Below, in pieces: positions 1-64,000 of a stretch of 64,000 bases of DNA (positions within the stretch are counted from its first letter, which is position 1; the number at the start of each line of letters is the position of its first letter). The stretch covers positions 76,645 through 140,644 of the forward strand of contig NZ_AUMJ01000009.1 in assembly GCF_000430625.1 (NCBI RefSeq), read 5' to 3'. Both the position numbers and the translations under genes were made by a program. Under the pieces are notes generated by a model. That model saw nothing but the letters and a program-made list of their open reading frames with translations, ran no database searches and was not told where the DNA came from. The DNA comes from Aneurinibacillus terranovensis DSM 18919 (GTDB taxonomy: Bacteria; Bacillota; Bacilli; Aneurinibacillales; Aneurinibacillaceae).

Positions 1-59
1 AACTCGCGGGCGTTGCCGCTCGTCCTTTTTCTGCAGGGTAGCGAAACGGCCGCTTAGTG

Positions 60-257
60 ACCGGAAGGTCGGACCGACAAAACATCCGGGTATCTCAAGG
101 ATGGAGACAATTGTCGGTCTGATCGACCTTCCGGCCACACGCTCCACATCGAAAAAGAAACGTTCGGCACACCCCCGCGAGATTTTCTCAGGTGACCAAT
201 GGAAGAAAGCATATGTTGCTTTAACACTGTAAAGCAACATATACTTTCCTTAACGAC
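60..257 (+). repeat. Structured intergenic repeat, copy A
   Basis: This copy has two parts. Bases 61-134 form a long imperfect hairpin: an outer 11-bp arm (61-71 with 124-134) and an inner 7-bp arm (73-79 with 112-118), enclosing a 32-base loop that is also found near 8930. Bases 131-257 are about 85-90 percent identical by eye to 58670-58798 and carry an inverted repeat (205-248) with loop AACACTGT. No credible protein is encoded. It lies downstream of pepA. It could be a dispersed palindromic element or a structured RNA. The copy number in the genome is unknown. Confidence 0.6.
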
Positions 258-318
258 TAAAAAAAATCCGGAAAACTTTTTCACAATGACAACGAGTGAA
301 AAAGCCTTCCGGATTCTA
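253..318 (-). terminator. Strong intrinsic terminator, minus strand
   Basis: AATCCGGAA plus CTTTTTCA (about 261-279) pair with TGAAAAAG plus TTCCGGATT (about 293-313). On the minus strand the stem is followed by a run of eight T. It lies about 190 bases beyond the pepA terminator, so it may end read-through or a short separate transcript. Confidence 0.6.
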
Positions 319-504
319 TCAACGATCATGATCATTCCATTTTGAACGATTTTAATCGCTGTCCACGACAGAAACACAAAGACGCCTTTTATTTCACCCG
401 TAGTCAGATCATTTACGGTAATCTGGTAGAGACTTTTGGGCCATATTCCCAAGATTATACGAGTTGTATTTATTTTTTCCGATGGAGTTATTATATATAA
501 ACCG

Positions 505-548
505 ACCAAAAAAATAAAGTCCGGATTCAGGAAAACCCGAACTTTAAT
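505..548 (-). terminator. pepA terminator
   Basis: An imperfect stem (AAAGTTCGG/CCGGACTTT on the minus strand, about 516-545) is followed by a T-rich run, about 50 bases after the pepA stop codon. It is a standard intrinsic terminator. Confidence 0.7.
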
Positions 549-595
549 CAACAAATCTCACTACAACATTCGCTTTATTAGTAAAATCCAAATGG

Positions 596-2104
596 TTATT
601 CTTCGTTCTGATTCACGGAACGCAGGAGAGCAAGCGTACCTAACGTCCTCACCATAGCTCCGGTTCCACCCTGCGGAGATAAATCGCCCGCCTTGTCTGC
701 CCAAGATGTACCCGCGATATCCAGGTGCACCCACGGAGTATCTCCAGCGAACTCACCGACAAAAAGGCCTGCCGTAATCGTTCCGGCATGGCGACCACCG
801 GTATTTTTAAGGTCGGCAATTTTACTTTTTATCTGCTCCTTATAAGGTTTATAGGCAGGCAGCCTCCAGAGCAGTTCCCCGGCTTCAGCGGCCGAAATCA
901 TCACGTCTTCCATGAAATCTTCATCATTGGTAATGGCCGCCGTTGTACACGTACCGAGTGCAACCAGAGCGGCCCCCGTTAAGGTAGCCAGGTCGACAAT
1001 AAAGTCTGCCCCCTGCTTTTTCGCGTAACAAACACCGTCCGCAAGAATAAGCCGGCCTTCCGCATCTGTATTTAAAATCTCGATTGTTTTTCCGTTCATC
1101 GCGGTTAGGACGTCACCGGGCTTAAACGCTGAACCGCTCGGCATATTGTCTGTCATGGGAATGACAGCAACGATATTAACGGCGGGTTTAAGGGTTCCGA
1201 TAATTTCAAGCGCACCAATAACCGCTGCAGCGCCGCCCATATCGCCTTTCATTTCATCCATTCCCGCACCGGGCTTGAGGGAAATCCCACCGGAATCAAA
1301 CGTTATCCCTTTGCCAACAAATCCGAGCACATTCTCCCACGTATCCGTTCCCTGATACTTGATCGTGACCATCTTAGGCGGCTCGACAGACCCTCTGTTG
1401 ACACCGAGCAGTCCACCCATCCCGTACTTTTCCATATCGTGTTTTTCCAATATTTCTACCTGCATGCCGTGGCGTTCCGCTACTTCTTTCGCTTTTTCCG
1501 CAAACACAGTAGGTGTGAGGTAATTTCCCGGCATATTGACGAGGTCGCGGGCTAGATTCGTTCCGCGGGAGAATACTTCTCCGAGGTGAGCCCCGTCTTT
1601 TGTTTCCTCCAAATGTTCTGCAGTACAAAATAAGGTGAGCGACTCCAACGAAACTTTCTCTTCAACCCTCTGATGGTATCCGGCAAAGCGATAATCAGCA
1701 AGCAGCGCACCTTCCACCACAGCGTGGGCCGCTTCCTTTGCATCAAGAGAAGTCCACGCTTCCGACAGTTCAAAGGCTACTTTCGTCAGTTTGGACTTTA
1801 GTGCTTCTTTAATCGCGCGGGCGCTGGCTTCACGCAGCTCTTCAAAAGTAAGTTCCTGCGCGTCTCCCAGTCCGAGTGTCATGACCCGGCCAACCGCTGT
1901 CTTTCCCAGTGTATGTATAAGCTGTGTTTCTTTGTGTTCACCGCTAATTTCACCGTTTGCCAGCAAAGCTTTGATGGCTCCGCCCATCGCTCCATCCACC
2001 TCTGCCAGTGCGCCCTGAACGGTTCTCGTATTGTTGAACACACCCACAATCAGGCAATCTGCGTTTTCGGTAAGGCATCCTTCTGTTAGCACGTTAATAT
2101 TCAT
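596..2104 (-). CDS. pepA: Leucyl (cytosol) aminopeptidase, M17 family
   Basis: This 502-residue protein is a cytosolic M17 metallo-aminopeptidase that removes N-terminal residues, leucine preferred, in peptide turnover. The diagnostic family signature NTDAEGRL is present. So is the metal and active-site region GKGITFDSGGISLKPG with the following MKGDMGGAA, about residues 265-295. An N-terminal macro-like domain precedes the catalytic domain. The length matches the family. The start ATG has a GGAGG site (TGGAGGTG) seven bases upstream. The gene is divergent from yuiD, as in B. subtilis where the equivalent is yuiE. A terminator follows at 505-548. Confidence 0.95.
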   Translation of the reverse strand: MNINVLTEGCLTENADCLIVGVFNNTRTVQGALAEVDGAMGGAIKALLANGEISGEHKETQLIHTLGKTAVGRVMTLGLGDAQELTFEELREASARAIKEALKSKLTKVAFELSEAWTSLDAKEAAHAVVEGALLADYRFAGYHQRVEEKVSLESLTLFCTAEHLEETKDGAHLGEVFSRGTNLARDLVNMPGNYLTPTVFAEKAKEVAERHGMQVEILEKHDMEKYGMGGLLGVNRGSVEPPKMVTIKYQGTDTWENVLGFVGKGITFDSGGISLKPGAGMDEMKGDMGGAAAVIGALEIIGTLKPAVNIVAVIPMTDNMPSGSAFKPGDVLTAMNGKTIEILNTDAEGRLILADGVCYAKKQGADFIVDLATLTGAALVALGTCTTAAITNDEDFMEDVMISAAEAGELLWRLPAYKPYKEQIKSKIADLKNTGGRHAGTITAGLFVGEFAGDTPWVHLDIAGTSWADKAGDLSPQGGTGAMVRTLGTLALLRSVNQNEE

Positions 2105-2153
2105 GTAAACACCTCCACTTGAAATTTTATCAGTTTATAATATATATGAAAAG

Positions 2154-2185
2154 TTAACAATATCCTTACAACGATCTGGTACAAT
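2154..2185 (+). promoter_or_regulatory. Possible extended -10 promoter for yuiD
   Basis: TGGTACAAT at 2177-2185 fits an extended -10 element (TGnTACAAT). The nearest -35-like hexamer, TTAACA at 2154-2159, is 20 bases away, which is long but tolerable with an extended -10. Transcription would start near 2192 and include the hairpin motif at 2202-2252. Confidence 0.35.
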
Positions 2186-2201
2186 ACTATAAAGAACCTT
2201 T

Positions 2202-2252
2202 AAGAAAACTTGGCTAACGCCAACCGCCGGCACAAGTGATAGGCTTGCGGTT
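2202..2252 (+). repeat. AAGAAAACTTGGCT hairpin motif, copy 1
   Basis: AAGAAAACTTGGCTAACGCC contains the inverted repeat TTGGC-taac-GCCAA and runs into a second stem, AACCGC/GCGGTT (2222-2252). Similar AACTTGGCT stretches followed by hairpins lie at 7711 and 37449. Here it sits in the probable 5' untranslated region of yuiD. Confidence 0.4.
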
Positions 2253-2281
2253 CACATATGAGACATGAAAGGAAGAAATGG

Positions 2282-2761
2282 ATGCACCCATTGTTTTCTA
2301 ATTTTCCGCTTTGGTCTGCTATGCTTGCGATTGTCCTCGCTCAGGCTGTAAAAATCCCCATCACCTATTTCACAACACGGAAATGGGACATGAAGCTTCT
2401 TTTTAGCACAGGCGGCATGCCCAGTTCACATTCGGCCGCGGTAACGGCCTTGACAACAGCCGTAGGCTTTGTTGATGGAGTCGGATCGAGCGCGTTTGCG
2501 ATTTCGGTTGTTTTTGCCGTGATCGTCATGTTTGATGCCGCCGGGGTACGACGCCATGCAGGGACGCACGCTGCCGTCCTTAATCTGCTTGTGGAAGATT
2601 TTCAGCAAGTGCTGAACGAGTTAAAGACGCTGCGTGTAAAACCGCGGAGAGAGCAGGCAGAAAAGCTCAAAGAACTCCTTGGGCATCAGCCAAGCGAAGT
2701 GCTTATCGGAGGATGGCTTGGCATCATTCAGTCCACCATCATCTATTACTTAATAGCATAA
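2282..2761 (+). CDS. yuiD: DUF212-family membrane protein YuiD
   Basis: This 159-residue integral membrane protein belongs to the DUF212 (divergent PAP2-like) family. The conserved block GGMPSSHSAAVTAL with downstream D-AAGVRRHAG matches the family's acid-phosphatase-like motifs. An LxxLLGHxPxEV segment and a C-terminal membrane helix follow. The start at 2282 is preferred over the ATG at 2258 because an AAAGGAAG ribosome site lies about six bases before it and the family begins near 'MHPLFSNFP'. Neighbours pepA and yuiC match the B. subtilis order. The substrate is unknown. Confidence 0.85.
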   Translation: MHPLFSNFPLWSAMLAIVLAQAVKIPITYFTTRKWDMKLLFSTGGMPSSHSAAVTALTTAVGFVDGVGSSAFAISVVFAVIVMFDAAGVRRHAGTHAAVLNLLVEDFQQVLNELKTLRVKPRREQAEKLKELLGHQPSEVLIGGWLGIIQSTIIYYLIA

Positions 2762-2789
2762 AGCCGTACATCGTTTGTACGGCTTTAAT
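2759..2789. terminator. Bidirectional terminator between yuiD and yuiC
   Basis: AAAGCCGTAC and GTACGGCTTT form a perfect 10-bp stem between the convergent stop codons, with T-rich sequence on the plus-strand side. Confidence 0.75.
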
Positions 2790-3432
2790 CTTTTTGCGGT
2801 TCTTTTTTCAGTTGTGTCATTGTGCGAATCATTTCTTCGCTGAGTTTGCCTTTTCCTTTTTCGATAATATATACATTCAGCCGTTTTTTACCCCACTGCT
2901 GGTATACTTCGTTTTTTTTATCAAAGTATAAATCAATTTTATTCCCCTTTATGGCTGACCCGATATCTGCCACAATTCCATAACCATACCCTGGAATGTA
3001 CAGGATGGTTCCGAGCGGAAAAACAGACAAATCGGCGGCAATGGTCGAGATTGTATCCTTATCCCGCCTTACCTTAACACCGGAGTAAGTTATGCCATAA
3101 GCCGGGTGGGTGATGTCCTTCCCCGTCGATTCCGGACCGGGATAATACCCGGTAGCCACAACATTTACCTGCGGATAGTGTGCCAGTGCCGCAAGCGCTT
3201 CCCCTTGTTTGGCTATTGGGAATTGGTCTTTTACAGCTTCCGGTTTTGGCTGAGCTTTCTTAACAGAATGAATCACGGCTTTATTGACAGCCTGTGATTT
3301 GGATGGCTCACCAGTAGGCGTTTGACCTGACGTTGGCTTTTCCAGCAGCATATACATTCCCAGCATGGTAAGCACAAGTGATATTAGGAGATAAGGTAAA
3401 GAATATTTCACATTCTTTGCAATCATATTCAC
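2785..3432 (-). CDS. yuiC: 3D-domain cell-wall protein YuiC
   Basis: This 215-residue exported or membrane-anchored protein has an N-terminal hydrophobic helix (about residues 10-30) and a low-complexity linker. A C-terminal 3D domain, related to MltA/Sps-type lytic transglycosylases, follows. The three characteristic aspartate blocks are visible: VATGYYPGP with AYGITYSG, then IAADLSVFPLGT, then GIVADIGSAIKGNKIDLYF. Proteins of this type cut peptidoglycan during spore or stationary phase in B. subtilis. The start is GTG at 3432 behind AGGAGG. Position between yuiD and yuiB supports the name. Confidence 0.8.
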   Translation of the reverse strand: MNMIAKNVKYSLPYLLISLVLTMLGMYMLLEKPTSGQTPTGEPSKSQAVNKAVIHSVKKAQPKPEAVKDQFPIAKQGEALAALAHYPQVNVVATGYYPGPESTGKDITHPAYGITYSGVKVRRDKDTISTIAADLSVFPLGTILYIPGYGYGIVADIGSAIKGNKIDLYFDKKNEVYQQWGKKRLNVYIIEKGKGKLSEEMIRTMTQLKKEPQKD

Positions 3433-3485
3433 TGCTTATTAGCCTCCTCATATACTCATAGTGTCCCATCCCTCCCCTTCTTATA

Positions 3486-3522
3486 CATAAAAAACCACCT
3501 GGTTGATCGACCAGGTGGTGAT
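3486..3522 (-). terminator. yuiB terminator
   Basis: CCACCTGG/CCAGGTGG is a perfect 8-bp stem with an 8-base loop, followed on the minus strand by TTTTTT. It lies just after the yuiB stop. Confidence 0.75.
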
Positions 3523-3534
3523 TATCGTTTTCCG

Positions 3535-3825
3535 TTAAAACATGCGGTATCCTTTGGATCGTAACACCCTAATCGTCCAGCCGCTTGCAACGGCTCCCAA
3601 TAGACCGGACGTCAGCATCGCATAATCCGCAATGTGTGGAGTTCGATGATTGGTAAAAAAGTATATCATCGTTCCCACTGCCAAACACAAGTAAAGAAAC
3701 ATAGGCAGCCATGTCGTTTTAATTAACATATTGAAGATAAAACCAATTCCAAAAAACAAAATTAAAAACAAAGGAATTCCAATAATAAATTGCGCAATAT
3801 TCAAGGCATATCCCCCCAAGCCCAT
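3535..3825 (-). CDS. yuiB: YuiB-like small membrane protein
   Basis: This 96-residue protein has three hydrophobic helices (about 8-32, 38-56 and 66-86), with no catalytic motif I can see. Length, topology and position between yuiC and yuiA match B. subtilis YuiB, whose function is not known. The ATG has an AAGGAAGT ribosome site. Confidence 0.7.
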   Translation of the reverse strand: MGLGGYALNIAQFIIGIPLFLILFFGIGFIFNMLIKTTWLPMFLYLCLAVGTMIYFFTNHRTPHIADYAMLTSGLLGAVASGWTIRVLRSKGYRMF

Positions 3826-3896
3826 ACTTCCTTCAGTTTACTGTAATAGCAGGGGCCGGTCAATGATGCTGCTGTGCCTTCGTCTTTTAAAACCAT

Positions 3897-4043
3897 TTAA
3901 GACGAGGACGATCCTGTGGTCGCGGCCGTCTCGACATTTCCTGTTCCCTGACATGACGGACATGTTTCCGAACCTCCGGTAACTAATTGAAAGTAACCAT
4001 TTCCTTTACAATACGTGCATGTTGTTTGACTTTTGTTTTCCAT
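3897..4043 (-). CDS. yuiA: YuiA-like DnaJ-type zinc-finger microprotein
   Basis: This 48-residue protein was found by direct translation. It carries two CxxCxGxG-type knuckles, CTYCKGNGYF near residues 9-18 and CPSCQGTG near 28-35, the repeat that binds zinc in DnaJ-type fingers. GGSETCPSCQGTG is the family signature. A GGGAGG site precedes the ATG, and the tail is Ser/Thr-rich. Position beside yuiB and upstream of the ndh-like gene fits B. subtilis yuiA. The function is unknown; a redox or chaperone-adaptor role would be a guess. Confidence 0.75.
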   Translation of the reverse strand: MENKSQTTCTYCKGNGYFQLVTGGSETCPSCQGTGNVETAATTGSSSS

Positions 4044-4165
4044 ACGTACCCTCCCGGCGATTTTGTGCTTATCTCTCTTTTATCTATATTTTCAGATTAT
4101 TATAACGAAGGAAAGACAAATTGTAAACAGTAAGTGAGAACGAATCGAATGGTCTGTTTTTTTAT

Positions 4166-4223
4166 GTAAAGCCAAAAAAACCCGTAAATCACAAGAAAAG
4201 TGATACGGGCCTTTTTTGGCTGA
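4166..4223 (-). terminator. Long near-palindromic terminator
   Basis: CCCGTA-aa-TCAC pairs with GTGA-TACGGG and is flanked by GCCAAAAAA and TTTTTTGGC, so the stem has A and T runs on both sides. It can stop transcription in either direction. On the minus strand it ends the ndh-like operon before yuiA. Confidence 0.75.
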
Positions 4224-4271
4224 ATGGCCATTGCCAAAATTTTTCAATTTCTACTGCCATCACTGATATTT

Positions 4272-4526
4272 TTATAATTGCTCCTGGTCATTTTTGGCAC
4301 GGGATACGATTGAATCCAAGTAATCCCGTTTTCCTCTTTCCCGTCCCTTTTGCTGTAACCGCTTGATAGCCGGCTCAATTAACATCTCCAGTTCATGCTG
4401 AATCGTGTAAGCTAAATCGTGCCGATTCTGCGCTTCAAGGAATTTTCCTACTTCAAACAGCTTTTCATAGCGGCCGCGTTCCTCCGCCGTCAGCAATGCG
4501 CGCACCTGTACACTAGCATGCCTCAT
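4272..4526 (-). CDS. Small helical protein of unknown function
   Basis: This 84-residue protein is charged and predicted to be almost entirely helical (TAEERGRYEKLFEVGKFLEA and the following segment). It has no membrane segment or catalytic motif. Its ATG is 10 bases past the stop of the NADH dehydrogenase-like gene, so the two are probably co-transcribed and translationally linked. I do not recognise the family. Confidence 0.65.
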   Translation of the reverse strand: MRHASVQVRALLTAEERGRYEKLFEVGKFLEAQNRHDLAYTIQHELEMLIEPAIKRLQQKGRERGKRDYLDSIVSRAKNDQEQL

Positions 4527-4535
4527 AAAGAACTC

Positions 4536-5726
4536 CTACAACTTGGCTTTTTTCATCATGAGGGATAATCCGCCAATCAAGAAAAGCGAACGGTTATCGA
4601 TCACTTTTTTCATGAAAGCAGCGGAACCGCCAAACAGTTTTTTATCCCCAACAAGCCCAATGGCTTCCCCTTTTCCTAAAGAAGCTACTGTACCCTTTAA
4701 GCTGGGAACGAATGCTTTCATTTGACCGCCACGGATAAGTGCGATCAAATTCGATGCAAGCGTATCCCCTTCCTGGATAGCAATCTGTGCGGTTGGAGGA
4801 TAGGGACGATTGGTTTCATTATTGATGAGCAGGGCGCTGTCACCGATGACAAAGACGTCTTCATGACCCGGTGCACGTAGGAATTCATCAACTTTTACAC
4901 GTCCGCGCATCGTTTCAAACCCGGCTTTTTCAATCACGGAGTTTCCACGTACGCCACCTGTCCAGATAACGGTATTGGATTTAATTTCTTCCCCGTCACC
5001 AAGCACTACACCATCTGGCGTACATTCTTTAATTGGCGTATTGATTTTAAATGTAACGCCTTTGCGGGTAAGAACTTCCATTGCATAATCGACAAGTTCC
5101 TGATCAAAGCCCGGAAGAACAGTAGGTGCGGCCTCGATGTTATACACTTTAACAAGGCTGCGGTCTACATCAAACTCTTCGCACAACTCAGGAATACGGT
5201 CGGTTAATTCGCCGAGGAATTCAATCCCGGTAAATCCTGCTCCACCGACGATAAATGTGAGTTGTTCAGGGCGGTGTTCCATTTTGTATTTTGCGAAATT
5301 ATACTCAATGTGCTCACGAATTTCCCGAACACTGTTAATGCTGCGAATGCTGAACGCGTACTCTTTCAACCCCTGAATTCCAAAAGTTTCCGGTTCACTA
5401 CCAAGCGCTACCACGAGATAATCGTAAGTGAGTTCTTCGCCGGATTCTAACAGCACTTTCTTTTCTTCGCGTTTAATTTCCGATACGCTGCCTTTAACAA
5501 ACTTAATTTTGTTCGTATCAAGCAGTGTTTGAATCTCAACACGGCATTTATCGGGGTCTGTTGTGCCCGCGGCCGGCTCATGAAGCCAAGTTGTAAAATA
5601 ATGATAGTCATGCTTGTTGACAAGGGTCATTTCCACCTCATTATAGTTCATTTGCTTTTGAAGGCGGACCGCTGTCATTAGGCCGCCATACCCGGCGCCT
5701 AAGATTAAGATTTTTGGTGTACTCAT
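4536..5726 (-). CDS. yumB: NAD(P)/FAD-dependent NADH dehydrogenase-like protein YumB
   Basis: This 396-residue flavoprotein belongs to the type II NADH dehydrogenase family, which passes electrons from NADH to quinone at the inner membrane face without pumping protons. An N-terminal FAD dinucleotide fold begins with ILGAGYGG. A second Rossmann motif ([17 protein letters not shown], about residues 155-172) binds NADH, and VFVIGDSAL closes the FAD site. The C terminus is amphipathic, as expected for membrane attachment. The start at 5726 is preferred over 5741 because homologues begin close to 'PKILILGAG'. It is divergent from the ferredoxin-NADP reductase, as in B. subtilis yumB/yumC. Confidence 0.85.
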
Positions 5727-5982
5727 TTTTTTCACTTCCATTTTCTTATGTTAGTAATGAAAATCCACTTGTACTTTTTTTCACTAGCTTTCCCTGCTGA
5801 AAAAATAACACTCATAGATTATTTACCACTTTGCCATGAATTGTTCACATTTTTATCATAAATCGGTTTTTACGTTTTTTCAAGTGAAAATATGCACAAT
5901 ATGCTTTACCTGTGTGCTTAATTTTTAAACGAATGTTATTTCTTCGTCCAAGCAAAATAATTCGCATTTATTTATTTTCAGC

Positions 5983-6011
5983 TTTTCAGCCAATACATGT
6001 AGCGATATAAT
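5983..6011 (+). promoter_or_regulatory. Probable sigma-A promoter of the reductase gene
   Basis: TTTTCA (5983-5988) and a perfect TATAAT (6006-6011) are separated by 17 bases. The start point would be near 6018, leaving a leader of about 36 bases. The rest of the roughly 330-base divergent region (5727-6053) is AT-rich and shows nothing else I can name. Confidence 0.55.
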
Positions 6012-6053
6012 GAGAGAGTGATTTTTTTTAATAATTCGGGGGTGTCAGAAAAA

Positions 6054-7049
6054 ATGAGTCAAAATAGGGATGAGAGAGTTTACGATATTACAGTGATCGG
6101 GGGCGGCCCTACCGGCATGTTTACCGCTTTCTATGCCGGAATGCGCCAATCAAGCTGTAAAATTATAGAGAGTATGCCCCAATTAGGCGGACAATTATCC
6201 GCACTTTACCCTGAAAAGTTTATTTATGATGTGGCTGGATTTCCAAAGGTACGTGCACAGGAACTGGTTGATCGATTAAAGGAACAGCTTACACATTTTG
6301 ATACAGCATGCTGCCTGGAGGAAAAAGTTCAGAACGTAGAAAAAAAAGAGGATATCTTTGAAATAACAACCGATCGTGGCGTGCATCTATCCCGTACGGT
6401 GATTATCACCGCCGGGGTTGGAGCATTCGAACCACGCCGTTTAGAGTTAGAAGAAGCGGTTCAGTATGAGAAAGCAAATCTCCATTATTTCGTGGATGAT
6501 TTAAATAAATTTGCCGGACAGAAGGTCGTTGTTTTCGGCGGAGGTGACTCGGCGGTTGACTGGGCGTTAATGCTTGAACCCATCGCTGAAAAAGTCAGCA
6601 TTATCCACCGCAGGGATAAATTCCGCGCCCATGAACACAGTGTTGAAAATTTGATGAATTCAAAAGTAAACGTTCTCACTCCGCATGAACTGCATGCGCT
6701 CCACGGAGACACAAAAATTACCCAGGTGACCGTTCGCAACAATAAAACGGAAGAACTGATTACGGAAGACGTCGATGCGGTTATCGTGAACTATGGCTTT
6801 ATTTCTTCCCTCGGCCCGATTAAGAACTGGGGATTAGAACTCGACAAGGGATCAATACTTGTTAATTCGAAAATGGAAACAAATATTCCAGGTATTTATG
6901 CGGCCGGCGACATTGCTACCTACCCGGGTAAAATTAAATTGATTGCTGTTGGCTTCGGTGAAGCGCCTACCGCGGTCAACAATGCAAAAAGCTATATAGA
7001 TCCGGATGCAAAGGTGCAGCCTGCGCATAGCTCCAGCTTGAAAATGTAG
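6054..7049 (+). CDS. yumC: Ferredoxin/flavodoxin-NADP reductase, thioredoxin-reductase-like (YumC type)
   Basis: This 331-residue cytosolic flavoenzyme moves electrons between NADPH and ferredoxin or flavodoxin. An FAD-binding [14 protein letters not shown] motif lies near the N terminus. A second [11 protein letters not shown] motif near residue 165 binds NADPH, and [14 protein letters not shown] near 285 completes the FAD site. The CxxC of true thioredoxin reductases is absent, placing it in the homodimeric FNR group. The start at 6054 has a GGGGGTG site, and the resulting length matches B. subtilis YumC. A weak hairpin (TAAGCCC/GGGCTTA) follows the stop. Confidence 0.9.
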
Positions 7050-7181
7050 CAAACCACATTCCATTAAAGTTGTTAGTCAGTTAAGCCCACCCTAGGGGTA
7101 TTATCCCATATGGCGGGCTTATTTGTCGTATAAAAGAAGAGCTGTAAGCAGACCCTGTATGGTAAAGGAGATGAATTAGCG

Positions 7182-7364
7182 ATGACACGCAGTGCTATTT
7201 CTGCTTTGTATACTATTTTCCTCGTAGCGGTTACCATTGGCATTCCCCTGCTTATCTTTTTTGGCACCGATGAACCGGTAGCGGGACTGCTGGCCGCCGT
7301 TCTTTCCTTCATTGTTTTGCTTAGCTATATGTTGTATGCAAATTTGCTGAACAGGCGAAGTTGA
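7182..7364 (+). CDS. Small two-helix membrane protein
   Basis: This 60-residue protein has two hydrophobic helices (about 8-27 and 32-53) and a short basic tail (NLLNRRS). An AAAGGAG site lies 11 bases before the ATG. It could be co-transcribed with the following zinc-ribbon gene, 34 bases away. No family is recognised. Confidence 0.55.
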   Translation: MTRSAISALYTIFLVAVTIGIPLLIFFGTDEPVAGLLAAVLSFIVLLSYMLYANLLNRRS

Positions 7365-7398
7365 AATAGGTTTCATCCTTTTCTAAGGAGGAGTATAC

Positions 7399-7662
7399 GT
7401 GTCGATGTGCCCTGTATGCAACGGGTTTTCCCGGCTTGAGGAGAAGTGCCCAACGTGCCGACACTTGATGGAGGATGAGGGAAATATTCAGTCTTACTAC
7501 GGCCCCTACAGTCCGTACCGGGGCATAGACGACGAGAAGCTTTATAACAATTACCCGGATTTGGTGGCGCACCAGTGTATTCATGTTCTTGCCTGTGAGC
7601 ATTGCGGACATCAGGCAACCTATGCCGTGCAGGAGATTACTTCTTTATCCGCCGAACTGTAA
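7399..7662 (+). CDS. Small zinc-ribbon protein
   Basis: This 87-residue protein has an N-terminal CPVC...CPTC pair (residues about 4-20) and a C-terminal CxxCG (ACEHCGH), which could make one or two zinc ribbons. The centre is acidic and tyrosine-rich (YYGPYSPYRGIDDEKLYNNY). A strong AAGGAGGAG site is followed by GTG at 7399, with an ATG two codons later. It looks like a conserved Bacillales protein, but I cannot assign a role. Confidence 0.65.
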   Translation: MSMCPVCNGFSRLEEKCPTCRHLMEDEGNIQSYYGPYSPYRGIDDEKLYNNYPDLVAHQCIHVLACEHCGHQATYAVQEITSLSAEL

Positions 7663-7710
7663 ACAGGTGCATCATCCCGTTAAGCGATACGCCTGAATAA
7701 GCCCTCCATA

Positions 7711-7782
7711 AAGAAAACTTGGCTGGCATCAAGCCGCAGGATCAGATGGTAGTATTAGTTGCCTTTATGTGCGTAATAAAGG
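7711..7782 (+). repeat. AAGAAAACTTGGCT hairpin motif, copy 2
   Basis: AAGAAAACTTGGCT repeats the motif at 2202. It is followed by the stems CTTG/CAAG and CCTTTAT/ATAAAGG (7762-7782). No promoter or reading frame is evident nearby. Confidence 0.4.
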
Positions 7783-7800
7783 TTTACTTTCTTATACGCG

Positions 7801-7857
7801 AAAAAAAGAAGCCCATGGGAAGGCTTCAAGAAAGACACCCTTGTTCGGTAGAGGGTG
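7801..7857 (-). terminator. Double hairpin ending in an intrinsic terminator, minus strand
   Basis: On the minus strand a CACCCT/AGGGTG hairpin (7836-7857) is followed by GAAGCC/GGCTTC (7808-7827) and a run of seven T. The nearest minus-strand gene upstream (8087-8677) has its own terminator, so this one must serve a separate short transcript from roughly 7860-8030. Confidence 0.65.
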
Positions 7858-7914
7858 AAGACTATGCCTACTTACATGATACCAAGCCAAAATGAGTTTT
7901 CTATGTAGGTTCTG

Positions 7915-7977
7915 TTAAGATTTAATTAACAATGGATTATACTCCTGTTTAGTTTCTCCCTTACGCCCCGGAAACAA
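7915..7977 (-). CDS. Possible 20-residue peptide
   Basis: A very strong AGGAGGGGG site precedes a TTG codon that opens a 20-codon frame, reading FPGRKGETKQEYNPLL in its middle. It is polar and not obviously a toxin or signal peptide. It lies inside the short minus-strand transcript that ends at 7801. Without homologues this remains weak, and the transcript may be non-coding. Confidence 0.25.
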   Translation of the reverse strand: MFPGRKGETKQEYNPLLIKS

Positions 7978-8073
7978 ATGCCCCCTCCTGGAATATCATA
8001 TCTTTGACTATGTTTTTATGAATGATAAGTATACTTTCTCTGTCTTGCATTAAAAGGAAACCGTTACCCTACT

Positions 8074-8105
8074 AAAAATAAGCCTGCTATCGCAGGCTTA
8101 TTTTT
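8074..8105. terminator. Bidirectional terminator after the RDD gene
   Basis: AAAAATAAGCCTGC and GCAGGCTTATTTTT form a perfect 14-bp stem with loop TATC. It overlaps the RDD gene stop codon. Confidence 0.8.
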
Positions 8106-8677
8106 ATGGGGACCGTTTTCTTTTGGTTCTTGCTATTAAGCTTTAACGAATCCCCCTCTTGTTGCTTTTCTACAACGAAGCAGCGGGAAAGCATATCATG
8201 CAGCCCCTGTCTTTTCTTTGTAAAACAAACCGGAATAAACACGGGAATAGAAAAAAAGAGAAAGTCTGTGTTTACTGCTGTGTGTTTTGTAAATAAAAGA
8301 AAAAGGATGGATAAGACGGATATTACAGCGGTTCGTACCAAAGATTGAAAGAATGTAATTCTTTTTCCATGTTTATTTACAATTTCAATACCTATTAAGT
8401 TCTTCCCCACCGTTGCTTTTATGGGAGAGCATTCCATGCTTATTTTATAGAGGAGAAAACCCGTTATAAAAGCATACAGGACCTGTTGATCCATCGTAAA
8501 ATGAGAAAATCCCCGGTATTTTTCAAACAGCACAAAACCGAAAAAGAAAGCGATAGAATAAAGGGCACTATCGATACAAAATGATAACAACCGATTAATG
8601 AAATGAGAATAGCTAAATCCTTTTCGTCGTAAGATATAGTCTTCAAAACGTATAATTTTGTTTTTCATTCCGTTCAA
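8087..8677 (-). CDS. RDD-family membrane protein
   Basis: This 196-residue protein has RDD-domain features: a basic residue and ID in the first helix (RLLSFCIDSALYS), then TVGKNLIGIEIVNKHG and QSLVRT, and RQGLHDMLSRCFVV near the end. Four hydrophobic stretches suggest a small polytopic membrane protein. RDD proteins are often implicated in ion or compatible-solute transport, but the substrate here is unknown. GGGGGA precedes a TTG at 8677; an ATG three codons in is the alternative start. It is flanked on both sides by gene-free regions. Confidence 0.75.
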   Translation of the reverse strand: MNGMKNKIIRFEDYILRRKGFSYSHFINRLLSFCIDSALYSIAFFFGFVLFEKYRGFSHFTMDQQVLYAFITGFLLYKISMECSPIKATVGKNLIGIEIVNKHGKRITFFQSLVRTAVISVLSILFLLFTKHTAVNTDFLFFSIPVFIPVCFTKKRQGLHDMLSRCFVVEKQQEGDSLKLNSKNQKKTVPIKISLR

Positions 8678-8810
8678 TGAATATCCCCCTTTACCCCTTT
8701 AGCAACTCAGTTTTCCTAGCAAGAGCAGTATCTTCCTATAAATCGTGACTAATTTATCTATTATTCAAAATAATATACGAAAATTACTGTTAATTCAAAA
8801 TATATTGCGA

Positions 8811-9048
8811 TAGGGTGCATGCGAATGGAATGTTCGCGGGATGCATCGAAATCCGTTACATTTTTGCCGATTTTCCCTTACGATGAAGCATAGATGTCCG
8901 TACTCCTCTTCCGTTTGGGGATCGGCCGAAACATGCAGGTAACTCGAAGATGGAGATAGTCGGCTAAAAGCGTACCCAAACACCAAAGAAACCGGGCAAG
9001 CAGTAAACAAAAATTGAAACAAAAACGACCAAAGTTGGTCGTTTTTTT
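8811..9048 (+). ncRNA. Candidate structured RNA with conserved loop and terminator
   Basis: Three structures line up on the plus strand. First, TGCAT-GCGAA/TTCGC-ATGCA (8816-8845). Second, GCCGA/TCGGC (8925-8929 with 8960-8964) enclosing a 30-base loop that matches the loop at 80-111 at 23 of 29 positions. Third, ACGACCAA/TTGGTCGT plus T7 (9025-9048), an intrinsic terminator. Frames on either strand look like random translation. I found no convincing promoter. It could instead be a decayed dispersed element. The rest of the gap (8678-8810 and 9049-9332) is AT-rich with nothing else recognised. Confidence 0.4.
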
Positions 9049-9332
9049 ACATGATGAACGTGATCTGACGTTCATTGTATATAAAATTTTTCTTTCTGAT
9101 AATGCCGCTTTTATCTAGACGTCATTATTATTAAAAAAAATCATTAACTAGTTTAAATTAGCTGTTCATTTTCTCAGTTCCATACTTCCCTGTACACTCT
9201 CATGAAAATTCACCTGTCCTTTTTATCATGAAATTTATGAATAACTTGTTTACTTTAACAGCCTGACTACCTTGTAGTTAATGGCTAGTTTTTTGTCTGT
9301 TTTGATTTTTCACGCCATAATGACATCAATAG

Positions 9333-9941
9333 CTATAGGCGAACTTTTGCAGGAGGGGACATATACGTTAGTCGACTTTGTTTCACTCCCATTGAAATAA
9401 CACTTTCTAACATTTTCGTTGCTGCAAAAGCAGGATCTATCACCGGTACTTCATACCCGTGTTTTTTAAGCTTTTCCTGAAGAACTGCCGCTACTCCCAT
9501 CATCCCAGTACACCCTAAAACTAGTGCATGAGCTTTATCTTCTTCTATTGCTTTAATCATTTCTTCAAACAAAGCACTTTTCAATTTCTCTTTTTCATTG
9601 ACTTCTAAAACAGGTATATTCACATATCTAACGGAAGCTAAATTTCCGTTAACTCCTAATGTTTTACTAATATTTCCAATCATCGGAACAACATTGGGAA
9701 GTACAGTTACCACAGAAAAAGATTTTGCTAATAAGCTGGCAAAGAGCATCGAAGCTTCGGCTGCACCAACGACCGGAATATTGAGCACTTCACGTGCTGG
9801 TTTAACTCCCGGATCTCCAAAACAGAAACTAATAATTCCATCATACCCGTCCTTTTCAGCTTCTATCGCTTTTTCTAACAGGTTAGGTATGCACAACGCC
9901 TCATCGTATTCACATTCCACGGATTCCACAATCCCCTTCAA
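9333..9941 (-). CDS. Asp/Glu/hydantoin racemase-family protein, N-terminally short
   Basis: This 202-residue protein matches the Asp/Glu/hydantoin racemase family from EYDEALCIPNLLE onward. Both cysteines expected for two-base racemisation are present, in FCFGDPG and LGCTGMMG. The usual first 35-40 residues, with the strand that carries an N-P-N-type motif, are missing. The frame opens only at a TTG immediately after the hydantoinase stop, so the gene starts inside the family fold. It is the last gene of the sigma-54 cluster. It may be a functional short form, a start I have misjudged, or a truncated remnant. Confidence 0.75.
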   Translation of the reverse strand: MKGIVESVECEYDEALCIPNLLEKAIEAEKDGYDGIISFCFGDPGVKPAREVLNIPVVGAAEASMLFASLLAKSFSVVTVLPNVVPMIGNISKTLGVNGNLASVRYVNIPVLEVNEKEKLKSALFEEMIKAIEEDKAHALVLGCTGMMGVAAVLQEKLKKHGYEVPVIDPAFAATKMLESVISMGVKQSRLTYMSPPAKVRL

Positions 9942-11516
9942 TTAATTAACTTTTTCCAAGTTCGCCGCCAGAGTACCTGCCGCTTTGACACGAACACGTG
10001 TAGCGTTACCCGGAAGATAGGCTAATGGTACGTCTTCAATATCCACAATCTTAACAGTATCAGGATCCGCACCGGCGGTGATGGCTTCCTCAATTGCCAT
10101 CTGTTTAGCCAGTTCCAGCGTTTTTTCACGTCCCAGTTCATCCAGAGCAAAGACACGTTCGATCTGCCCGCTGACTTGGGCAATACCAGCACCGATTGCA
10201 TTTGCCACCCCGAAATCACCGGGACGAATGACGTTGGAGGCACCCTTTAGTCGATCCGGTAAGAGAATGCTTCCGCCTCCCACAAGTATCACCGGAACCG
10301 GTTCAGCGCTCGTCTTCATTTTGTCTATCGCTTCCTCAACCATTTCGACGATCTTGGTATAAACTCTTTCCAGTAAAGCTTTATCCAAATGCGCAACCTT
10401 CTCTTGTTCTCCGATATCGGCCTTTCCAAGGGCCACCGCCACATCGGTAGCTGTTAAGGTATCCCCGCCAAAGACAAGCCCCTTTTCCGGTAATCGATAG
10501 CCTACACTATCCGGCCCCACCGTAAAGCTGCCGTCTTCTTGAATGCGTACGATCGTTCCCCCTCCTAAACCGATAGAAACCAGGTCAGGCATCCGGAAAT
10601 TAGTGCGCGCCCCGCCGATCTCAACCGCCAATGAAGATTCACGTGGAAAAGAGTTGATAAGAACCCCAATATCTGTCGTTGTCCCTCCGACATCCACGAC
10701 AAGCGCATCCGATAACCCGGTAAGATAGGATGCCCCGCGGATACTGTTTGTTGGTCCGCAAGCAATCGTAAGAATTGGGTATTTGATAGCATATTCCACA
10801 TTCATAAGAGTTCCGTCGTTTTGTCCAAAGAAGACTTTGGCGTTGATCCCCTCTTCTTTTAGGGCGTTTACAAAACCTTCTGCAGTTGTTTTCGCTACAT
10901 TAACAACCGCGGAGTTAAGAATCGTGGCATTTTCACGTTCCAGAAGACCCACACTGCCGATTTCATGAGAAAGGGAGACTGGAATCTCGCTGCCTAATAC
11001 TTCATGTAAGATTTCTGCAGCACGAAGTTCATGTTGCTTGGAAACCGGTGAGAACACGGATGTTACAGCAACAGAATCGACATTGCCTTTGATTTCATGG
11101 GCTATTCTGTACAAATCGTCTTCATCAAGTTTTGCAATTTCACTTCCGTCGTACTCGTGTCCACCTCGAACAATATACGTGTATTTTCCGAGATGGCGAC
11201 GCAGATCATCAGGAACACCAACTAATGGCTTGACTGCAAGTGTCGCGGGAGCACCAATACGAATAGAGGCGATCTGATTCAAACGTTTGCGTTCCACAAG
11301 CGCATTTGTACAATGGGTTGTACCTAGCGTTGCATAATGAATCTGGCTACGTGGTACACCTGATTTTGCAATTACCTCGCGCATTGCCTTATAAATTCCT
11401 GAGCTTACATCTTCTGTCGTTGCAGACTTGGTTTTTGCTATTACTCTGTATTCACTGTCTAAAAGAACGGCATCAGTATGGGTTCCACCTACGTCAATTC
11501 CAATTCTGTAACTCAT
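9942..11516 (-). CDS. Hydantoinase/oxoprolinase (HyuA) family protein 1
   Basis: This 524-residue protein is of the short HyuA type, an ASKHA-fold ATPase subunit of hydantoinase, oxoprolinase and related carboxylases. The nucleotide-binding signatures are intact: GIDVGGTHTD (6-15), VDVGGTTTD (274-282), a GLGGGT turn, and VGGGSILLPDRL toward the C terminus. Family enzymes use ATP to activate a cyclic amide or ketone. The ATG overlaps the TGA of the upstream DUF917 gene by four bases, implying coupled translation and a two-protein enzyme. The substrate is inferred to be hydantoin-like; it cannot be read from the sequence. Confidence 0.85.
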   Translation of the reverse strand: MSYRIGIDVGGTHTDAVLLDSEYRVIAKTKSATTEDVSSGIYKAMREVIAKSGVPRSQIHYATLGTTHCTNALVERKRLNQIASIRIGAPATLAVKPLVGVPDDLRRHLGKYTYIVRGGHEYDGSEIAKLDEDDLYRIAHEIKGNVDSVAVTSVFSPVSKQHELRAAEILHEVLGSEIPVSLSHEIGSVGLLERENATILNSAVVNVAKTTAEGFVNALKEEGINAKVFFGQNDGTLMNVEYAIKYPILTIACGPTNSIRGASYLTGLSDALVVDVGGTTTDIGVLINSFPRESSLAVEIGGARTNFRMPDLVSIGLGGGTIVRIQEDGSFTVGPDSVGYRLPEKGLVFGGDTLTATDVAVALGKADIGEQEKVAHLDKALLERVYTKIVEMVEEAIDKMKTSAEPVPVILVGGGSILLPDRLKGASNVIRPGDFGVANAIGAGIAQVSGQIERVFALDELGREKTLELAKQMAIEEAITAGADPDTVKIVDIEDVPLAYLPGNATRVRVKAAGTLAANLEKVN

Positions 11517-12610
11517 TTGAGAGCAACTCCTTTTCCTACAAGTTCTTCCACCGGAATGTATTCCATTTCATAGCCAAAATAGGCAGGTCCGCATGTTTCG
11601 ATGCCCTTTGATGTACGCCATTTTGAATGACAAGGAATGCCAACCACTACAGTACGGGCTCCATAACGCAGAGCTTCTGTTGTAATCGGGAGCCCTGTTT
11701 CAGCATCAAGAACCGCAATCAGATCTGGGGTTACACACAAAAGACGGTCATCTGTCTTGGCAATTAAATGCTCATTTTGAAAACGAATTTCGAGGGTTTC
11801 TCCATAATAATCCAACAATCCTTCAATTTTCGCCGTGCCACGGGCAAACCCGGTTTCCGTTTTTCGGTTTATGTCTACCACTTTACCGCGGAATAATTCA
11901 AAACCCTTTGTTATTTTAAGCACTTCTTGAATTGGATCGACATTGTTTTCTTTAGCAAGACGAATGGATCGCCCGATCTCCTCTTCCTGTTTGAGAATAT
12001 TATGAATCCCACTTTCCTTCAGATTTCTTCCCGTCATCGGATAAATCGCAAACATCACCGCTCCGCCTTTTTGAATCGTTACACTGCGGGCAATCCGTTC
12101 CGCCCAGAGGTTATCGATGGTATTTAATAAGGTAACATTGCCTTTTTCATCGGCAATGACCATCGGCGAAGCAGAAATTCCGTCCAGATAGAAAGTAACC
12201 ATTTGTAATTCTGGAAACGCTCGCCCCATTCCATCCACGTCGACAACAGGCAATCCAAGTTGCGCAGCCAGGGCAAGCGGCAGCATGGAATTAAGGCCTC
12301 CCGCTTCAATTGGAAACGTGGCGAAAACTTCCTTCCCCATGTACTTTTCCAATGATTGGAACGCAACTTTCGCTTCATGCCCGCTTGGCGCTTTCTCAAC
12401 CATTACCGTTGGGGCTCCCATCATTCCGGACGATACTACAAACGCGTCGTCAGGAACTTCATCTACCGACAAGAGTTTGATGGGTCCGAATTCCTCTATC
12501 GCTTGAAGCGCCATCAACTTACCTATATACGGGTCCCCTCCGCCGCCGGTTCCCAGTAATGCCGCTCCAACCGCAATATCTTCAATTTCTTGTTTCCCTA
12601 AAAGTCTCAT
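11513..12610 (-). CDS. DUF917 / S-methyl-thiohydantoin desulfurase-like protein 1
   Basis: This 365-residue DUF917 protein has LGTGGGGD (19-26), GMMGAPTV, AGGLNSMLPLALAA and VDVDGMGRAFPELQM, all hallmarks of the family. The N-terminal domain is the one named for S-methyl thiohydantoin desulfurase. Members are often encoded directly before HyuA-type proteins and probably form a complex with them. It starts behind AAGGGAGAG and overlaps the next gene by four bases. It is the closer partner of the intact HyuA paralogue. Confidence 0.85.
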   Translation of the reverse strand: MRLLGKQEIEDIAVGAALLGTGGGGDPYIGKLMALQAIEEFGPIKLLSVDEVPDDAFVVSSGMMGAPTVMVEKAPSGHEAKVAFQSLEKYMGKEVFATFPIEAGGLNSMLPLALAAQLGLPVVDVDGMGRAFPELQMVTFYLDGISASPMVIADEKGNVTLLNTIDNLWAERIARSVTIQKGGAVMFAIYPMTGRNLKESGIHNILKQEEEIGRSIRLAKENNVDPIQEVLKITKGFELFRGKVVDINRKTETGFARGTAKIEGLLDYYGETLEIRFQNEHLIAKTDDRLLCVTPDLIAVLDAETGLPITTEALRYGARTVVVGIPCHSKWRTSKGIETCGPAYFGYEMEYIPVEELVGKGVALK

Positions 12611-12648
12611 GTTTTTCTCTCCCTTCCGTTGTATGTGTCCAAGTGTAT

Positions 12649-13968
12649 TTAAGCTAGTTGATCAACTTCTGGATTTTTTTGACTAATAGCACTACCGAAG
12701 ATCTTCATGCCAACTAAATAGGCTATTCCGCTTACAATAAGGGAATTTATCGAAGGAATTCCAATTTCAATAAAGTAACCTGCCAATGCACCTAGTACCC
12801 AAGCTGCGAGAGTAGTAGGATTTATAGATTCGGAAGTTTCGGGTAACAGCCCCTTTTGACGACTCTCGCCCAATACCTTTCTGTCACGTTTCAGGATAAA
12901 GTAGTCCACTACCATAATCCCGGCAATCGGAGGAACCCAGACGCCAAGTAAAACTAGAAAATTAACGAATTTATCTAGAATACCCACCACCGAAAGAACT
13001 GTTCCAATTATTCCGATAATCAATGTGACGAGCCCCCGGTTCACCTTAACGTTGAATAAAGAATCGATCAGGTTCGTAATTCCCAAGGAAGAGGAATACA
13101 AATTTAAATCGTTAATTTTCACGGTGGCAAAAATCACTATGGCAGCTCCCAGCCAGCCCGTAGTTTGCAGAACAATCGTTACTACATCGCCGCTACCTAC
13201 CGCGTGTGCCATTAATACTGCAATAAGATTCACGCCGAATTCTCCAACTATCGTGCCAATCAAGGTCATCCACAAAACATCTTTGCCGTTCCGACAATAC
13301 CGGCTCATGTCAGGAGTGATTATGGCACCAATCATATATCCCCCGGCCACCATGGTAGCGGCCATTCCCAAAGAAAGCGCCGGACCGGGAGCCGGTGTAG
13401 AAATCAAGTCAACAAGCGAGTGATCTTTCAAAACTTTATAGATACCATAGGCAATAACCGCTAAAAAACCAGGTACCGCAATCCTTGCCGTCCAACTCAG
13501 CCATTTAAAACCGAAGATTACTATGAGTGTGACGAACAAACCGGTTATCGTTGCCGCTAATGGGAAGCCCAATGCACCGTTTAATGCGCCATCCAACCCC
13601 TTTGCAAATACCGAATTCTGAACTCCAAACCATCCTATCGCTCCAATAGCAATGACGGCACCAAGAATACCGGAACCATATTTGCCAAACCCTGTCCAAC
13701 GGGCTAGCAGACTCGTCGAAAGCCCTTCCCGGGCCCCAACAATTCCAATTAATAAACTAACTACTTCCAAGAGAACACTGCCAAGCATAGTGGCCCAAAA
13801 AGCCTGCCAAAATGTCATACCGTACCCGAGTGCCGATCCCAGCATAAATTGAGACAGAGTTGTAAGGGCACCAAGACGTACCAACAGGACTTCCCACATA
13901 GGCAGGCGCGCCCCAGCGGGTACCCTGGTCAGTGAAAAATCATCTGCCATATTGGAGTTCCCATTCAT
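12649..13968 (-). CDS. NCS1-family permease (cytosine/hydantoin-type)
   Basis: This 439-residue protein has about 12 hydrophobic segments and belongs to the nucleobase-cation-symport-1 family, close in appearance to CodB. Typical features are the N-terminal PAGARLPMWEVLLVRLGALT loop, GWFGVQNSVFAKGLDG, and ITPDMSRYCRNGKDVLW in the middle. NCS1 carriers import cytosine, allantoin, hydantoins or related rings with a cation. Its place between the two DUF917/HyuA pairs argues that it brings in their substrate. AAGGAGA lies nine bases before the ATG at 13968; the TTG at 13977 is less likely. Confidence 0.85.
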   Translation of the reverse strand: MNGNSNMADDFSLTRVPAGARLPMWEVLLVRLGALTTLSQFMLGSALGYGMTFWQAFWATMLGSVLLEVVSLLIGIVGAREGLSTSLLARWTGFGKYGSGILGAVIAIGAIGWFGVQNSVFAKGLDGALNGALGFPLAATITGLFVTLIVIFGFKWLSWTARIAVPGFLAVIAYGIYKVLKDHSLVDLISTPAPGPALSLGMAATMVAGGYMIGAIITPDMSRYCRNGKDVLWMTLIGTIVGEFGVNLIAVLMAHAVGSGDVVTIVLQTTGWLGAAIVIFATVKINDLNLYSSSLGITNLIDSLFNVKVNRGLVTLIIGIIGTVLSVVGILDKFVNFLVLLGVWVPPIAGIMVVDYFILKRDRKVLGESRQKGLLPETSESINPTTLAAWVLGALAGYFIEIGIPSINSLIVSGIAYLVGMKIFGSAISQKNPEVDQLA

Positions 13969-14015
13969 TTTTCGCAATCTCCTTCTTTACTATCGATTTT
14001 TTTGAAAAATGGATT

Positions 14016-15389
14016 TTAAAAGAGCGAACCAATTGCCTTAACCTGAACCCTCAAAGCTTGACTCGAAATATAGGCCAACGGAGTTACTTTAATGGATTTG
14101 GCCATCACGGATGCTGGATCAACTCCAGCAAGAATCGCTTCTTGCACAGCTTCTTGTGTAGCCATTTTCACGGCTTCCTCTCGCCCTATTCCTTTTAACC
14201 AATACATTCGATCCACATTCCCACTGATAGGGGCAATACAGGCACCAATTGCACAAACATGAGCATAATAAGGAGGATGAACAACATCAGACCAAGGAAA
14301 TCGAAACTTTGCCTCCAACTCTTTACTCGCCTCTCCTACAAAAACAATGGGGAGAGGATCATATCGGGGTTGAAACCGTTGAACCACTTGAAAAACGGCA
14401 TCCAATTTATCATCACTAATGGAATTCTCTCCTCCAAAAGGGAGTGTAACAATTTCAGGTACCGGCACATTAACGTGGATCCCTGCGATTGGAGTTTTTT
14501 GCCACCTCTCTTTAGGAAATCCTCCCTCTAATACTCCAATGCATGTTCTCTTTCTCCCTACATCCACAACAATACAGTCATTAAGTTGGGTGAGATAAGA
14601 AGCCCCCCTAAGACTTGTTGTCATCCCGGAATAGAGCGTACGGATCGGATAACGCAAAGCATAGTCATAAGACATTAACGATCCATCATTTTGCACGAGA
14701 TAAATACCAGCTTCGATACTAAGTTTCTGTAAAAGATGATCTAAACCTTGTAAGGCTCGCTTCATTACCTTGGATAAAGCGGCATTAAGAATCGCCGCGT
14801 TTTCACGCTCAAGAAATCCGATGCTTCCCAGTTCATGGGACAAGGTAAAAGAATGTCCCTTACCCAATCTGTCTTGGATCCACCCCATGACCATTCGTTC
14901 ATGACTATCATTCACCGGTGAGAAAGTGCCGGTAATGGCAAAGGCATCTATACGTTTCACATTGATTGATTGAAGAAACACATCAATCTCTGTGCGAGAA
15001 GGTGGAGATTTGGAAATCCTCCCATCCACTTCATGGCCACCTTGCAACTCATAATAAACGAGTCCCATCGCCTGTCGAAAAAATTCTGATCCTTCATATA
15101 ACGGGGGAATGCTACCTCTGGCTTGCGAAATCCGAACAGCGCATACCTGAGCCAGATTTCTCTCCTCCAGCAAAGTATCAAGAAAAAGGTTTGTCCCAAT
15201 CATTACCGCTGTAATGTCAGCCGGGCTAACGTTTGTTTGTTTTAAGAGATGTGCGATCAAAGACTGAATTCCTGTCATTACGTCCGGTGTTGTTGATTGG
15301 CTGGCAAAGGTGAGAATATGAAAACTATGATCCATCAGTACGCCATCGGTTTTTTCTCTACCGACATCAATACCTAAACGAAACATCAT
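14016..15389 (-). CDS. Degenerate HyuA-family paralogue (probable pseudo-ATPase)
   Basis: This 457-residue protein aligns with the downstream HyuA paralogue along its length (SHE(L/I)GS(I/V)GFLERENA, QNDG(S/T)LM, RGASYLT, LAYI/LAYL near the end). The ATP-site motifs are altered: GIDVGGTHTD has become GIDVGREKTD, VDVGGTTTD has become VDVGRKRTC, GLGGGT has become LPFGGEN, and VGGGSILL has become VGEASKEL. The reading frame is intact and has a good GGGGAGG site, so this is not simple decay. It overlaps the partner DUF917 gene by 23 bases. A structural or regulatory partner role is inferred. Confidence 0.8.
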   Translation of the reverse strand: MMFRLGIDVGREKTDGVLMDHSFHILTFASQSTTPDVMTGIQSLIAHLLKQTNVSPADITAVMIGTNLFLDTLLEERNLAQVCAVRISQARGSIPPLYEGSEFFRQAMGLVYYELQGGHEVDGRISKSPPSRTEIDVFLQSINVKRIDAFAITGTFSPVNDSHERMVMGWIQDRLGKGHSFTLSHELGSIGFLERENAAILNAALSKVMKRALQGLDHLLQKLSIEAGIYLVQNDGSLMSYDYALRYPIRTLYSGMTTSLRGASYLTQLNDCIVVDVGRKRTCIGVLEGGFPKERWQKTPIAGIHVNVPVPEIVTLPFGGENSISDDKLDAVFQVVQRFQPRYDPLPIVFVGEASKELEAKFRFPWSDVVHPPYYAHVCAIGACIAPISGNVDRMYWLKGIGREEAVKMATQEAVQEAILAGVDPASVMAKSIKVTPLAYISSQALRVQVKAIGSLF

Positions 15390-16506
15390 TTTCTTCCTCC
15401 CCTTCTTGAAGCTGAAGTTGTTCCGTTGGAAAAAACTCGTTAGCAATACCAAAACATCTTGGCCCTACGATCTCAAGCATTTTTGAATCACGAAGCAATG
15501 GTGGACTTGGAATTGCGATCACCCATACTTTTCGATGGTTTTCCAGTTCCTCAATCATGATGGGATTCCCCGTATCCGCATCCAATACACAAATGAGATC
15601 CGGAACCATAGCTAGTGCTCGCTCTCCTTTCTTAGCAAACAAGTATTCATTTCTAAATAAGATTTCGACTTGCTCACCTACGAAAAAGCTGGCTCCTTCT
15701 ACTATAAGAGTACCACTTAATAAACCACCGACTATGTTTCGTTGAATATCCACCACTTTTCCTTCGATTAATTTGTACGGCCTTCCATAAATGGAATTTT
15801 CAAATATTTCGACTAATCGAACAACAATCCGATCGATATTTGCATGGGCCGCCTTTACGGCTTCCCCAAGTCGTATGGCGAGGGAAAACGTTTGGTGAAG
15901 AGCGACTTCCCGTACCTCCATTCCCCGCATAGGATAACCGGAAATCGCTGCCCATCCCCCTAATTCCATGACCTTACGACGTGCCTCATCCTCCACTTTT
16001 TCATTCGAGGCTTCTGAAAACCGGTAACATCCCCCACAATCATTCACCATCATTAAGGGGGAAGCCTGAATTCCAAACGCATGGAAAGTGGTCATCTGCA
16101 GTTCCGGAAATGCCCGTCCCATACCGTCGCTATCTAAAAGGGGAAGTTTAGACAACGCTGCTGTCAGCACGGGAACCATGGCATTCATTCCTCCAATTTC
16201 CAAACCCATCACAGCTCCAACAGAAATATTTTTTTCCATTTCTAACTCACGAATGGCTGTAGGTATTTCCGTTCCTGTAAGGATTTTTTCATTCAAAACT
16301 GTCGGGGAACCCATAATGGCTACTGGAACCACCCATTCTTCATCAACCACTCTAAATGGCGACAGTAGTGGAACCGGCCCTTCCTCACGGATGGCCCGAA
16401 GCGCGAGTAACTCAAGCAAGGTACTGTCTCCACCACCTCCAGAACCCAGATACTTAGCACCATAAGCTAGCGACTGAACATCTTGTTCCGTTATATGCTT
16501 TTTCAT
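15367..16506 (-). CDS. DUF917 / S-methyl-thiohydantoin desulfurase-like protein 2
   Basis: This 379-residue protein is the paralogue of the DUF917 protein at 11513-12610, and its family motifs are all kept: LGSGGGGD, IMGSPTV, LEIGGMNAMVPV and DSDGMGRAFPELQM. The ATG at 16506, behind GAGGGG, is chosen over the TTG at 16536 because the TTG lies inside the sigma-54 promoter. It is the first gene of the operon. That DUF917 is intact while its HyuA partner has lost its ATP motifs suggests DUF917 carries the chemistry in this pair. Confidence 0.85.
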   Translation of the reverse strand: MKKHITEQDVQSLAYGAKYLGSGGGGDSTLLELLALRAIREEGPVPLLSPFRVVDEEWVVPVAIMGSPTVLNEKILTGTEIPTAIRELEMEKNISVGAVMGLEIGGMNAMVPVLTAALSKLPLLDSDGMGRAFPELQMTTFHAFGIQASPLMMVNDCGGCYRFSEASNEKVEDEARRKVMELGGWAAISGYPMRGMEVREVALHQTFSLAIRLGEAVKAAHANIDRIVVRLVEIFENSIYGRPYKLIEGKVVDIQRNIVGGLLSGTLIVEGASFFVGEQVEILFRNEYLFAKKGERALAMVPDLICVLDADTGNPIMIEELENHRKVWVIAIPSPPLLRDSKMLEIVGPRCFGIANEFFPTEQLQLQEGEEENDVSFRY

Positions 16507-16531
16507 GGATGATCCCCTCACTTTTTTAATA

Positions 16532-16548
16532 AGCAAATCTCATGCCAA
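16532..16548 (-). promoter_or_regulatory. Sigma-54 (-24/-12) promoter of the hydantoin-like operon
   Basis: TTGGCATGAGATTTGCT on the minus strand matches the TTGGCACN5TTGCW consensus at all but one position, with GG and GC at the required spacing. The start point would be near 16521, about 15 bases before the ATG at 16506, leaving room for the GAGGGG ribosome site. The neighbouring gene is a sigma-54 activator. Confidence 0.85.
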
Positions 16549-16701
16549 CTTATTTCAATCAGATGTACACTAAAGTAACTCAATAATTAACCTTAAATTG
16601 TGAATAATTAGTAAAATTTAGAGAATAATTACTCCACCCAGGATACAAAACAAAACTTTTTTTATGAACTAAAACACCGATATTTTCATATAATATTGTT
16701 T

Positions 16702-16748
16702 TTCTCACCATTTATCGTTTTTTATCTTCATTTATCGATAATTCTCAC
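16702..16748 (-). promoter_or_regulatory. Phased repeats, candidate activator-binding site
   Basis: Three TTTATC words (16711, 16721, 16731) recur with an exact 10-base period, the outer two extended to ATTTATCG. TTCTCAC flanks them at 16702 and 16742. They lie about 165-200 bases upstream of the sigma-54 promoter, a normal distance for an enhancer site. A second pair, GAATAATTA, occurs at 16602 and 16623. Binding is inferred only. Confidence 0.4.
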
Positions 16749-18151
16749 TTTGAGAATTTTTTCTCGCGAGAAATCTTTTGCAGCCGTCGATACAGCGTAG
16801 CGACACTCATTCCCAAAGCCTGAGCAGCCTTTCTTTTTCCTTCCGTGCTGGTTCCATAACGACGAAGGGCTTGTTCAATCAAATACGCTTCTGATTCTTC
16901 TATCTTCAATAAAGAATAATCGTGAGAACTTCTTTTTGCCGGTAACGTCAATGTCTTTTCGAATGGCTCGTCAGGTCCCTCCTGATGGCGCATAGATGAA
17001 GGCAAGCTGCTTATCGTAACCAAGTCCCCGATTTCGAGATTTACAATATATTCGATGACGTTTTCGAGTTCGCGTACATTTCCCGGCCAGTGATAGTCAA
17101 ATAATCGTTTTAATGCTTGTGATGAAAGTCGTTTGTTCTCTTTTCCTAAACGCTCTCCATACCGCTTCATAAAGTACTGGATGAGTTCATACAGATCCTC
17201 ACTTCTTTCCCGTAAAGGAGGAATGGAAAGGGGAATAACATTTAAGCGAAAGTATAAATCTTCACGAAATTGTTGATTGGCAATCATCGTTTCCAAATCT
17301 TTATGGGTCGCTGCAATCACTCGAACATCGATGGGAATGCTCTCCGAACCGCCAATTCTCTCGACCCTCCGCTCTTGCAAAACCCGCAAAAGTTTAGCTT
17401 GCAAAAAAAGCGGCATATCCCCAATTTCATCCAGGAACAGCGTGCCTCCACGAGCCATTTCGAAGCGTCCTTGTTTCCCGCCTTTCTTTGCTCCTGTAAA
17501 TGAACCTTCATCATAACCAAATAGTTCACTCTCCAAAAGAGATTCAGGGATTGCTGCACAATTGATAGCTACAAACGGACCCTTTTGTCGTTGACTGGCT
17601 CCGTGAATCGCCTGTGCGAGTACCTCTTTACCGGTTCCGCTTTCTCCCCGAATCAAAATGGTTGAATCACTTTTCGCTACTTTTTCCGCCTGTGCTTTTA
17701 ACGCGGTAATAACAGGGCTATTACCGCGAATATCAGCAAATGAATAACGAGTGGCATATTTCTTTTGCTTATCTACACTTGGTACCAAAAACTGTTTAGT
17801 AAATTGTAAAACAGCACCCTCTACTTGCTTACTGACAATTAGCGGATGCAAGCGACAGGCATAAGGGTGAAAGACTTCCATCGAATCCTTAATTTCAACA
17901 GGTAAATCGATGGTGGGTTTCCCTTGTCGGACAAACTCAATCAGTTTCGCAGAATTAATTAACTCCAGAATGTGTTTGTTTATTAAAGTAATTTGTGAAC
18001 GGCCCCACACTTTCTCCGCAAACATATTCGTGTGGATGACATTCCCTTGCTGGTCTACAACCAAAATGGGGGTTGAAATCATGGATAAAAGCACTTCAAT
18101 TTCTTGTAACAGTCTTTTTCTTTCTTTTTTCAATGAATCAATATCATTCAT
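16745..18151 (-). CDS. PAS-domain sigma-54-dependent transcriptional activator
   Basis: This 468-residue enhancer-binding protein has three parts. An N-terminal PAS-like sensor (about 15-120; STPILVVDQQGNVIHTN) comes first. A central AAA+ domain (about 145-370) follows, with Walker A GESGTGKE (169-176), the sigma-54 loop as GSFTGA (216-221, usually GAFTGA) and Walker B TLFLDEIGD. A C-terminal Fis-type helix-turn-helix closes it (AAQALGMSVATLYRRL). It uses ATP to open sigma-54 promoters. It lies directly upstream of the DUF917/HyuA operon, which has a matching promoter, so it is the likely regulator. The inducer is probably sensed by the PAS domain. Confidence 0.9.
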   Translation of the reverse strand: MNDIDSLKKERKRLLQEIEVLLSMISTPILVVDQQGNVIHTNMFAEKVWGRSQITLINKHILELINSAKLIEFVRQGKPTIDLPVEIKDSMEVFHPYACRLHPLIVSKQVEGAVLQFTKQFLVPSVDKQKKYATRYSFADIRGNSPVITALKAQAEKVAKSDSTILIRGESGTGKEVLAQAIHGASQRQKGPFVAINCAAIPESLLESELFGYDEGSFTGAKKGGKQGRFEMARGGTLFLDEIGDMPLFLQAKLLRVLQERRVERIGGSESIPIDVRVIAATHKDLETMIANQQFREDLYFRLNVIPLSIPPLRERSEDLYELIQYFMKRYGERLGKENKRLSSQALKRLFDYHWPGNVRELENVIEYIVNLEIGDLVTISSLPSSMRHQEGPDEPFEKTLTLPAKRSSHDYSLLKIEESEAYLIEQALRRYGTSTEGKRKAAQALGMSVATLYRRLQKISREKKFSK

Positions 18152-18248
18152 GACAATCCCCCTAAATTCAGTTCTTATAAAATTCAGTATAATAGAGTTA
18201 ATGATGGTTGTCTTTTCGAAATCTAATAAATCTTTTAATGTTGTTCAT

Positions 18249-19184
18249 TCAAGTAGTGCGAGCTTGCTCCGCCATTCGATTGAGCGCCTTCGTTCGGACG
18301 GGGGGCGCTTTGGCAATAAACACAATCCCGGCTAAGACGCAGCCGATAGCTACATAATGATACCAGTAGAAGGTCTCATGCAAAAACAGGCAGGATAGAA
18401 CTACGGCGCTGATGGGCATAATGGCTGTAAAAACGGCAGCCGAACTGGCGGGGACCACCGCTATCCCCTGATTCATCAATATGACCGCCAGAGCAGTCAC
18501 AACGACACCGCAATATAAAATGAGCAGCCAGTCATTGACAGTCACACCTGAAAAGTCAAACTTCCAGGCCTGATAAACAGCAAAAGGAAGAAAAAGCAGC
18601 GAACCTGTAATACTTACGACCGTGGAGATGACAAGCGCACTTAAATCTTTCGATACAAATTTCCTAAACGTAAAGAAGATTGCTTCCCCTACAACAGCGC
18701 CAAAAATCAGGAGATTTCCAAACAGCGCATGAGCGCCATGTGCTGTATTGGAAAAGGCCCCTACTACATTAATCGCCATCGTTCCAAGGACCGCGCATAA
18801 AATGCCAATCACATGATTCCAGGTCAGCCTTTCCTTCAAAAAGAAAAACGAAATAAGCCCGACAACCGCCGGGGTCGTGCTGGTAATAATCCCGCTTTCT
18901 ATTCCTGTCGTAAATTTCAAGCCGTACAGCATAAAAATGCTAAACATAAATACCCCAACAAACGTTTGAAAAATGAAGAGAAAAAGATCCCGACGTGAAA
19001 TGCACGGGAACCTCTTTTCCTTGATATATAAAAGAAAAATCAATGTCACCGCACCGATGCTTAACCGCAATTCAGACGCAAGAAAAACCGGAAATACCCC
19101 CGTAATTACCTTGTTCGCCACAATAAAACTGCCCACGATGGCCATGGCGACGCTCATTTTTATATATGCACGCATATGGATCAA
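18249..19184 (-). CDS. EamA-family (DMT) transporter
   Basis: This 311-residue protein has ten hydrophobic segments in two EamA repeats, with the typical ESGIITSTTPAVVGLISFFFLKERLTW at the end of the first half and PASSAAVFTAIMPISAVVLSCLFLHETF in the second. Family members export metabolites or amino acids; the substrate cannot be told. GGAGGG lies eight bases before TTG at 19184. An ATG at 19175 with GGGG upstream is the alternative start. It is probably not part of the sigma-54 operon, because it lies upstream of the regulator. Confidence 0.8.
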   Translation of the reverse strand: MIHMRAYIKMSVAMAIVGSFIVANKVITGVFPVFLASELRLSIGAVTLIFLLYIKEKRFPCISRRDLFLFIFQTFVGVFMFSIFMLYGLKFTTGIESGIITSTTPAVVGLISFFFLKERLTWNHVIGILCAVLGTMAINVVGAFSNTAHGAHALFGNLLIFGAVVGEAIFFTFRKFVSKDLSALVISTVVSITGSLLFLPFAVYQAWKFDFSGVTVNDWLLILYCGVVVTALAVILMNQGIAVVPASSAAVFTAIMPISAVVLSCLFLHETFYWYHYVAIGCVLAGIVFIAKAPPVRTKALNRMAEQARTT

Positions 19185-19338
19185 ACCCCATTCCCTCCCT
19201 CTCTCTTACAACTATCCACAACGTATTCCGCTGCTTTTCTTTGCTTACATTACATAAATAAAACCACCCGGGAATCCTTGAGAGGACACCCAGGCGACCA
19301 ACTTATCTATGCGTTACCATTCTTTATGGTTCTAAGCC

Positions 19339-20112
19339 TTAAATCATCCCTATTTTCTGCAGCCCGTATTGGATACCACCATCGTCTACAGACTTGGTTG
19401 TAAAGTTGGCGAAAGGCTTTGTTTCCTCATGGGCATTTCCCATAGCGATTCCCATACCAACATAAGCAAGCATCTCTTTATCGTTTAACCCGTCACCGAA
19501 TGCAACTGCTTCTGCGGACGATAATCCAAGGTGCTCAAGCATCTTTTCAATTCCTTTCGCCTTTGAACCGCCACTTGGCAGCACATCCATTGAAAGTTCA
19601 TGCCAACGAATCAACGAAATGTCGGCCACTTTATTTTTATAATAATCTTCTTCATGCAGCCGGCAGAAGAGCAGAGCCTGATAGATATTTGTTTCCTGCC
19701 AGTAATTCGGATGATAGCCGGGGACACTCACTTTAAGTGAATGAAACGATTCAATGACGTGCGGATGCTGCTCATAATTGGAGAAGCATTTTTCGTTTCC
19801 AAGGTAAACGATTGGATGATTATACGCATTGGCTATGTTCTCTAAGGCTGAAAGTGTTTCCCGGCCAATCGGATTTTCATGAACGATTTGCCCTTGATGC
19901 ACGACATACGAGCCGTTGAAACTCACAAACGAATCAATCCCGAGTTCTTCACCAATTGGTTTAAAATGATAAGGGGCTCTGCCTGTTGCAATCACAACTT
20001 CAACGTCACGTTCCTGTAGTTTCTTTATCGCCTCTTTGGTAGATGGCGGAATTCTTTTGTCATGGTTTACAAGCGTCCCGTCAATATCGAAAAAAACAAT
20101 TTTGTATGCCAT
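19339..20112 (-). CDS. Cof-type HAD-IIB phosphatase, YkrA-like
   Basis: This 257-residue HAD-superfamily hydrolase has motif I FFDIDGTLV at the N terminus (nucleophile and acid aspartates), motif II IATGR, motif III lysine in GGSKAKGIEK, and motif IV AFGDGLNDKEML. The C2B cap lies between motifs II and III. Length and order match B. subtilis YkrA. Such enzymes dephosphorylate sugar phosphates or cofactor precursors. TAGGAGG precedes the ATG. Confidence 0.85.
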   Translation of the reverse strand: MAYKIVFFDIDGTLVNHDKRIPPSTKEAIKKLQERDVEVVIATGRAPYHFKPIGEELGIDSFVSFNGSYVVHQGQIVHENPIGRETLSALENIANAYNHPIVYLGNEKCFSNYEQHPHVIESFHSLKVSVPGYHPNYWQETNIYQALLFCRLHEEDYYKNKVADISLIRWHELSMDVLPSGGSKAKGIEKMLEHLGLSSAEAVAFGDGLNDKEMLAYVGMGIAMGNAHEETKPFANFTTKSVDDGGIQYGLQKIGMI

Positions 20113-20151
20113 AATTCCTCCTAAGTCAGGCCTATCTCTTGCAGTTCGCTT

Positions 20152-20571
20152 TTATTTCTTCACAAGAAGCGCATGGTCGACTTTAATACACGTATCCATT
20201 ACGGCAGTCATTCCGTGCTGCTGCACGTATTTTGCAGCGTCTTCATTGTAGATTCCCTGCTGCAGCCAGAATGTTTTGGCTCCGATTTTGGCAGCTTCTT
20301 CTGCGACCGGCATTACAGTCTCACTTCGACGGAACACATTTACAATATCGACCGGCTCTTTGATTTCGGTTAGTGAAGCAACCGCTTTTTCCCCAAGTGC
20401 TTCCTGAATCGTGGGATTAACGGGAATAATTTTATAACCGGCTCGCTGCATTGCTTCCGACACCATATAGCTGGTACGGGCGGGATTATCGGATAATCCT
20501 ACAACCGCGATAGTTTTTGCTTCTTCCAGAATTTTGCGGCGTTCGTCATTGGACGGGTTTTGAAAGGCCAT
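20152..20571 (-). CDS. CoA-binding-domain protein (YccU/YneT family)
   Basis: This 139-residue protein is a single Rossmann-like CoA-binding domain: IAVVGLSDNPARTSYMVSEAMQRAGYKIIPVNP at the N terminus, VDIVNVFRRSE in the middle, and FWLQQGIYNEDAA toward the end. It resembles the nucleotide-binding part of succinyl-CoA synthetase but has no catalytic partner domain. The role is unknown. GGAGGAG lies before the ATG. Confidence 0.85.
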   Translation of the reverse strand: MAFQNPSNDERRKILEEAKTIAVVGLSDNPARTSYMVSEAMQRAGYKIIPVNPTIQEALGEKAVASLTEIKEPVDIVNVFRRSETVMPVAEEAAKIGAKTFWLQQGIYNEDAAKYVQQHGMTAVMDTCIKVDHALLVKK

Positions 20572-20727
20572 GTATTTCTCCTCCTTCGAAATTTTGCTTC
20601 TTTATATCTTTCTTCGCTCCCTGTTCTCCTATTCCCTCTTTATCATTTCGGATTACTCTCTTTTTGTTTAATAAATGAACAGGAACTTGCCCTAATCATC
20701 CTCATGACTGATTTACTTTGTATTCGG

Positions 20728-20832
20728 GTGTAGTATTGTTATAATTAAATAAGTTTAAAGAAAACTTACCCGGGCCAAACCTAAAAGTATCCGGCAGTAC
20801 CCGGCATATCTCAAGCGTCATGAGAAAACTGC
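20728..20832 (+). promoter_or_regulatory. Promoter and structured leader of the methyltransferase gene
   Basis: TTGTAT and TATAAT, 16 bases apart, give a start near 20758. The leader begins with the inverted repeat AAGTTT/AAACTT. It then contains GCAGT/ACTGC (20794-20798 with 20828-20832) enclosing a 29-base loop with TATCTCAAG and ATGAGA, similar to the loops at 80-111 and 8930-8959. No terminator follows, so any control would be on translation or stability. This is speculative; the 20572-20720 part of the gap holds nothing else I recognise. Confidence 0.4.
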
Positions 20833-20874
20833 ACTGTCTTTCTTAATGCTGAAAAATCCTATGAGGAGAGTTAT

Positions 20875-21423
20875 ATGGAGAAATTTCTGTTCTTATCGAA
20901 GTTCTTACAATCGCCGAAAACCGTAGGCAGTATAACGCCCAGTTCACGTTTTCTTGCCAGGGCCATGGTAAACCCTATTGATTGGCCCGCCACCGAAAGC
21001 ATTGCAGAATTGGGAGCCGGTACAGGCATTTTTACCCGTTATCTCCATGAATTGAAACACCCGGGTTGTAAGGTGATGGTCTTTGAGCGGGATGATAACA
21101 TGCGAAATCGCCTTGAATCGCTTTACCCGGATCTCTATTACCATGATAATGCCGTTGAAATTTACTCAGCGATGAAAAAACATCATATTAATCAATTCGA
21201 CTATGTTATTTCAGGATTGCCCTTTATGAACTTTTCTCAGGAATTAAGGGATGCGATTATGGAAGGAGTCGAGAAATCGTTAAAGCCTGGCGGAATGTTT
21301 ATCGCTTTTCAATACTCACTCCAGATGAAGAAGCAGTTGGAGCAACGCTTTAACCGTCTTGACATCAACTTCGTACCCATTAATATCCCTCCCGCGTTTG
21401 TATACTGCTGCCAAAAGGCATAG
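20875..21423 (+). CDS. SAM-dependent methyltransferase, phospholipid N-methyltransferase-like
   Basis: This 182-residue class I methyltransferase has motif I IAELGAGTGIFTRYL near residue 43 and post-I acid in VFERD. Its N terminus, FLxxFLxSPKTVGSITPSSRFLARAM, is typical of the PmtA-like group. That group methylates phosphatidylethanolamine or other small targets at the membrane. There is no membrane helix. The ATG has an AGGAGAG site and the upstream leader is structured. The substrate is uncertain. Confidence 0.75.
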   Translation: MEKFLFLSKFLQSPKTVGSITPSSRFLARAMVNPIDWPATESIAELGAGTGIFTRYLHELKHPGCKVMVFERDDNMRNRLESLYPDLYYHDNAVEIYSAMKKHHINQFDYVISGLPFMNFSQELRDAIMEGVEKSLKPGGMFIAFQYSLQMKKQLEQRFNRLDINFVPINIPPAFVYCCQKA

Positions 21424-21459
21424 CGGGAGGGAATGAACTCTTTTGTCTGAGATGAATGG

Positions 21460-22404
21460 TCAAAAACCAATCTCTTCAAGAAATTGTTTTAATTTGGCTG
21501 CTGAAGATTGGAGCTGTTCCTCTTCCCTTTCGGATAAAGGAAGGGGGACAACCTCTTCTAAACCATTTCTTCCAACTATCGAAGGAACCCCGAGACACAC
21601 TCCATTGATTCCATGATATCCTTCTAAATAAGAGGATACCGGCAGAATAGAACGCTGATCCTTTAAGATAGCTTCACAGATACGGGCCAAAGATAAAGCA
21701 ATTGCATAGAAAGTAGCACCTTTCTTCTCAATAATTTTATAAGCTGCGCCCTTTGTTTCATTATAGATTTCTTCTTTTTGCGATTCGTTTATATGCCACA
21801 CGCTGTCCTGCGGCTGTGTTTCCGGCAACATCCCCGCTACGCTTAGAGAGCTCCAGACCGGAACTTCAGAATCTCCGTGTTCCCCAATTACCATACCGTG
21901 TACGCTCCGTGGGTCAACACCGAGCTTTTCCGCCACTAAATAGCGAAAACGTGAGCTATCGAGCAGCGTACCTGAACCAATTACGCGCTCTTTCGGAAAT
22001 CCGGACAGCTTTAGCGCTACTTGCGTAAGAATATCTACTGGATTGGTGGCGATAAGTAAGATGGCTTTCGTCGTATAAGCCGTAATCTGTTTAATGATGG
22101 AGTCAAAAATTTGAACATTGCGGTTCATTAGATCGATGCGTGTTTCTCCCGGACGCTGAGCCGATCCTGCTGTTATGACAACAATGTCCGCATCCGCACA
22201 GTCCGCATAATCGCCTACAGTAATTTTCATCGGTTGGGCAAGCATAAGGCCGTGATTTAAATCGAGCATATCACCCTCTGCCTTATCACGATTACTGTCT
22301 ATAATCACCAGCTCATTTACAAACCCTCTCAGTAATACCGTATAGGCAAATGTAGAACCGACAGCACCATTCCCGATAAGCACAATTTTCGAAGTGGTTT
22401 TCAT
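21460..22404 (-). CDS. ldh: L-lactate dehydrogenase
   Basis: This 314-residue NAD-dependent enzyme interconverts pyruvate and L-lactate, regenerating NAD when respiration is limited. It has GNGAVGSTFAY for NAD binding, the specificity-loop glutamine and arginine in SAQRPGETR, and the catalytic histidine in GEHGDSEVPVWS. The Q before RPGETR indicates lactate rather than malate specificity. The start at 22404 (GGAGGAG upstream) removes a spurious 33-residue extension. I see no clear Rex operator upstream. Confidence 0.9.
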   Translation of the reverse strand: MKTTSKIVLIGNGAVGSTFAYTVLLRGFVNELVIIDSNRDKAEGDMLDLNHGLMLAQPMKITVGDYADCADADIVVITAGSAQRPGETRIDLMNRNVQIFDSIIKQITAYTTKAILLIATNPVDILTQVALKLSGFPKERVIGSGTLLDSSRFRYLVAEKLGVDPRSVHGMVIGEHGDSEVPVWSSLSVAGMLPETQPQDSVWHINESQKEEIYNETKGAAYKIIEKKGATFYAIALSLARICEAILKDQRSILPVSSYLEGYHGINGVCLGVPSIVGRNGLEEVVPLPLSEREEEQLQSSAAKLKQFLEEIGF

Positions 22405-22500
22405 GGAACACTCCTCCGTGTATTGGATGTAGTTAAAACTTTCCATATGTAAGTTATACATTATTATTCTACCAAAAAAAACAAAATAAAAATCATAAAG

Positions 22501-22532
22501 CAAAGAGACCCGGAAAAAGCTCAGGTCTCTTC
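22501..22532 (-). terminator. Terminator of the infC-rpmI-rplT operon
   Basis: AGAGACC/GGTCTCT forms a 7-bp stem just after the rplT stop, followed by a T-rich minus-strand stretch. Confidence 0.65.
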
Positions 22533-22538
22533 TGTTTA

Positions 22539-22898
22539 TTATGCATTTAATTTTTCTTTCGCTGCGTTCGCAAGCTGTGTAAACGCTTCTTTATCGTTCA
22601 CAGCCAGGTCAGCAAGCATTTTGCGGTTTACTTCTAACCCGGACGCTTTTAAACCATACATAAAACGGCTGTATGAAAGCCCATTCATACGGGCAGCCGC
22701 ATTGATACGTGTAATCCACAATTTGCGGTAATCGCGCTTCACCTGACGGCGGTCACGATAAGCATACTGCAGAGATTTCATAACCTGTGCATTCGCGGAT
22801 TTAAATAACCGGTGTTTTGAACCAAAATAACCTTTAGCGAGCTTTAATATTTTTTTGCGACGTTTACGCGCAACATTTCCACCTTTAACTCTTGGCAT
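22539..22898 (-). CDS. rplT: Ribosomal protein bL20
   Basis: This 119-residue basic 50S subunit protein has the expected MPRVKGG start, [22 protein letters not shown] segment and [20 protein letters not shown] core. It is required for early 50S assembly. In Bacillales it also binds the infC leader to repress the operon, and such a leader is present at 23700-23837. It is the third gene of infC-rpmI-rplT. Confidence 0.97.
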
Positions 22899-22928
22899 CT
22901 ATGTTCCCTCCTGAATCTCGAATAAGAA

Positions 22929-23129
22929 TTACTTCATGTACGTAAGCATTTGTTCAATGCGTTTTTGGTCACCATTAGAAACAATCGCACCTTTGCGAAG
23001 GTTGCGCTTGCGCTTTGGAGATTTGTGTTCCAGAATATGGCTTGTATAAGCATGGCTGCGTTTTAATTTACCGCTTCCGGTTCTCTTAAAACGTTTTGCA
23101 GCACCGCGGTGTGTTTTCATTTTAGGCAT
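22929..23129 (-). CDS. rpmI: Ribosomal protein bL35
   Basis: This 66-residue basic 50S protein begins [15 protein letters not shown], the invariant family start. The ATG at 23129 with GGAGG upstream is chosen; the ATG at 23144 would add five foreign residues. It lies between infC and rplT, with short gaps on both sides. Confidence 0.96.
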
Positions 23130-23153
23130 CGACGTGTCCTCCAATCCAGAATG

Positions 23154-23669
23154 TTACTTTTCGCTTTTTGGCGCAAGAATCATAATCATGCTGCGCCCTT
23201 CAATTTTGGGCCTGCGCTCTACAGAAGAAATATGCTCAACTTCTTTGGCCATCTTCTCCATTACCTGCTGACCAAGTTCAGCATGGGTAATCGCGCGGCC
23301 ACGGAAGCGAATCGTTAATTTCACTTTATTACCGGCTTCTAAAAACTTAACGGCATTGCGTAGCTTCGTTTGGAAATCATGTTCCTCAATCGTAGGGGAT
23401 AAGCGAACTTCTTTCAGCTCAACCACCTTTTGATTCTTCCTGGCTTCCTTTTCCTTCTTCTGCTGCTCATATCTGTATTTTCCGTAATCCATGATACGGC
23501 ATACAGGGGGCTTTGCAGTCGGCGCGATATTTACCAGGTCAAGTTCTTTTTCCTGAGCTAGGCGGAGCGCTTCGCGAAACGGAAGAATGCCTAACTGTTG
23601 ACCCTCAGAATCAATCACACGAACCTCACGAGCGCGGATCTCTTCATTAATTAAATTCTCTTTGCTAAT
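23154..23669 (-). CDS. infC: Translation initiation factor IF-3, ATT start
   Basis: This 171-residue IF-3 binds the 30S subunit and checks the initiator tRNA-start codon match. Both lobes and the linker are visible ([53 protein letters not shown]). The family starts at [10 protein letters not shown]. Here that isoleucine is an ATT codon at 23669-23667, seven bases after GGAGGT, so ATT is the start codon, as in other bacteria where IF-3 controls its own translation. The ATG at 23699 would add 10 atypical residues. Confidence 0.93.
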
Positions 23670-23699
23670 ACCTGCCACCTCCAGAGGAATGTTAACCAA

Positions 23700-23837
23700 A
23701 GTAAAAAGTGCGGACGCAATGCGCCCGCACTTATATTACACACCATATACTTCTATGGGTTATATACCTGTTAACGCCGAAGTCAATCAGGTGAGAAGCG
23801 GGGCGCTTCTTCTTTGGTTACCGTATGTTTATCAGAC
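23700..23837 (-). promoter_or_regulatory. L20-type leader of infC operon with attenuator
   Basis: A promoter TTGACG-17-TATACT (23867-23872 and 23844-23849 on the minus strand) is followed by a leader of about 130 bases. The leader ends in GTGCGGGCGC/GCGTCCGCAC plus T5 (23702-23731), a strong terminator just before the ribosome site. Bacillales infC leaders of this layout bind L20, which favours termination. The protein-binding fold itself was not modelled. Confidence 0.8.
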
Positions 23838-23927
23838 TTAATTAGTATAACGTAAACACTGTAGAACGTCAAGCATCATTAACAAAAACATTTATTAAGC
23901 GGCGCTTCCAGCAAAAACTTACACCTG

Positions 23928-26174
23928 CTACAGCAGCGATTCATCCTCTACAAAAGAAAGCCCGTTTATTTTCTTCGACGCCTTTTTCACCTTGGCAGCC
24001 ATTTCCGATACTTGCATCGGGTTTTTATAACGGTCCGGTGAGCAACGGACGCTAGCGAGAGAAATGGATAAGACATTTTGTTCGTTATCCGTAAAATCTA
24101 TATCCATTATATTTTTAAAGTGCGTATAGAAATTGGACAGCACATAGCCAGCGATTTCCTTCGCAAATTCAGGAAGCGTAATAATAATGAAATCATCTCC
24201 TCCGATATGGCCGAGAAAACTTCCTTTGCTGCCGGTGACACGGATAGCTGTCGCAAACATTTGAGCCGTCCGGCGGATGATTTCATCGCCTATTTCAAAT
24301 CCGTACTGATCGTTAAAAAACTTAAAGCGGTCCAAATCGCAATATATGACAGAAAAATCCTGCCTCTTCTCAATCCGGGCCACAATTTCACGTTCGATCC
24401 GTATGTTTCCGGGGAGTCCGGTCAATGGATTGGAAATAACCGCAAGTTCCAACTGAACTTTAGCCAGCATGTCGAGAAGGCTCTGTACAGAAACAATACC
24501 AAGATAGTTATCCTTTTCCGTTACGATAATCACGTCGTATAAATGGAAAGACTCGCGCTCCATTGCCAGTTTGGCGACTTCATCAATTTTTGCCCGCTTG
24601 TCAACAATAAGCGGGCTATTATTCATAATTTGTGAAATAGGCTTCTCGTAATAGAGCGAAATGCCATATTGACCTCCAAGAATCTGATAGATTTGAAACC
24701 GCATAATCAGGCCAACCGGTTGTTTATCTTGGAGAACGACTACACCGTCTATTTTATGGTTGCGCTCAAATATGTTGTGCACTTCCCGGACTGTCGTTTC
24801 TTTTGTTACGCAGATCGTCGAGGTGAGAATATCGCCTACTTTATTCGTAAACTCCTCCCCAATCTCCAAATGTTTTCGCTGCTGTTCCATCCTTCTGATA
24901 AAATTTACGGCTGTATCTGTAATGCTGGTCTGCTGTTTAGCGGGGCGTGCGAGAAAAAAGCCCTGACCGTAGTCCACTCCCAGGTTAATAACGGCTTCCA
25001 GTTCGCTTTCTGTCTCGATTCCTTCGGCAATGAGCTTGCATTTCACCTTATTGGCAAACTTAACGAACGTCTCCAATAGGGCTTGCTTCACGGGATCAAC
25101 GTCTATATTCCGCACGAGTGTCATGTCCATCTTAATATAATCCGGATAAATTTCCGCGATCGCTTCCAGGCTTGAATAGCCCGCACCCGCATCATCAACC
25201 GCAATCAAATACCCTTTTTTCCGGTACTCCTGAATCATATCACGAAACGAGGCAAAATTTTTGATAGCGTGACGCTCGGTAATCTCAAATACAATATTGT
25301 GCGGATTTAACTCGTATTTTTCAAACCATTTAAAAATCTGGCCCCGCAGTAAAAACGGATCATCAATGCTGCGCGCATCCAGATTAATAAACAGCTTATA
25401 GGAGGAATCCAAATTTTTAAGGTTTTCAACGGCTTTTCGCCTGCACAATGATTCAAACTCAAAATTTCTCCCGGTTTTTTGTGCGTAAGAAAATAAGGCG
25501 CCGGGCGAGTGAAAATTAGACCCCTCGGGACCGCGAATAAGCGACTCCCACCCTAATGGAATTCCTGTTTTTAATGAAACAATCGGCTGAAGCAGCGTAT
25601 GAACATTTTCATTTTCTACAATTTGGTGAAAGTGTTCCATATTCTTAAATTCTTCTGACATCAGTCCGACTTTCGCCATCTGACTGGCAAATTTCACAGA
25701 CATATACATTTCCTTTGTTATGTCGTGGCCTTCCATTCTTGCGTATCCGATATGTACACTAATCTTACTCATCTTCGAATAAGTAATCTGGCGGTTCAGC
25801 CGCTCTTCCACTTCCCGTTTTAATTCAAGACATAGAAGATGAAACGCTTCGTTGCTGTATGTTCCATCCCAGGAAATATAGATCGCATAATCGTCCCCCC
25901 ACAATTTTTGCACGGCGACCAGATGCGCATTATTTCGAAAAACAGCATGGCAGGCCGCATTCAAAATATGGTCCAGTTGATAGATAATCTTGCTGGCGGC
26001 TGAATATCCATATTTGACTTCAATATCCGACATATTAATAATGTCAAGGTAAAACAAAAGAACGGTCCTTGACAGTAAAAACTGGGCTTCCAGCAGCTTT
26101 TTTACCTGAAAGCGCTGGTCCGTATATAATAATGATGTTTTTTTTCGCCCAAATCCCTTAATTAAGGACAGCAT
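23928..26174 (-). CDS. GGDEF-EAL-CBS-GGDEF cyclic-di-GMP protein
   Basis: This 748-residue soluble protein has a degenerate N-terminal GGDEF (WGDDYAIYI) and an EAL phosphodiesterase domain (about 185-420). The EAL domain keeps the expected residues: ESL in place of EAL, FINLD, EITER, VDDAGAGYSS, IKMD, AEGIE and QGFFLARP. A CBS pair (about 445-565) follows, then a C-terminal GGDEF with GGDDF in place of GGDEF and no RxxD inhibitory site upstream. The EAL part is probably active; the C-terminal cyclase may be. The CBS pair could sense a nucleotide. A hairpin at 26341 lies in its upstream region. Confidence 0.85.
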   Translation of the reverse strand: MLSLIKGFGRKKTSLLYTDQRFQVKKLLEAQFLLSRTVLLFYLDIINMSDIEVKYGYSAASKIIYQLDHILNAACHAVFRNNAHLVAVQKLWGDDYAIYISWDGTYSNEAFHLLCLELKREVEERLNRQITYSKMSKISVHIGYARMEGHDITKEMYMSVKFASQMAKVGLMSEEFKNMEHFHQIVENENVHTLLQPIVSLKTGIPLGWESLIRGPEGSNFHSPGALFSYAQKTGRNFEFESLCRRKAVENLKNLDSSYKLFINLDARSIDDPFLLRGQIFKWFEKYELNPHNIVFEITERHAIKNFASFRDMIQEYRKKGYLIAVDDAGAGYSSLEAIAEIYPDYIKMDMTLVRNIDVDPVKQALLETFVKFANKVKCKLIAEGIETESELEAVINLGVDYGQGFFLARPAKQQTSITDTAVNFIRRMEQQRKHLEIGEEFTNKVGDILTSTICVTKETTVREVHNIFERNHKIDGVVVLQDKQPVGLIMRFQIYQILGGQYGISLYYEKPISQIMNNSPLIVDKRAKIDEVAKLAMERESFHLYDVIIVTEKDNYLGIVSVQSLLDMLAKVQLELAVISNPLTGLPGNIRIEREIVARIEKRQDFSVIYCDLDRFKFFNDQYGFEIGDEIIRRTAQMFATAIRVTGSKGSFLGHIGGDDFIIITLPEFAKEIAGYVLSNFYTHFKNIMDIDFTDNEQNVLSISLASVRCSPDRYKNPMQVSEMAAKVKKASKKINGLSFVEDESLL

Positions 26175-26340
26175 TCCTAGTCCACTCCCCTTCTATCTAC
26201 CTACATTATGGCATCGAAACTTTAATTGAATGTAAAAGTAGTGTAAAGGGGTGTAAAGAAAATACGATGGGCAATGGAATGGTCCGCTTTTATTTTTTGC
26301 AGGTTTTCCCTTGTAGGGAAGCGGTGACTGTCCGTGTTCT

Positions 26341-26395
26341 GAAAAAAAGGGAGACAGCGCAAAAGATTCCCTTAAAAGCGCGTCTCCCTACTTTT
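26341..26395. terminator. Inverted-repeat terminator in the 26.2-26.8 kb gap
   Basis: GGGAGACagCGC pairs with GCGcGTCTCCC. T-rich runs lie on both sides, longer on the minus strand (T7), where it would lie in the leader of the GGDEF/EAL gene. It may shield that gene from upstream transcription or act as an attenuator. The rest of 26175-26790 is very AT-rich with nothing else I can name. Confidence 0.55.
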
Positions 26396-26790
26396 TATCT
26401 TTCTCGTGTAAACAAGTGAATGAGGCCGAAAACAAAGTTCTTTGATGCCCTTGTAAATTACAATCATTTTTTTAATCTATCCAAGATTAAAATAACTTTT
26501 ACTAATAACGTCTATTTGGCGTTTAAAAATTTATATTGACTCTAATACTATTTTAATCCCTTAAAAACAAAAAATTGGAGACAACAAGTCTTAATAAAAT
26601 TATTATTTTAAATTTTCAATTATATTTATCATGAAAATTGTATTAATTCGCAATTAGTTGAATTTGGTAGAATTAATTAGTATCAGGTACCTTTTATGGT
26701 TATAATTTTATTGTTTTGTATTTTATGGATATTGATGATTCTATATAAAAGCTGTATATTAAAGGAAATTTAAAAAAGGAGGGCTACAAA

Positions 26791-27417
26791 GTGAAAAAAT
26801 TAACTACTTACAGTTGTGCACTTGTTTTAGGCGTTACTAGTATTTTAAGTTCAGCTAGCTTTGCAAGCGCTGAACCTAAATCTCTAACACAAGAAGATTT
26901 AAAAGTTATTCAACAAGGGAAATAGATTGCACAAAAGTATAAAATTGGGGAAGCGCTAAGCGAAAAAGACCTTAAGTTTATTAACGAACACGCAAATAAA
27001 GTTGAAACCTCCTCGTCAGGCCAAGTCTCTCCAATGAGTCTTAGTTCTCACAATGTCTTTGGAAGCGGCCGTGCAGGTACAACTATTGAAGGAGATGTTT
27101 CAGGAAGTTTTACCACGGACATGGGACTAATTAACAACCATGTCTACGGAAGCATAAATACCAAAACTGCAAGAGGATCTGTAAGCCAGGCTAAAACGGA
27201 TTTTCAATTTGTTGGGTATGGACCAGTGGGTACCCAACCACCCTATATAGGAAAAGTAGCGGATTGGACGCAAAGTTCGGATTGGATCAGTGGTTCTTCG
27301 GCTTATTTGGGATTTAGTAAATATTTTACTGCTAGTTGTACTGCATGGAGTGCTTTTCCATCTGGATCCCTCAAGTATTCAAGCGGGATTCTAAATATCT
27401 CTGCTACTTATAGCTAA
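26791..27417 (+). pseudogene. Secreted protein gene interrupted by one amber codon
   Basis: A strong AAAAGGAGGG site precedes GTG at 26791, then a signal peptide (KKLTTYSCALVLGV, cleavage near SFASA-EP). The frame has TAG at 26923-26925 after QQGK and stays open, in the same frame, to 27417. Without the stop the product would be 208 residues. The mature part ends in a beta-rich Ser/Gly/Thr region (VFGSGRAGTTIEGDVSGSF). CAG to TAG is a one-base change. I do not recognise the family. Either the gene is dead, the codon is read through, or the base is a sequencing error. Base composition is AT-rich relative to neighbours. Confidence 0.7.
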
Positions 27418-27478
27418 ATTAATATTGTAGGGGCTTGATTTTACAAGTCCCTACCCTTTATAAAAAGAAGGGGATTAA

Positions 27479-27928
27479 ATGAATAAATTTACTAGAGCAG
27501 CTATTAACATACTTATAGGATTATCATTTGTTTCCTGTTCAACTAAAGCTGTTAGTGAAAATCCATATCAATCATCCGTAACTAAACAACAAGAGAACTT
27601 TTTTCAAAATTTATATAGGGAAGATGATAAATATGCTGGGTTTTTAAATAAAGATACACATCTCGTGGATGCTACGGCTACTTTTGATGGCCTTCTACTA
27701 AATACCTTTCAACAAACAAAAATAAAAATTAATAAAATAAAAATTGCAAACTTTACTTTAAGTCGTATATATAATCTAATCGAACATAATAAAGTGACCA
27801 GAGACCTTGTAGAGGAAAAAAGCTTAATAGACTTAATTGGTCTATTAAACATGAAATCGGAAAGTAACGGCCCTAGACTGATTCCTTTCCTTGATTTAGC
27901 AAGCATTTCTGCCTGTCGAAACACGTAA
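27479..27928 (+). pseudogene. Lipoprotein gene, 5' part cut by an IS element
   Basis: The N-terminal part encodes a signal peptide ending in a lipobox-like FVSC, then an alpha-helical region with GFLNKDTHLVDATATFDGLL, which resembles one repeat of the terpenoid-cyclase/prenyltransferase toroid fold. The frame runs into the left end of an IS1380-family element and stops at 27928. The probable remainder lies at 29676-30289. GAAGGGGAT lies before the ATG. It is 60 bases after the secreted-protein gene, so both may once have been one operon. Confidence 0.65.
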
Positions 27929-28020
27929 ATTTTTTTGCAAAAATAGAAGGACACTGCGCGCCTCTTGTCAAAGGTTAAAGCACCACACAATAACCAACGA
28001 GAGGGAGTGTCCTTAGCAAT

Positions 28021-29481
28021 ATGGTACCACAACCATCGAACCATACGCCAGAACGAAATACTCGCCGCAAACGCCGAATCGAAATTCTCGCGGAGCGTCG
28101 TCGGATCAAGAAGATTCTGAAGAAGCTGCGCCCCGTCACCTTCGACAATGACACCGTGACCGAAGCTGGGAACTTCCAGTTCCTCGTTCGGTTTAAAGAG
28201 CTTATCGGTCTCGACACCCTCATCGACAGTCACTTCTATTTGGAACAAAGACCCAACTGTATCTATACGACCAACCAGCTTATCAATCACTTGCTGGACT
28301 GTGTTCTACTTGGTCACACGCGTTTTGCACACATGAACGCGTTGCAGTCGGATTCCGGATACCAAATTGTTACCGGTGTCGATCGTTTTCCTGATGAGAG
28401 CACCTTCCGCGGCTTCTTGAGCAAACTCTCCTGGAGCCATCTGATTCAACTCATCGCCTTGAACCGGGATCTGTTAGCACAAAAAGCCCGAACAGGTGAC
28501 AAACGCCTGGTTTGGATCGATATCGATGATACTGTCATTACTCTGTTCGGTGAACAGGAAGGCGCGTTAAATGGCTACAATCCACGCTATCATGGCCGTC
28601 CCTCATACAAAGTTCGGGTTGCCTTCGTCGCCGGTAGCGGCGAACTGATACATCTACAACTGAATCCCGGCAACACGAACGGGATGAAAGATTTGCTGTC
28701 ATTTGTCAAGGAAGTCGAAGCGATGTTGCCGCCGGAATGGATCATCGAAGGGATTCGGGCCGATTGCGGCTTTGCTGATGAAGCGGTGATGGCATACGCC
28801 GAAGAACGCGGCTGGCAGTATATCTTCAAGTTGCCGAAGAAAGCGACCATCAAGAAGGCAATTGCCTACTTGGAGAACCATCCGATGTTCTGGGAGACGC
28901 TGGAGGAGAAGCAGGACGAGATCGCGTATGCAACGGAAGACGATCGTTGGTCGGCAGCCGATATCCCGATTCTTCTGACGAACTGGGAAAAGGCTCGTCG
29001 TTGTGTTATTTACCGGGAAGCTCATGAAACGGAGCGTACAAAAGAAGACCAACTGACGATGATGCTCATCACGTATTCGTATCAAGCGATCGTCACCAAT
29101 ACCGATCTCAAACCGCTGCAACTGCTTCGCTCATACAATGAACGTGCAAATATCGAAAACCGGATCGATGAACTGAAAGAGGGATATGCGGTAGAGCAAA
29201 ATAGCCAGCATTCCATGCTCCGCAACCTGTTATTCAGTTGGATCAAAGCGATTGCTTACAATGTGATGGTCTGGTTCAAGCAGACACTGATGCCGAGATC
29301 GCTCCAACGATGCGAAGTCCAAACGATTCGACGGATGGTGATCCGGGTGCCCGGCAATGTGGTCGGTTCCGGACGATACCAGCATATCCGGCTTGCGCCG
29401 AATCCGACGTTGGCTGCCATCATTGGCACAATGCAGCAGAAACTTCGAGAGTTGGCTCAACGATTCATGACCGTTCTTTAA
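28021..29481 (+). CDS. IS1380-family transposase
   Basis: This 486-residue DDE transposase has the first catalytic aspartate in WIDIDDTVITLFGEQEGA, followed by GYNPRYHGRPSYK, which is diagnostic of IS1380. The second aspartate is in IRADCGFADE and the acidic third position is in the C-terminal YNERANIENRIDELKEGY segment. The length is full, with no frameshift, so it may be active. GAGGGAG lies upstream of the ATG. Confidence 0.88.
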   Translation: MVPQPSNHTPERNTRRKRRIEILAERRRIKKILKKLRPVTFDNDTVTEAGNFQFLVRFKELIGLDTLIDSHFYLEQRPNCIYTTNQLINHLLDCVLLGHTRFAHMNALQSDSGYQIVTGVDRFPDESTFRGFLSKLSWSHLIQLIALNRDLLAQKARTGDKRLVWIDIDDTVITLFGEQEGALNGYNPRYHGRPSYKVRVAFVAGSGELIHLQLNPGNTNGMKDLLSFVKEVEAMLPPEWIIEGIRADCGFADEAVMAYAEERGWQYIFKLPKKATIKKAIAYLENHPMFWETLEEKQDEIAYATEDDRWSAADIPILLTNWEKARRCVIYREAHETERTKEDQLTMMLITYSYQAIVTNTDLKPLQLLRSYNERANIENRIDELKEGYAVEQNSQHSMLRNLLFSWIKAIAYNVMVWFKQTLMPRSLQRCEVQTIRRMVIRVPGNVVGSGRYQHIRLAPNPTLAAIIGTMQQKLRELAQRFMTVL

Positions 29482-29644
29482 TCGGCTTGAAGCCTCGATC
29501 ATTATCAAGACATGTCAACCTGTAAAAATCAGGGTTTCTTTGGGTTGCCCAAAAAATCCCCTAATACAGCAACACGAGGTGAAAGTCTTAGAACCATCAC
29601 CACAACATACGGATTAGAAACGGGAACTCAGTAGCTAAGACAGA

Positions 29645-29670
29645 TTATCCACAGGTTTGAGTTATCCACA
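29645..29670 (+). promoter_or_regulatory. Two perfect DnaA-box sequences at the IS right end
   Basis: TTATCCACA occurs at 29645-29653 and 29662-29670, 17 bases apart. The 9-mer is the consensus DnaA box. They belong to the IS end rather than to an origin. A role in coupling transposition to replication is a hypothesis only. Confidence 0.45.
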
Positions 29671-29675
29671 TTCCG

Positions 29676-30289
29676 ATTTCATGTTAAACATTCAATTAGA
29701 TAAAAATATAAAAAGCAAATTCAAAAAAAACCTTGATAACGAAATCTTACATGAGGAGACGACCACTCCAAAAAGTGATTTCATGGCAATTAAAATTAAT
29801 AAGCAGTTTAAAATGCAAATTCATTATAATTACTTATATATTTTATCAAAATTAGGTGAACAGCCACCTCAAAATATCAAATCTATAATCATTAATAACC
29901 TACTTGAATCTGAAAAAATCATGGACAAAAATGAAATAGCAAGCATTAAGGGAAATTACTTCATATATATGTTGAGAAATCACTTTCATCTTTCCTTAGG
30001 CAAAAATTTCAATCAAACACTTCCCCATAATATAAAGATGCTTCAAACTAAAGATGGCGGGTTTACGTTCCTTCCAAATAAGAACAGTATAGGAGATGTG
30101 TATTCAACCAGGATGGCTCTTGAGATTATGGACGACTATGATAAAAATTTGTTTAGGAATGAAATCAACAGGGTAAAAAAATTTGTGTTAGCTAACATAA
30201 AAAATCAAAAGCAAGCCACTTCATTGATAGAAGCGGCAGAATTTATCAATTTGGCAAAAATGGCTGGCGTTAACGTGAATCCTGATTAG
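29676..30289 (+). pseudogene. Lipoprotein gene, 3' part after the IS element
   Basis: The open frame continues about 205 residues after the IS. It contains TKDGGFTFLPNKNSIGDVYSTRMAL, a good match to a terpenoid-cyclase/prenyltransferase repeat, like the GFLNKDTHLVDATATF repeat upstream of the IS. AT-richness matches the 5' part. Rejoining the two across ATTTC shifts the frame by one, so either my junction is off or the gene already carried a frameshift. An independent short gene starting near 29681 cannot be excluded. Confidence 0.5.
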
Positions 30290-30294
30290 GCTTG

Positions 30295-30444
30295 TTATTT
30301 ATGCAGATTTTTTCGTTTCCATAATGTTTTCCATTTGCTTGTTACCGTTAGATAGAATGCATATACAATACCTATAAGCGCCACTAGGAATACAACAAAT
30401 GCAATGATTTGAAAAATTAAATTTCCCCATTCAATGTGTATCAT
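30295..30444 (-). CDS. Small single-helix membrane protein (DUF4083-like)
   Basis: This 49-residue protein has a central hydrophobic helix (about residues 9-33) and a basic C terminus (KWKTLWKRKNLHK). AAAGGA lies 10 bases before the ATG. The pattern resembles Bacillus DUF4083 microproteins, but I cannot confirm this. Its stop nearly touches the end of the broken lipoprotein gene on the other strand. Between 30445 and the thrS terminator, the gap is AT-rich and shows nothing else. Confidence 0.45.
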   Translation of the reverse strand: MIHIEWGNLIFQIIAFVVFLVALIGIVYAFYLTVTSKWKTLWKRKNLHK

Positions 30445-30816
30445 TTTTTATCATTCCTTTACATTTTTTCCCATTATAACATATAATTTATGGCATTTGA
30501 ATCGTTATATATTATGGATAAAATCCTAATTTTTTCTATAAAAAGATAATTTTATATTTTTTGGTGCCGTATGTTGTTTTTTCTTACAAAAAAAATTTGA
30601 AATAAGTATCAAAAAACGCAAAAAGTAGAATACTTATGTGATTTACTGGTGTAGAAAGAACTGTTTTTCATCGCCTCTTACTGGAACTTCCTATCACCTG
30701 AGTATCATATATTGACTGAGTCTGGCAATCACATACCAACCAAGAAAAGTGATCCACTAAAAAAGTCAAAGTCAGTCCATACCAAAAGTATTCTGGGTGA
30801 TTGTTTTAAATCCAAT

Positions 30817-30862
30817 AAGAAAAAAGCGGCCTCTGCCCGAGTAAAAACTAAGTCAGAGGCCA
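30817..30862 (-). terminator. thrS terminator
   Basis: GGCCTCTG/CAGAGGCC is an 8-bp stem (30828-30861) followed by GCTTTTTTT on the minus strand, shortly after the thrS stop. Confidence 0.8.
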
Positions 30863-30877
30863 CTCCACTGTGGTTAC

Positions 30878-32797
30878 CTAATATTTCTTTGTTTCAATCT
30901 CATCGAGAATCAACGAAATGACATCGTCGACCGGTTTCGCGCCGAGGTCTCCTTCGCCGTAGCGGCGGACGGACAGCGCGCCGTTTTCCATCTCTTTATC
31001 CCCGATGACAAGCATAAACGGAACCTTGTTAATCTGGGCCTCACGAATTTTGTAGCCGATTTTTTCATTTCGGCTGTCGACTTCCACACGAATGCCCTTC
31101 TCCATCATTTTTTCCCGAATCTCGTTCGCATAAGATACGTGCGGTTCAGCAATCGTAATCAGCTTGGCCTGCACGGGAGCTAGCCAGGTTGGGAAAGCAC
31201 CGGCAAAGTGTTCGGTTAAAATGCCGATAAAACGGTCAATCGACCCGTAAATCGCACGGTGAATAACGACCGGACGGTGCTTGTTATTATCTTCCCCGAT
31301 GTAATGGAGGTCGAATTTTTCCGGCATTTGGAAATCGAGCTGAATAGTCGCACATTGATGGCTCCGTTTAATCGCATCCTTGATATGAAAATCGATTTTT
31401 GGGCCATAGAACGCGCCATCCCCTTCGTTAATGCGGTATGGAATGTTCATTTCATCTAATACGTTCTGAAGCGATGACTCTGCGAGTTCCCACAGTTCGT
31501 CACTGCCCATCGAATCTTCCGGTCTTGTTGACAATTCAACACTGTAAGGGAAGCCGAACACACCGTAAATTTTATCAACAAGCTCGATGACGTTTTTAAT
31601 CTCAGATTCAATCTGATCCGGCCGGACAAAGATATGGGAATCATCCTGTGTAAATGTACGCACACGAATCATTCCGTTTAATGCGCCGGAGAATTCATGG
31701 CGGTGCACCTGGCCGAATTCAGCCATGCGAAGAGGCAGATCCCGGTAAGAGTGGATTTTATTTTTATACACGAGCATATGGCCCGGGCAGTTCATCGGTT
31801 TGAGCGCGAATTTGGTATCATCCACTTCTGTAAAATACATGTTTTCATGGTAATGGTCCCAATGGCCGGATTGCTCCCAAAGGCGCTGATTCATCACAAG
31901 CGGAGTTTTTACTTCCCGGTAGTCTCTTTCTACCTGCAGTTCGCGGGCGTATTTCTCCAGCTCGTTGCGGATAATCATGCCGTGCGGCAGATAGAACGGC
32001 ATGCCCGGCGCTTCCTCGGAGAACATAAAGAGTTCAAGTTCTTTCCCCAGTTTGCGGTGGTCGCGTTTTTTCGCTTCCTCTATAAAATGAAGGTATTCTT
32101 CCAGGTCCGATTTTTTAGCCCAGGAAGTCCCGTAAATCCGCTGAAGCATCTGTCGGTCAGAATCACCGCGCCAGTATGCGCCGGCAACGCTCATCAGCTT
32201 AAATGCTTTGATTTTACCGGTAGAAGGAACATGCGGCCCGCGGCATAAATCGAAAAATTCTCCCTGATGGTACATCGTGATTTGTTCGCCTTCCGGAAGC
32301 TCGGAAATAATTTCAACTTTAAGAGGGTCATTAAGCTTTTTGTAAATATCAAGCGCTTCCTCTCGCGATACCACTTTGCGCACAATCGGCAGGTTTTCAC
32401 TTACAATTTTCTGCATTTCTTTTTCAATTTTACCAAGTGTTTCAGGGGTAAAAGTCTCTTCCGTATCAATATCATAATAAAAGCCGTCCTGAATCACTGG
32501 TCCTACACCGAGACGGACTTTATCTTCACCGAACAACCGCTTGATTGCCTGAGCCATCAAGTGTGCAGAACTGTGGCGAATCACTTCCAGGCCTTCCGGG
32601 CTGTCTTCCGTAACAATTTCAACAGCCGCATCCTCTTCCAGAGGGGTAGCCAGATCGACCACTTTCCCATTTAATTTTCCTGCCACCGCTTTTTTCTTTA
32701 GGCCAGGGCTAATGGAAGCTGCAACGTCTTCAATGGTTGTACCGGCATTGTATTCGCGTTTTGAACCATCCGGTAAAGTAACGTGGATAACAGACAT
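30878..32797 (-). CDS. thrS: Threonyl-tRNA synthetase
   Basis: This 639-residue class II synthetase has an N-terminal TGS domain (VTLPDGSKREY). A second editing domain follows, with HSSAHL and the C...H pair (QGEFFDLCRGPHVPSTG). The catalytic core has motif 2 (MAEFGQVHRHEFSGALNGMIRVRTF) and motif 3 (GSIDRFIGIL), and the anticodon-binding domain is C-terminal. Zinc ligands are in MNCPGH and further on. The start at 32797 with AAGGAGAT is chosen over 32815. A T-box leader precedes it, so expression should rise when tRNA-Thr is uncharged. Confidence 0.97.
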   Translation of the reverse strand: MSVIHVTLPDGSKREYNAGTTIEDVAASISPGLKKKAVAGKLNGKVVDLATPLEEDAAVEIVTEDSPEGLEVIRHSSAHLMAQAIKRLFGEDKVRLGVGPVIQDGFYYDIDTEETFTPETLGKIEKEMQKIVSENLPIVRKVVSREEALDIYKKLNDPLKVEIISELPEGEQITMYHQGEFFDLCRGPHVPSTGKIKAFKLMSVAGAYWRGDSDRQMLQRIYGTSWAKKSDLEEYLHFIEEAKKRDHRKLGKELELFMFSEEAPGMPFYLPHGMIIRNELEKYARELQVERDYREVKTPLVMNQRLWEQSGHWDHYHENMYFTEVDDTKFALKPMNCPGHMLVYKNKIHSYRDLPLRMAEFGQVHRHEFSGALNGMIRVRTFTQDDSHIFVRPDQIESEIKNVIELVDKIYGVFGFPYSVELSTRPEDSMGSDELWELAESSLQNVLDEMNIPYRINEGDGAFYGPKIDFHIKDAIKRSHQCATIQLDFQMPEKFDLHYIGEDNNKHRPVVIHRAIYGSIDRFIGILTEHFAGAFPTWLAPVQAKLITIAEPHVSYANEIREKMMEKGIRVEVDSRNEKIGYKIREAQINKVPFMLVIGDKEMENGALSVRRYGEGDLGAKPVDDVISLILDEIETKKY

Positions 32798-32827
32798 GTG
32801 TAAATCTCCTTCCAAAAAGATGTAAAA

Positions 32828-33112
32828 TAAAAAACACCCTCATTCCCCTAAGGGACGAGCGTGCTGTTCTCGTGGTACCACCCTGATTTAGCAAAACAAA
32901 CACAAGTGCTTGTTCTGCCCTCATTTCAATCCATAACGGAGGAAAACCGGCTCTTCATACTATGCATGCGTGTGCTATTCTGAATCGCAGCTTAAAGGGG
33001 GTAATCAACTATCCTCGCATTTAGAAAGCTCACAGCCTCTGGCTTTCCTCTCTGGTAAACCGATTGAATAGGATCGTATCCTTGTCATTGCCTTTTTATT
33101 TTGTTTATTTAC
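32828..33112 (-). promoter_or_regulatory. T-box riboswitch leader of thrS
   Basis: The minus strand has AGGGTGGTACCACG (32871-32884), the T-box core that pairs with the tRNA acceptor end. It is followed by a terminator, CACGCTC.../...GAGGGTG plus T6 (32835-32863, U-run 32828-32834). Stem I begins near AGAGAGGAAAGCC. An ACC triplet (33000-33002), coding threonine, lies in the expected specifier region. Uncharged tRNA-Thr should favour read-through into thrS. The specifier assignment is by position only. Confidence 0.93.
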
Positions 33113-33118
33113 TTCACC

Positions 33119-33147
33119 ATTATAGGTACATGCAAAATGAATGTCAA
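33119..33147 (-). promoter_or_regulatory. Consensus sigma-A promoter of the thrS leader
   Basis: TTGACA (33142-33147) and TATAAT (33119-33124) on the minus strand are separated by exactly 17 bases. The start is expected near 33112. Confidence 0.85.
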
Positions 33148-33220
33148 GTTTTCCTCCTTTACCCCGTTCTTACTCATTTTTAAAAATGGCCAAAAAAATT
33201 TAATTTTTGAAAAATAAATA

Positions 33221-33249
33221 TTGATAACGCTTACAATTCTGTGTATACT
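33221..33249 (+). promoter_or_regulatory. Sigma-A promoter overlapped by a cre box
   Basis: TTGATA (33221-33226), 17 bases, TATACT (33244-33249) form a strong promoter. On the minus strand TGTAAGCGTTATCA (33222-33235) fits the CcpA cre consensus TGWAANCGNTNWCA at every defined position. It covers the -35 and spacer, so CcpA should repress. Confidence 0.75.
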
Positions 33250-33254
33250 ATAAA

Positions 33255-33348
33255 TGTAACCCCCTTTAAACGGGTTGACACCTCCTGGAATTGAATTAAT
33301 CTCTCCACTCCTACCTTTGGATCCGTTGGTAACGGGTCTATTTTTTTT
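33255..33348 (+). ncRNA. Predicted CcpA-regulated CU-rich small RNA
   Basis: Transcription should start near 33255 and stop at GATCCGTT/AACGGGTC plus T8 (33320-33348), giving about 95 nt. The 5' part folds as AACCC/GGGTT. The middle is an unpaired-looking CU-rich stretch with CACCTCCT, CTCTCC and CTCCTACC, which can pair with Shine-Dalgarno sequences. No reading frame with a ribosome site is present. The layout recalls staphylococcal RsaI, a CcpA-repressed small RNA, though no sequence homology is claimed. Targets are unknown. Confidence 0.6.
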
Positions 33349-33394
33349 CCTCTGTACAGCTTGTGAGACGATCCTTCCCTCTCAACTGCTTTTT

Positions 33395-34414
33395 CTACTT
33401 GAAAAAGATCGTCTTAAGTTCATTTATAAGCAGGCCAAGTACAATCCACAATTGGGAGCCCAATGTTTGAATCGCCTGAACGATATTTTGCTGCTTGCCC
33501 GAAGCCGCTTCGATACGGTTTGTTTTTACGGTTGCAGGAAGGGTGTCCGGCTGGAAGTGGGCGGCCCCGGTAATTTTGTTCTCTGCCTGTATCCCCGCGG
33601 AGTAGATGCTCTTCTTTTTTTTATATAATGTGATGGCCGGTGGATGACTTTGGAGCCAAAAGTGGTCTTTCCCTATTTGACGGTCAGTAAGGTTGTAATA
33701 ATTGTACATCACTCGCCCCGGTTCGTCCGGAACCGGGTCATCCCATGTACAGTCAAGGTTATACCATTTCCCGTCCAGATTCACAAGATTCCATGTATGA
33801 GGCTGATCTCCCGCGGTTCCTTCCACGATTTGATTCTGAATGCCGGCCTTGTCCAGCATTTTATAAGCGAGCAACGCGTACCCCTGGCAGACAGCTTTCC
33901 CCTGGGTAAGGGCTTCATACGCCGTATAGTTGTTGTAGTTCGTGTCATACCGGGTATTTGCTACAATATAATCGTGAATGGCCTTTTCCTTTTCGTCATC
34001 ATTCATTCCCTTTTTAATAATCCGGTTGAGAATTTGATTGACCCTCTCATCCACCTCTTCTTCCTGCTCTTTTGTCGTTCTGTATTCATATGCAAACTCG
34101 ATGGCCATATCGTTGTCAAAACCCATTGCTTTAAAGCCGTGGCTTTTCAAATTATACTTTGTATAATTATCATCCCGCAGCGCTTGCTCCGTAACATCAG
34201 CTATGAGATCTTCAAGGTCGGACGTATCCCCCATATAGGTAATAGTAAAAGTCGTTTCCCTATTCTTAATATGCTGGGCTAACTCTTTTTTTAACTGCTG
34301 CGGGGTGTATACCGTCGAGGCGGCATAGGCATTCGTGCATGTTGAAAATGAACTAAGAAACAGGGCGACGGTTGACAATAAAAGAATGCTGCTTTTTTTA
34401 TAAAGAGGCATCAT
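33395..34414 (-). CDS. Secreted transglutaminase-like protein
   Basis: This 339-residue protein has an N-terminal signal peptide (STVALFLSSFSTCTNAYAA) and a central transglutaminase-like (cysteine protease fold) domain. The catalytic triad is visible as Cys in GKAVCQGYA, His in QPHTWNLV and Asp in YNLDCTWDDP. Bacterial members act at the cell surface on peptides or cell-wall proteins. A basic linker and a hydrophobic C-terminal helix (LWIVLGLLINELKTIFF) suggest membrane anchoring. AAGGAG lies before the tandem ATG. Confidence 0.85.
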   Translation of the reverse strand: MMPLYKKSSILLLSTVALFLSSFSTCTNAYAASTVYTPQQLKKELAQHIKNRETTFTITYMGDTSDLEDLIADVTEQALRDDNYTKYNLKSHGFKAMGFDNDMAIEFAYEYRTTKEQEEEVDERVNQILNRIIKKGMNDDEKEKAIHDYIVANTRYDTNYNNYTAYEALTQGKAVCQGYALLAYKMLDKAGIQNQIVEGTAGDQPHTWNLVNLDGKWYNLDCTWDDPVPDEPGRVMYNYYNLTDRQIGKDHFWLQSHPPAITLYKKKKSIYSAGIQAENKITGAAHFQPDTLPATVKTNRIEAASGKQQNIVQAIQTLGSQLWIVLGLLINELKTIFFK

Positions 34415-34492
34415 TTATGCTCCTTGCTTTTTTGTCCATACAAAAAAACGTAATACTATACCCATAATTCTACCTTACCACGTTCTCAAAAG

Positions 34493-34541
34493 AAAAAAAC
34501 GCCTATCCATATCACATACAAGTTATGTGACAAGGATAGGG
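34493..34541 (-). terminator. Chemoreceptor gene terminator
   Basis: CCTATCC/GGATAGG with inner CACATA/TATGTG forms a long stem (34502-34540), followed by T-rich sequence on the minus strand after the stop at 34559. Confidence 0.75.
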
Positions 34542-34558
34542 ATCGGAGTGTGAATCAT

Positions 34559-36244
34559 TTACACTCTGAACCTAGAGACTTCACTTTGTAATTCTTGCGC
34601 AAGTTTACTTAACGAGTCTGCGGATGATGTAATCTCTTCCATAGAGGCAAGCTGCTCTTCTGAGGCAGCAGCTACCCCCTGTGTGTTCAATGCTATTTCT
34701 TTGGAAATACCAGTAAGCTGTTCCGCGGAAGCTGTCAATTGTTCTGTGCCTGCGGAGATTTCCTGGGTTGCGGAGGATACTTCCTGTACCTGGTCGGTAA
34801 TTTGTTGAATGGAGTTCAAAATGCGACGGAAGGCTTCCCCTGCTTGATTAACTATGGTGGTTCCAGACGCCACTTCTTTTGTTCCTTTTTCCATGGCTTC
34901 CACCGCATCACCCGTATGCTCCTGGATTTCCTCGATCAAGGCTGCAATTTGCTCGGAAGATTGTTTAGATTGTTCAGCTAACTTCCTTACCTCATCGGCA
35001 ACAACAGCAAACCCTTTTCCATGCTCACCGGCACGAGCCGCTTCAATTGCGGCATTAAGGGCGAGCAGATTGGTTTGATTGGCAATATCGCTTATCACCT
35101 CAATAATTTTCCCGATTTGTTTTGAATTTTCACCGAGTTCACGAATGACGGAAGCAGACCGCCGCACAGAAAGATTTACCGTTTCCATTTGCTGCATCGT
35201 TTTATCAATAATTTCATTTCCTTGTCTGGCTTCCTGCAGTACATCGACAGATGACTCCGAAACGGTAGAAGCAGATTCAGCAATTCGTTGTAATCCGAGC
35301 GCGCTTTCTTCCATTACTCTCTTATTCTCTTCCATACTTTTCAATTGACTATCGGCTGCGCCCGAAATATCCTGAATGGATGTAGCGACTTGATTCGCGG
35401 CCTCTACTGATTGTTCGGAACTGGCATATAACTCTTCGGAAGCAGCTGCGACCTGTTCAGAACTTGAACTCACTTTGCGAATCAATTGCTGTAAATTACG
35501 CTTCATATCGTTGAAAGAGTGCGCCATTTCTCCAATTTCATCTCTGTTTTTTATAGTAATATCAGAAACCAGAAGATTTCCGTCCGCAATTTGTTTCGCT
35601 GCTTCTGCTACAGCCACCACAGGCCTGGATATGAGCCGGCTAATATAAAAAGCAATCAAAATCCCAATCAATAGTGCCACAATTGAAATAATGATTACTG
35701 TATTGTTAACATTGGACACGGTTGAGGATGTTTGCGCACTCCCTTTGTTTAAGAAATCCTGTTGCAGATTCTCCATTTCCTGTGCTTTTTGCACTAACTG
35801 TTCATCCAGAGGACGTCCCTTTTCCGCCATGATTTTTATATAGCCCTGTACGTTATTTTGCTTTTTGTATTGAATCATTTGATCAACTACATCTCCATAT
35901 TGTGCATGGATCTGCGTGATCTGCTGCATGATGTTTCTGGCTTCCTGCGTATTTATAATCTGATCCAATTGTTGTTTCAGCTCTAAAAATTTACGCTGGT
36001 TTGTTTTATAAAGTTCGAGGGATGTCTCATCACCTGAGAGAAGATATCCTCTAATTGTTTTCGCTTCTTCCGATGACAGGTATTTCAATTCTTTGGTAAG
36101 AATAACCTTCTTTGCCCGATCATTAATTAAACTGGAATATGTAGCGTCTACAGAAGAAATTTGATAGATGCCGATTGCTGAAACGACCCCCAAAAGTAAA
36201 AGAACAGCAAAAAAACCACAAAATAATTTCTTGCTTATGCTCAT
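34559..36244 (-). CDS. Methyl-accepting chemotaxis protein
   Basis: This chemoreceptor (about 561 residues) has a first membrane helix near residues 8-30 and a four-helix-bundle extracellular domain (about 32-185). The second helix ([20 protein letters not shown]) and a HAMP domain follow. The long cytoplasmic coiled coil has the invariant tip [45 protein letters not shown]. It passes ligand state to CheA. The ATG at 36244 is chosen; GTG two codons earlier is also possible. It is not near other chemotaxis genes, so the ligand is unknown. Confidence 0.92.
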
Positions 36245-36318
36245 TTTCACGTTTCCCCCATATCAAAATATTCCACTATATATTTATATGAAGATTATTG
36301 TACAATATTTATATTTTC

Positions 36319-37428
36319 CTAATTCTGCATCACAAAGTCCGTTTCCATCGTCTCCCCTTCTTTGAACACACGAAGGATTTCGTATTTTGTATTGCGCTGA
36401 GCAGGAGTTTTACCCGCCTCACGAATTAGCTGGAGAATATGGTTGGTATTCACCTTAAACGTGCAGGCCGCGGCGGACACCACGTTTTCCTCCATCATTG
36501 TTGAACCGAAGTCGTTGCAGCCGTACTGCAGCGACAGCTTACCCACTTCCGGTCCCATCGTAACCCAGGAAGACTGGAAATTAGTAATATTATCGACCAT
36601 CAGACGGCTAATCGCCACATTCTTCAAATACTGTTCCGGGGTTTGTCTTTCAGCCGGAAGATTCGTATTGTCAGGCTGGAACGTCCATGAAATGAACGCC
36701 AGAAAACCGTTTGTTTCGTCCTGCGCTTCGCGGATGCGAAGAAGGTGCAGCACGCGTTCCTCATACGTTTCACCGAAACCAATCACCATGGTTGCTGTCG
36801 TAGACAGGCCGACGCGGTTGGCCGTCTTCATCGTCTCGATCCATTCTTCCCACGTTCCTTTCAGGCGGCTGATTTTTTTACGCGTACGGTTATCAAGAAT
36901 TTCTGCACCCGCGCCGGGAAGGGAATCGAGCCCGGCTTCTTTAAGCAGCCGCAGTACCTCTTCAACAGACTTACCTGAAACCTCCGCAATTTTCATTATT
37001 TCCGCAACTGAAAGAGAATGCATTTGAATCGATGGGAAGCGCTTTTTAATGTTTGTCAGCAGGTTTGTATAGTATTCAAGCGGGAGATTCGGGTTCGTTC
37101 CCCCCTGCATCAAAATTTCAGTTCCCTGCACATCGATCGTTTCCTGGATTTTTTTAAAAATCTCTTCATCAGGGAGCACATACCCTTCTTCGCTCCCGGG
37201 TGCCCGGTAAAAAGCACAGAACCGACAGTATGTATCGCATACATTTGTATAGTTAATATTTCGGCCAATGACAAACGTAGTAATCGGTTCCGGATGCCAT
37301 TTCTCCATGATTTTATTTGCATAATAACCTATTTTCTCTACTTCATTGCTTTCATATAAATGAATCCCGTCTTCTAATCCAAGCCGTTCCCCAGCCAGCG
37401 CCCGTTCCAAAATATGATCTATCGACAC
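36319..37428 (-). CDS. mqnC: Cyclic dehypoxanthinyl futalosine synthase
   Basis: This 369-residue radical SAM enzyme has CDTYCRFC (CxxxCxxC cluster ligands) near residue 60, a GGTNP motif and ETYEERVLHLLRIREAQDETNGF in the barrel. It forms the cyclic product from dehypoxanthine futalosine in the futalosine route to menaquinone. No other mqn gene is in the window. CofH and MqnE are relatives; the N-terminal sequence and the neighbourhood of the barrel read as MqnC. It starts behind AGGGATAATACCG, with a weak ribosome site. Confidence 0.85.
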   Translation of the reverse strand: MSIDHILERALAGERLGLEDGIHLYESNEVEKIGYYANKIMEKWHPEPITTFVIGRNINYTNVCDTYCRFCAFYRAPGSEEGYVLPDEEIFKKIQETIDVQGTEILMQGGTNPNLPLEYYTNLLTNIKKRFPSIQMHSLSVAEIMKIAEVSGKSVEEVLRLLKEAGLDSLPGAGAEILDNRTRKKISRLKGTWEEWIETMKTANRVGLSTTATMVIGFGETYEERVLHLLRIREAQDETNGFLAFISWTFQPDNTNLPAERQTPEQYLKNVAISRLMVDNITNFQSSWVTMGPEVGKLSLQYGCNDFGSTMMEENVVSAAACTFKVNTNHILQLIREAGKTPAQRNTKYEILRVFKEGETMETDFVMQN

Positions 37429-37448
37429 GGTATTATCCCTCCAGACGA

Positions 37449-37492
37449 AAAGTAAACTTGGCTAGTGCCCAGCTATAGGCTGAGTGTAGCCT
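37449..37492 (+). repeat. AACTTGGCT hairpin motif, copy 3
   Basis: AAACTTGGCTAGTGCCCAGC shares AACTTGGCT and a following hairpin with 2202 and 7711. A short GGCT/AGCC stem follows. It sits just upstream of mqnC. Confidence 0.35.
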
Positions 37493-37527
37493 TTTACCAA
37501 TATCCATTTTTTAATCGTAACATAATA

Positions 37528-37552
37528 CCCCCTGCTTGCCTACAGCAGGGGG
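37528..37552 (-). terminator. Hairpin after the 73-residue protein gene
   Basis: CCCCCTGC/GCAGGGGG is a strong 8-bp stem, but only a weak T run follows on the minus strand. Confidence 0.45.
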
Positions 37553-37565
37553 CTGCCAAAACTAG

Positions 37566-37787
37566 TTATTCGCCAAAACCAATTTCTTCATAAACTTCAG
37601 GCTGCCAGAATATCACACATCGTTCGAGTGGAAAATTCACCTCGCGCGATCCGTTTGGCCTGCCGTTGAAATAAATGATTTCCGTCAGAACGACGCGATT
37701 TTCCTTGATTTGCACCTCACCCTTATGGCGCTGGACAGAATTGTCCATCGCGTAAAAAACAATTTCACCAGTTCCTAATGTCTTCAT
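37566..37787 (-). CDS. Small beta-rich protein of unknown function
   Basis: This 73-residue protein appears beta-rich (EIVFYAMDNSVQRHKGEV, REVNFPLERCVIFWQPEVYEE). It has no signal, helix bundle or metal motif. A GGGAGATAG site lies before the ATG. It is upstream of mqnC and downstream of dnaI, and I cannot link it to either. Confidence 0.55.
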   Translation of the reverse strand: MKTLGTGEIVFYAMDNSVQRHKGEVQIKENRVVLTEIIYFNGRPNGSREVNFPLERCVIFWQPEVYEEIGFGE

Positions 37788-37865
37788 CTCAACTATCTCC
37801 CCTTGTATTCTCTTTAATTTTTATCTTTTTTTACTGTACTTTACTATACCTTATTACAGTTTACT

Positions 37866-38792
37866 TTATTTTCTCGTTCTGCGATTCATTCCGTTTACTT
37901 CATATTCGTCCGTGTAGTAGCGAATGCGTTCCATGATGCGCATCGCCTTCAACTGCTCAATCCCCGCTTTCTGGGAATACGAAAGGTGTTCAAGCAGCTG
38001 GTCATAATTATAGTTGGACGTATATAAAACCGGTAGGCTCTCACTCACCCGGTATTGGAGAATCGCCCCTAAGATCTCATCACGGGCCCACGGAGAAAGG
38101 GTCTCCGCTCCTATATCATCCAGAATAAGGACAGGCACTTCTTTTAACGCTTGGATTTTTTGCTGGACCGTATTATCCTGCAGCGAATCTTTGATCTCCC
38201 TGAAGAAGTCCGGCGTATAAACCATTAAGGAAGCGATCCCCCGTTCAGAGAGCTTCCGCGCTGCCGCGCCCATTAAATGGCTTTTTCCTACTCCGAACGG
38301 GCCGTAAAAATATAACCCTTTCGTCCCCGGTTCACCGGGCTGCACCTGCATGCAGAACTCCATAATCGCTTTAATCGCTTTTGCTCTCTCTTTATCCGGT
38401 TCAATCGTAGCAAACGAAGCAGCGAGAATATCCTTTGGAATATGGTGGGTACGGATAAGCTTCTCCCTGTCGCGATGTTCCTGATCCATCAGCTGAAGAG
38501 GGCACGGTTTATGGCGCGTCTCAATAGAAGAGCCGGCCCAGTCAAGAATCGCCTGATGACCTTTTAATAGATTAGGGCATGCCTCCAGACCGGGACAGTT
38601 ACGGCAATGCCGGGCTTCATCACAGGCTAATTGAATGCGCGACAGCGATTGCGTAATGTGCCGTGATTCAATCTCGGGATGCTTCGCCAGTAAAGCCAAC
38701 ACTTCAGGTTGGACGGACAACTCTTCAACGATTTCATGAAAGGAGTAACGATTACTTTTATAGGAAGAGAGCAGTTTATTTACCTGGTGCAT
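37866..38792 (-). CDS. dnaI: Primosomal helicase loader DnaI
   Basis: This 308-residue AAA+ ATPase loads the replicative helicase. The N-terminal domain binds helicase and carries a zinc-binding cluster (CDEARHCRNCPGLEACPN, near 53-70). The C-terminal domain has Walker A GPFGVGKSHL and Walker B LILDDIGAE. The ATG has AGGAGG upstream, 12 bases after the dnaB stop, so the two are co-transcribed. Confidence 0.95.
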   Translation of the reverse strand: MHQVNKLLSSYKSNRYSFHEIVEELSVQPEVLALLAKHPEIESRHITQSLSRIQLACDEARHCRNCPGLEACPNLLKGHQAILDWAGSSIETRHKPCPLQLMDQEHRDREKLIRTHHIPKDILAASFATIEPDKERAKAIKAIMEFCMQVQPGEPGTKGLYFYGPFGVGKSHLMGAAARKLSERGIASLMVYTPDFFREIKDSLQDNTVQQKIQALKEVPVLILDDIGAETLSPWARDEILGAILQYRVSESLPVLYTSNYNYDQLLEHLSYSQKAGIEQLKAMRIMERIRYYTDEYEVNGMNRRTRK

Positions 38793-38804
38793 CCGTAATT
38801 CCTC

Positions 38805-40304
38805 CTATTTAATTTCTCCCATCGCTTTTAACAGCTCATGAATACTTTCCTTTGTTTTCTCGTATTCCTCATCGGCAGACTCCTGGGCAGAGGCCGCGGA
38901 AGAATGTCTTTCCATTTCCTTCTGGCGGGCGAGCTGATCACGTATGAGGGGTGGGATATCATCTTTGCGGGCCGTTTTATGCTGTGAAGAACGGGATCGG
39001 GCGGGCGTCTTGCCGCCTTCCGCTTTTCCCCTCCCTGTCTGCCCGGCACTGCCTTTATGCTCGCTGTATAGCTGTTTAGCCAGTTTTTGCGCCTCTTCAA
39101 CCGTACGGATATCCATGCGTTTCCAGTGGGCTGCAATTTTATAAATTAACGCCTTCGGCAGCTGTTTTTCCTGCGTAAGCATGATATATTCAAGCAGCAC
39201 ATTGACAACACCGTAGGGAAGTTTGTACTCTTCCAACAGCTCTTCTACGATCTTCTGATCCGAAGGTGCCACCCTTGCTCCGTTATGATAATAGGAGAGC
39301 AGCTGCAGCGGCGATAAGGAGGCAAGCATTCGATTGTGTTCTTCCTCACGCGTCCGGACCGGTTTTACCTTAGACGCACCTTCCGCTTCCGGCTTAAACT
39401 CCGGTATCTCATCCACCGCGTAAATCCGGGGGGCCTGCCCACCGTTCATATGGCGAAACCATTCTTTTGCATTGCGCCGAAGGACGGCCACATCAATCGA
39501 ATGATCCGCGAGATAAATCGTTTCATCCTGTAGAAAGTATGCAAGCTGCAGATCGGTAAACTGGTATAAAAAAGCCAGTTCCTGCAATGTTTCACATACT
39601 ATTGGCGTAAACAAATCTTCCTTTTTAAGAGATTTGGGCAGAAGCGCCTCAAGCAGGGCAAAGTCAACGGTTGTACTTTGGTAGGTACGATCCGCCCTGG
39701 CTTCTTCTTGAAAAGCATCCAGCATATTCTCTTTCTCCACTTCCCGAAAGAAGGAATCGGTTTCCGTTCCGGGCTCCAACGTGATTTCACTCGGTGACAG
39801 ATGATAGAAAACTTCATCAAACCCCTTCGTAATGCGTTCACGGGTTGCAGAAGCCGGGGGCTTCTCAACGCTTGTGGAAAATCTGCGGCGCAGCCCACGG
39901 TAATGCTGTTTACCCACACGATTTAACAGCATGATGCTTAACGTATCGTCATTAAAAAACAAATCGGGTGAATAAGGCGGACTCAATAAATATTCGAGAA
40001 TATATTCCCCCGCCACTTCAAGGCGGTACGTGTCGAGAAGACCCATCGCTTCCAGCTTGTGCCTGGCTTTTATAATCACGTCAAGCGATGTTCCCATCGA
40101 AACCATTAGGCCGCGGTGCAGCCCCGCCGTCGACGAAAAATTGGCAAGCGATACATGATGATAGAGAGTCTGGTATAGTGCAATTGGAAGAACGCCTAAG
40201 AGAGGTTGGTAGAGATGTACCAAATATCCTAATTCCGCACTGCTGATCGGCCGTTTTACCTGGATGATATAGCGGTCATTAGGAACCGTTTGTATCCATC
40301 TCAT
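38805..40304 (-). CDS. dnaB: Replication initiation and membrane attachment protein DnaB
   Basis: This 499-residue Firmicutes DnaB is not the helicase. It starts with the winged-helix DDBH1 region (RPISSAELGYLVHLYQPLLG) and has a DDBH2/DnaD-like domain toward residue 330-430, then a charged disordered tail (TARKDDIPPLIRDQLARQKE). It acts with DnaD and DnaI to place the helicase at oriC. GGGGGTG lies before the ATG. It follows nrdR and the nuclease gene in the conserved order. Confidence 0.93.
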   Translation of the reverse strand: MRWIQTVPNDRYIIQVKRPISSAELGYLVHLYQPLLGVLPIALYQTLYHHVSLANFSSTAGLHRGLMVSMGTSLDVIIKARHKLEAMGLLDTYRLEVAGEYILEYLLSPPYSPDLFFNDDTLSIMLLNRVGKQHYRGLRRRFSTSVEKPPASATRERITKGFDEVFYHLSPSEITLEPGTETDSFFREVEKENMLDAFQEEARADRTYQSTTVDFALLEALLPKSLKKEDLFTPIVCETLQELAFLYQFTDLQLAYFLQDETIYLADHSIDVAVLRRNAKEWFRHMNGGQAPRIYAVDEIPEFKPEAEGASKVKPVRTREEEHNRMLASLSPLQLLSYYHNGARVAPSDQKIVEELLEEYKLPYGVVNVLLEYIMLTQEKQLPKALIYKIAAHWKRMDIRTVEEAQKLAKQLYSEHKGSAGQTGRGKAEGGKTPARSRSSQHKTARKDDIPPLIRDQLARQKEMERHSSAASAQESADEEYEKTKESIHELLKAMGEIK

Positions 40305-40339
40305 CGGACTTCACCCCCATGATCATGTTCATTGCCCTA

Positions 40340-41956
40340 TTATATCACCGTTCCCGTTTCACAATCTTCCACTATTTCTTCTAAAATTTCAACATAACGG
40401 TCCAATTGCTCCTCCAGCATCTGCTTTTCGGCAGCTGTCATAGGTTTATCCTTGAGCAAGTCCTGCAGGGCTCTAATGTTTTGTTCAAGGCCGCTCAGCA
40501 TTTTATGTAATTCCGGACCCGGCTCTGCTTTTTGCTTCTCCTTCTGCGAAATGATAGAATCTTTGCCTATATCGATCAGTTCAAATCGGCCGGGAACGTA
40601 TGTATCGACTCCCATGTCAGTTTGGATCATGCTGGCGAAGTTGACGGCTACCTCTTCTTCTCCATGTACCACAAAAACTTTACGCGGTTTTTTCTTAAAG
40701 GCACCCAGCCATTCGAGAAGTCCGGCACGGTCGGCATGAGCAGAAAAGCCCTCGATATAGTGAATATGCGCGGCAACCTTGATTTCCTCATTATAAATAC
40801 GCACCCGTTTTGCCCCGTCGACGATTAAGCGCCCCAGCGTCCCCTGCGCCTGGTAGCCGACAAAAACAATATGGGACTTACTTCGCCAGAGATTGTGCTT
40901 AAGGTGGTGTTTAATTCGGCCTGCTTCGCACATACCGCTTGCTGAAATAATAATCGTGCCGCTTGTTAACCGGTTCAATCGCTGGGACTCTTCGACGGAA
41001 GCGGTAAAAGTAAGACCCGGAAAGGAAAGTGGATCCATGCCCATGGCCAGATACCGCTGACTCTGCTCATCAAAGTTCTGCTCATTCTTCCGAAAAATTT
41101 TTGTCGCCTCTGTTGCAAGCGGACTGTCAATAAATACGGGCAACGGCTTAATTTCACCACTATGCAGAAGTTCTGCTATCTCATAAATGATTTCCTGCGT
41201 GCGCCCGACAGAGAAAGAAGGAATAATAATATTGCCTCCATCCTGCTGTACGGTCTGTATGATCTCACACAGCTTTTTGCGGCGGTCCACCGATCGTTCA
41301 TGGAGGCGATCCCCGTACGTCGATTCGATAAAAACATAATCCGCTTCTTCAATATATTCAGGGTCACGGACAATTTCCTGCTTTTTATTACCCAGATCGC
41401 CGGAAAAAACGAATTTGTATGTCTCATCCTCGAGCTGAATCCACATTTCAATGATGGCCGAGCCTAGAATATGCCCCGCATCTCTCATCCGGACGGTGAT
41501 CCCTGGCACAACATCCACCAGTTGTCCGTAAGATACCCCCTGAAATAAATGAAGGCACCGCCTTGCGTCCTCTTCCGTATAAATAGGGGAGACGGCGGGA
41601 TGACCTTTCCTCCTGCGTTTTCTGTTATACCATTCCGCTTCAAACTCCTGGATGTGTCCGCTGTCGGGCAGCATAATTTCACAAAGCTCGGCCGTTGTCT
41701 TCGTACAAATGATAGGCCCGGTAAATCCCTGTTTATGCAGGCGCGGAAGAAGCCCGCTGTGGTCAATATGGGCATGCGTGAGTATAACAGCGGCAATTTC
41801 CCGCGGTTGAAACGCAAACGGTTCCCGGTTTCGCTCCTCCAGTTCTTTATTTCCCTGAAACATCCCACAGTCAACGAGCACTTTATGTTTGCCCGTATCG
41901 ATTAAATAACAGGACCCTGTAACGGTCCTGGCTCCCCAAAAAAATTGTACTTTCAC
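40340..41956 (-). CDS. Metallo-beta-lactamase/beta-CASP ribonuclease
   Basis: This 538-residue protein has the metallo-beta-lactamase metal motifs HAHIDHSG (motif 2, about 60-67), DAGHILGSA and FSGDLG. A beta-CASP cap follows, with IESTYGDR, SFSVGRTQE and the motif-C region EGFSAHADR. It is of the Ysh1-like archaeal/bacterial RNA exonuclease type (TTHA0252-like). GTG at 41956 starts it behind GGGGGAAG. The insertion between dnaB and nrdR is not in B. subtilis and may be lineage-specific. Confidence 0.85.
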   Translation of the reverse strand: MKVQFFWGARTVTGSCYLIDTGKHKVLVDCGMFQGNKELEERNREPFAFQPREIAAVILTHAHIDHSGLLPRLHKQGFTGPIICTKTTAELCEIMLPDSGHIQEFEAEWYNRKRRRKGHPAVSPIYTEEDARRCLHLFQGVSYGQLVDVVPGITVRMRDAGHILGSAIIEMWIQLEDETYKFVFSGDLGNKKQEIVRDPEYIEEADYVFIESTYGDRLHERSVDRRKKLCEIIQTVQQDGGNIIIPSFSVGRTQEIIYEIAELLHSGEIKPLPVFIDSPLATEATKIFRKNEQNFDEQSQRYLAMGMDPLSFPGLTFTASVEESQRLNRLTSGTIIISASGMCEAGRIKHHLKHNLWRSKSHIVFVGYQAQGTLGRLIVDGAKRVRIYNEEIKVAAHIHYIEGFSAHADRAGLLEWLGAFKKKPRKVFVVHGEEEVAVNFASMIQTDMGVDTYVPGRFELIDIGKDSIISQKEKQKAEPGPELHKMLSGLEQNIRALQDLLKDKPMTAAEKQMLEEQLDRYVEILEEIVEDCETGTVI

Positions 41957-41990
41957 AATCTTCCCCCTTACTCAGCATGAACTGCCAAAC

Positions 41991-42458
41991 CTATTGTTTC
42001 TTTTTACTGTTTCGCAACAGCTCTTCAAGTTCATTGACAAACACGTTAATATCTTTGAACTGGCGGTACACGGAAGCAAACCGGACATAGGCAACCTCAT
42101 CGACATCGTACAGGGCATTCATCACAAGTTCACCGATCTCTTTGCTCTCCACTTCCGATTTCCCCGTATTCCGCAGCTCACGTTCAATTTCGTCAACGAT
42201 GGTTTCCAGCGTTTCCAGGGGAACAGGCCGCTTCTCGCAGGCCCGAATAATCCCCCGCAAAATTTTCTCCCGACTGAATTCTTCCCGCGTTCCATCTTTT
42301 TTGACAACAAGAAGCGGCGTTTCTTCCACAACTTCAAACGTCGTAAATCGTCTCCCGCAATCTTCGCATTCTCTGCGCCGTCTAATGGATTTGCTATCGT
42401 TTATCGGACGTGAATCCAATACTCTTGTTCCTATATGCATACAATAGGGACACCGCAT
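41991..42458 (-). CDS. nrdR: Transcriptional repressor NrdR
   Basis: This 155-residue repressor of ribonucleotide reductase genes has an N-terminal zinc ribbon (CPYC...CEDC, residues 3-34) and an ATP-cone domain ([21 protein letters not shown]). It senses dATP/ATP ratio and binds NrdR boxes. The start at 42458, behind CTGGAG, gives the universal MRCPYC opening; the longer frame to 42680 is spurious. It lies upstream of dnaB in the conserved order. Confidence 0.95.
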
Positions 42459-42523
42459 ATGATCAACTCCAGTGTTTAACGTGCTTTTCCATAGTTTGTC
42501 CCATAACATTTGTATAGTCAAGA

Positions 42524-42556
42524 AAAAACCGCGGGCATTATACCTGCGGTTTTCTA
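42524..42556 (-). terminator. gapB terminator
   Basis: AAAACCGCaGG/CCcGCGGTTTT forms a stem followed by T6 on the minus strand, between gapB and nrdR. Confidence 0.75.
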
Positions 42557-42582
42557 TGACGATTATGGGTATCGGGTTGCTG

Positions 42583-43617
42583 TTATGCTGTGATTTCCAC
42601 TTTTCTCTTACTATGGGCCGCTTCGGAAACGTACTTGGCAAGGTCAAGCACCCGGCAGGAGTATCCCCACTCGTTGTCATACCAGGCGAGTACTTTCACC
42701 TGCTTCTCATTCATGACCAGCGTCGATAGCCCATCCACAATAGCCGAATTCTCATTGCCGTTAAAATCGGAAGAAACAAGCGGGTCTTCTGTAAAGCCAA
42801 CAATTCCGCTCATCGTTCCTTCGCTGGCCTGCCGCAGTACGCGGTTAACCTCCTCAACAGTAACCGACCGTTTCAATGTAGCAACAAGATCCACAACGGA
42901 AACATTGGGCGTGGGGACGCGCAGCGCAAATCCGTTCAGCTTGCCCTTAAGCTGAGGAAGCACCAGTGCGACCGCCCGCGCCGCGCCTGTTGTTGTCGGA
43001 ATGATGGATTGTCCGCACGCGCGGGCCCGGCGTAAATCTTTATGCGGGTTATCGAGATTTTTCTGGTCATTTGTCACGGAATGAATCGTGGTAATCAATC
43101 CGCTTTCAATCCCAAACGCGCTGTCTAACACTTTTGCGATAGGTGCCAGGCAGTTTGTTGTACAGGATGCATTCGAGACAATATGATGTTTGCTATATTC
43201 ATAGTCATCGTCATTCACACCCATAACGATGGTTACATCTTCATCTTTGCCCGGAGCGGTAATGACCACTTTCTTCGCACCGGCTTTCAGGTGCTGGGAC
43301 GCACCTTCCCGATCCTTGAATTTCCCGGTGGCTTCAATCACCACTTCCACATCCAGTTCTCTCCATGGAAGGTTGGCAGGCACACGATCGGATACTACTT
43401 TGGTCGCTTTCCCGTTTACGATGATCATATCATCTTTCGTTGTAACAGTATCGGCAATGTTGCCGTGAATGGTATCATACTTGATGAGGTGAGCCAGTGT
43501 TTCAACCGGATAACTGGCGTTGATCGCTACAATTTCAACATCCGGATCCTGAATTGCTTTCCGAAAGACCATCCGCCCTATTCGACCAAAACCGTTTATA
43601 GCCATTCTTGTAGTCAT
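42583..43617 (-). CDS. gapB: Glyceraldehyde-3-phosphate dehydrogenase, GapB type
   Basis: This 344-residue enzyme oxidises or, in the gluconeogenic form, reduces at the glyceraldehyde-3-phosphate step. It has NAD(P)-fold [13 protein letters not shown], catalytic Cys in [12 protein letters not shown] and [11 protein letters not shown]. Sequence details ([32 protein letters not shown]) match B. subtilis GapB, the NADP-linked gluconeogenic isozyme. Context, upstream of nrdR and dnaB, is also that of gapB. The ATG at 43617 is preferred over 43659, with AGGAAGGGG upstream. A candidate CcpN-like promoter is described separately. Confidence 0.93.
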
Positions 43618-43665
43618 TAGTATGTTCCCCTTCCTCCTATTGTCACACACTATTTGCATGTCTTT

Positions 43666-43700
43666 ATTATAATAAGTATGTCACTTTTTTCAATATGTTA
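43666..43700 (-). promoter_or_regulatory. gapB promoter with possible CcpN-like boxes
   Basis: On the minus strand TTGAAA (43688-43693) and TATAAT (43666-43671) are 16 bases apart. ATATGTTAT beside the -35 and TATGTCAC in the spacer (plus strand) resemble the CcpN operator TRTGHYATAYW, each with mismatches. In B. subtilis CcpN represses gapB on sugar. The match is suggestive only. Confidence 0.5.
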
Positions 43701-43752
43701 TCGTAAATTTGTTCATTTTGCAATATTCTACTATCTATTTTTACAAAAAAAT

Positions 43753-43811
43753 CACCCCTTTACATTGGATGGGCCTCCCGTAGGGGATTTTCCATTCGAT
43801 GTAAAGGGGTG
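43753..43811 (-). terminator. Terminator after the coaE/transglycosylase genes
   Basis: A 13-bp perfect arm (CACCCCTTTACAT with ATGTAAAGGGGTG) encloses a second short stem, followed by T-rich sequence on the minus strand. Confidence 0.75.
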
Positions 43812-43821
43812 TACCCGAAAA

Positions 43822-44391
43822 TTACGGTTTGTTATACTCATCCTGGTATATCTTGCTGTACCTTTCTTTATAATACTCCACACGCTGAATATAATGCCTT
43901 GTCTCACCGAACGGAATGTTCGAAATGGTATCTCCCCTGCCGTCCCATACTCCCTGCGCAATCCAGCGTTTCACATTCCCCGGCCCCGCATTGTAAGCGG
44001 CAATGACAGCATAAGAATTACGGTCAAACATATCATACAGATAGGAAATATACCAGGTACCAATCGAAATGTTGGTATCCGGCTCGTCCAAATACTCCTC
44101 AGCCATTGAAGAAAAATTCGCCTGTTTTATTACCCACTTGGCCGTTGACGGCATGAGCTGCATCAATCCGACGGCCCCTTTTCTAGATACACGCCTTTGA
44201 TCGAACTTGGACTCAATCTGAATAATGGCCATAACTAAATAAGGATCGACATGATAGCGGGAAGCGGAAGAAAATATTTGTTGTTTGAAATAGACAGGGT
44301 ACATGGCTTTCCAGATGACACGCGAATCAAGCAGGAGAAAGATTACCAGTAAAACGATAAAAAAGAGCCTTTTCCTTGTAAATCTTTTCAT
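43822..44391 (-). CDS. Soluble lytic transglycosylase-like protein (SLT domain)
   Basis: This 189-residue protein has an N-terminal hydrophobic helix (LFFIVLLVIFLLLDSRVIW) and an SLT lysozyme-like domain. The catalytic glutamate is in IIQIESKFD, followed by GLMQLMPSTAKW and AAYNAGPGNVKRW. It cuts peptidoglycan from the outside. The ATG at 44391 behind AAGGAGCG is chosen over 44433. It is immediately downstream of coaE and probably co-transcribed. Confidence 0.88.
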   Translation of the reverse strand: MKRFTRKRLFFIVLLVIFLLLDSRVIWKAMYPVYFKQQIFSSASRYHVDPYLVMAIIQIESKFDQRRVSRKGAVGLMQLMPSTAKWVIKQANFSSMAEEYLDEPDTNISIGTWYISYLYDMFDRNSYAVIAAYNAGPGNVKRWIAQGVWDGRGDTISNIPFGETRHYIQRVEYYKERYSKIYQDEYNKP

Positions 44392-44429
44392 GCTTCGCTC
44401 CTTATTGCCCGGCTTTTCTGCATTGACTT

Positions 44430-45026
44430 TCAAGGAGATGCCACCAATCTTTGAATAAGTTTATTAACCTGACGCTCAGTTTCTTCTAATGTGCCGCTGT
44501 TATCTATGACGTACGAGGCCCGCTTCTTTTTTTCTTCCACAGGTATTTGGGAAGCAATGCGGCGGAGGGCCTCCTCGCGGGACAATCCGTTTCGCTTCAT
44601 TAAACGTTTCAACTGCTGTTCAGGTGTGCAATATACAACGACCACCGCTTCCACCATGTATTCCAGCCCTGACTCGTAAAGAAGCGGAATATCCAGCACA
44701 ATCAGCGGAATCCCTTCCGCCACTGCATGAGCGGTAAGCTCTCGCATGCGTTTGCGCACTGCCGGATGAACGATGCCATTCAATATAAGGCGCGCCTTTT
44801 CATCTGAAAAAACAAGTTTACCGAGCCTGGCACGATCAATCTCCTGGTTCGGAAGAAGAATACTTTGTCCAAAATGTTCGGCGATAAGAGACCAGGCCTC
44901 CTCGCCTGGTCGAACGACTTCACGGGCTATGATGTCGGCATCTATGATGCGGGCTTCGCGTTCCGCCAGCATGCGCGAAACGGTGCTTTTGCCACATGCA
45001 ATCCCGCCCGTCAATCCTATGATCAT
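44430..45026 (-). CDS. coaE: Dephospho-CoA kinase
   Basis: This 198-residue kinase catalyses the last step of coenzyme A synthesis. It has the P-loop GLTGGIACGKST at the N terminus, then ADIIAREVVRPGEEA, and IVLDIPLLYESGLE with VVYCTPEQQLKRLMKRNGLS in the lid region. ATG at 45026 with AAGGAGAG is preferred over the TTG at 45032. It sits in the polA-mutM-ytaF-coaE series. Confidence 0.95.
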   Translation of the reverse strand: MIIGLTGGIACGKSTVSRMLAEREARIIDADIIAREVVRPGEEAWSLIAEHFGQSILLPNQEIDRARLGKLVFSDEKARLILNGIVHPAVRKRMRELTAHAVAEGIPLIVLDIPLLYESGLEYMVEAVVVVYCTPEQQLKRLMKRNGLSREEALRRIASQIPVEEKKKRASYVIDNSGTLEETERQVNKLIQRLVASP

Positions 45027-45038
45027 CCACAACTCTCC

Positions 45039-45695
45039 TTAAAACATTTTAAAAACACCGCATAGAATAAGCAGCATGCTGGGAAGATACGTCATCCGTT
45101 TAATCCAGCTCGCATCCGAATAAATAAATCCTAACCTCAATCCCGATAAAATAAACAGACAGTTTATACATCCGATAAATAAAGCGGTAAACCAAGGTTG
45201 ATAGCCGATGAGGGCGGCTCCAATACCGGCTCCGAAACCGTCCAGTGATAGCGCCAGGCCAAGAAACATCGCTTCCAGCGACGATATCGTCCCCGAGCGG
45301 TCCATATCCGCATCCGTGGGCTGCCGCAGGATTTGAATCATCAACCCTAACGTTTTGATTTCGATAGCGAAAACCGGTCTCTCATCTTCCGTATCCATCC
45401 TCTTTTTTTCAATCTCGTCATCCTTTTGCCGGCTATGCGTATGAAACACTGCCCAAAGGCCGATACCAATGAGAATGACACCACCGATGACATGTGTAGC
45501 TTGCGGTGAAAGAAAGTGGGCTAACCATTTGCCTATATGCATAGACGTGTAGATAATAAGCGCAGAACAGGCCGTGATGATCACGACAGAGCGAACCGGA
45601 ATTTTTATACGCCTGACCCCATATGTTACGCCGACTCCGAAACCGTCCAAACTAACTGCTAGCGCTAGCGCAAGGAGTGAGAAGATATTGAGCAC
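45039..45695 (-). CDS. ytaF: Sporulation membrane protein YtaF (MntP-like)
   Basis: This 218-residue protein has about six membrane segments in two repeats, each with a LALSLDGFG(V/A)G motif (residues near 12 and 150), as in MntP-like cation exporters. It keeps the ytaF position between coaE and mutM. B. subtilis YtaF is a sporulation-associated membrane protein of uncertain substrate. GTG at 45695 lies behind AGGAGG. Confidence 0.88.
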   Translation of the reverse strand: MLNIFSLLALALAVSLDGFGVGVTYGVRRIKIPVRSVVIITACSALIIYTSMHIGKWLAHFLSPQATHVIGGVILIGIGLWAVFHTHSRQKDDEIEKKRMDTEDERPVFAIEIKTLGLMIQILRQPTDADMDRSGTISSLEAMFLGLALSLDGFGAGIGAALIGYQPWFTALFIGCINCLFILSGLRLGFIYSDASWIKRMTYLPSMLLILCGVFKMF

Positions 45696-45826
45696 CCTTT
45701 AATCCTCCTTTTATAGGCCGCTATCTTACTACTGTATGAAGTGATAGCCTGTTTTCATGATGCCCTGTGTCTTCCAGGCTTCAATAAACAGTATATGGAG
45801 AGAGGATAAAGGAGTGCTTATTCTTT

Positions 45827-46657
45827 TTAGGTGCGCGGCTGACAGGTTGGACAGATATGAGTGCCTCTTCCGCCTACCACTGATTTTTCAATTGGTGTCC
45901 CGCATACCACGCATGATTCCCCGGTTCTGCCATAAGCTTTCAGGGTATGCTGAAAATTCCCTTCTTTTCCCTGGCCGTTCACGTACGATTTAATCGAGGA
46001 ACCTCCAAGGGAGATCGACTCGGTTAAAACCCCCACAATGGCTTGATGCAGTTTGTTCCACTGATTATCAGTCAGTTCATCCGGCCCTTTCTCAGGATGA
46101 ATTCCGGCCTGAAAGAGTGCTTCATCTACATATATATTGCCGAGCCCCACGAGAATTTCCTGATTTAACAATAAGGGCTTGATTTTGCTTTTCCTATGAA
46201 TCAGCCGTTCCTTTAATAAGCCGGGAGTAAAGTTCTCATCCAGTGGTTCCGGACCCAATTTATAAAGCGGCGGCTCCAGTTCCTCCTGCCCCTTGACAAA
46301 CAAGTGCATCGTTCCGAACGTACGGACATCCTTGTAACGCAGTTCGGTGCCGTCAGTAAATTGAAAAATAACATGGGTATGCTTTTCAACCGGTTCTCCG
46401 GTTTTGTAAAGCCCATACCGGCCTTCCATACGGAGGTGCGAAACAAGGACGAAATCATCAAGATAAAACTTGAGAAACTTTCCTCGCCGGCTTATGGAAA
46501 GGATCGTCTGCCCTTTTAGGCGCTCCACAAATTCAAGTTTGTCATCGGGCTTTTTAATTAAGCGGGGCAACCCCACCTCTACATTGGAAATGACTTTTCC
46601 AGTTACAAGCGTGGATAATGTTCTTCGTATGGTCTCTACCTCAGGTAACTCAGGCAC
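45827..46657 (-). CDS. mutM: Formamidopyrimidine-DNA glycosylase
   Basis: This 276-residue base-excision enzyme removes 8-oxoguanine and formamidopyrimidines. The N terminus PELPEVET supplies the catalytic proline and glutamate. The conserved lysine is in SRRGKF, and the C-terminal zinc finger is CVVCGTPI...CPTCQ. A GTG at 46657, eight bases after AAGGAG, places proline at position 2 as the mechanism requires. The ATG-like start at 46681 would not. Confidence 0.95.
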   Translation of the reverse strand: MPELPEVETIRRTLSTLVTGKVISNVEVGLPRLIKKPDDKLEFVERLKGQTILSISRRGKFLKFYLDDFVLVSHLRMEGRYGLYKTGEPVEKHTHVIFQFTDGTELRYKDVRTFGTMHLFVKGQEELEPPLYKLGPEPLDENFTPGLLKERLIHRKSKIKPLLLNQEILVGLGNIYVDEALFQAGIHPEKGPDELTDNQWNKLHQAIVGVLTESISLGGSSIKSYVNGQGKEGNFQHTLKAYGRTGESCVVCGTPIEKSVVGGRGTHICPTCQPRT

Positions 46658-46721
46658 GCAAATTTCTCCTTCTTGATTCACTATTTCATAGTATTCGTGA
46701 TTTCATGGTTCTGTTTTTCTG

Positions 46722-49376
46722 TTATTTAGCTTCATACCAGCTTGGTCCGTCATTTACATCCACCTTAAGCGGCACATCGAGCGCCAGCGCATTCTCCATA
46801 ACTTCAGGTACGATTTTGCGCATCAATTCCAGTTCATTTTCCGGAACTTCGAATATCAATTCATCATGCACCTGCAGAAGCATGCGACTGACAACTTTTT
46901 CCTGTTCCAGCCGCTTTGCCATATTGACCATAGCAAGCTTAATAATATCGGCGGCCGTTCCCTGTATCGGCGTGTTCATCGCTGTTCTTTCCGCAAAGCT
47001 TCGCAGATTAAAGTTCCGGCTATTGATATCAGGCAGGTAGCGGCGGCGGTTCAACAAGGTCGTGACATACCCGTACTTTTTCGCGTCGATAACAATGTTG
47101 TCCATATAGCGCTTCACACCGCCAAAAACAGAGAAATACCGTTCAATGAACTCGGCTGCTTCCCTGCGGGTAATATTTAAGTTCTGGGAAAGACCATAAT
47201 CGCTAATCCCATAGACGATGCCGAAGTTAACGGCCTTGGCCTGCCGGCGCATAAGAGAAGTCACTTCCTCCGCCTTTACTCCGAACACATCCATCGCAGT
47301 CCGCGTATGAATATCCATATCATGGTGGAACGCATCGACTAAATTATCGTCTTTCGATATGTGGGCGAGAACGCGAAGTTCAATCTGGGAATAGTCGGCG
47401 GCCAGTATCCGCCACCCGGTTTCCGAAGGCACAAAGGCCTGCCGAATTCTTCTCCCCTCTTCCAGTCGTATCGGGATGTTCTGCAGGTTTGGCTCCGTAC
47501 TGCTCAACCGACCGGTTGCCGTTACCGCTTGATTAAATGAAGTATGAATGCGTCCTGTTTTCTCACAAATCACCTTCTTTAATCCTTCAATGTAAGTCGA
47601 CTGCAGTTTGCCCAGTTGTCTGAATTCAAGCAGTAAAGGAATGATTTCATGTGCGGACTCCAGTTTTTCCAGAACATCGGCGCTCGTTGAATACCCTGTT
47701 TTCGTCTTCTTGATAGCGGGTAAATTTAATTTATCAAACAGTATGTCACCAAGCTGCTTCGGTGAATTGATGTTAAATTCTGTGCCGGCCAACTCGTAGA
47801 TTTCTTTCGTAAGCTTGTCCAGTTTTTCCTGAATCTGCTCGCCCATCTTATCAAGCGTCGCGCGGTTTACCCGAATACCTGTGCTTTCCATATCGCCCAG
47901 CACTGTTGTAAGCGGTAGCTCCAAATCGTAGAACAGTGCAGACAACTCTTGCTCTTTCATTTCTTCATCAAGCTTTTTGTGCAACCTGTAAATCGCATCC
48001 GCTTTGCGGACGATATGCCCGCCAAGTATGTGCTCTTCAGGTACCGTACGCTTGGCTCCCTTGCCGTATACGGCTTCATCGGAAGCGAGCGTGCCTCCGC
48101 CGCGCTGCATGACATCTGAGAGTCCGTGGTTCGTTTCAGACGGATTAAGTAAATACGAGGCAATAAGTACGTCAAATGAAATCCCCTCAAGCGAAACGTT
48201 GTGCCAGCCGAGTGAAACCCGGCTTCTTTTGGCATCATACACCCACTTGTGTTTATCTTTGTTGGATAGCCAATCGCGCAGAGCCGGCCAGCCGAGCAGC
48301 CGTTCCAACGGCACATACAGATGTGTGTCCTCATTCGAGAGCCCAATCCCGAGTATAGGGGCGTTATGGTAATTATCACCGTCCAATTCAACCATCAGAG
48401 CCATTGGGGTAACCAGTTTATCCTCCCACTCGTGCTGATTGTTTTCAGTTACCGTTACAAATTCAAAATCATCGTCTTCCTGCGTGTTTTCGTGCATTTT
48501 CGCTTCGGATGAATCGAGTCCCAGCCGTTCAATGAGCGATTTAAAAGAAAACCGCTGGAAAACGGGCGCCACTTTTTCCTTATCAAACGCCGTATACGCA
48601 ATATCTTCGATCGATATTTCAACAGGCGCCTCCCGCAAAATGGCGGCCAGCTCTTTGCTCATTCGCGCATCCTGCTGGTGTTCGATAATTTTTTCCTGCA
48701 GCTTCTTCCCTTTTACTTCCGCTGCATGTTCAATGACATTTTCAACTGTTTTATATTCATGCAATAGTTTTAACGCTGTTTTCTCCCCAACCCCGGGAAT
48801 GCCCGGAATATTATCCGACGCATCCCCCATGAGCCCTTTCAAATCAATGATTTGTGAAGGAACGAGTCCGTATTTTTCCTTTATTTCTTCCGGGGAATAC
48901 AGCTCCACTTCACTAATTCCTTTGCGCGTTAACGCAACTTTTGTACGGTCGGATACAAGCTGCAGCATGTCTTTATCTCCGGAGACAATAAGTGTAGGAA
49001 AGCCTTTCTCTTCCGCTTCCCTCGAAATCGTCCCGATAATATCATCCGCCTCATAACCGGCAAGCTCATAATGCTTTATATGAAACGCATCAAGCAGTTC
49101 TTTCAACAATGGAAATTGCGATGACAGTTCCCCGGGCGTCTTCTGTCGCTTCCCTTTATATTCCGCATAGCCCTCCGTGCGGAACGTCACCTTCCCCGCG
49201 TCAAACGCTACGAGAACATGGGTGGGTTTCTCCTCCTCAAGCAAGCGCAATAGCATTGTCGTAAAGCCGTATACCGCATTCGTATAGAGACCTTCTTCGG
49301 TGCTCAATAGCGGAAGTGCATAAAATGCGCGGTTCGCAATACTATTCCCATCTATAATCATAACCTTATTTCCCAT
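46722..49376 (-). CDS. polA: DNA polymerase I
   Basis: This 884-residue enzyme has an N-terminal 5' nuclease (VMIIDGNSIANRAFYALP, GYEADDIIGT, GDKDMLQLV). A middle domain in which the 3'-5' exonuclease signature is lost follows (VELDG rather than DxE). The polymerase domain is C-terminal, with motif A (LAADYSQIELRVLAH), motif B (RRQAKAVNFGIVYG) and motif C (QVHDELIFE). It fills gaps and removes primers. The start at 49376 fits GNKVMIIDGNS. A proofreading-defective middle domain is usual in Bacillales. Confidence 0.96.
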   Translation of the reverse strand: MGNKVMIIDGNSIANRAFYALPLLSTEEGLYTNAVYGFTTMLLRLLEEEKPTHVLVAFDAGKVTFRTEGYAEYKGKRQKTPGELSSQFPLLKELLDAFHIKHYELAGYEADDIIGTISREAEEKGFPTLIVSGDKDMLQLVSDRTKVALTRKGISEVELYSPEEIKEKYGLVPSQIIDLKGLMGDASDNIPGIPGVGEKTALKLLHEYKTVENVIEHAAEVKGKKLQEKIIEHQQDARMSKELAAILREAPVEISIEDIAYTAFDKEKVAPVFQRFSFKSLIERLGLDSSEAKMHENTQEDDDFEFVTVTENNQHEWEDKLVTPMALMVELDGDNYHNAPILGIGLSNEDTHLYVPLERLLGWPALRDWLSNKDKHKWVYDAKRSRVSLGWHNVSLEGISFDVLIASYLLNPSETNHGLSDVMQRGGGTLASDEAVYGKGAKRTVPEEHILGGHIVRKADAIYRLHKKLDEEMKEQELSALFYDLELPLTTVLGDMESTGIRVNRATLDKMGEQIQEKLDKLTKEIYELAGTEFNINSPKQLGDILFDKLNLPAIKKTKTGYSTSADVLEKLESAHEIIPLLLEFRQLGKLQSTYIEGLKKVICEKTGRIHTSFNQAVTATGRLSSTEPNLQNIPIRLEEGRRIRQAFVPSETGWRILAADYSQIELRVLAHISKDDNLVDAFHHDMDIHTRTAMDVFGVKAEEVTSLMRRQAKAVNFGIVYGISDYGLSQNLNITRREAAEFIERYFSVFGGVKRYMDNIVIDAKKYGYVTTLLNRRRYLPDINSRNFNLRSFAERTAMNTPIQGTAADIIKLAMVNMAKRLEQEKVVSRMLLQVHDELIFEVPENELELMRKIVPEVMENALALDVPLKVDVNDGPSWYEAK

Positions 49377-49571
49377 AAGACACCTCATCGCCTCGCAAAT
49401 TTTATCTCCATTCATCATAACATACACTTCTCAGGCAAAACAGAAGCGCCTTTTTTAAAGAAAGAAGCGACTGCATCATGCCTCTTGTGCATGAGTGCAA
49501 ATCCTTATAATATTAAATTATTATTCAAATAACTATTCGAATTTTCTCAGTTGTCCAGAAAGGAGACCCAC

Positions 49572-50492
49572 ATGAAAAGTGAGCCGACTCTAAACCCTTA
49601 TCTTGCTCTTTTTTTCGGAGTGATTGCCGTATCCACTTCCGCTATTCTCGTAAAATTAGCCGGTGCTCCTGCCGCTGTCATTGCAACGTACCGGCTTTTA
49701 TTTACGGTACTTCTCATGGTGCCGGTAATCGTATGGAAACATTGGAGGGACATCTCCCAAATTTCATCCAGAGATTGGTTGCTGTCAGCTCTGTCAGGAA
49801 TTTTCCTTGCTTTTCACTTCATCCTTTGGTTTGAGTCGCTTAATTACACATCCGTCGCAAGCTCGGTCGTCCTCGTAACCCTGCAGCCGTTATTTTCGTT
49901 TGCAGGTGCGTACTTTTTTTTCAAAGAAAAAGTCAGCCGTTTAGGCGTTCTTGGAGGAGTTATTGCGCTAGCAGGAAGCGCTGTCATCGGATGGGGCGAC
50001 TTTAAAATAGGAGGGGCAGCCTTATGGGGGGATATTCTTGCCCTGGCCGGAGCGGGAATGGTGACAGGATACTGGCTGTTCGGGCAGAGCGTACGGCAGC
50101 GGCTGTCTTTAATGCCCTACACTTTTGTTGTATATGGAATCAGTGTGGTTACCCTGCTGATTTATGATTTTATCACAGGAGATTCCCTTTATCCGTACGA
50201 TATGAGAAATTGGTATGTTTTTCTTGCTCTTGCTATTTTCCCGACTCTGCTCGGGCACAGTGTATTCAACTGGGTAATAAAATGGCTCAGCGCGAATATC
50301 ATTTCCATGAGTATTCTCGGTGAGCCGGTCGGTTCGTCGATTCTTGCTTATTTCATTTTAAAAGAAAAGGTGACTCAGATACAATTCATCGGCGGGATGG
50401 TCATTCTTATCGGCATCTATCTTTTTATCAAATGGAACCGTCCAAAAGTTAATGAAATTGGTAAGGCTGAGTCTTTGGAAATACAAGGGTAA
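49572..50492 (+). CDS. EamA-family (DMT) transporter
   Basis: This 306-residue protein has ten membrane helices in two EamA repeats. Typical features are the SLNYTSVASSVVLVTLQPLFSFAGAYFFFKEKVS block near residue 90 and ILGEPVGSSILAYFILKEKVT near 240. The substrate is unknown. ATG at 49572 follows AAAGGAGA. Its 3' end overlaps the phoR 3' end by 44 bases on the opposite strand. Confidence 0.83.
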   Translation: MKSEPTLNPYLALFFGVIAVSTSAILVKLAGAPAAVIATYRLLFTVLLMVPVIVWKHWRDISQISSRDWLLSALSGIFLAFHFILWFESLNYTSVASSVVLVTLQPLFSFAGAYFFFKEKVSRLGVLGGVIALAGSAVIGWGDFKIGGAALWGDILALAGAGMVTGYWLFGQSVRQRLSLMPYTFVVYGISVVTLLIYDFITGDSLYPYDMRNWYVFLALAIFPTLLGHSVFNWVIKWLSANIISMSILGEPVGSSILAYFILKEKVTQIQFIGGMVILIGIYLFIKWNRPKVNEIGKAESLEIQG

Positions 50493-52227
50493 AGGTTGTC
50501 CCTTCCCCTTCCTTGCTGTCCACCGTTATCATGCCGTGGTGAGATTCAACCAGATGTTTCACGATGGCAAGCCCAAGCCCCGTGCCGCCGGATTCCCGGG
50601 AACGCGCTTTATCCACACGATAAAACCGTTCGAAAATACGGGGCAGGTGGTTTCCCGGAATGCCAATTCCGGTATCCTTCACGACAACCTCAATATGTTC
50701 CTTCCCCTTTTCGCGCACATCCAGCATAACCTCGCCGTTTTCAGGCGTATAATTCACTGCGTTGCTTACAAGGTTAAGAATAACTTGCTGCAGCCGATCG
50801 CGGTCGCCTTCCATAAACACCCTGTCCTCCACTGGAAGATAAATCGCGATATTTTTCGCACGGGCATCTTCACGGACGATGCGTACCGTTTCTTTTATTA
50901 AGGCTGGCAAATTCACCTCTTCCAGTTGAAGAGGCATTTTTTTCTGTTCAATCTTGGAAAGATCCAGAATATCGGAAATAAGGCGATTTAAACGCTCGCT
51001 TTCCTCGTTAATAATCGTAAGAAAAGACCTGCTGATCTCCGGATCTTCCAGCGCACCGTCGAGAAGTGTTTCCGTAAAACCTTTGATCGAGGTAATCGGC
51101 GTTTTCAACTCATGTGACACGTTCGCGACAAACTCACTGCGCATTTTTTCCAACCTTCTAATGGCTGTGATATCATGAAGCAATACGATAACCCCTTTAA
51201 TCTCCCTGTCCTCATTCTTATAGGCGGAAAGGTTGGCATCGATGATGCGCTCTGTCGGATAATACGTATGAAGCTCATCCCTGATTTTCTCTCCTGTTTC
51301 AAAACAGCGTGTAATGAGCTCGCTTAAGCCAAAATTCTTTCCAACCTCGTTGTGCACCCTTCCAATTAATTCATCCTCATTATAGCCCAGTATCTGTTCG
51401 GTGGCCACGTTTACCATCGTAATACGGCGGTTGTCACTAACAAGCATCATCCCGCTGAACATATTGTTCAGTATGCTTTTCAGCCGCTTTTCATTCTCCT
51501 GTATCGCCGAAACCTGCTGTTCGAGGCTGGATGCCATATAATTGACAGCTTTAGCCAGCTGGCCAACCTCTCCTTTGGCTTTCGTATTGATTCTACTTTT
51601 AAACCGGTTACGCGTAATATCCCGTGCCACCCTTGTGATTTCCTCTATCGGCTGTGTAATGCTTTTTGTCATACGGGTGCTTACAAAAGCAAATAAAAGG
51701 AGGGTGATAACCAGAATGGCCGTTAAGCTTATCCACAGTTTCTTAATGGTTGCCTGGACCGTCGTTGATGTAACCGCTACCCTGACAAACCCGATGATCT
51801 TTCCATTGTCTTTCAGCGGAACTGCCACATACATCATACTGTATTTCATGGTGGAGCTAAACCGAATTGAGCGTCCAATACCAGACCGAAGTGCCTCCTG
51901 TATCTCAGGGCGGTTTAAATGGTTAGGAAGTGTGTTTGGATTGTTCTCCGAATCGGCAAGAACCTTACCATCTCTGCCTATGACTGTAATTCGTTCCCCA
52001 ATCTGGTCGTTAAATTCAACCATTCGCTGCTGAAGGGTATTCGGCTGCCGAGCCATATAAAATCTAACATCTTCCGCAATAATGATCGCTTCTTTTTTTA
52101 AATGATCTTCAAGGATCGTAATGTACGTGTTCTCCAGCAGTTTGGCCACATACAGGCCGATCACAAGCAGAAGAATCGTGATAATAAGGACAAACATCGA
52201 TGCGAGCTTGATACGAAATCGATGCAT
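50449..52227 (-). CDS. phoR: Phosphate-regulation sensor kinase PhoR
   Basis: This 592-residue membrane histidine kinase has a first membrane helix near 8-32 and an extracytoplasmic PAS-like region to about 140. A second helix (LWISLTAILVITLLLFAFV) precedes HAMP and a PAS domain. The HisKA phospho-acceptor histidine lies in FVANVSHELKTPITSIKGF and the ATPase motifs are NAVNYTPENG, DTGIGIP and GGTGLGLAIVKH. It phosphorylates PhoP at low phosphate. The start at 52227 lies just before the PhoP stop. Confidence 0.9.
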   Translation of the reverse strand: MHRFRIKLASMFVLIITILLLVIGLYVAKLLENTYITILEDHLKKEAIIIAEDVRFYMARQPNTLQQRMVEFNDQIGERITVIGRDGKVLADSENNPNTLPNHLNRPEIQEALRSGIGRSIRFSSTMKYSMMYVAVPLKDNGKIIGFVRVAVTSTTVQATIKKLWISLTAILVITLLLFAFVSTRMTKSITQPIEEITRVARDITRNRFKSRINTKAKGEVGQLAKAVNYMASSLEQQVSAIQENEKRLKSILNNMFSGMMLVSDNRRITMVNVATEQILGYNEDELIGRVHNEVGKNFGLSELITRCFETGEKIRDELHTYYPTERIIDANLSAYKNEDREIKGVIVLLHDITAIRRLEKMRSEFVANVSHELKTPITSIKGFTETLLDGALEDPEISRSFLTIINEESERLNRLISDILDLSKIEQKKMPLQLEEVNLPALIKETVRIVREDARAKNIAIYLPVEDRVFMEGDRDRLQQVILNLVSNAVNYTPENGEVMLDVREKGKEHIEVVVKDTGIGIPGNHLPRIFERFYRVDKARSRESGGTGLGLAIVKHLVESHHGMITVDSKEGEGTTFTLVFPKTQPYQFH

Positions 52228-52231
52228 AAGA

Positions 52232-52933
52232 TTAACTTTCCAGCTTATAGCCGAGGCCGCGAACTGTTTTGATATATTTGGGCTGCTTGGTATCTTCTTC
52301 AATCTTTTCCCGCAGGTGGCTGATATGAACGTCTACGATTCTGGAGTCTCCCACAAAATCGTAATTCCATACCGCGTTTAACAGTTGATCCCTTGTCATT
52401 ACGCGCCCCGGATGGCTTGCCATATAGTGAAGCAGTTCGAATTCCTTCGGCGTTAATTCCAGGCGTTCTCCGTTAAACAACACTTCATACTTTTCAGGAT
52501 AGATTCTTAACTTGCCAATCGTAATTAGCTGCCCGTCTTCCGATTCACTCGTCTCCTGTTCCGCCTGCTGCCCGCTGCGCCTTAAAATGGCCTTAATGCG
52601 TGCAACCACTTCACGGGGACTAAACGGTTTCGTCATATAATCGTCTGCACCGAGTTCAAGTCCGAGAATTTTATCAAATTCTTCATCCTTTGCTGTCAGC
52701 ATCAAAATCGGCGTGTTGATTTTTTCCATTCTGAGTTTTTTGCATACTTCCATTCCATCCAGTCCGGGAAGCATAATATCAAGCACAATTAAATCCGGGG
52801 ATTCCGTCTCCGCCAGTTTAACGGCCGATACCCCATCCATCGCTTTAACCACTTGAAAACCGGCTTTTTGCAAATTAAACTCGAGCAGTGTTACAATGGA
52901 TTGTTCATCATCAACGACAAGTATTTTTCTCAC
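52232..52933 (-). CDS. phoP: Response regulator PhoP
   Basis: This 233-residue OmpR-type regulator has a receiver domain with DDE near the start, phospho-Asp in IVLDIMLPGLDG, and T/K residues in LTAKDEEF and MTKPF. The C-terminal winged helix has TPKEFELLHYMASHPGRVMTRDQLL and DVHISHLREKIE. It controls phosphate-starvation genes. GTG at 52933 has AAGGGTG upstream. The stop and phoR start overlap closely. Confidence 0.92.
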   Translation of the reverse strand: MRKILVVDDEQSIVTLLEFNLQKAGFQVVKAMDGVSAVKLAETESPDLIVLDIMLPGLDGMEVCKKLRMEKINTPILMLTAKDEEFDKILGLELGADDYMTKPFSPREVVARIKAILRRSGQQAEQETSESEDGQLITIGKLRIYPEKYEVLFNGERLELTPKEFELLHYMASHPGRVMTRDQLLNAVWNYDFVGDSRIVDVHISHLREKIEEDTKQPKYIKTVRGLGYKLES

Positions 52934-52944
52934 GCGCTACACCC

Positions 52945-53415
52945 TTATTTCGTAAATTTATGAATGTCTGTTTTCACTTGCTTCATCATCACATCGGATT
53001 CCGTAAGCCATTGGTCAGCTTTTTGCTCATGCGACTTATCCTGCACATCATAGAAATTAAACAGTTCCTGATATGCATCCACTTTCTTATTGAGTGCATC
53101 CACCAGTTCCTTTTTCACGGGCTCCATCTCTTTTGGAACCGGGGAATCACTAATATCATCCCGTATCGTTTCTAGTGTTGTTTTCCCCTGATCAATAGAA
53201 TTCATAATTTCGGTTCTTTTCATACCTTTGTTGGCTTCGGCACGGACTTCCCCAAGTACTTTATTGGCATTTTGCGAAGCCTCCACCGCGTCGTTTGCTT
53301 TCGACACAAAATCTTTCTCATAATAAGCTAAATCTTTCTGGCTTGCCGAACAGCCCCCCAGTAAAAGCATAACTATAAAAAATGCAAAATACCCGGCTTT
53401 CGTTCTTTTCTTCAC
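52945..53415 (-). CDS. Predicted lipoprotein upstream of phoP
   Basis: This 156-residue protein has a lipoprotein signal (FAFFIVMLLLGGCSAS). The remainder is helical and coiled-coil-like, rich in Lys/Glu/Asp. It lies 11 bases before phoP, so it may be part of the phoPR operon. No family is recognised. A role in cell-envelope or phosphate stress is possible but unsupported. Confidence 0.7.
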   Translation of the reverse strand: MKKRTKAGYFAFFIVMLLLGGCSASQKDLAYYEKDFVSKANDAVEASQNANKVLGEVRAEANKGMKRTEIMNSIDQGKTTLETIRDDISDSPVPKEMEPVKKELVDALNKKVDAYQELFNFYDVQDKSHEQKADQWLTESDVMMKQVKTDIHKFTK

Positions 53416-53508
53416 TGAATATCCCTCCTAGCCCATCATACCATATTTGATATAGAAAACAGCATCTGTCATTTAAACAAAACGGGGGGAAAATTTTTCT
53501 GACTAACA

Positions 53509-53553
53509 TAAAAAAAAAGCCCCCAGGTAAAAACCCGGATGCTTTTTTTTATG
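53509..53553 (-). terminator. mdh terminator
   Basis: AGCccCCaGGT/ACCCGGatGCT forms a stem with AAAAAAAA and TTTTTTTT flanks (53511-53550), after the mdh stop. Confidence 0.7.
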
Positions 53554-53584
53554 CAAATCGGCAAATGGCGTTGCTAATTAAAGT

Positions 53585-54523
53585 TTACGATAATACAGCC
53601 ATTACGTTGCGAACGGCATCAGCGGATTTATCAAGAGCCGCTTTTTCTTCAGCAGTTAATTCAAGCTCAAAGACTTTTTCGATTCCGTCTTTGCCAAGCA
53701 ATGTCGGCACTCCGAGGTAGAGGTCGTTGTAACCATATTCCCCTTCAAGGTAAGCAATAGAAGGAATGATGCGCTTTTTGTCTTTGATTATCGCTTCAGC
53801 CATTTGAACCAACGATGCAGCTGGTGCATAGTATGCTGAACCGTTGCCAAGCAGGTTTACAATTTCAGCACCGCCCTTGCGTGTGCGGTCCACAATTTGC
53901 TCCAGGCGATCTTTCGGAATTAACGTTTCAAGCGGTATGCCGCCTGCATAAGAATAGCGGACAAGTGGAACCATCGTATCTCCATGGCCACCAAGCACAA
54001 AGCCGGTAACATCTTCAACAGATACGTTTAATTCCTGGGCAACAAACGTACGGAAACGGGCGGTATCCAGTACGCCCGATTGGCCGATTACACGATGCTT
54101 TGGAAAACCGGTTGTTCTATAAAGCGTGTACGTCATCGCGTCAACAGGATTGGAAAGGACGATCAGGATACTGTTTGGCGCATATTTTTTAATTTGTTCT
54201 CCAACAGCCTTCATAATGCCTGCGTTTGTATTAACGAGATCGTCACGGCTCATGCCAGGCTTACGGGCAATTCCGGCTGTTACAATAACGAGATCGGCAT
54301 CCTGAATGTCAGCATAATCGGAAGTACCAGTCACTTTGCTGTCGAAACCTTCAACAGGGCCGGCTTCAGCCATATCCAGCGCCTTACCTTTTGTCGGGTT
54401 TTCCATTTGCGGAATATCAACAAGAACAACGTCTCCCAGTTCTTTTTGAGCAAGCAAAAATGCAGTGGTTGCACCGGTGAAACCTGAACCGATTACAGCA
54501 ATTTTTTTACGTAAGAATGACAT
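53585..54523 (-). CDS. mdh: Malate dehydrogenase
   Basis: This 312-residue NAD enzyme oxidises malate to oxaloacetate in the TCA cycle. NAD-binding [11 protein letters not shown] is at the N terminus, substrate arginines are in [13 protein letters not shown], and the catalytic His is in [11 protein letters not shown]. The arginine in ARKPGMSR marks malate rather than lactate specificity. It is third in the citZ-icd-mdh series. AGGAGGC lies before the ATG. Confidence 0.95.
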
Positions 54524-54616
54524 GAAAATTGCCTCCTAAAATGAAATTGTTTTTGTTTTGCTTATATGAAATAAGGAAAGGGAAATGCATGAGAACATGC
54601 ATTGCCCTAAAATTAC

Positions 54617-55915
54617 CTACATGTTTTTAATAAGTGCGTCCCCAAACTCGGAGCACTTAAGTTCTTTCGCGCCTTCCATTAAACGGGCAAAGTCATACGT
54701 TACTTCTTTAACCGAAATCGTTTTTTCAATGGAGTGGATAATCAAATCGGCCGCTTCTGTCCAACCCATATGGCGAAGCATCATTTCCCCTGAAAGAATC
54801 ACGGACGAAGGGTTAACCTTATCAAGACCCGCGTATTTGGGAGCCGTACCGTGAGTGGCTTCAAAAATAGCATGTCCGGTTACGTAGTTAATATTGGCGC
54901 CAGGCGCAATCCCGATTCCGCCAACCTGTGCAGCGAGTGCATCAGAAACATAATCACCATTGAGGTTTAATGTAGCCACGACATCATACTCAGCGGGACG
55001 GGTTAGGATTTGTTGAAGAAATGCGTCAGCGATAACATCTTTTACGATGATTTTACCTTTTGCTTCTGCATCCGCCTGTGCCTTGTTTGCAGCGTCTTTG
55101 CCTGATTCTTCGGCAATCCGGTCGTACTGTGCCCATGTAAATACTTTATCGCCAAATTCCTTTTCGGCAAGTTCATAGCCCCACGTTTTGAACGCACCTT
55201 CCGTAAATTTCATGATGTTTCCTTTATGTACGAGGGTAACGCTCTTACGGTCGTTTTCCAGCGCATACTGGATCGCAGCCCGGACAAGGCGGCTTGTTCC
55301 TTCTTTGGAAACAGGTTTAATACCGATGCCGGAAGTTTCCGGAAAACGAATTTTCTTAACACCCATCTCGTTTCGCAGGAAAGAGATGACTTTCTTTACT
55401 TCTTCCGTTCCTTCCGCCCATTCAATGCCCGCATAAATATCTTCCGTATTTTCACGGAAAATAACCATATTTGTTAATTCAGGATGTTTTACAGGAGAAG
55501 GTACTCCTTCAAAATATTGAACAGGGCGTACACATGCATATAAATCTAACTCTTGACGTAAAGCAACGTTAATCGAGCGAATACCTCCACCAACCGGCGT
55601 AGTAAGCGGTCCTTTGATGGCGACAAGATATTCACTGATAGCCGTCAATGTATCCTTAGGAAGCCACTCTCCGAATTTATTAAACGCTTTTTCTCCTGCG
55701 AACACTTCATACCAGGCGATTTTTTTTTCACCGTTGTACGCTTTTTTTACAGCGGCGTCGAGCACGCGAACAGAAGCATTCCAAATATCCGGACCCGTTC
55801 CGTCCCCTTCGATAAAAGGAACGATTGGATTGTTGGGCACATTTAATTTACCTGTACTGTCAACGGTAATTTTCTCTCCATGCGTAGGCATTTCATACTG
55901 TTCAAAAATAGACAC
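54617..55915 (-). CDS. icd: Isocitrate dehydrogenase, NADP type
   Basis: This 432-residue enzyme decarboxylates isocitrate to 2-oxoglutarate. It has the [11 protein letters not shown]-terminal block, the substrate segment [15 protein letters not shown] with [11 protein letters not shown], and [18 protein letters not shown] with [22 protein letters not shown] at 55915, five bases after GGGAGGGG, is preferred over the ATG at 55930. It lies between citZ and mdh. Confidence 0.95.
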
Positions 55916-55978
55916 CCTAACCCCTCCCAAATATGTATTAGCGTGAAAAAAATTTCACAAAGTTAGATAAATTAGCAG

Positions 55979-56004
55979 GGAGTCACGAAGGTAACTCCCT
56001 CCTA
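55979..56004. other. Hairpin between citZ and icd
   Basis: GGGAGT(T)/(A)ACTCCC lies in the 106-base gap. There is no T run, so it may be a processing or stability element rather than a terminator. Confidence 0.4.
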
Positions 56005-56021
56005 AACTTTTAACTTATGAA

Positions 56022-57131
56022 TTAGCGCTCGCTTAACGGAACGTAGTGAGCGTTTACAGGGCCAACGTATTCAGCACGCGGGCGAATCAAGCGGTTATTT
56101 TCGTACTGTTCGAGAATATGAGCAGTCCATCCGGAAGTCCGGCTAATCGCAAAGATTGGAGTAAATAAATCGCGCGGGATACCAAGGCTGTGATAGACAG
56201 AAGCGGAATAGAAGTCAACGTTTGGCAGCAATCCTTTTTCAGATACAACCATATCATTGATTTTCTCCGACATTTCAAACCATTTCGGCTGACCCGTAAT
56301 TTCAGTCAAACGTCTGGACATTTCACGAAGATGTTTGGCGCGAGGGTCGCCATCTTTGTAGACACGATGGCCAAAGCCCATGATTTTAACTTTATTATCA
56401 AGCTTTTCGCGAATGTATGGTTCTACGTTGGATAATTCACCAATTTCTTCGAGCATCGACATAACGGCTTCGTTGGCGCCACCATGCAGCGGTCCTTTGA
56501 GAGCGCCGATAGCGGAAGTAATTCCCGAGTAGATGTCTGAGAGAGTAGCTACCGTCACACGGGCGGCGAAAGTGGAAGCATTCAATTCATGGTCTGCATG
56601 CAGGACAAGCGCTTTGTTAAAAGCCTCAATGGAAATGTCATCCGGCTCGGTACCATTTAACATATAAAGGAAGTTTTGTGCATAGTCAAAATTGGATTTA
56701 GGAGCGAGAATTTCTTTACCTTCACGAATGCGATGGTAAGCGGCAACAATTGTTGCAATTTTCGCCTGTAATTTCGTAGCTTTGCGAAGATTTGCTTCCC
56801 TGGACATATCCTGAGCTTCTGCATCATAAAGAGCTAAAGCAGAAATTGCAGTCCGCAGAACGGCCATCGGATGGTTGTCCTTCGGGTAGGCTTTCAGCTG
56901 GTCAATAATCGCTGCCGGTATGGATGCATTCTCAGCGAGGTCTTTTTTGAGCTGCGCGAGTTCGGCTTCTTTTGGCAGCCTTCCGTGCCAGAGCAAATAT
57001 ACCACTTCTTCGAAAGAAGCTTTCTCAGCCAGTTCGTCGATTTCAATTCCTGCATAAGTAAGCACGCCATCAACAATAGAGCAAACCGATGATTGTGTTG
57101 CAACAATCCCTTCCAATCCGCGTGTAGACAT
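56022..57131 (-). CDS. citZ: Citrate synthase
   Basis: This 369-residue enzyme condenses oxaloacetate and acetyl-CoA. The catalytic His is in GPLHGGANEAV and a second His is in MGFGHRVYK. The catalytic Asp lies in the NVDFYSASVY region and substrate arginines are in TSGWTAHILEQYENNRLIRP. The start is behind AAAGGAGAG. It is first of the citZ-icd-mdh cluster, with a long leader that contains a hairpin at 57179-57234. Confidence 0.95.
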   Translation of the reverse strand: MSTRGLEGIVATQSSVCSIVDGVLTYAGIEIDELAEKASFEEVVYLLWHGRLPKEAELAQLKKDLAENASIPAAIIDQLKAYPKDNHPMAVLRTAISALALYDAEAQDMSREANLRKATKLQAKIATIVAAYHRIREGKEILAPKSNFDYAQNFLYMLNGTEPDDISIEAFNKALVLHADHELNASTFAARVTVATLSDIYSGITSAIGALKGPLHGGANEAVMSMLEEIGELSNVEPYIREKLDNKVKIMGFGHRVYKDGDPRAKHLREMSRRLTEITGQPKWFEMSEKINDMVVSEKGLLPNVDFYSASVYHSLGIPRDLFTPIFAISRTSGWTAHILEQYENNRLIRPRAEYVGPVNAHYVPLSER

Positions 57132-57174
57132 AGTATTATCTCTCCTTTATTCTGATTTATCTGTTGGGTTATTC

Positions 57175-57287
57175 AAAAATATCCTCCGGCTTTCTCGAAT
57201 ATGCCCACAGAGGACAAAAAAAGAGAGAGGATATCTTCTTTGACTGGATTCACGAATAATTATAGAATATTTCCCATAGTTTGTGAA
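57175..57287 (-). promoter_or_regulatory. citZ promoter and hairpin leader
   Basis: On the minus strand TTCACA (57282-57287) and TATAAT (57259-57264) are exactly 17 bases apart. The leader then has ATATCCTC and GAGGATAT (57227-57234 with 57179-57186) enclosing about 40 bases, followed by a short T run. This looks like an attenuator, weaker than a normal terminator. Confidence 0.55.
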
Positions 57288-57417
57288 TGTTTATCGAAAA
57301 AAATGTGAAAAACTGATGAACATAAAGTAAATGTTGCTTTTTTCTTCATACTTATCATAACCTAAAAAAAGAGTTAAGAAAGTTATTTCTTGAAATGCAA
57401 TAAAGAAAGGAGGCCTT

Positions 57418-58551
57418 ATGGACGCCAATATTTACCGCCGTTTATTTCAAGTGCTGCGCTTTTTATTCGTAGCAGCCGTCGTTTATACAGCATATGTTCT
57501 TGTCGTATTTCTTACCCCCTTACTTTACCCTTTTCTCATCGGTTTCATTATTGCATATCTCATTAACAAACCGGTGGACAGGCTTGAACGGAATAAACGA
57601 TGGCCGCGCTGGCTCGCAGTGACTATTGTACTGGCGCTCGTTATACTGATTTTTTTATCCATTGTAACGATGCTCGTTACCCAACTTGTGATTGAAACGG
57701 GAAACTTAATTAACACGCTGCCGAGCTACATTGACCAATTGACAACGTACTTTAGGAATTTTCTTTCCCAAGGTGTCATTACAGGAATTTATGACCGATT
57801 TGTCAATCTTTACAGCACGCTTGACGAAACATACAAACTAAAGATACAGGAAAATTTTTCAGAGGGAATGTCCCGGATTGCCGTGAGTGGAACCGTACTG
57901 ACGAAGAACATTTTGTCAGGGATTCGCAATTTCCTCAGCTCTGTGCCGAACGCGGCGACCGTTATGGTCATCTCCGTGCTTTCCTCTTTCTTTATCAGCA
58001 AAGACTACCACAAGATTAAACGTAAAATGAGAGAATGGATTCCAATCGAGCACATTCAGCGGGGAGTTCACGTTGTTCACGACCTGCAGCGAGCTCTTTT
58101 CGGCTATATTAAAGCGCAGCTGACACTAATCTCCATCACGTCCGTGATAGTTATTATCGGCCTTCTCATTATCGGGGTTCCTTATGCGATATCCATCGGT
58201 TTGTTAACCGGGCTTGCGGACTTAATGCCATACGTCGGTACAGGTTCGGTATTTATTCCGTGGATCGCCTACGCGGTATTCTCCGGAGATTTCCCTCTTG
58301 TCATCGGGCTTTCCATTCTTTTCGCCATCGTTATCATTTTCAGGCAAATTATGGAACCTAAAATTGTTGCGACCAATGTTGGACTCGATCCGTTATTAAC
58401 GCTTATCGCGCTATTCGCGGGGATGAAATTGTTCGGGTTTCTCGGCCTCATACTCGGACCCGTACTTCTTGTCGTGTTTAACGCACTGCGCAATGCGGGC
58501 GTATTCAAGGACCTGTGGAACTATATACGCGGACCAGTAGAGAATAAGTAA
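57418..58551 (+). CDS. ytvI: Sporulation integral membrane protein YtvI (AI-2E permease family)
   Basis: This 377-residue protein has about eight membrane segments and belongs to the UPF0118/AI-2E family. The signature region ITSVIVIIGLLIIGVPYAISIGLLTGLADLMPYVGTGSVFIPW lies near residue 235, with a C-terminal GLDPLLTLIALFAGMKLFGFLGLILGPV. Position next to citZ and fxsA fits B. subtilis ytvI. AAAGGAGG lies seven bases before the ATG. It is divergent from citZ. Confidence 0.88.
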   Translation: MDANIYRRLFQVLRFLFVAAVVYTAYVLVVFLTPLLYPFLIGFIIAYLINKPVDRLERNKRWPRWLAVTIVLALVILIFLSIVTMLVTQLVIETGNLINTLPSYIDQLTTYFRNFLSQGVITGIYDRFVNLYSTLDETYKLKIQENFSEGMSRIAVSGTVLTKNILSGIRNFLSSVPNAATVMVISVLSSFFISKDYHKIKRKMREWIPIEHIQRGVHVVHDLQRALFGYIKAQLTLISITSVIVIIGLLIIGVPYAISIGLLTGLADLMPYVGTGSVFIPWIAYAVFSGDFPLVIGLSILFAIVIIFRQIMEPKIVATNVGLDPLLTLIALFAGMKLFGFLGLILGPVLLVVFNALRNAGVFKDLWNYIRGPVENK

Positions 58552-58563
58552 CGCACAAACACC

Positions 58564-58608
58564 AAAAACCTCCGTTTTTGCCTTTACTTGGCATAACCGG
58601 GGGTTTTT
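58564..58608 (+). terminator. ytvI terminator
   Basis: AAAAACCtCCG/CCGGGGGTTTTT forms a stem just after the stop, with a T-rich tail on the plus strand. Confidence 0.65.
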
Positions 58609-58634
58609 ATTCCAGGTGGTTTACCAATTTCCAG

Positions 58635-58798
58635 GTTGATTGTGGCAAACATCTACAAATATCTAGCCGCGGCCACACGCTCCACATCGAAAAAGCAACG
58701 TTCGGCACACTCCCGCGAGTTTTTCTCAGGTGACCCATGGAGGAAAGTATATGTTGCTTTAACACTGTAAAGCAACATATACTTTCTTTAACGGCAAG
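58635..58798 (+). repeat. Structured intergenic repeat, copy C
   Basis: Bases 58670-58798 repeat 131-257. They include a perfect 18-bp inverted repeat (GAAAGTATATGTTGCTTT and its complement, 58743-58760 and 58769-58786) with the same loop, AACACTGT. The upstream 35 bases look like a partly deleted version of the copy A loop (AAACATC...TATCT). It lies between the convergent ytvI and fxsA genes. Confidence 0.6.
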
Positions 58799-58819
58799 GG
58801 AAAAAACGATACGTTCCAT

Positions 58820-59215
58820 TCACCAGCGCTTAAAAAAGCTGATGCTGCCTGAATGAAGCTTTCGTCTGAACCAGCGCCTGATGAAAATTTTTGCAATCCC
58901 TCTTGTGTAGGGGATGACTAAGATAAACCCTGCGATATCCGTAAAAAAGCCAGGAGTAAGGAGGAGAAGACCGCCCGCAAAAACGCAGATACCGTCAAGA
59001 ACCGCTTCCGTTGGGAGCTGTCCCCTGCTTAGCTGCATCTCTGCGAGTTTAAAAATCTGCAGCCCTTCCCGTCTGGCGAGCCATGCCCCGAAAACTCCGG
59101 TAAAAATGCACAGGACAAGTGTCGGCAGCCATCCAAACGCTTTGCTTGCCGTAATAAGGCTCCATATTTCCAGCGTCGGAACCGCAATTAAGATAAGTAT
59201 AAGGATACGGATCAT
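58820..59215 (-). CDS. fxsA: FxsA-family membrane protein
   Basis: This 131-residue cytoplasmic-membrane protein has hydrophobic N-terminal helices (RILILILIAVPTLEIWSLI, about 2-21, then LPTLVLCIFTGVFGAWLARREGL) and FAGGLLLLTPGFFTDIAGFILVIP. FxsA proteins affect phage exclusion in E. coli; B. subtilis YtwI is the counterpart in this position. Next to ytvI in the conserved order. Confidence 0.88.
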   Translation of the reverse strand: MIRILILILIAVPTLEIWSLITASKAFGWLPTLVLCIFTGVFGAWLARREGLQIFKLAEMQLSRGQLPTEAVLDGICVFAGGLLLLTPGFFTDIAGFILVIPYTRGIAKIFIRRWFRRKLHSGSISFFKRW

Positions 59216-59269
59216 ACAGTCCTTCCCTCCTCTTGTTTGGCTTTATCGTAAAAAAACTTCGCTAACGCT

Positions 59270-59695
59270 TTATGACTCGTATTTTTTTAATAAAGCATAA
59301 AGCTCGGGCTCTTTCTTTTCCAGCCGTACCGGTTTAAGTTCAAGCGAGGTCCATACATGGTGAGTCTCGCCGGTGACAAGTAAAACACCGTCGCGCTGCC
59401 GGACAACTTCGTAGGCGAACACAAGGCGTACACCTTCACAGGCCACTATTTTTGAACGAATGATAAGCTCGTCGTCGTAGCGGGCCGGTTTTTTATAATA
59501 GACTCGTGCTTCTTGCACCGGCAGCATATAGCCTAACGATTCAAAACGCTGGTAAGGAAACCCAAGCTGACGTATTAATTCGGTTCGTCCAACTTCGAAC
59601 CATACCAGATAGTTCGCATGATACACGACCTGCATTTGGTCGGTCTCCTGATACCTTACCCGCACGGTTGTTTCAAACCAATGTTCCTCTCCCAT
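59270..59695 (-). CDS. Acyl-CoA thioesterase, 4HBT/YbgC type
   Basis: This 141-residue hotdog-fold protein has the catalytic aspartate in ETDQMQVVYHANYLVWFEVGR, the 4-hydroxybenzoyl-CoA thioesterase signature. It hydrolyses short or branched acyl-CoAs. The start and stop lie between pyk and fxsA, 26 bases downstream of the pyk-side stop. The exact substrate is unknown. Confidence 0.85.
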   Translation of the reverse strand: MGEEHWFETTVRVRYQETDQMQVVYHANYLVWFEVGRTELIRQLGFPYQRFESLGYMLPVQEARVYYKKPARYDDELIIRSKIVACEGVRLVFAYEVVRQRDGVLLVTGETHHVWTSLELKPVRLEKKEPELYALLKKYES

Positions 59696-59721
59696 TATTG
59701 CCTCCGCTGCCTGTTCATTTT

Positions 59722-61473
59722 TTATAATATGCGGGCAAATCCTGAATAGATATGCCCAATTGAAGCGTCTACCGTTACTTCGTCCCCGTCATGGAAAATT
59801 TCTGTTGCCCCTTCTACCCCGACAATCACCGGCAAGGAAAGATTTAAGCCAATAACCGCTGCGTGGGAAGTGAGGCCTCCCTCTTCAACAATAAGTGCGC
59901 TCGCTTTCTCAATTAATGGCATCATTTCTTTGTCCGTGCCCGCAGCGACAAGAATATAGCCAGGCTCTAAGTCCTGTGGAATTTCCTTTGCTCCACGCAC
60001 AACCACGATACGGCCTGTCACGTTCTTTTGTCCGATTCCCTGTCCTCTCGCTACCACTTCGCCGACTATGTGCGCTTTAAGAATATTGGTAGTGCCTGTT
60101 TCACGAACAGGGACACCGGCGGTTATAATCACGAGTTCCCCGCGTTTTACAATGCCGGATTTAACGGCGGTACGGACCGCAATGTCAAGCATTTCGTCCG
60201 TCGTTTCAGCCGGTTCGGCAATCAGCGGCAGAACCCCCCATACTAACGCCAATTTACGGCAAACATGCGGGTGTGGCGTGACGGCAACAATCGGTGATTT
60301 CGGGCGGAATTTGGAAACCATTCTCGCCGTATGGCCGCTTTCGGTGGACGTAATGATCGCTGAAGCATCTAAATCATAAGCCACATTGGCAACCGCCTGG
60401 CTCAATGCATCCGGAATCGTTGTTTGCCTTTTTGTTGATTCGCTGTGCAGAATTTCATGGTACGATAAAGCCGCTTCCGTTGTCTTAGCGATGCGGTCCA
60501 TCGTTAAAACGGCTTGAACCGGATATTTACCGGCTGCTGTTTCACCGGAAAGCATAATCGCGTCCGAACCATCAAAAATGGCATTGGCTACATCGCTCGC
60601 TTCTGCACGGGTAGGGCGCGGGTTGCGCTGCATAGAGTCAAGCATCTGGGTAGCTGTAATGACCGGTTTGCCTGCCTGATTACATTTACGAATCATATCT
60701 TTTTGGACAAGCGGGACTTCTTCCGCCGGGATTTCTACCCCTAAATCACCGCGCGCCACCATCAAACCGTCGGAAACAGCAAGAATTTCATCCAGATTAT
60801 GAACCCCTTCCTGGTTTTCGATTTTAGAAATAATCATAATGTCAGCATTATGCTGTTCCAGAATCTGACGAATTTCAAACACGTCTTCCGGTTTCCGCAC
60901 AAAAGAAGCCGCGATAAAATCTACGCCTTGCTGAATGCCGAATTCGATATCCTTTGCGTCTTTTTCCGTAATCCCCGGCAGCCCGATTTCCACGCCGGGA
61001 ACATTTACACCTTTCCGATCTTTCAACGGCCCACCGTTGCGAATGCGGCAGTGAATGTCCGTTCCTTCCACCTTTTCCACGGTCAGTCCAATCAGTCCGT
61101 CATCAATTAAAATTGTACTTCCCGGCGTAACATCGTTGGGAAGCCCTTCATATGTAATGGAAACTCGTTTTTCGTTTCCTTTTATTTCTTCTGTTGTTAA
61201 AATAATAGCGTCTCCCTCTTTGAGTTGAACGACATCACACTCCAATAGGCCGGTGCGAATCTCCGGCCCTTTCGTATCAAGAAGAATTGCTACATTTTTA
61301 CCGAGTTCTTCAGCAGCTTGGCGAATGGTTGCGATACGCGCCTTGTGCTCTTCATGGGTTCCATGCGAAAAATTAAGCCGGGCCACATTCATTCCCGCTT
61401 CCATGAGTGCTTTTAACGTTTCGAGGGATTCACTTGCAGGACCAATAGTACAAACGATCTTTGTATTTCGCAT
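59722..61473 (-). CDS. pyk: Pyruvate kinase with C-terminal extra domain
   Basis: This 583-residue enzyme makes pyruvate and ATP from PEP. It begins [11 protein letters not shown] and has [11 protein letters not shown], the active-site signature [12 protein letters not shown] and [11 protein letters not shown]. After the C domain there is a PEP-utilising-like domain ([32 protein letters not shown]), as in Bacillales enzymes. ATG at 61473. pfkA, which usually lies between accA and pyk, is missing. Confidence 0.95.
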
Positions 61474-61483
61474 AATTAGCCTC

Positions 61484-62461
61484 CTAGACGGTTGTTATGG
61501 TATTTTCCGTAAACGTTATAAACTTGCCAATTGATTTATATTTGTTGTATCGGTCAATTACTAATTGCTCACGATCGAGCGTCTGTAATTCCGTTAACTT
61601 TTTGGTTAACGATTCACGTAGAAAAGCGCACGTTTGCACGAGATTGCGGTGGGCCCCACCCATTGGCTCCGCAACGATTTCGTCAACAATACCGAGCTGA
61701 TATAAATCATGCGCAGTAATTTTCATAGATTCAGCCGCACGCTGTGCCTGCGCCGCATCCTTCCAGAGTAAAGCAGCAGCCCCTTCCGGTGAAATAACCG
61801 AATAAAAGGCGTTTTCCAGCATGAGAAGCCGGTTGCCTACCCCCAGCGCAAGCGCACCGCCACTGCCGCCCTCTCCGGTGACAATGGAAATAATGGGCAC
61901 GCCAAAAGATGCCATTTCACGCAGGTTGCGTGCAATCGCCTCACTCTGTCCGCGTTCTTCCGCGGCCTTACCCGGATAAGCACCCGGTGTATTAATAAAG
62001 CATACAATCGGCCGGTTAAATTTGTCAGCCTGCTGCATTAAACGCAGGGCTTTGCGGTATCCCTCCGGATGCGGCATGCCAAAATTACGGGCAATATTTT
62101 CTTTTGTATCTTTCCCTTTTTGATGGCCGATAACCGTCACAGGCTGCCCGTTAAATTTAGCAATCCCGCCAACAATCGCAGAATCCTCACCAAACAGACG
62201 ATCTCCGTGCAACTCGATAAAATCTGTAAACAGCTCTTTAATAAAATCCAGCGTTGTCGGGCGTTCCGAATGACGCGCCAACTGCACCCGCTGCCACGGT
62301 GTCAGGTTGCCGTATATCTCCTGCGCAAGGGCTTTGGCTTTCGCTTCCAGCTTGACGATCTCATCTGTAAAATCAATGTCTTTTTCCTCGGTGAATTTGC
62401 GAAGTTCCTCAATTTTTGCATTGAGTTCAAGGAGTGGTTTTTCAAATTGTAAGTCCGCCAT
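61484..62461 (-). CDS. accA: Acetyl-CoA carboxylase carboxyltransferase subunit alpha
   Basis: This 325-residue subunit transfers carboxyl from biotin to acetyl-CoA with AccD in fatty-acid synthesis. The fold is marked by [35 protein letters not shown] and [18 protein letters not shown]. Its ATG shares one base with the accD TAA stop (TAATG). The gap to pyk is only 10 bases. Confidence 0.95.
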
Positions 62462-63339
62462 TATTTCACACTCCTTACGGTATGCATATCCAGAACGAGC
62501 CCTAGTTGGTCCCTTAATTCTTTGCGGGGGATGACCTTATCCAGCTGCCCTTTCTTGAATAAAAATTCCGCCGTCTGAAAATCCTCCGGCAATTCCTGGC
62601 GAATCGTCTGTTCGATAATACGCCGCCCGGCAAATCCGATCAATGCGCCCGGCTCGGCAAAATTATAATCACCAAGCGAGGCAAAGCTGGCAGAAACACC
62701 ACCGGTTGTAGGATTGGTCATCACGGAAATGTAAAGCCCGCCGGCCGCATCCAATCTGGCAAGCGCCGCGCTTGTTTTGGCCATCTGCATTAAACTAAGC
62801 GCCCCCTCCTGCATGCGCGCCCCCCCGGAAGCAGAATATAAAAGAAACGGGTATTTTTTTTCAACGGCCCGTTCAATCGCCCTGGTGATTTTTTCGCCGA
62901 CAACGGAACCCATGCTCCCCATGCGAAACCGTGAGTCCATCACACCGATCACGACAGGATACCCTTTAATGGTTCCTTCCCCGGTTACAACCGCCTCAGA
63001 CAGCCCGGATTTTTCCCGATCCTTATCCAATTTTTCCGCGTAGTCCGGGAAATTAAGAGGATTTTCCGACAGTAAATCTGTATCATATTCAAAGAAATGA
63101 CCTTCATCGAGGGTAATAGCGATCCGCTCAAACGCCGTCATTGGGAAGTGATACCCGCAACCCTGGCACACTTTCAAATTTTTATCCAGTTCTTTTGCGT
63201 AAATAATCGTCCCGCACTGACTGCATTTAATCATGAGGCCTTCCGGGACTTCCTTTTTTTCCGGACGCGGTTCATCGGTTACCTTTCCAGCCGGAATTGT
63301 CGCATACTTACGTTTTTTATAAAAAATATCTTTTAACAA
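62461..63339 (-). CDS. accD: Acetyl-CoA carboxylase carboxyltransferase subunit beta
   Basis: This 292-residue zinc-binding subunit has a four-cysteine finger ([24 protein letters not shown], near 39-62), then [21 protein letters not shown] and [16 protein letters not shown]. The start is TTG at 63339 behind AGAGGTG; a TTG start is supported by [16 protein letters not shown] matching homologues. It is coupled to accA. Confidence 0.95.
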
Positions 63340-63354
63340 TAAATCGCACCTCTC

Positions 63355-63540
63355 TTAAGGCATCAATGAACGGTTTAATACTTCTTGAACCTCTTCCAGT
63401 TCTCCTTCCGGCACAAGAATTTCAAACTGTTTTGATAACCCGGCCTGACGGATTTTTACAAGAAAACCTTCCGTCGTTAATTTGTCCTGAATTTTTTCGG
63501 CAACTTTAGCGCTTGGGGCAATATAGATGACCGTCCACAT
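63355..63540 (-). CDS. Small conserved protein upstream of accD (DUF2007-like)
   Basis: This 61-residue protein has a predicted beta-alpha-beta fold (TVIYIAPSAKVAEKIQDKL, FEILVPEGELEEVQEVLN) like a ferredoxin-type DUF2007/putative signal-transducing domain. It is 15 bases before accD. Homologues in Bacillales have been misnamed glutamate decarboxylase; no such activity is supported. Confidence 0.6.
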   Translation of the reverse strand: MWTVIYIAPSAKVAEKIQDKLTTEGFLVKIRQAGLSKQFEILVPEGELEEVQEVLNRSLMP

Positions 63541-63633
63541 ACCGGTACACCATCCTTCTCAAAATATCTCTTCCATTTCATATTGTAAGCCTATATGTGA
63601 AGGATCACCAATATGAAATTTATGCTGAACGGA

Positions 63634-64000
63634 CTACAAAACACTGCTGTCCAGATGCCGGGACATCCGGGCAACCGCTTTTGCATCATCACCCTCCCGA
63701 ATCGCGGAAAGAATATCACGGTGTTCTTTTACCACCATTTCCTCGTCACTGCTTGGGGGCAGGGACCGCTCCCCGGCAGGCCTGGCGTATTCAACGACCG
63801 GCACCCAAATGCGGTGTAGCACGGAATTGCGGCTTGAGCGGCATATGGCCCGATGAAACAAATAATCTTCTTCATCCGCCGTTTCACCCGTCCGAATCTT
63901 CTCTTCCGCTGCCTGAATCAGTCTTTCCATTTCGGTGAAGTGTTTTTCGGTCGCGCGCTTGCAGGCCAACCGCACGGCATCGATTTCAAGCAGCTTACGC
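63634..64000 (-). CDS. FCD-domain GntR/FadR-type regulator, C-terminal part
   Basis: The open frame crosses the window edge. The visible part is the FCD ligand domain (RKLLEIDAVRLACKRATEKHFTEME...HRAICRSSRNSVL...EHRDILSAIREGD). Candidate metal or ligand residues D, H and H are present. The N-terminal winged helix lies outside the window. It lies upstream of accD and the small protein, but control of them is not shown. Confidence 0.85.
   Translation of the reverse strand, partial: RKLLEIDAVRLACKRATEKHFTEMERLIQAAEEKIRTGETADEEDYLFHRAICRSSRNSVLHRIWVPVVEYARPAGERSLPPSSDEEMVVKEHRDILSAIREGDDAKAVARMSRHLDSSVL

Follow-up and report, generated by a model that had tools for sequence, protein, structure and literature searches.

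Two 30-nt loops that are closely alike in sequence and sit in different stems, both within a 64,000-nucleotide stretch of the Aneurinibacillus terranovensis DSM 18919 genome (the window, taken at its full length), raise the question of whether they belong to a new RNA motif, as a sequence-only reading had proposed, or to some other kind of repeat. Their likeness is beyond chance: counted directly, loops 82-111 and 8930-8959 share 22 of 29 positions (one fewer than the 23 first claimed), and a 19-base pattern from the first copy matches twice in the window against 0.01 matches expected by chance. The stems had been assigned the wrong way round, in that ACCGACA/TGTCGGT encloses the loop of the first copy (there given as 80-111) and GCCGA/TCGGC that at 8930-8959. 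A third loop that had been grouped with them, at 20799-20827, is a chance resemblance, which we rejected as a family member because, with filters off and a threshold of E 10, the covariance model still left it unlisted. The two remaining loops are one corner of a larger dispersed repeat at terminators, unseen in that reading, and the window holds the following parts of it:

1-255, plus strand: copy 1, a near-complete subfamily A element (positions 8-262 of 262), by alignment to the subfamily A consensus.
71-120, plus strand: core of copy 1, the conserved loop in stem ACCGACAA/TTGTCGGT (covariance model R1, 64.3 bits).
258-315, no strand assigned: A-tract and terminator-type hairpin entered by copy 1, downstream of a minus-strand purine riboswitch (sequence, junction table).
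8838-9020, plus strand: approximate extent of the copy with loop 8930-8959, a decayed subfamily B/C-like element whose right terminal repeat is absent (aligned with 24 other copies).
8920-8969, plus strand: core of that copy, the 30-nt conserved loop in stem GCCGA/TCGGC (covariance model R1, 58.5 bits).
9021-9048, no strand assigned: terminator hairpin with A-tract and T-tract, ACGACCAA/TTGGTCGT, directly adjoining the 8838-9020 copy (sequence).
58670-58793, plus strand: 5'-truncated subfamily A copy, element positions 139-262, with the loop absent (subfamily A alignment).

The start of copy 1 is lost to an assembly gap where the window begins (seen in locus L002); its arms are intact and it folds far better than shuffled sequence (z -6.5). 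The 8930-8959 copy is old and subfamily C-like: it retains the loop and a 5-bp stem, its outer arms have decayed, and its folding is no better than that of shuffled sequence (z 0.05). The purine riboswitch lies at 381-482 on the minus strand (Rfam, 89.8 bits) and is followed along that strand by the terminator hairpin (~266-315) and then the element; the gene behind it is hidden by the gap at the window start.

How large the family is was evident from genome-wide searches. The loop pattern has 79 matches in the window's own genome against two for a reversed control, and a covariance model recovers 91 copies there. Building such a model and looking for further copies with compensatory stem changes had been named at the outset as the way to check the proposed motif, and the check was passed strongly: a model built from 23 copies finds 438 in 12 Bacilli genomes, comprising all 11 tested Aneurinibacillaceae and one genome of another family. 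A broader covariance model adds four host genomes from two further families and finds zero copies in 397 other genomes sampled from the phylum; this scattered distribution suggests horizontal transfer. Hosts named by a pattern scan include Aneurinibacillus sp. Ricciae_BoGa-3, A. tyrosinisolvens and A. danicus. Read in context, the copies fall into subfamilies that have little in common beyond the loop. Subfamily A, 262 nt in length, has TGAGAAAAACTCGCGGG...CCCGCGAGTTTTTCTCA as its arms and a tail hairpin whose end is ACTTTCYTTAACG, and exists in dozens of near-identical copies, from which we infer recent spread; subfamilies B and C have different arms and ends. The draft assembly of the window's genome breaks repeatedly at the subfamily A tail hairpin (e.g., contig ends C19:27, C25:29, C31:29 and C58:27) and N gaps occur within many copies, which makes our count probably an underestimate.

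Some copies are arranged in multiples: three stand in tandem at a 353-bp spacing in genome G054 (locus L319, 656100-657600), and three loci of genome G010 (L255, L256 and L257) hold composite elements in which two opposed cores lie between outer ends CAAGGGTGTTGATTATCC and GGATAATCAACAGGTGTG. A different dispersed repeat, shorter than the first (TAAAGAAAACTTGGCTAGCGCCAAGCC...TAGCCTTAGTTGC...TATACTTTCCTATACGC), is also represented in the window, at 7709-7799; it has 28 pattern copies in this genome and none in the control. It is similar to subfamily A at its ends, its stems vary without losing their pairing, and an A-tract and hairpin often come after it; in Ricciae_BoGa-3, variants of it are nested within the stems of certain A-like copies.

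The element folds as one long hairpin with near-perfect arms of up to ~90 bp and a near-fixed 30-nt loop, AACATCYGGGTANYTCNANGANGGAGACAR, at its tip. Among 98 distinct sequences, the stem enclosing the loop has changed on both sides in eight of its nine pairs (295 doubly changed cells), and its covariation reaches 0.489, against 0.140 in shuffled and at most 0.129 in slid versions; the stem sequences differ almost wholly, with their pairing retained. Information content averages 1.46 bits per position in the loop and about 0.65 in the stems (55 diverse members). In 23 of these 55 members another conserved patch, GAAGY-N4/5-ACTGTCCGY, is located 26-30 nt upstream (5') of the loop; a 24th match is far from the loop, and the patch is also present in the distant families. 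An H-type pseudoknot, CATCC/GGATG with TCTC/GAGA, had been suggested as well: its helices are mostly pairable across the 98 sequences (CATC/GATG in 85% of cells, CTC/GAG in 96%), but with zero compensatory change they gain no support from covariation.

Very strong stem covariation, a fixed loop and a second patch at fixed spacing are what a structured RNA, regulatory or protein-binding and multicopy by happenstance, would present. The excess of G-U wobbles over A-C mismatches expected of an RNA is, however, found in neither stem nor arms: the inner stem has 16 G-T against 13 A-C, the whole arms 122 against 125 (53 diverse copies), and a larger clustered set 91 against 136, a bias that, if it pointed to either strand, would point to the opposite one. 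By comparison, 13 tRNAs from the same loci gave 20 G-T and 0 A-C, a small control in which the structure-based finder leans towards paired calls. The missing covariation in the pseudoknot, the near-perfect arms, the tie of the junctions to terminators (see below) and the lack of a matching Rfam family at either gathering or relaxed thresholds also speak against a structured RNA, which we regard as unlikely. The move from compensatory stems to a new RNA falls on the absent wobble excess and on arms that, in single copies, have copied each other.

Such copying is visible in two places. In one copy (L169, which has a short assembly gap inside it) the spacer is inverted between the arms, and in another (L025) the complement of one arm has taken the place of part of the opposite arm; changes of both kinds are hallmarks of template switching in DNA. 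Template switching during DNA replication is reported to be able to create hairpins and to keep their arms paired (PMC8794818, PMC8604942). Because template switching can maintain hairpin arms in this manner, pairing may be kept without RNA function; the near-fixed loop still calls for selection. For those searching for RNA motifs the family thus serves as a caution, in that textbook covariation can arise in repeats whose arms copy each other in DNA, and a cheap check is to compare the numbers of wobble pairs and A-C mismatches, taking tRNAs as the yardstick.

Where the element sits is as distinctive as how it folds. Considering the 42 subfamily A-type 3' ends that no other element follows, 39 run into an A-tract, compared to 6.4% of random sites, and a strict terminator rule is satisfied at 22, compared to 0.5% of random sites; by eye, nearly all 42 run into a hairpin. 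Viewed from the opposite strand, the element begins just past a terminator T-tract. The same placement is seen where a copy is nested in the hairpin of an older one (loci L026 and L048). Several complete B copies end elsewhere than at an A-tract, so the terminator rule is a measurement for one lineage, that with subfamily A-type tails; in the G054 copies that we inspected, a host hairpin on the left precedes the element.

Placement beside terminator hairpins with a T-tract is also the habit of group IIC introns, and the element could in principle be a degenerate or minimal form of these. It lies in the opposite orientation, however, and full-length copies inspected against the true intron at locus L213, where a GTGCG start and 3' domain hairpin are both visible, lack the GTGYG start and domain V, which makes an origin as such an intron highly improbable.

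The near-identical copies and the nesting suggest that the element is mobile. An empty site sought by orthology was not recovered, the intergenic flanks being too diverged, and the nested copies have no clear target duplication. No mobiliser gene was found beside any copy, no gene recurs within the 8-kb loci, and none of the loci that we read contains an autonomous copy. Searches of plasmid and phage collections returned no match to the element, and viral contigs no exact match.

Seven tail-bearing copies in the window's genome begin at element positions 139, 165, 181, 192, 206, 206 and 227 and have an intact 3' end, a pattern of varying 5' truncation that fits target-primed reverse transcription, with the reservation that truncated copies were found through their tails, which biases the count and partly builds in the asymmetry. 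The leading rival to the reading that we favour below is a SINE-like retroposon, in which RNA of the element would be bound by a reverse transcriptase acting in trans (e.g., that of a group II intron) and cDNA primed at the end of the terminator T-tract. Most host genomes contain reverse transcriptases of group II introns, and one such intron sits between a terminator and an element. However, two genomes with 7-8 copies currently have no reverse transcriptase match, the arms show no wobble excess, and no clear target duplications are seen. A partner reverse transcriptase sharing the 3' end of the element was not found: those recovered belong to group II introns, with no core nearby apart from one close to an intron at locus L212, a closeness that their shared target explains. 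We consider a retroposon of this kind rather unlikely.

In Ricciae_BoGa-3 (G001), the group II intron reverse transcriptase genes at L212 and L213 are split at the same point by an insert of ~3 kb that encodes two tyrosine-recombinase proteins of 348 and 637 aa, the larger containing two recombinase-like halves; this genome has about eight copies split in this way. As a candidate autonomous partner they were rejected, since they are group II introns broken up by tyrosine recombinases and the element is near in one case only.

Movement as folded single-stranded DNA by a Y1 transposase, which would make the element a palindrome-associated derivative of the IS200/IS605 type, would be in keeping with hairpins near the element ends, insertion next to hairpins and the finding that 11 of 13 host genomes carry genes for Y1 transposases. 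Against this, G003 and G107 have copies of the element and no Y1 match, no core lies near the Y1 loci examined, visual inspection of the flanks at nine Y1 loci showed no resemblance to the element ends, and the mechanism does not predict 5'-truncated copies; we judge this explanation quite unlikely.

Cumulatively, we favour, with moderate confidence, a non-autonomous mobile hairpin repeat that inserts beside terminators and would be moved in trans. A protein or ribonucleoprotein supplied in trans would recognise the folded single strand (DNA, possibly RNA) through its loop, whose conservation is what points to such recognition, and would insert the element beside a further hairpin bearing a T-tract. 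Template switching in replication would then keep the arms paired, so that selection would need to fix only the unpaired recognition parts. More tentatively, the element might represent a bacterial counterpart of SINEs or a new, structure-to-structure form of transposition, that is, a gene-less hairpin recognised by its loop and pasted beside terminators by a borrowed enzyme. If right, this would be a widespread mobile element of Bacilli, with hundreds of copies placed by structure rather than sequence, and its landing sites would let it affect transcript ends.

A non-autonomous palindromic repeat is a known kind of element, and the family described here, being short, multicopy, without an ORF and bounded by terminal inverted repeats, shares these features with MITEs. 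Neither Rfam nor the open-access papers searched yielded a family that joins drifting arms to a fixed apical loop and terminator-side placement, although an earlier description elsewhere may exist. Bacterial MITEs and stem-loop repeat families are likewise short, gene-less, palindromic, multicopy, dispersed and mostly intergenic (PMC10969869, PMC2267715). Set against these, the element has arms that differ almost wholly between subfamilies around a fixed apical loop, its junctions are at terminator hairpins, and no transposase with matching ends was found. Group IIC introns share its location beside terminator hairpins with a T-tract, whereas the element is without ribozyme domains or an ORF and has the opposite orientation relative to the terminator. 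In IS200/IS605-related palindromic elements and REP sequences, as in the element, hairpins are the likely recognition unit; the element differs in its truncated copies, its long near-perfect arms and its lack of a linked Y1 transposase or matching ends. Eukaryotic SINEs resemble it in being gene-less and abundant, in their intact 3' ends and occasional 5' truncation, and in their placement at A/T-tracts, whereas the element is bacterial, any transcript or reverse transcriptase partner of it would be hypothetical, and it has no clear target duplications. Likened by description rather than by sequence, the bcr repeats of the Bacillus cereus group are, as is the element, dispersed, folding and apparently mobile in Bacilli.

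Follow-up and report, generated by a model that had tools for sequence, protein, structure and literature searches.

A hydantoinase A paralogue with altered phosphate loops and its DUF917 partner as a candidate ligand-sensing pair beside a sigma-54 activator

The stretch of Aneurinibacillus terranovensis DNA analysed here (64,000 nucleotides of contig NZ_AUMJ01000009.1, hereafter the window) carries two pairs of genes, each encoding a DUF917 protein and a protein of the hydantoinase A (HyuA) type. The HyuA of the first pair (HyuA-1, with DUF917-1) has intact ATP motifs, and that of the second pair (HyuA-2, with DUF917-2) departs from them at every glycine-rich loop. What purpose is served by a second pair whose ATP-binding half appears to have been disabled? 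A preliminary description of the sequence had read HyuA-2 as a pseudo-ATPase, acting as a scaffold or taking part in a different chemistry. We examined the gene and its relatives across Bacilli and Clostridia with respect to motifs, selection, gene neighborhood and promoters, and weighed the roles that these features suggest.

The HyuA-2 gene and its nucleotide motifs

The intact frame claimed in the preliminary description was borne out at the coordinates given; it lies on the minus strand and has 457 codons plus stop, with no internal stop codon, and all four of the quoted motif replacements are present in the HyuA-2 sequence (Table 1). BLASTP aligns HyuA-1 and HyuA-2 across 521 columns, at 33% identity and with 70 gap positions, and HyuA-2 matches Hydant_A_N with 72.9 bits and Hydantoinase_A with 54.5 bits (Pfam gathering scores 25.2 and 22.9, respectively), the latter match spanning only model positions 1-138 of 291. 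The phosphate loops read DVGRE and DVGRK, DxGGT of both PHOSPHATE 1 and PHOSPHATE 2 being absent, and LPFGGEN stands where HyuA-1 has GLGGGT. Two further loops, TLGTTHCTNA and CGPTN, are likewise changed; by our reading of the alignment they would lie near the substrate pocket proposed for the alpha subunit of acetophenone carboxylase (Apc).

Table 1. Features of the HyuA-2 locus in the window
Feature	Position	Strand	Basis
Asp/Glu/hydantoin racemase, without N-terminal part	9333..9941	minus	PF01177 from position 40
HyuA-1, intact ATP motifs	9942..11516	minus	Pfam, alignment
DUF917-1	11513..12610	minus	Pfam
NCS1-type permease (cytosine/purine/allantoin family)	12649..13977	minus	PF02133, E 4.4e-23
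HyuA-2, pseudo-ATPase paralogue of hydantoinase A, 457 aa	14016..15389	minus	open frame, Pfam, clade of 17 copies
VGEASKEL (HyuA-1 VGGGSILL)	14316..14339	minus	coordinates counted from ATG
Approximate junction of missing ~65 residues (HyuA-1 ~320-390)	14406..14435	minus	BLASTP alignment and secondary structure
Phosphate-2 position, VDVGRKRTC (HyuA-1 VDVGGTTTD)	14541..14567	minus	coordinates counted from ATG
Phosphate-1 position, GIDVGREKTD (HyuA-1 GIDVGGTHTD)	15345..15374	minus	coordinates counted from ATG
DUF917-2 (S-Me-THD-like), HyuA-2 partner gene	15367..16506	minus	clade with 27 other activator-linked DUF917-2
Sigma-54 (-24/-12) promoter-like site before DUF917-2, TGGCATGAGATTTGCT	16532..16547	minus	one mismatch; conserved in 9 further loci
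REG, PAS / sigma-54 activator (NtrC class), 468 aa	16745..18151	minus	PF00158, E 2.4e-73; PAS, E 0.00023

The claim that all ATP-binding motifs are altered holds for the Gly-Gly-Thr loops, but not for the first Asp of PHOSPHATE 1 and of PHOSPHATE 2, both of which are kept in the window's HyuA-2. According to the accessible text of PMC8453981, caprolactamase requires the matching Asp residues for good activity (D11A, D295A). The motif replacements had been described correctly, but a further change had been missed: approximately 65 residues, whose HyuA-1 equivalents hold VGPDSVGY and GGDTLTATD, are gone from HyuA-2, and the HyuA-2 model shows no equivalent of HyuA-1 strands 321-325 and 331-337 or of helices 339-345, 356-362 and 371-374. 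The ADENOSINE motif (GxxPGP), given for Apc and CapA in the available portions of PMC5214803 and PMC8453981, aligns with this deleted segment; at that position HyuA-1 itself reads GYRLPEKG, without PGP. From its sequence, HyuA-2 very probably does not use ATP in the normal way.

HyuA-2 is nevertheless predicted with a complete fold (mean pLDDT 89.9, pTM 0.89), and a Foldseek search with the model matched N-methylhydantoinase (9h03 chain A, TM 0.81), acetophenone carboxylase (5l9w_B, 0.80) and caprolactamase (6yra_A, 0.74), the same set of structures that the HyuA-1 model matches (9h03, 5l9w_B, 6yra). Across six close pairs, dN/dS was 0.087-0.177 for HyuA-2, 0.029-0.075 for HyuA-1 and 0.051-0.141 for DUF917-2; these Nei-Gojobori values are rough, several dS being near or above 1, and HyuA-2 evolves faster than HyuA-1 in the same six pairs. 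As judged from the predicted model and these ratios, HyuA-2 is a folded, maintained protein.

Conservation and age of the altered pair

HyuA-2 was found in 12 of 398 Bacilli genomes, in 10 of 39 genomes of one family (six of them already counted) and in 1 of 23 of another (already counted), amounting to 17 copies in 16 Bacilli genomes, the window included; a phylum search of 398 mostly non-Bacilli genomes detected the Bacilli type only in the window's own genome. When these orthologues were aligned, as the preliminary description had proposed, no copy had all motifs intact (17 of 17 altered) and recent decay was not seen. All 17 are without the phosphate-2 GG, the GGG of VGGGS and the 65-residue segment that includes the ADENOSINE stretch, and the GGT of phosphate 1 is gone from 16, genome G401 being the exception that keeps it; Asp8 is kept in 15 and Asp275 in 13. 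Among 100 distinct HyuA rows (106 minus six duplicates), all three motifs are intact in 82, and the other 18 are the 17 HyuA-2 copies and the HyuA of genome G219. This shared altered state, together with purifying selection and an intact predicted fold, supports the pseudo-ATPase claim. The letters that replace GGT vary from one orthologue to the next, so that the loops look freed from constraint and not re-tuned, and a new fixed binding motif was rejected for the same reason.

In a tree built without the motif columns, the 17 HyuA-2 proteins form one clade (96/93) apart from 22 HyuA-1 rows (100/99). A more distant relative outside this clade, in genome G204, is also linked to the activator gene REG and has its motifs intact, and because of this the intact form probably preceded the decay of HyuA-2. 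G204 and G219 join each other in both the HyuA and the DUF917 trees, a grouping that links long branches and may be false; if it holds, motif loss would have happened at least twice. On the evidence of these alignments, the motif loss in HyuA-2 is old and not due to chance.

The loss is also unevenly spread over the protein. Canonical HyuA has 120 columns with 95% identity or more; Bacilli HyuA-2 retains 57 of them and the three aligned Clostridial copies retain 17, a column being counted as kept if conserved in 80% of rows. Near-invariant columns were lost at 28 of 34 nucleotide-site positions versus 36 of 87 elsewhere (121 columns, 80 distinct rows, p 4e-5), a strong enrichment; with the deleted segment left out the nucleotide-site loss was 15 of 21, a modest enrichment (p 0.016). 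In DUF917-2, whose 3' end the HyuA-2 start overlaps by 23 nt, 49 of 68 near-invariant columns are kept in Bacilli and 46 of 68 in Clostridia, as counted against a canonical set that contains some duplicate rows, and the DxDxMGRAFxE block is present. Taken together, these counts indicate that decay was far stronger in the ATP half than in the DUF917 half. Both DUF917-1 and DUF917-2 exceed the cut-offs of PF06032 and PF20906, and their scores fall far below those of the NCBIfam S-methyl thiohydantoin desulfurase equivalogs. A branch with 100/98 support separates all 28 DUF917-2 proteins that are linked to REG from 39 other DUF917 proteins (a selection, and with long branches at G204 and G219); this single clade means that the module either predates the divergence of the Bacilli and Clostridia sampled here or was transferred from one group to the other.

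Linkage to the activator REG and position of the promoters

REG has the PAS-AAA-HTH architecture of the NtrC class, and its best NCBIfam match, PrdR, is below cut-off. Sixteen of the 17 HyuA-2 loci, including the window, share the gene order REG, DUF917-2, HyuA-2, permease, DUF917-1, HyuA-1 and usually racemase; the 17th (G400b) consists only of REG-DUF917-2-HyuA-2, with a full locus elsewhere in the genome. Genome G219 has a solitary REG-DUF917-2-HyuA-2 group (L058 / L107) and no other DUF917 gene, its only other HyuA being a distantly related 709-aa type located elsewhere. REG adjoins pair 2 in 28 of 28 loci (the 17 HyuA-2 loci, those of G204 and G219, and nine in Clostridia) and occurs in 2 of the 55 HyuA/DUF917 loci without pair 2, the latter comprising 40 canonical loci, L021, L074-L076 and 11 from Clostridia. 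The two are L148, whose contig ends inside REG, and L166, in which REG and a perfect sigma-54 site are present and DUF917-2 is absent from the stretch read. Fisher's test gives p 4e-20 with relatedness ignored, which we read only as "very uneven"; before the Clostridia loci were added, REG was absent from all 44 canonical-only loci.

Among 20 Clostridia loci read, 11 contain REG, and in nine of these REG, DUF917-2 and one more gene follow each other in the same direction, divergent from permease-DUF917-1-HyuA-1 (at L165, only HyuA-1 and racemase were matched on the divergent side). The gene behind DUF917-2 is a decayed HyuA, found via its neighborhood (that of L155 also gave a weak partial match in the phylum search). 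In profile comparisons, four of the nine match HyuA-2 strongly (E 6e-39, 436 columns); the other five give a weak match (probability 75%, E 2.7e-5) that HyuA-1 gives about equally, and their assignment therefore rests partly on gene order. The proteins of approximately 400 aa in this position (L154 1805-3013, L156 14189-15391, L163 15232-16476, L151 14250-15452, L152 1935-3137) are taken as very decayed HyuA because of their gene order and a weak profile similarity; the two that were scanned, from L151 and L156, have no Pfam assignment. None of five Clostridial pseudo-HyuA proteins scanned reached the Pfam cut-off, and neither Asp of the phosphate motifs is found in any of the three copies examined.

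The loci also vary in other respects. The permease frame is broken in two in genome G391, and permease and/or HyuA frames are split at L128 (8149-9712 and 5752-7073), L143 (5985-7287) and L053 (7208-8231), possibly as pseudogenes or through sequencing errors. Genomes G001 and G014 have an extra DUF917/HyuA pair with intact motifs (L062 4958-7671, minus; L147 7089-9829), which in G001 lies in the same cluster. The window's racemase is without about 40 N-terminal residues and without an ATG, its in-frame start coming directly after the HyuA-1 stop; in G001 and G014 the full N-terminus is found at the same place, and the truncation is probably a 5' deletion in this strain.

Sigma-54 sites fall into distinct positions. 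Ten loci (window, G001, G002, G004, G014, G204, G219, G256, G284, G401) have a -24/-12 site (0-2 mismatches) in front of DUF917-2, which makes pair 2 itself a target there. In seven Bacilli loci (G355, G364, G382, G391, G398, G399, G400a) the site lies between HyuA-2 and the permease (0-1 mismatch), and REG and DUF917-2 are separated by a gap of 16-55 nt that has no such site. In eight Clostridia loci a site with 0-1 mismatch in the gap between REG and permease points at the permease, and none points toward REG. Pair 2 is thus inside the REG unit and outside the target operon in 15 of 28 loci, is not so placed in 10, and has no acceptable site in three (G240, G400b and L165, with near misses at the first two). 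Control loci seldom have such sites: 1 of 44 canonical-only loci and 1 of 8 scanned Clostridia loci lacking REG, each with two mismatches, L162 being left out since its contig begins in the permease; the two REG-bearing loci without pair 2 (L148, L166) both have perfect sites. The window as a whole holds 27 matches with up to two mismatches against 29.5 expected, so the window's site by itself is at chance level and only its conservation counts. The inverted repeats in the gap between REG and DUF917-2 are AT-rich. A sigma-54 gene is present in the window's genome, and a 2025 survey, in its accessible text, counts N-methylhydantoinase A (COG0145) as one of the genes that in Bacilli are for the most part sigma-54-dependent (PMC12316311); a connection with sigma-54 was therefore already known.

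Candidate roles of pair 2 and comparison with known systems

The sequences establish that HyuA-2 has lost its nucleotide loops and a subdomain, that it is under purifying selection, belongs to an old clade and is linked with REG, and where the promoters lie. The constant company of REG, and the place of pair 2 in the REG unit in 15 loci, point to regulation; on the same grounds, the scaffold or different chemistry that had been suggested is less likely. We therefore favor, with a probability of about 0.52, the reading that pair 2 is an enzyme pair turned ligand-sensing co-regulator of REG. DUF917-2 and HyuA-2, as a non-phosphorylating twin of the HyuA-1/DUF917-1 enzyme, would form a complex like that of pair 1, in which the DUF917-2 half would bind the hydantoin-like or cyclic-dipeptide-like substrate of the pathway without ATP turnover; the pair would then contact REG, freeing or blocking it, and REG would switch on the permease-DUF917-1-HyuA-1-racemase operon via the -24/-12 promoter.

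As for the ligand, the operons of two relatives contain a gene that we take to be membrane-dipeptidase-like (L062 7681-8685, minus; L061 14082-15110, plus), a hint of dipeptide or cyclic dipeptide chemistry. The available part of PMC11055893 describes clusters in which DUF917 and hydantoin racemase genes accompany cyclodipeptide oxidases. Because of these two observations and the families of the permease and racemase, a hydantoin or a cyclic dipeptide is the likely substrate of the pathway.

Several observations weigh against a sensor. In 10 of 28 loci, including the window, pair 2 lies within the induced operon, as would be expected of an enzyme subunit; G219 has a site before DUF917-2 but no visible target; the REG-linked HyuA of G204 retains its ATP motifs; three pair-2 loci have no acceptable site; L166 combines REG and a perfect site with no DUF917-2 in the stretch read; and REG's own PAS domain could sense alone. 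The window layout, with pair 2 first in a sigma-54 operon, and the case of G219 keep our confidence near one half. A broader version, in which a DUF917-HyuA enzyme was duplicated once across Bacilli and Clostridia and became a sigma-54 sensor, DUF917 keeping its ligand site and HyuA losing ATP binding and, in Clostridia, decaying beyond Pfam recognition, is put forward tentatively, at slightly less than even odds.

An unlikely alternative, yet the one that survives best, is a single mixed complex of both pairs, which HyuA-2 would join as a scaffold or regulatory subunit, as alpha' joins Apc, one kinase site of the complex being dead. Sixteen of the 17 HyuA-2 copies have pair 1 in the same locus, and the remaining one (G400b) comes from a genome with another full locus; pair 2 shares the operon's sigma-54 promoter, or stands alone under one, in 10 loci; and Apc, in the text of PMC5214803 available, has two HyuA-like subunits. 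The same text has Apc alpha' retaining its ATP motifs, however, and neither the position of pair 2 in the activator's unit in 15 loci, outside the catabolic unit, nor G219, with an altered pair, no other DUF917 and one distant 709-aa HyuA, is what a mixed complex would lead one to expect. It is quite unlikely that pair 2 is an ATP-independent enzyme, in which DUF917-2 would be the catalyst, acting on an activated substrate, and HyuA-2 its structural partner. DUF917-2 does keep most near-invariant residues, DxDxMGRAFxE included, and NCBIfam names its relatives thiohydantoin desulfurases (both DUF917 matches being far below cut-offs), but such an enzyme leaves unexplained the constant company of a sigma-54 activator and the activator-unit place in 15 loci. 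Unusual nucleotide binding by HyuA-2, for instance as an energy sensor, is improbable: Asp8 and Asp275 persist in most Bacilli copies (15 and 13 of 17), and their caprolactamase equivalents matter (D11A, D295A; PMC8453981, as far as its accessible text goes), yet the Gly-Gly-Thr loops and the ADENOSINE-aligned stretch are lost, the replacing letters vary, and three Clostridial copies examined lack both Asp residues. Recent random decay of a useless duplicate, which the variable letters and the faster evolution of HyuA-2 relative to HyuA-1 might suggest, is scarcely credible given 17 intact frames, a conserved operon, a conserved altered state and dN/dS well below 1 in all six pairs, and is ruled out unless the window copy alone is silent.

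Pseudoenzymes and enzyme-derived regulators are already known kinds. In the literature searched, we found no description of a HyuA-type pseudo-ATPase, of DUF917 in regulation, or of a dead HyuA/DUF917 pair tied to an activator. If the co-regulator reading is true, a catabolic enzyme would supply its own inducer receptor, its substrate site reporting to a gene switch, the PAS/sigma-54 activator would have a testable partner, and the automatic annotation of HyuA-2 and DUF917-2 as hydantoinases would be misleading. It also suggests a role for the Clostridial proteins without Pfam assignment.

Several known systems share part of this design. HyuA-2 resembles the HyuA of the ATP-dependent hydantoinase/oxoprolinase/caprolactamase family (PF05378 and PF01968) in its fold, its Pfam domains and its LERENxxxLN and QNDG blocks, and differs in its altered phosphate loops, the deleted ADENOSINE stretch and its length (457 aa versus ~525-700); its partner is a DUF917 protein, whereas caprolactamase CapA partners CapB. 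DUF917-1 and DUF917-2 share both domains of S-methyl thiohydantoin desulfurase / DUF917 proteins (PF06032, PF20906), but score far below the equivalog cut-offs. ROK-family repressors such as NagC and Mlc are regulators with a sugar-kinase fold that have lost kinase activity; they have a DNA-binding domain of their own, whereas HyuA-2 has none by Pfam and REG would supply DNA binding. DhaR is a sigma-54-class activator ruled by the kinase subunits DhaK and DhaL. It is activated by DHA, according to the accessible portion of PMC6643234. As a PAS-bearing NtrC-class activator beside a kinase that may report substrate, it offers a model for the REG relay, with the difference that DhaK/DhaL is a working enzyme and that here a separate dead copy would serve. 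Acetophenone carboxylase (5l9w) likewise has two HyuA-like paralogues, alpha and alpha', in one system; unlike HyuA-2, both of these keep ADENOSINE, PHOSPHATE 1 and PHOSPHATE 2, as given in the available text of PMC5214803.
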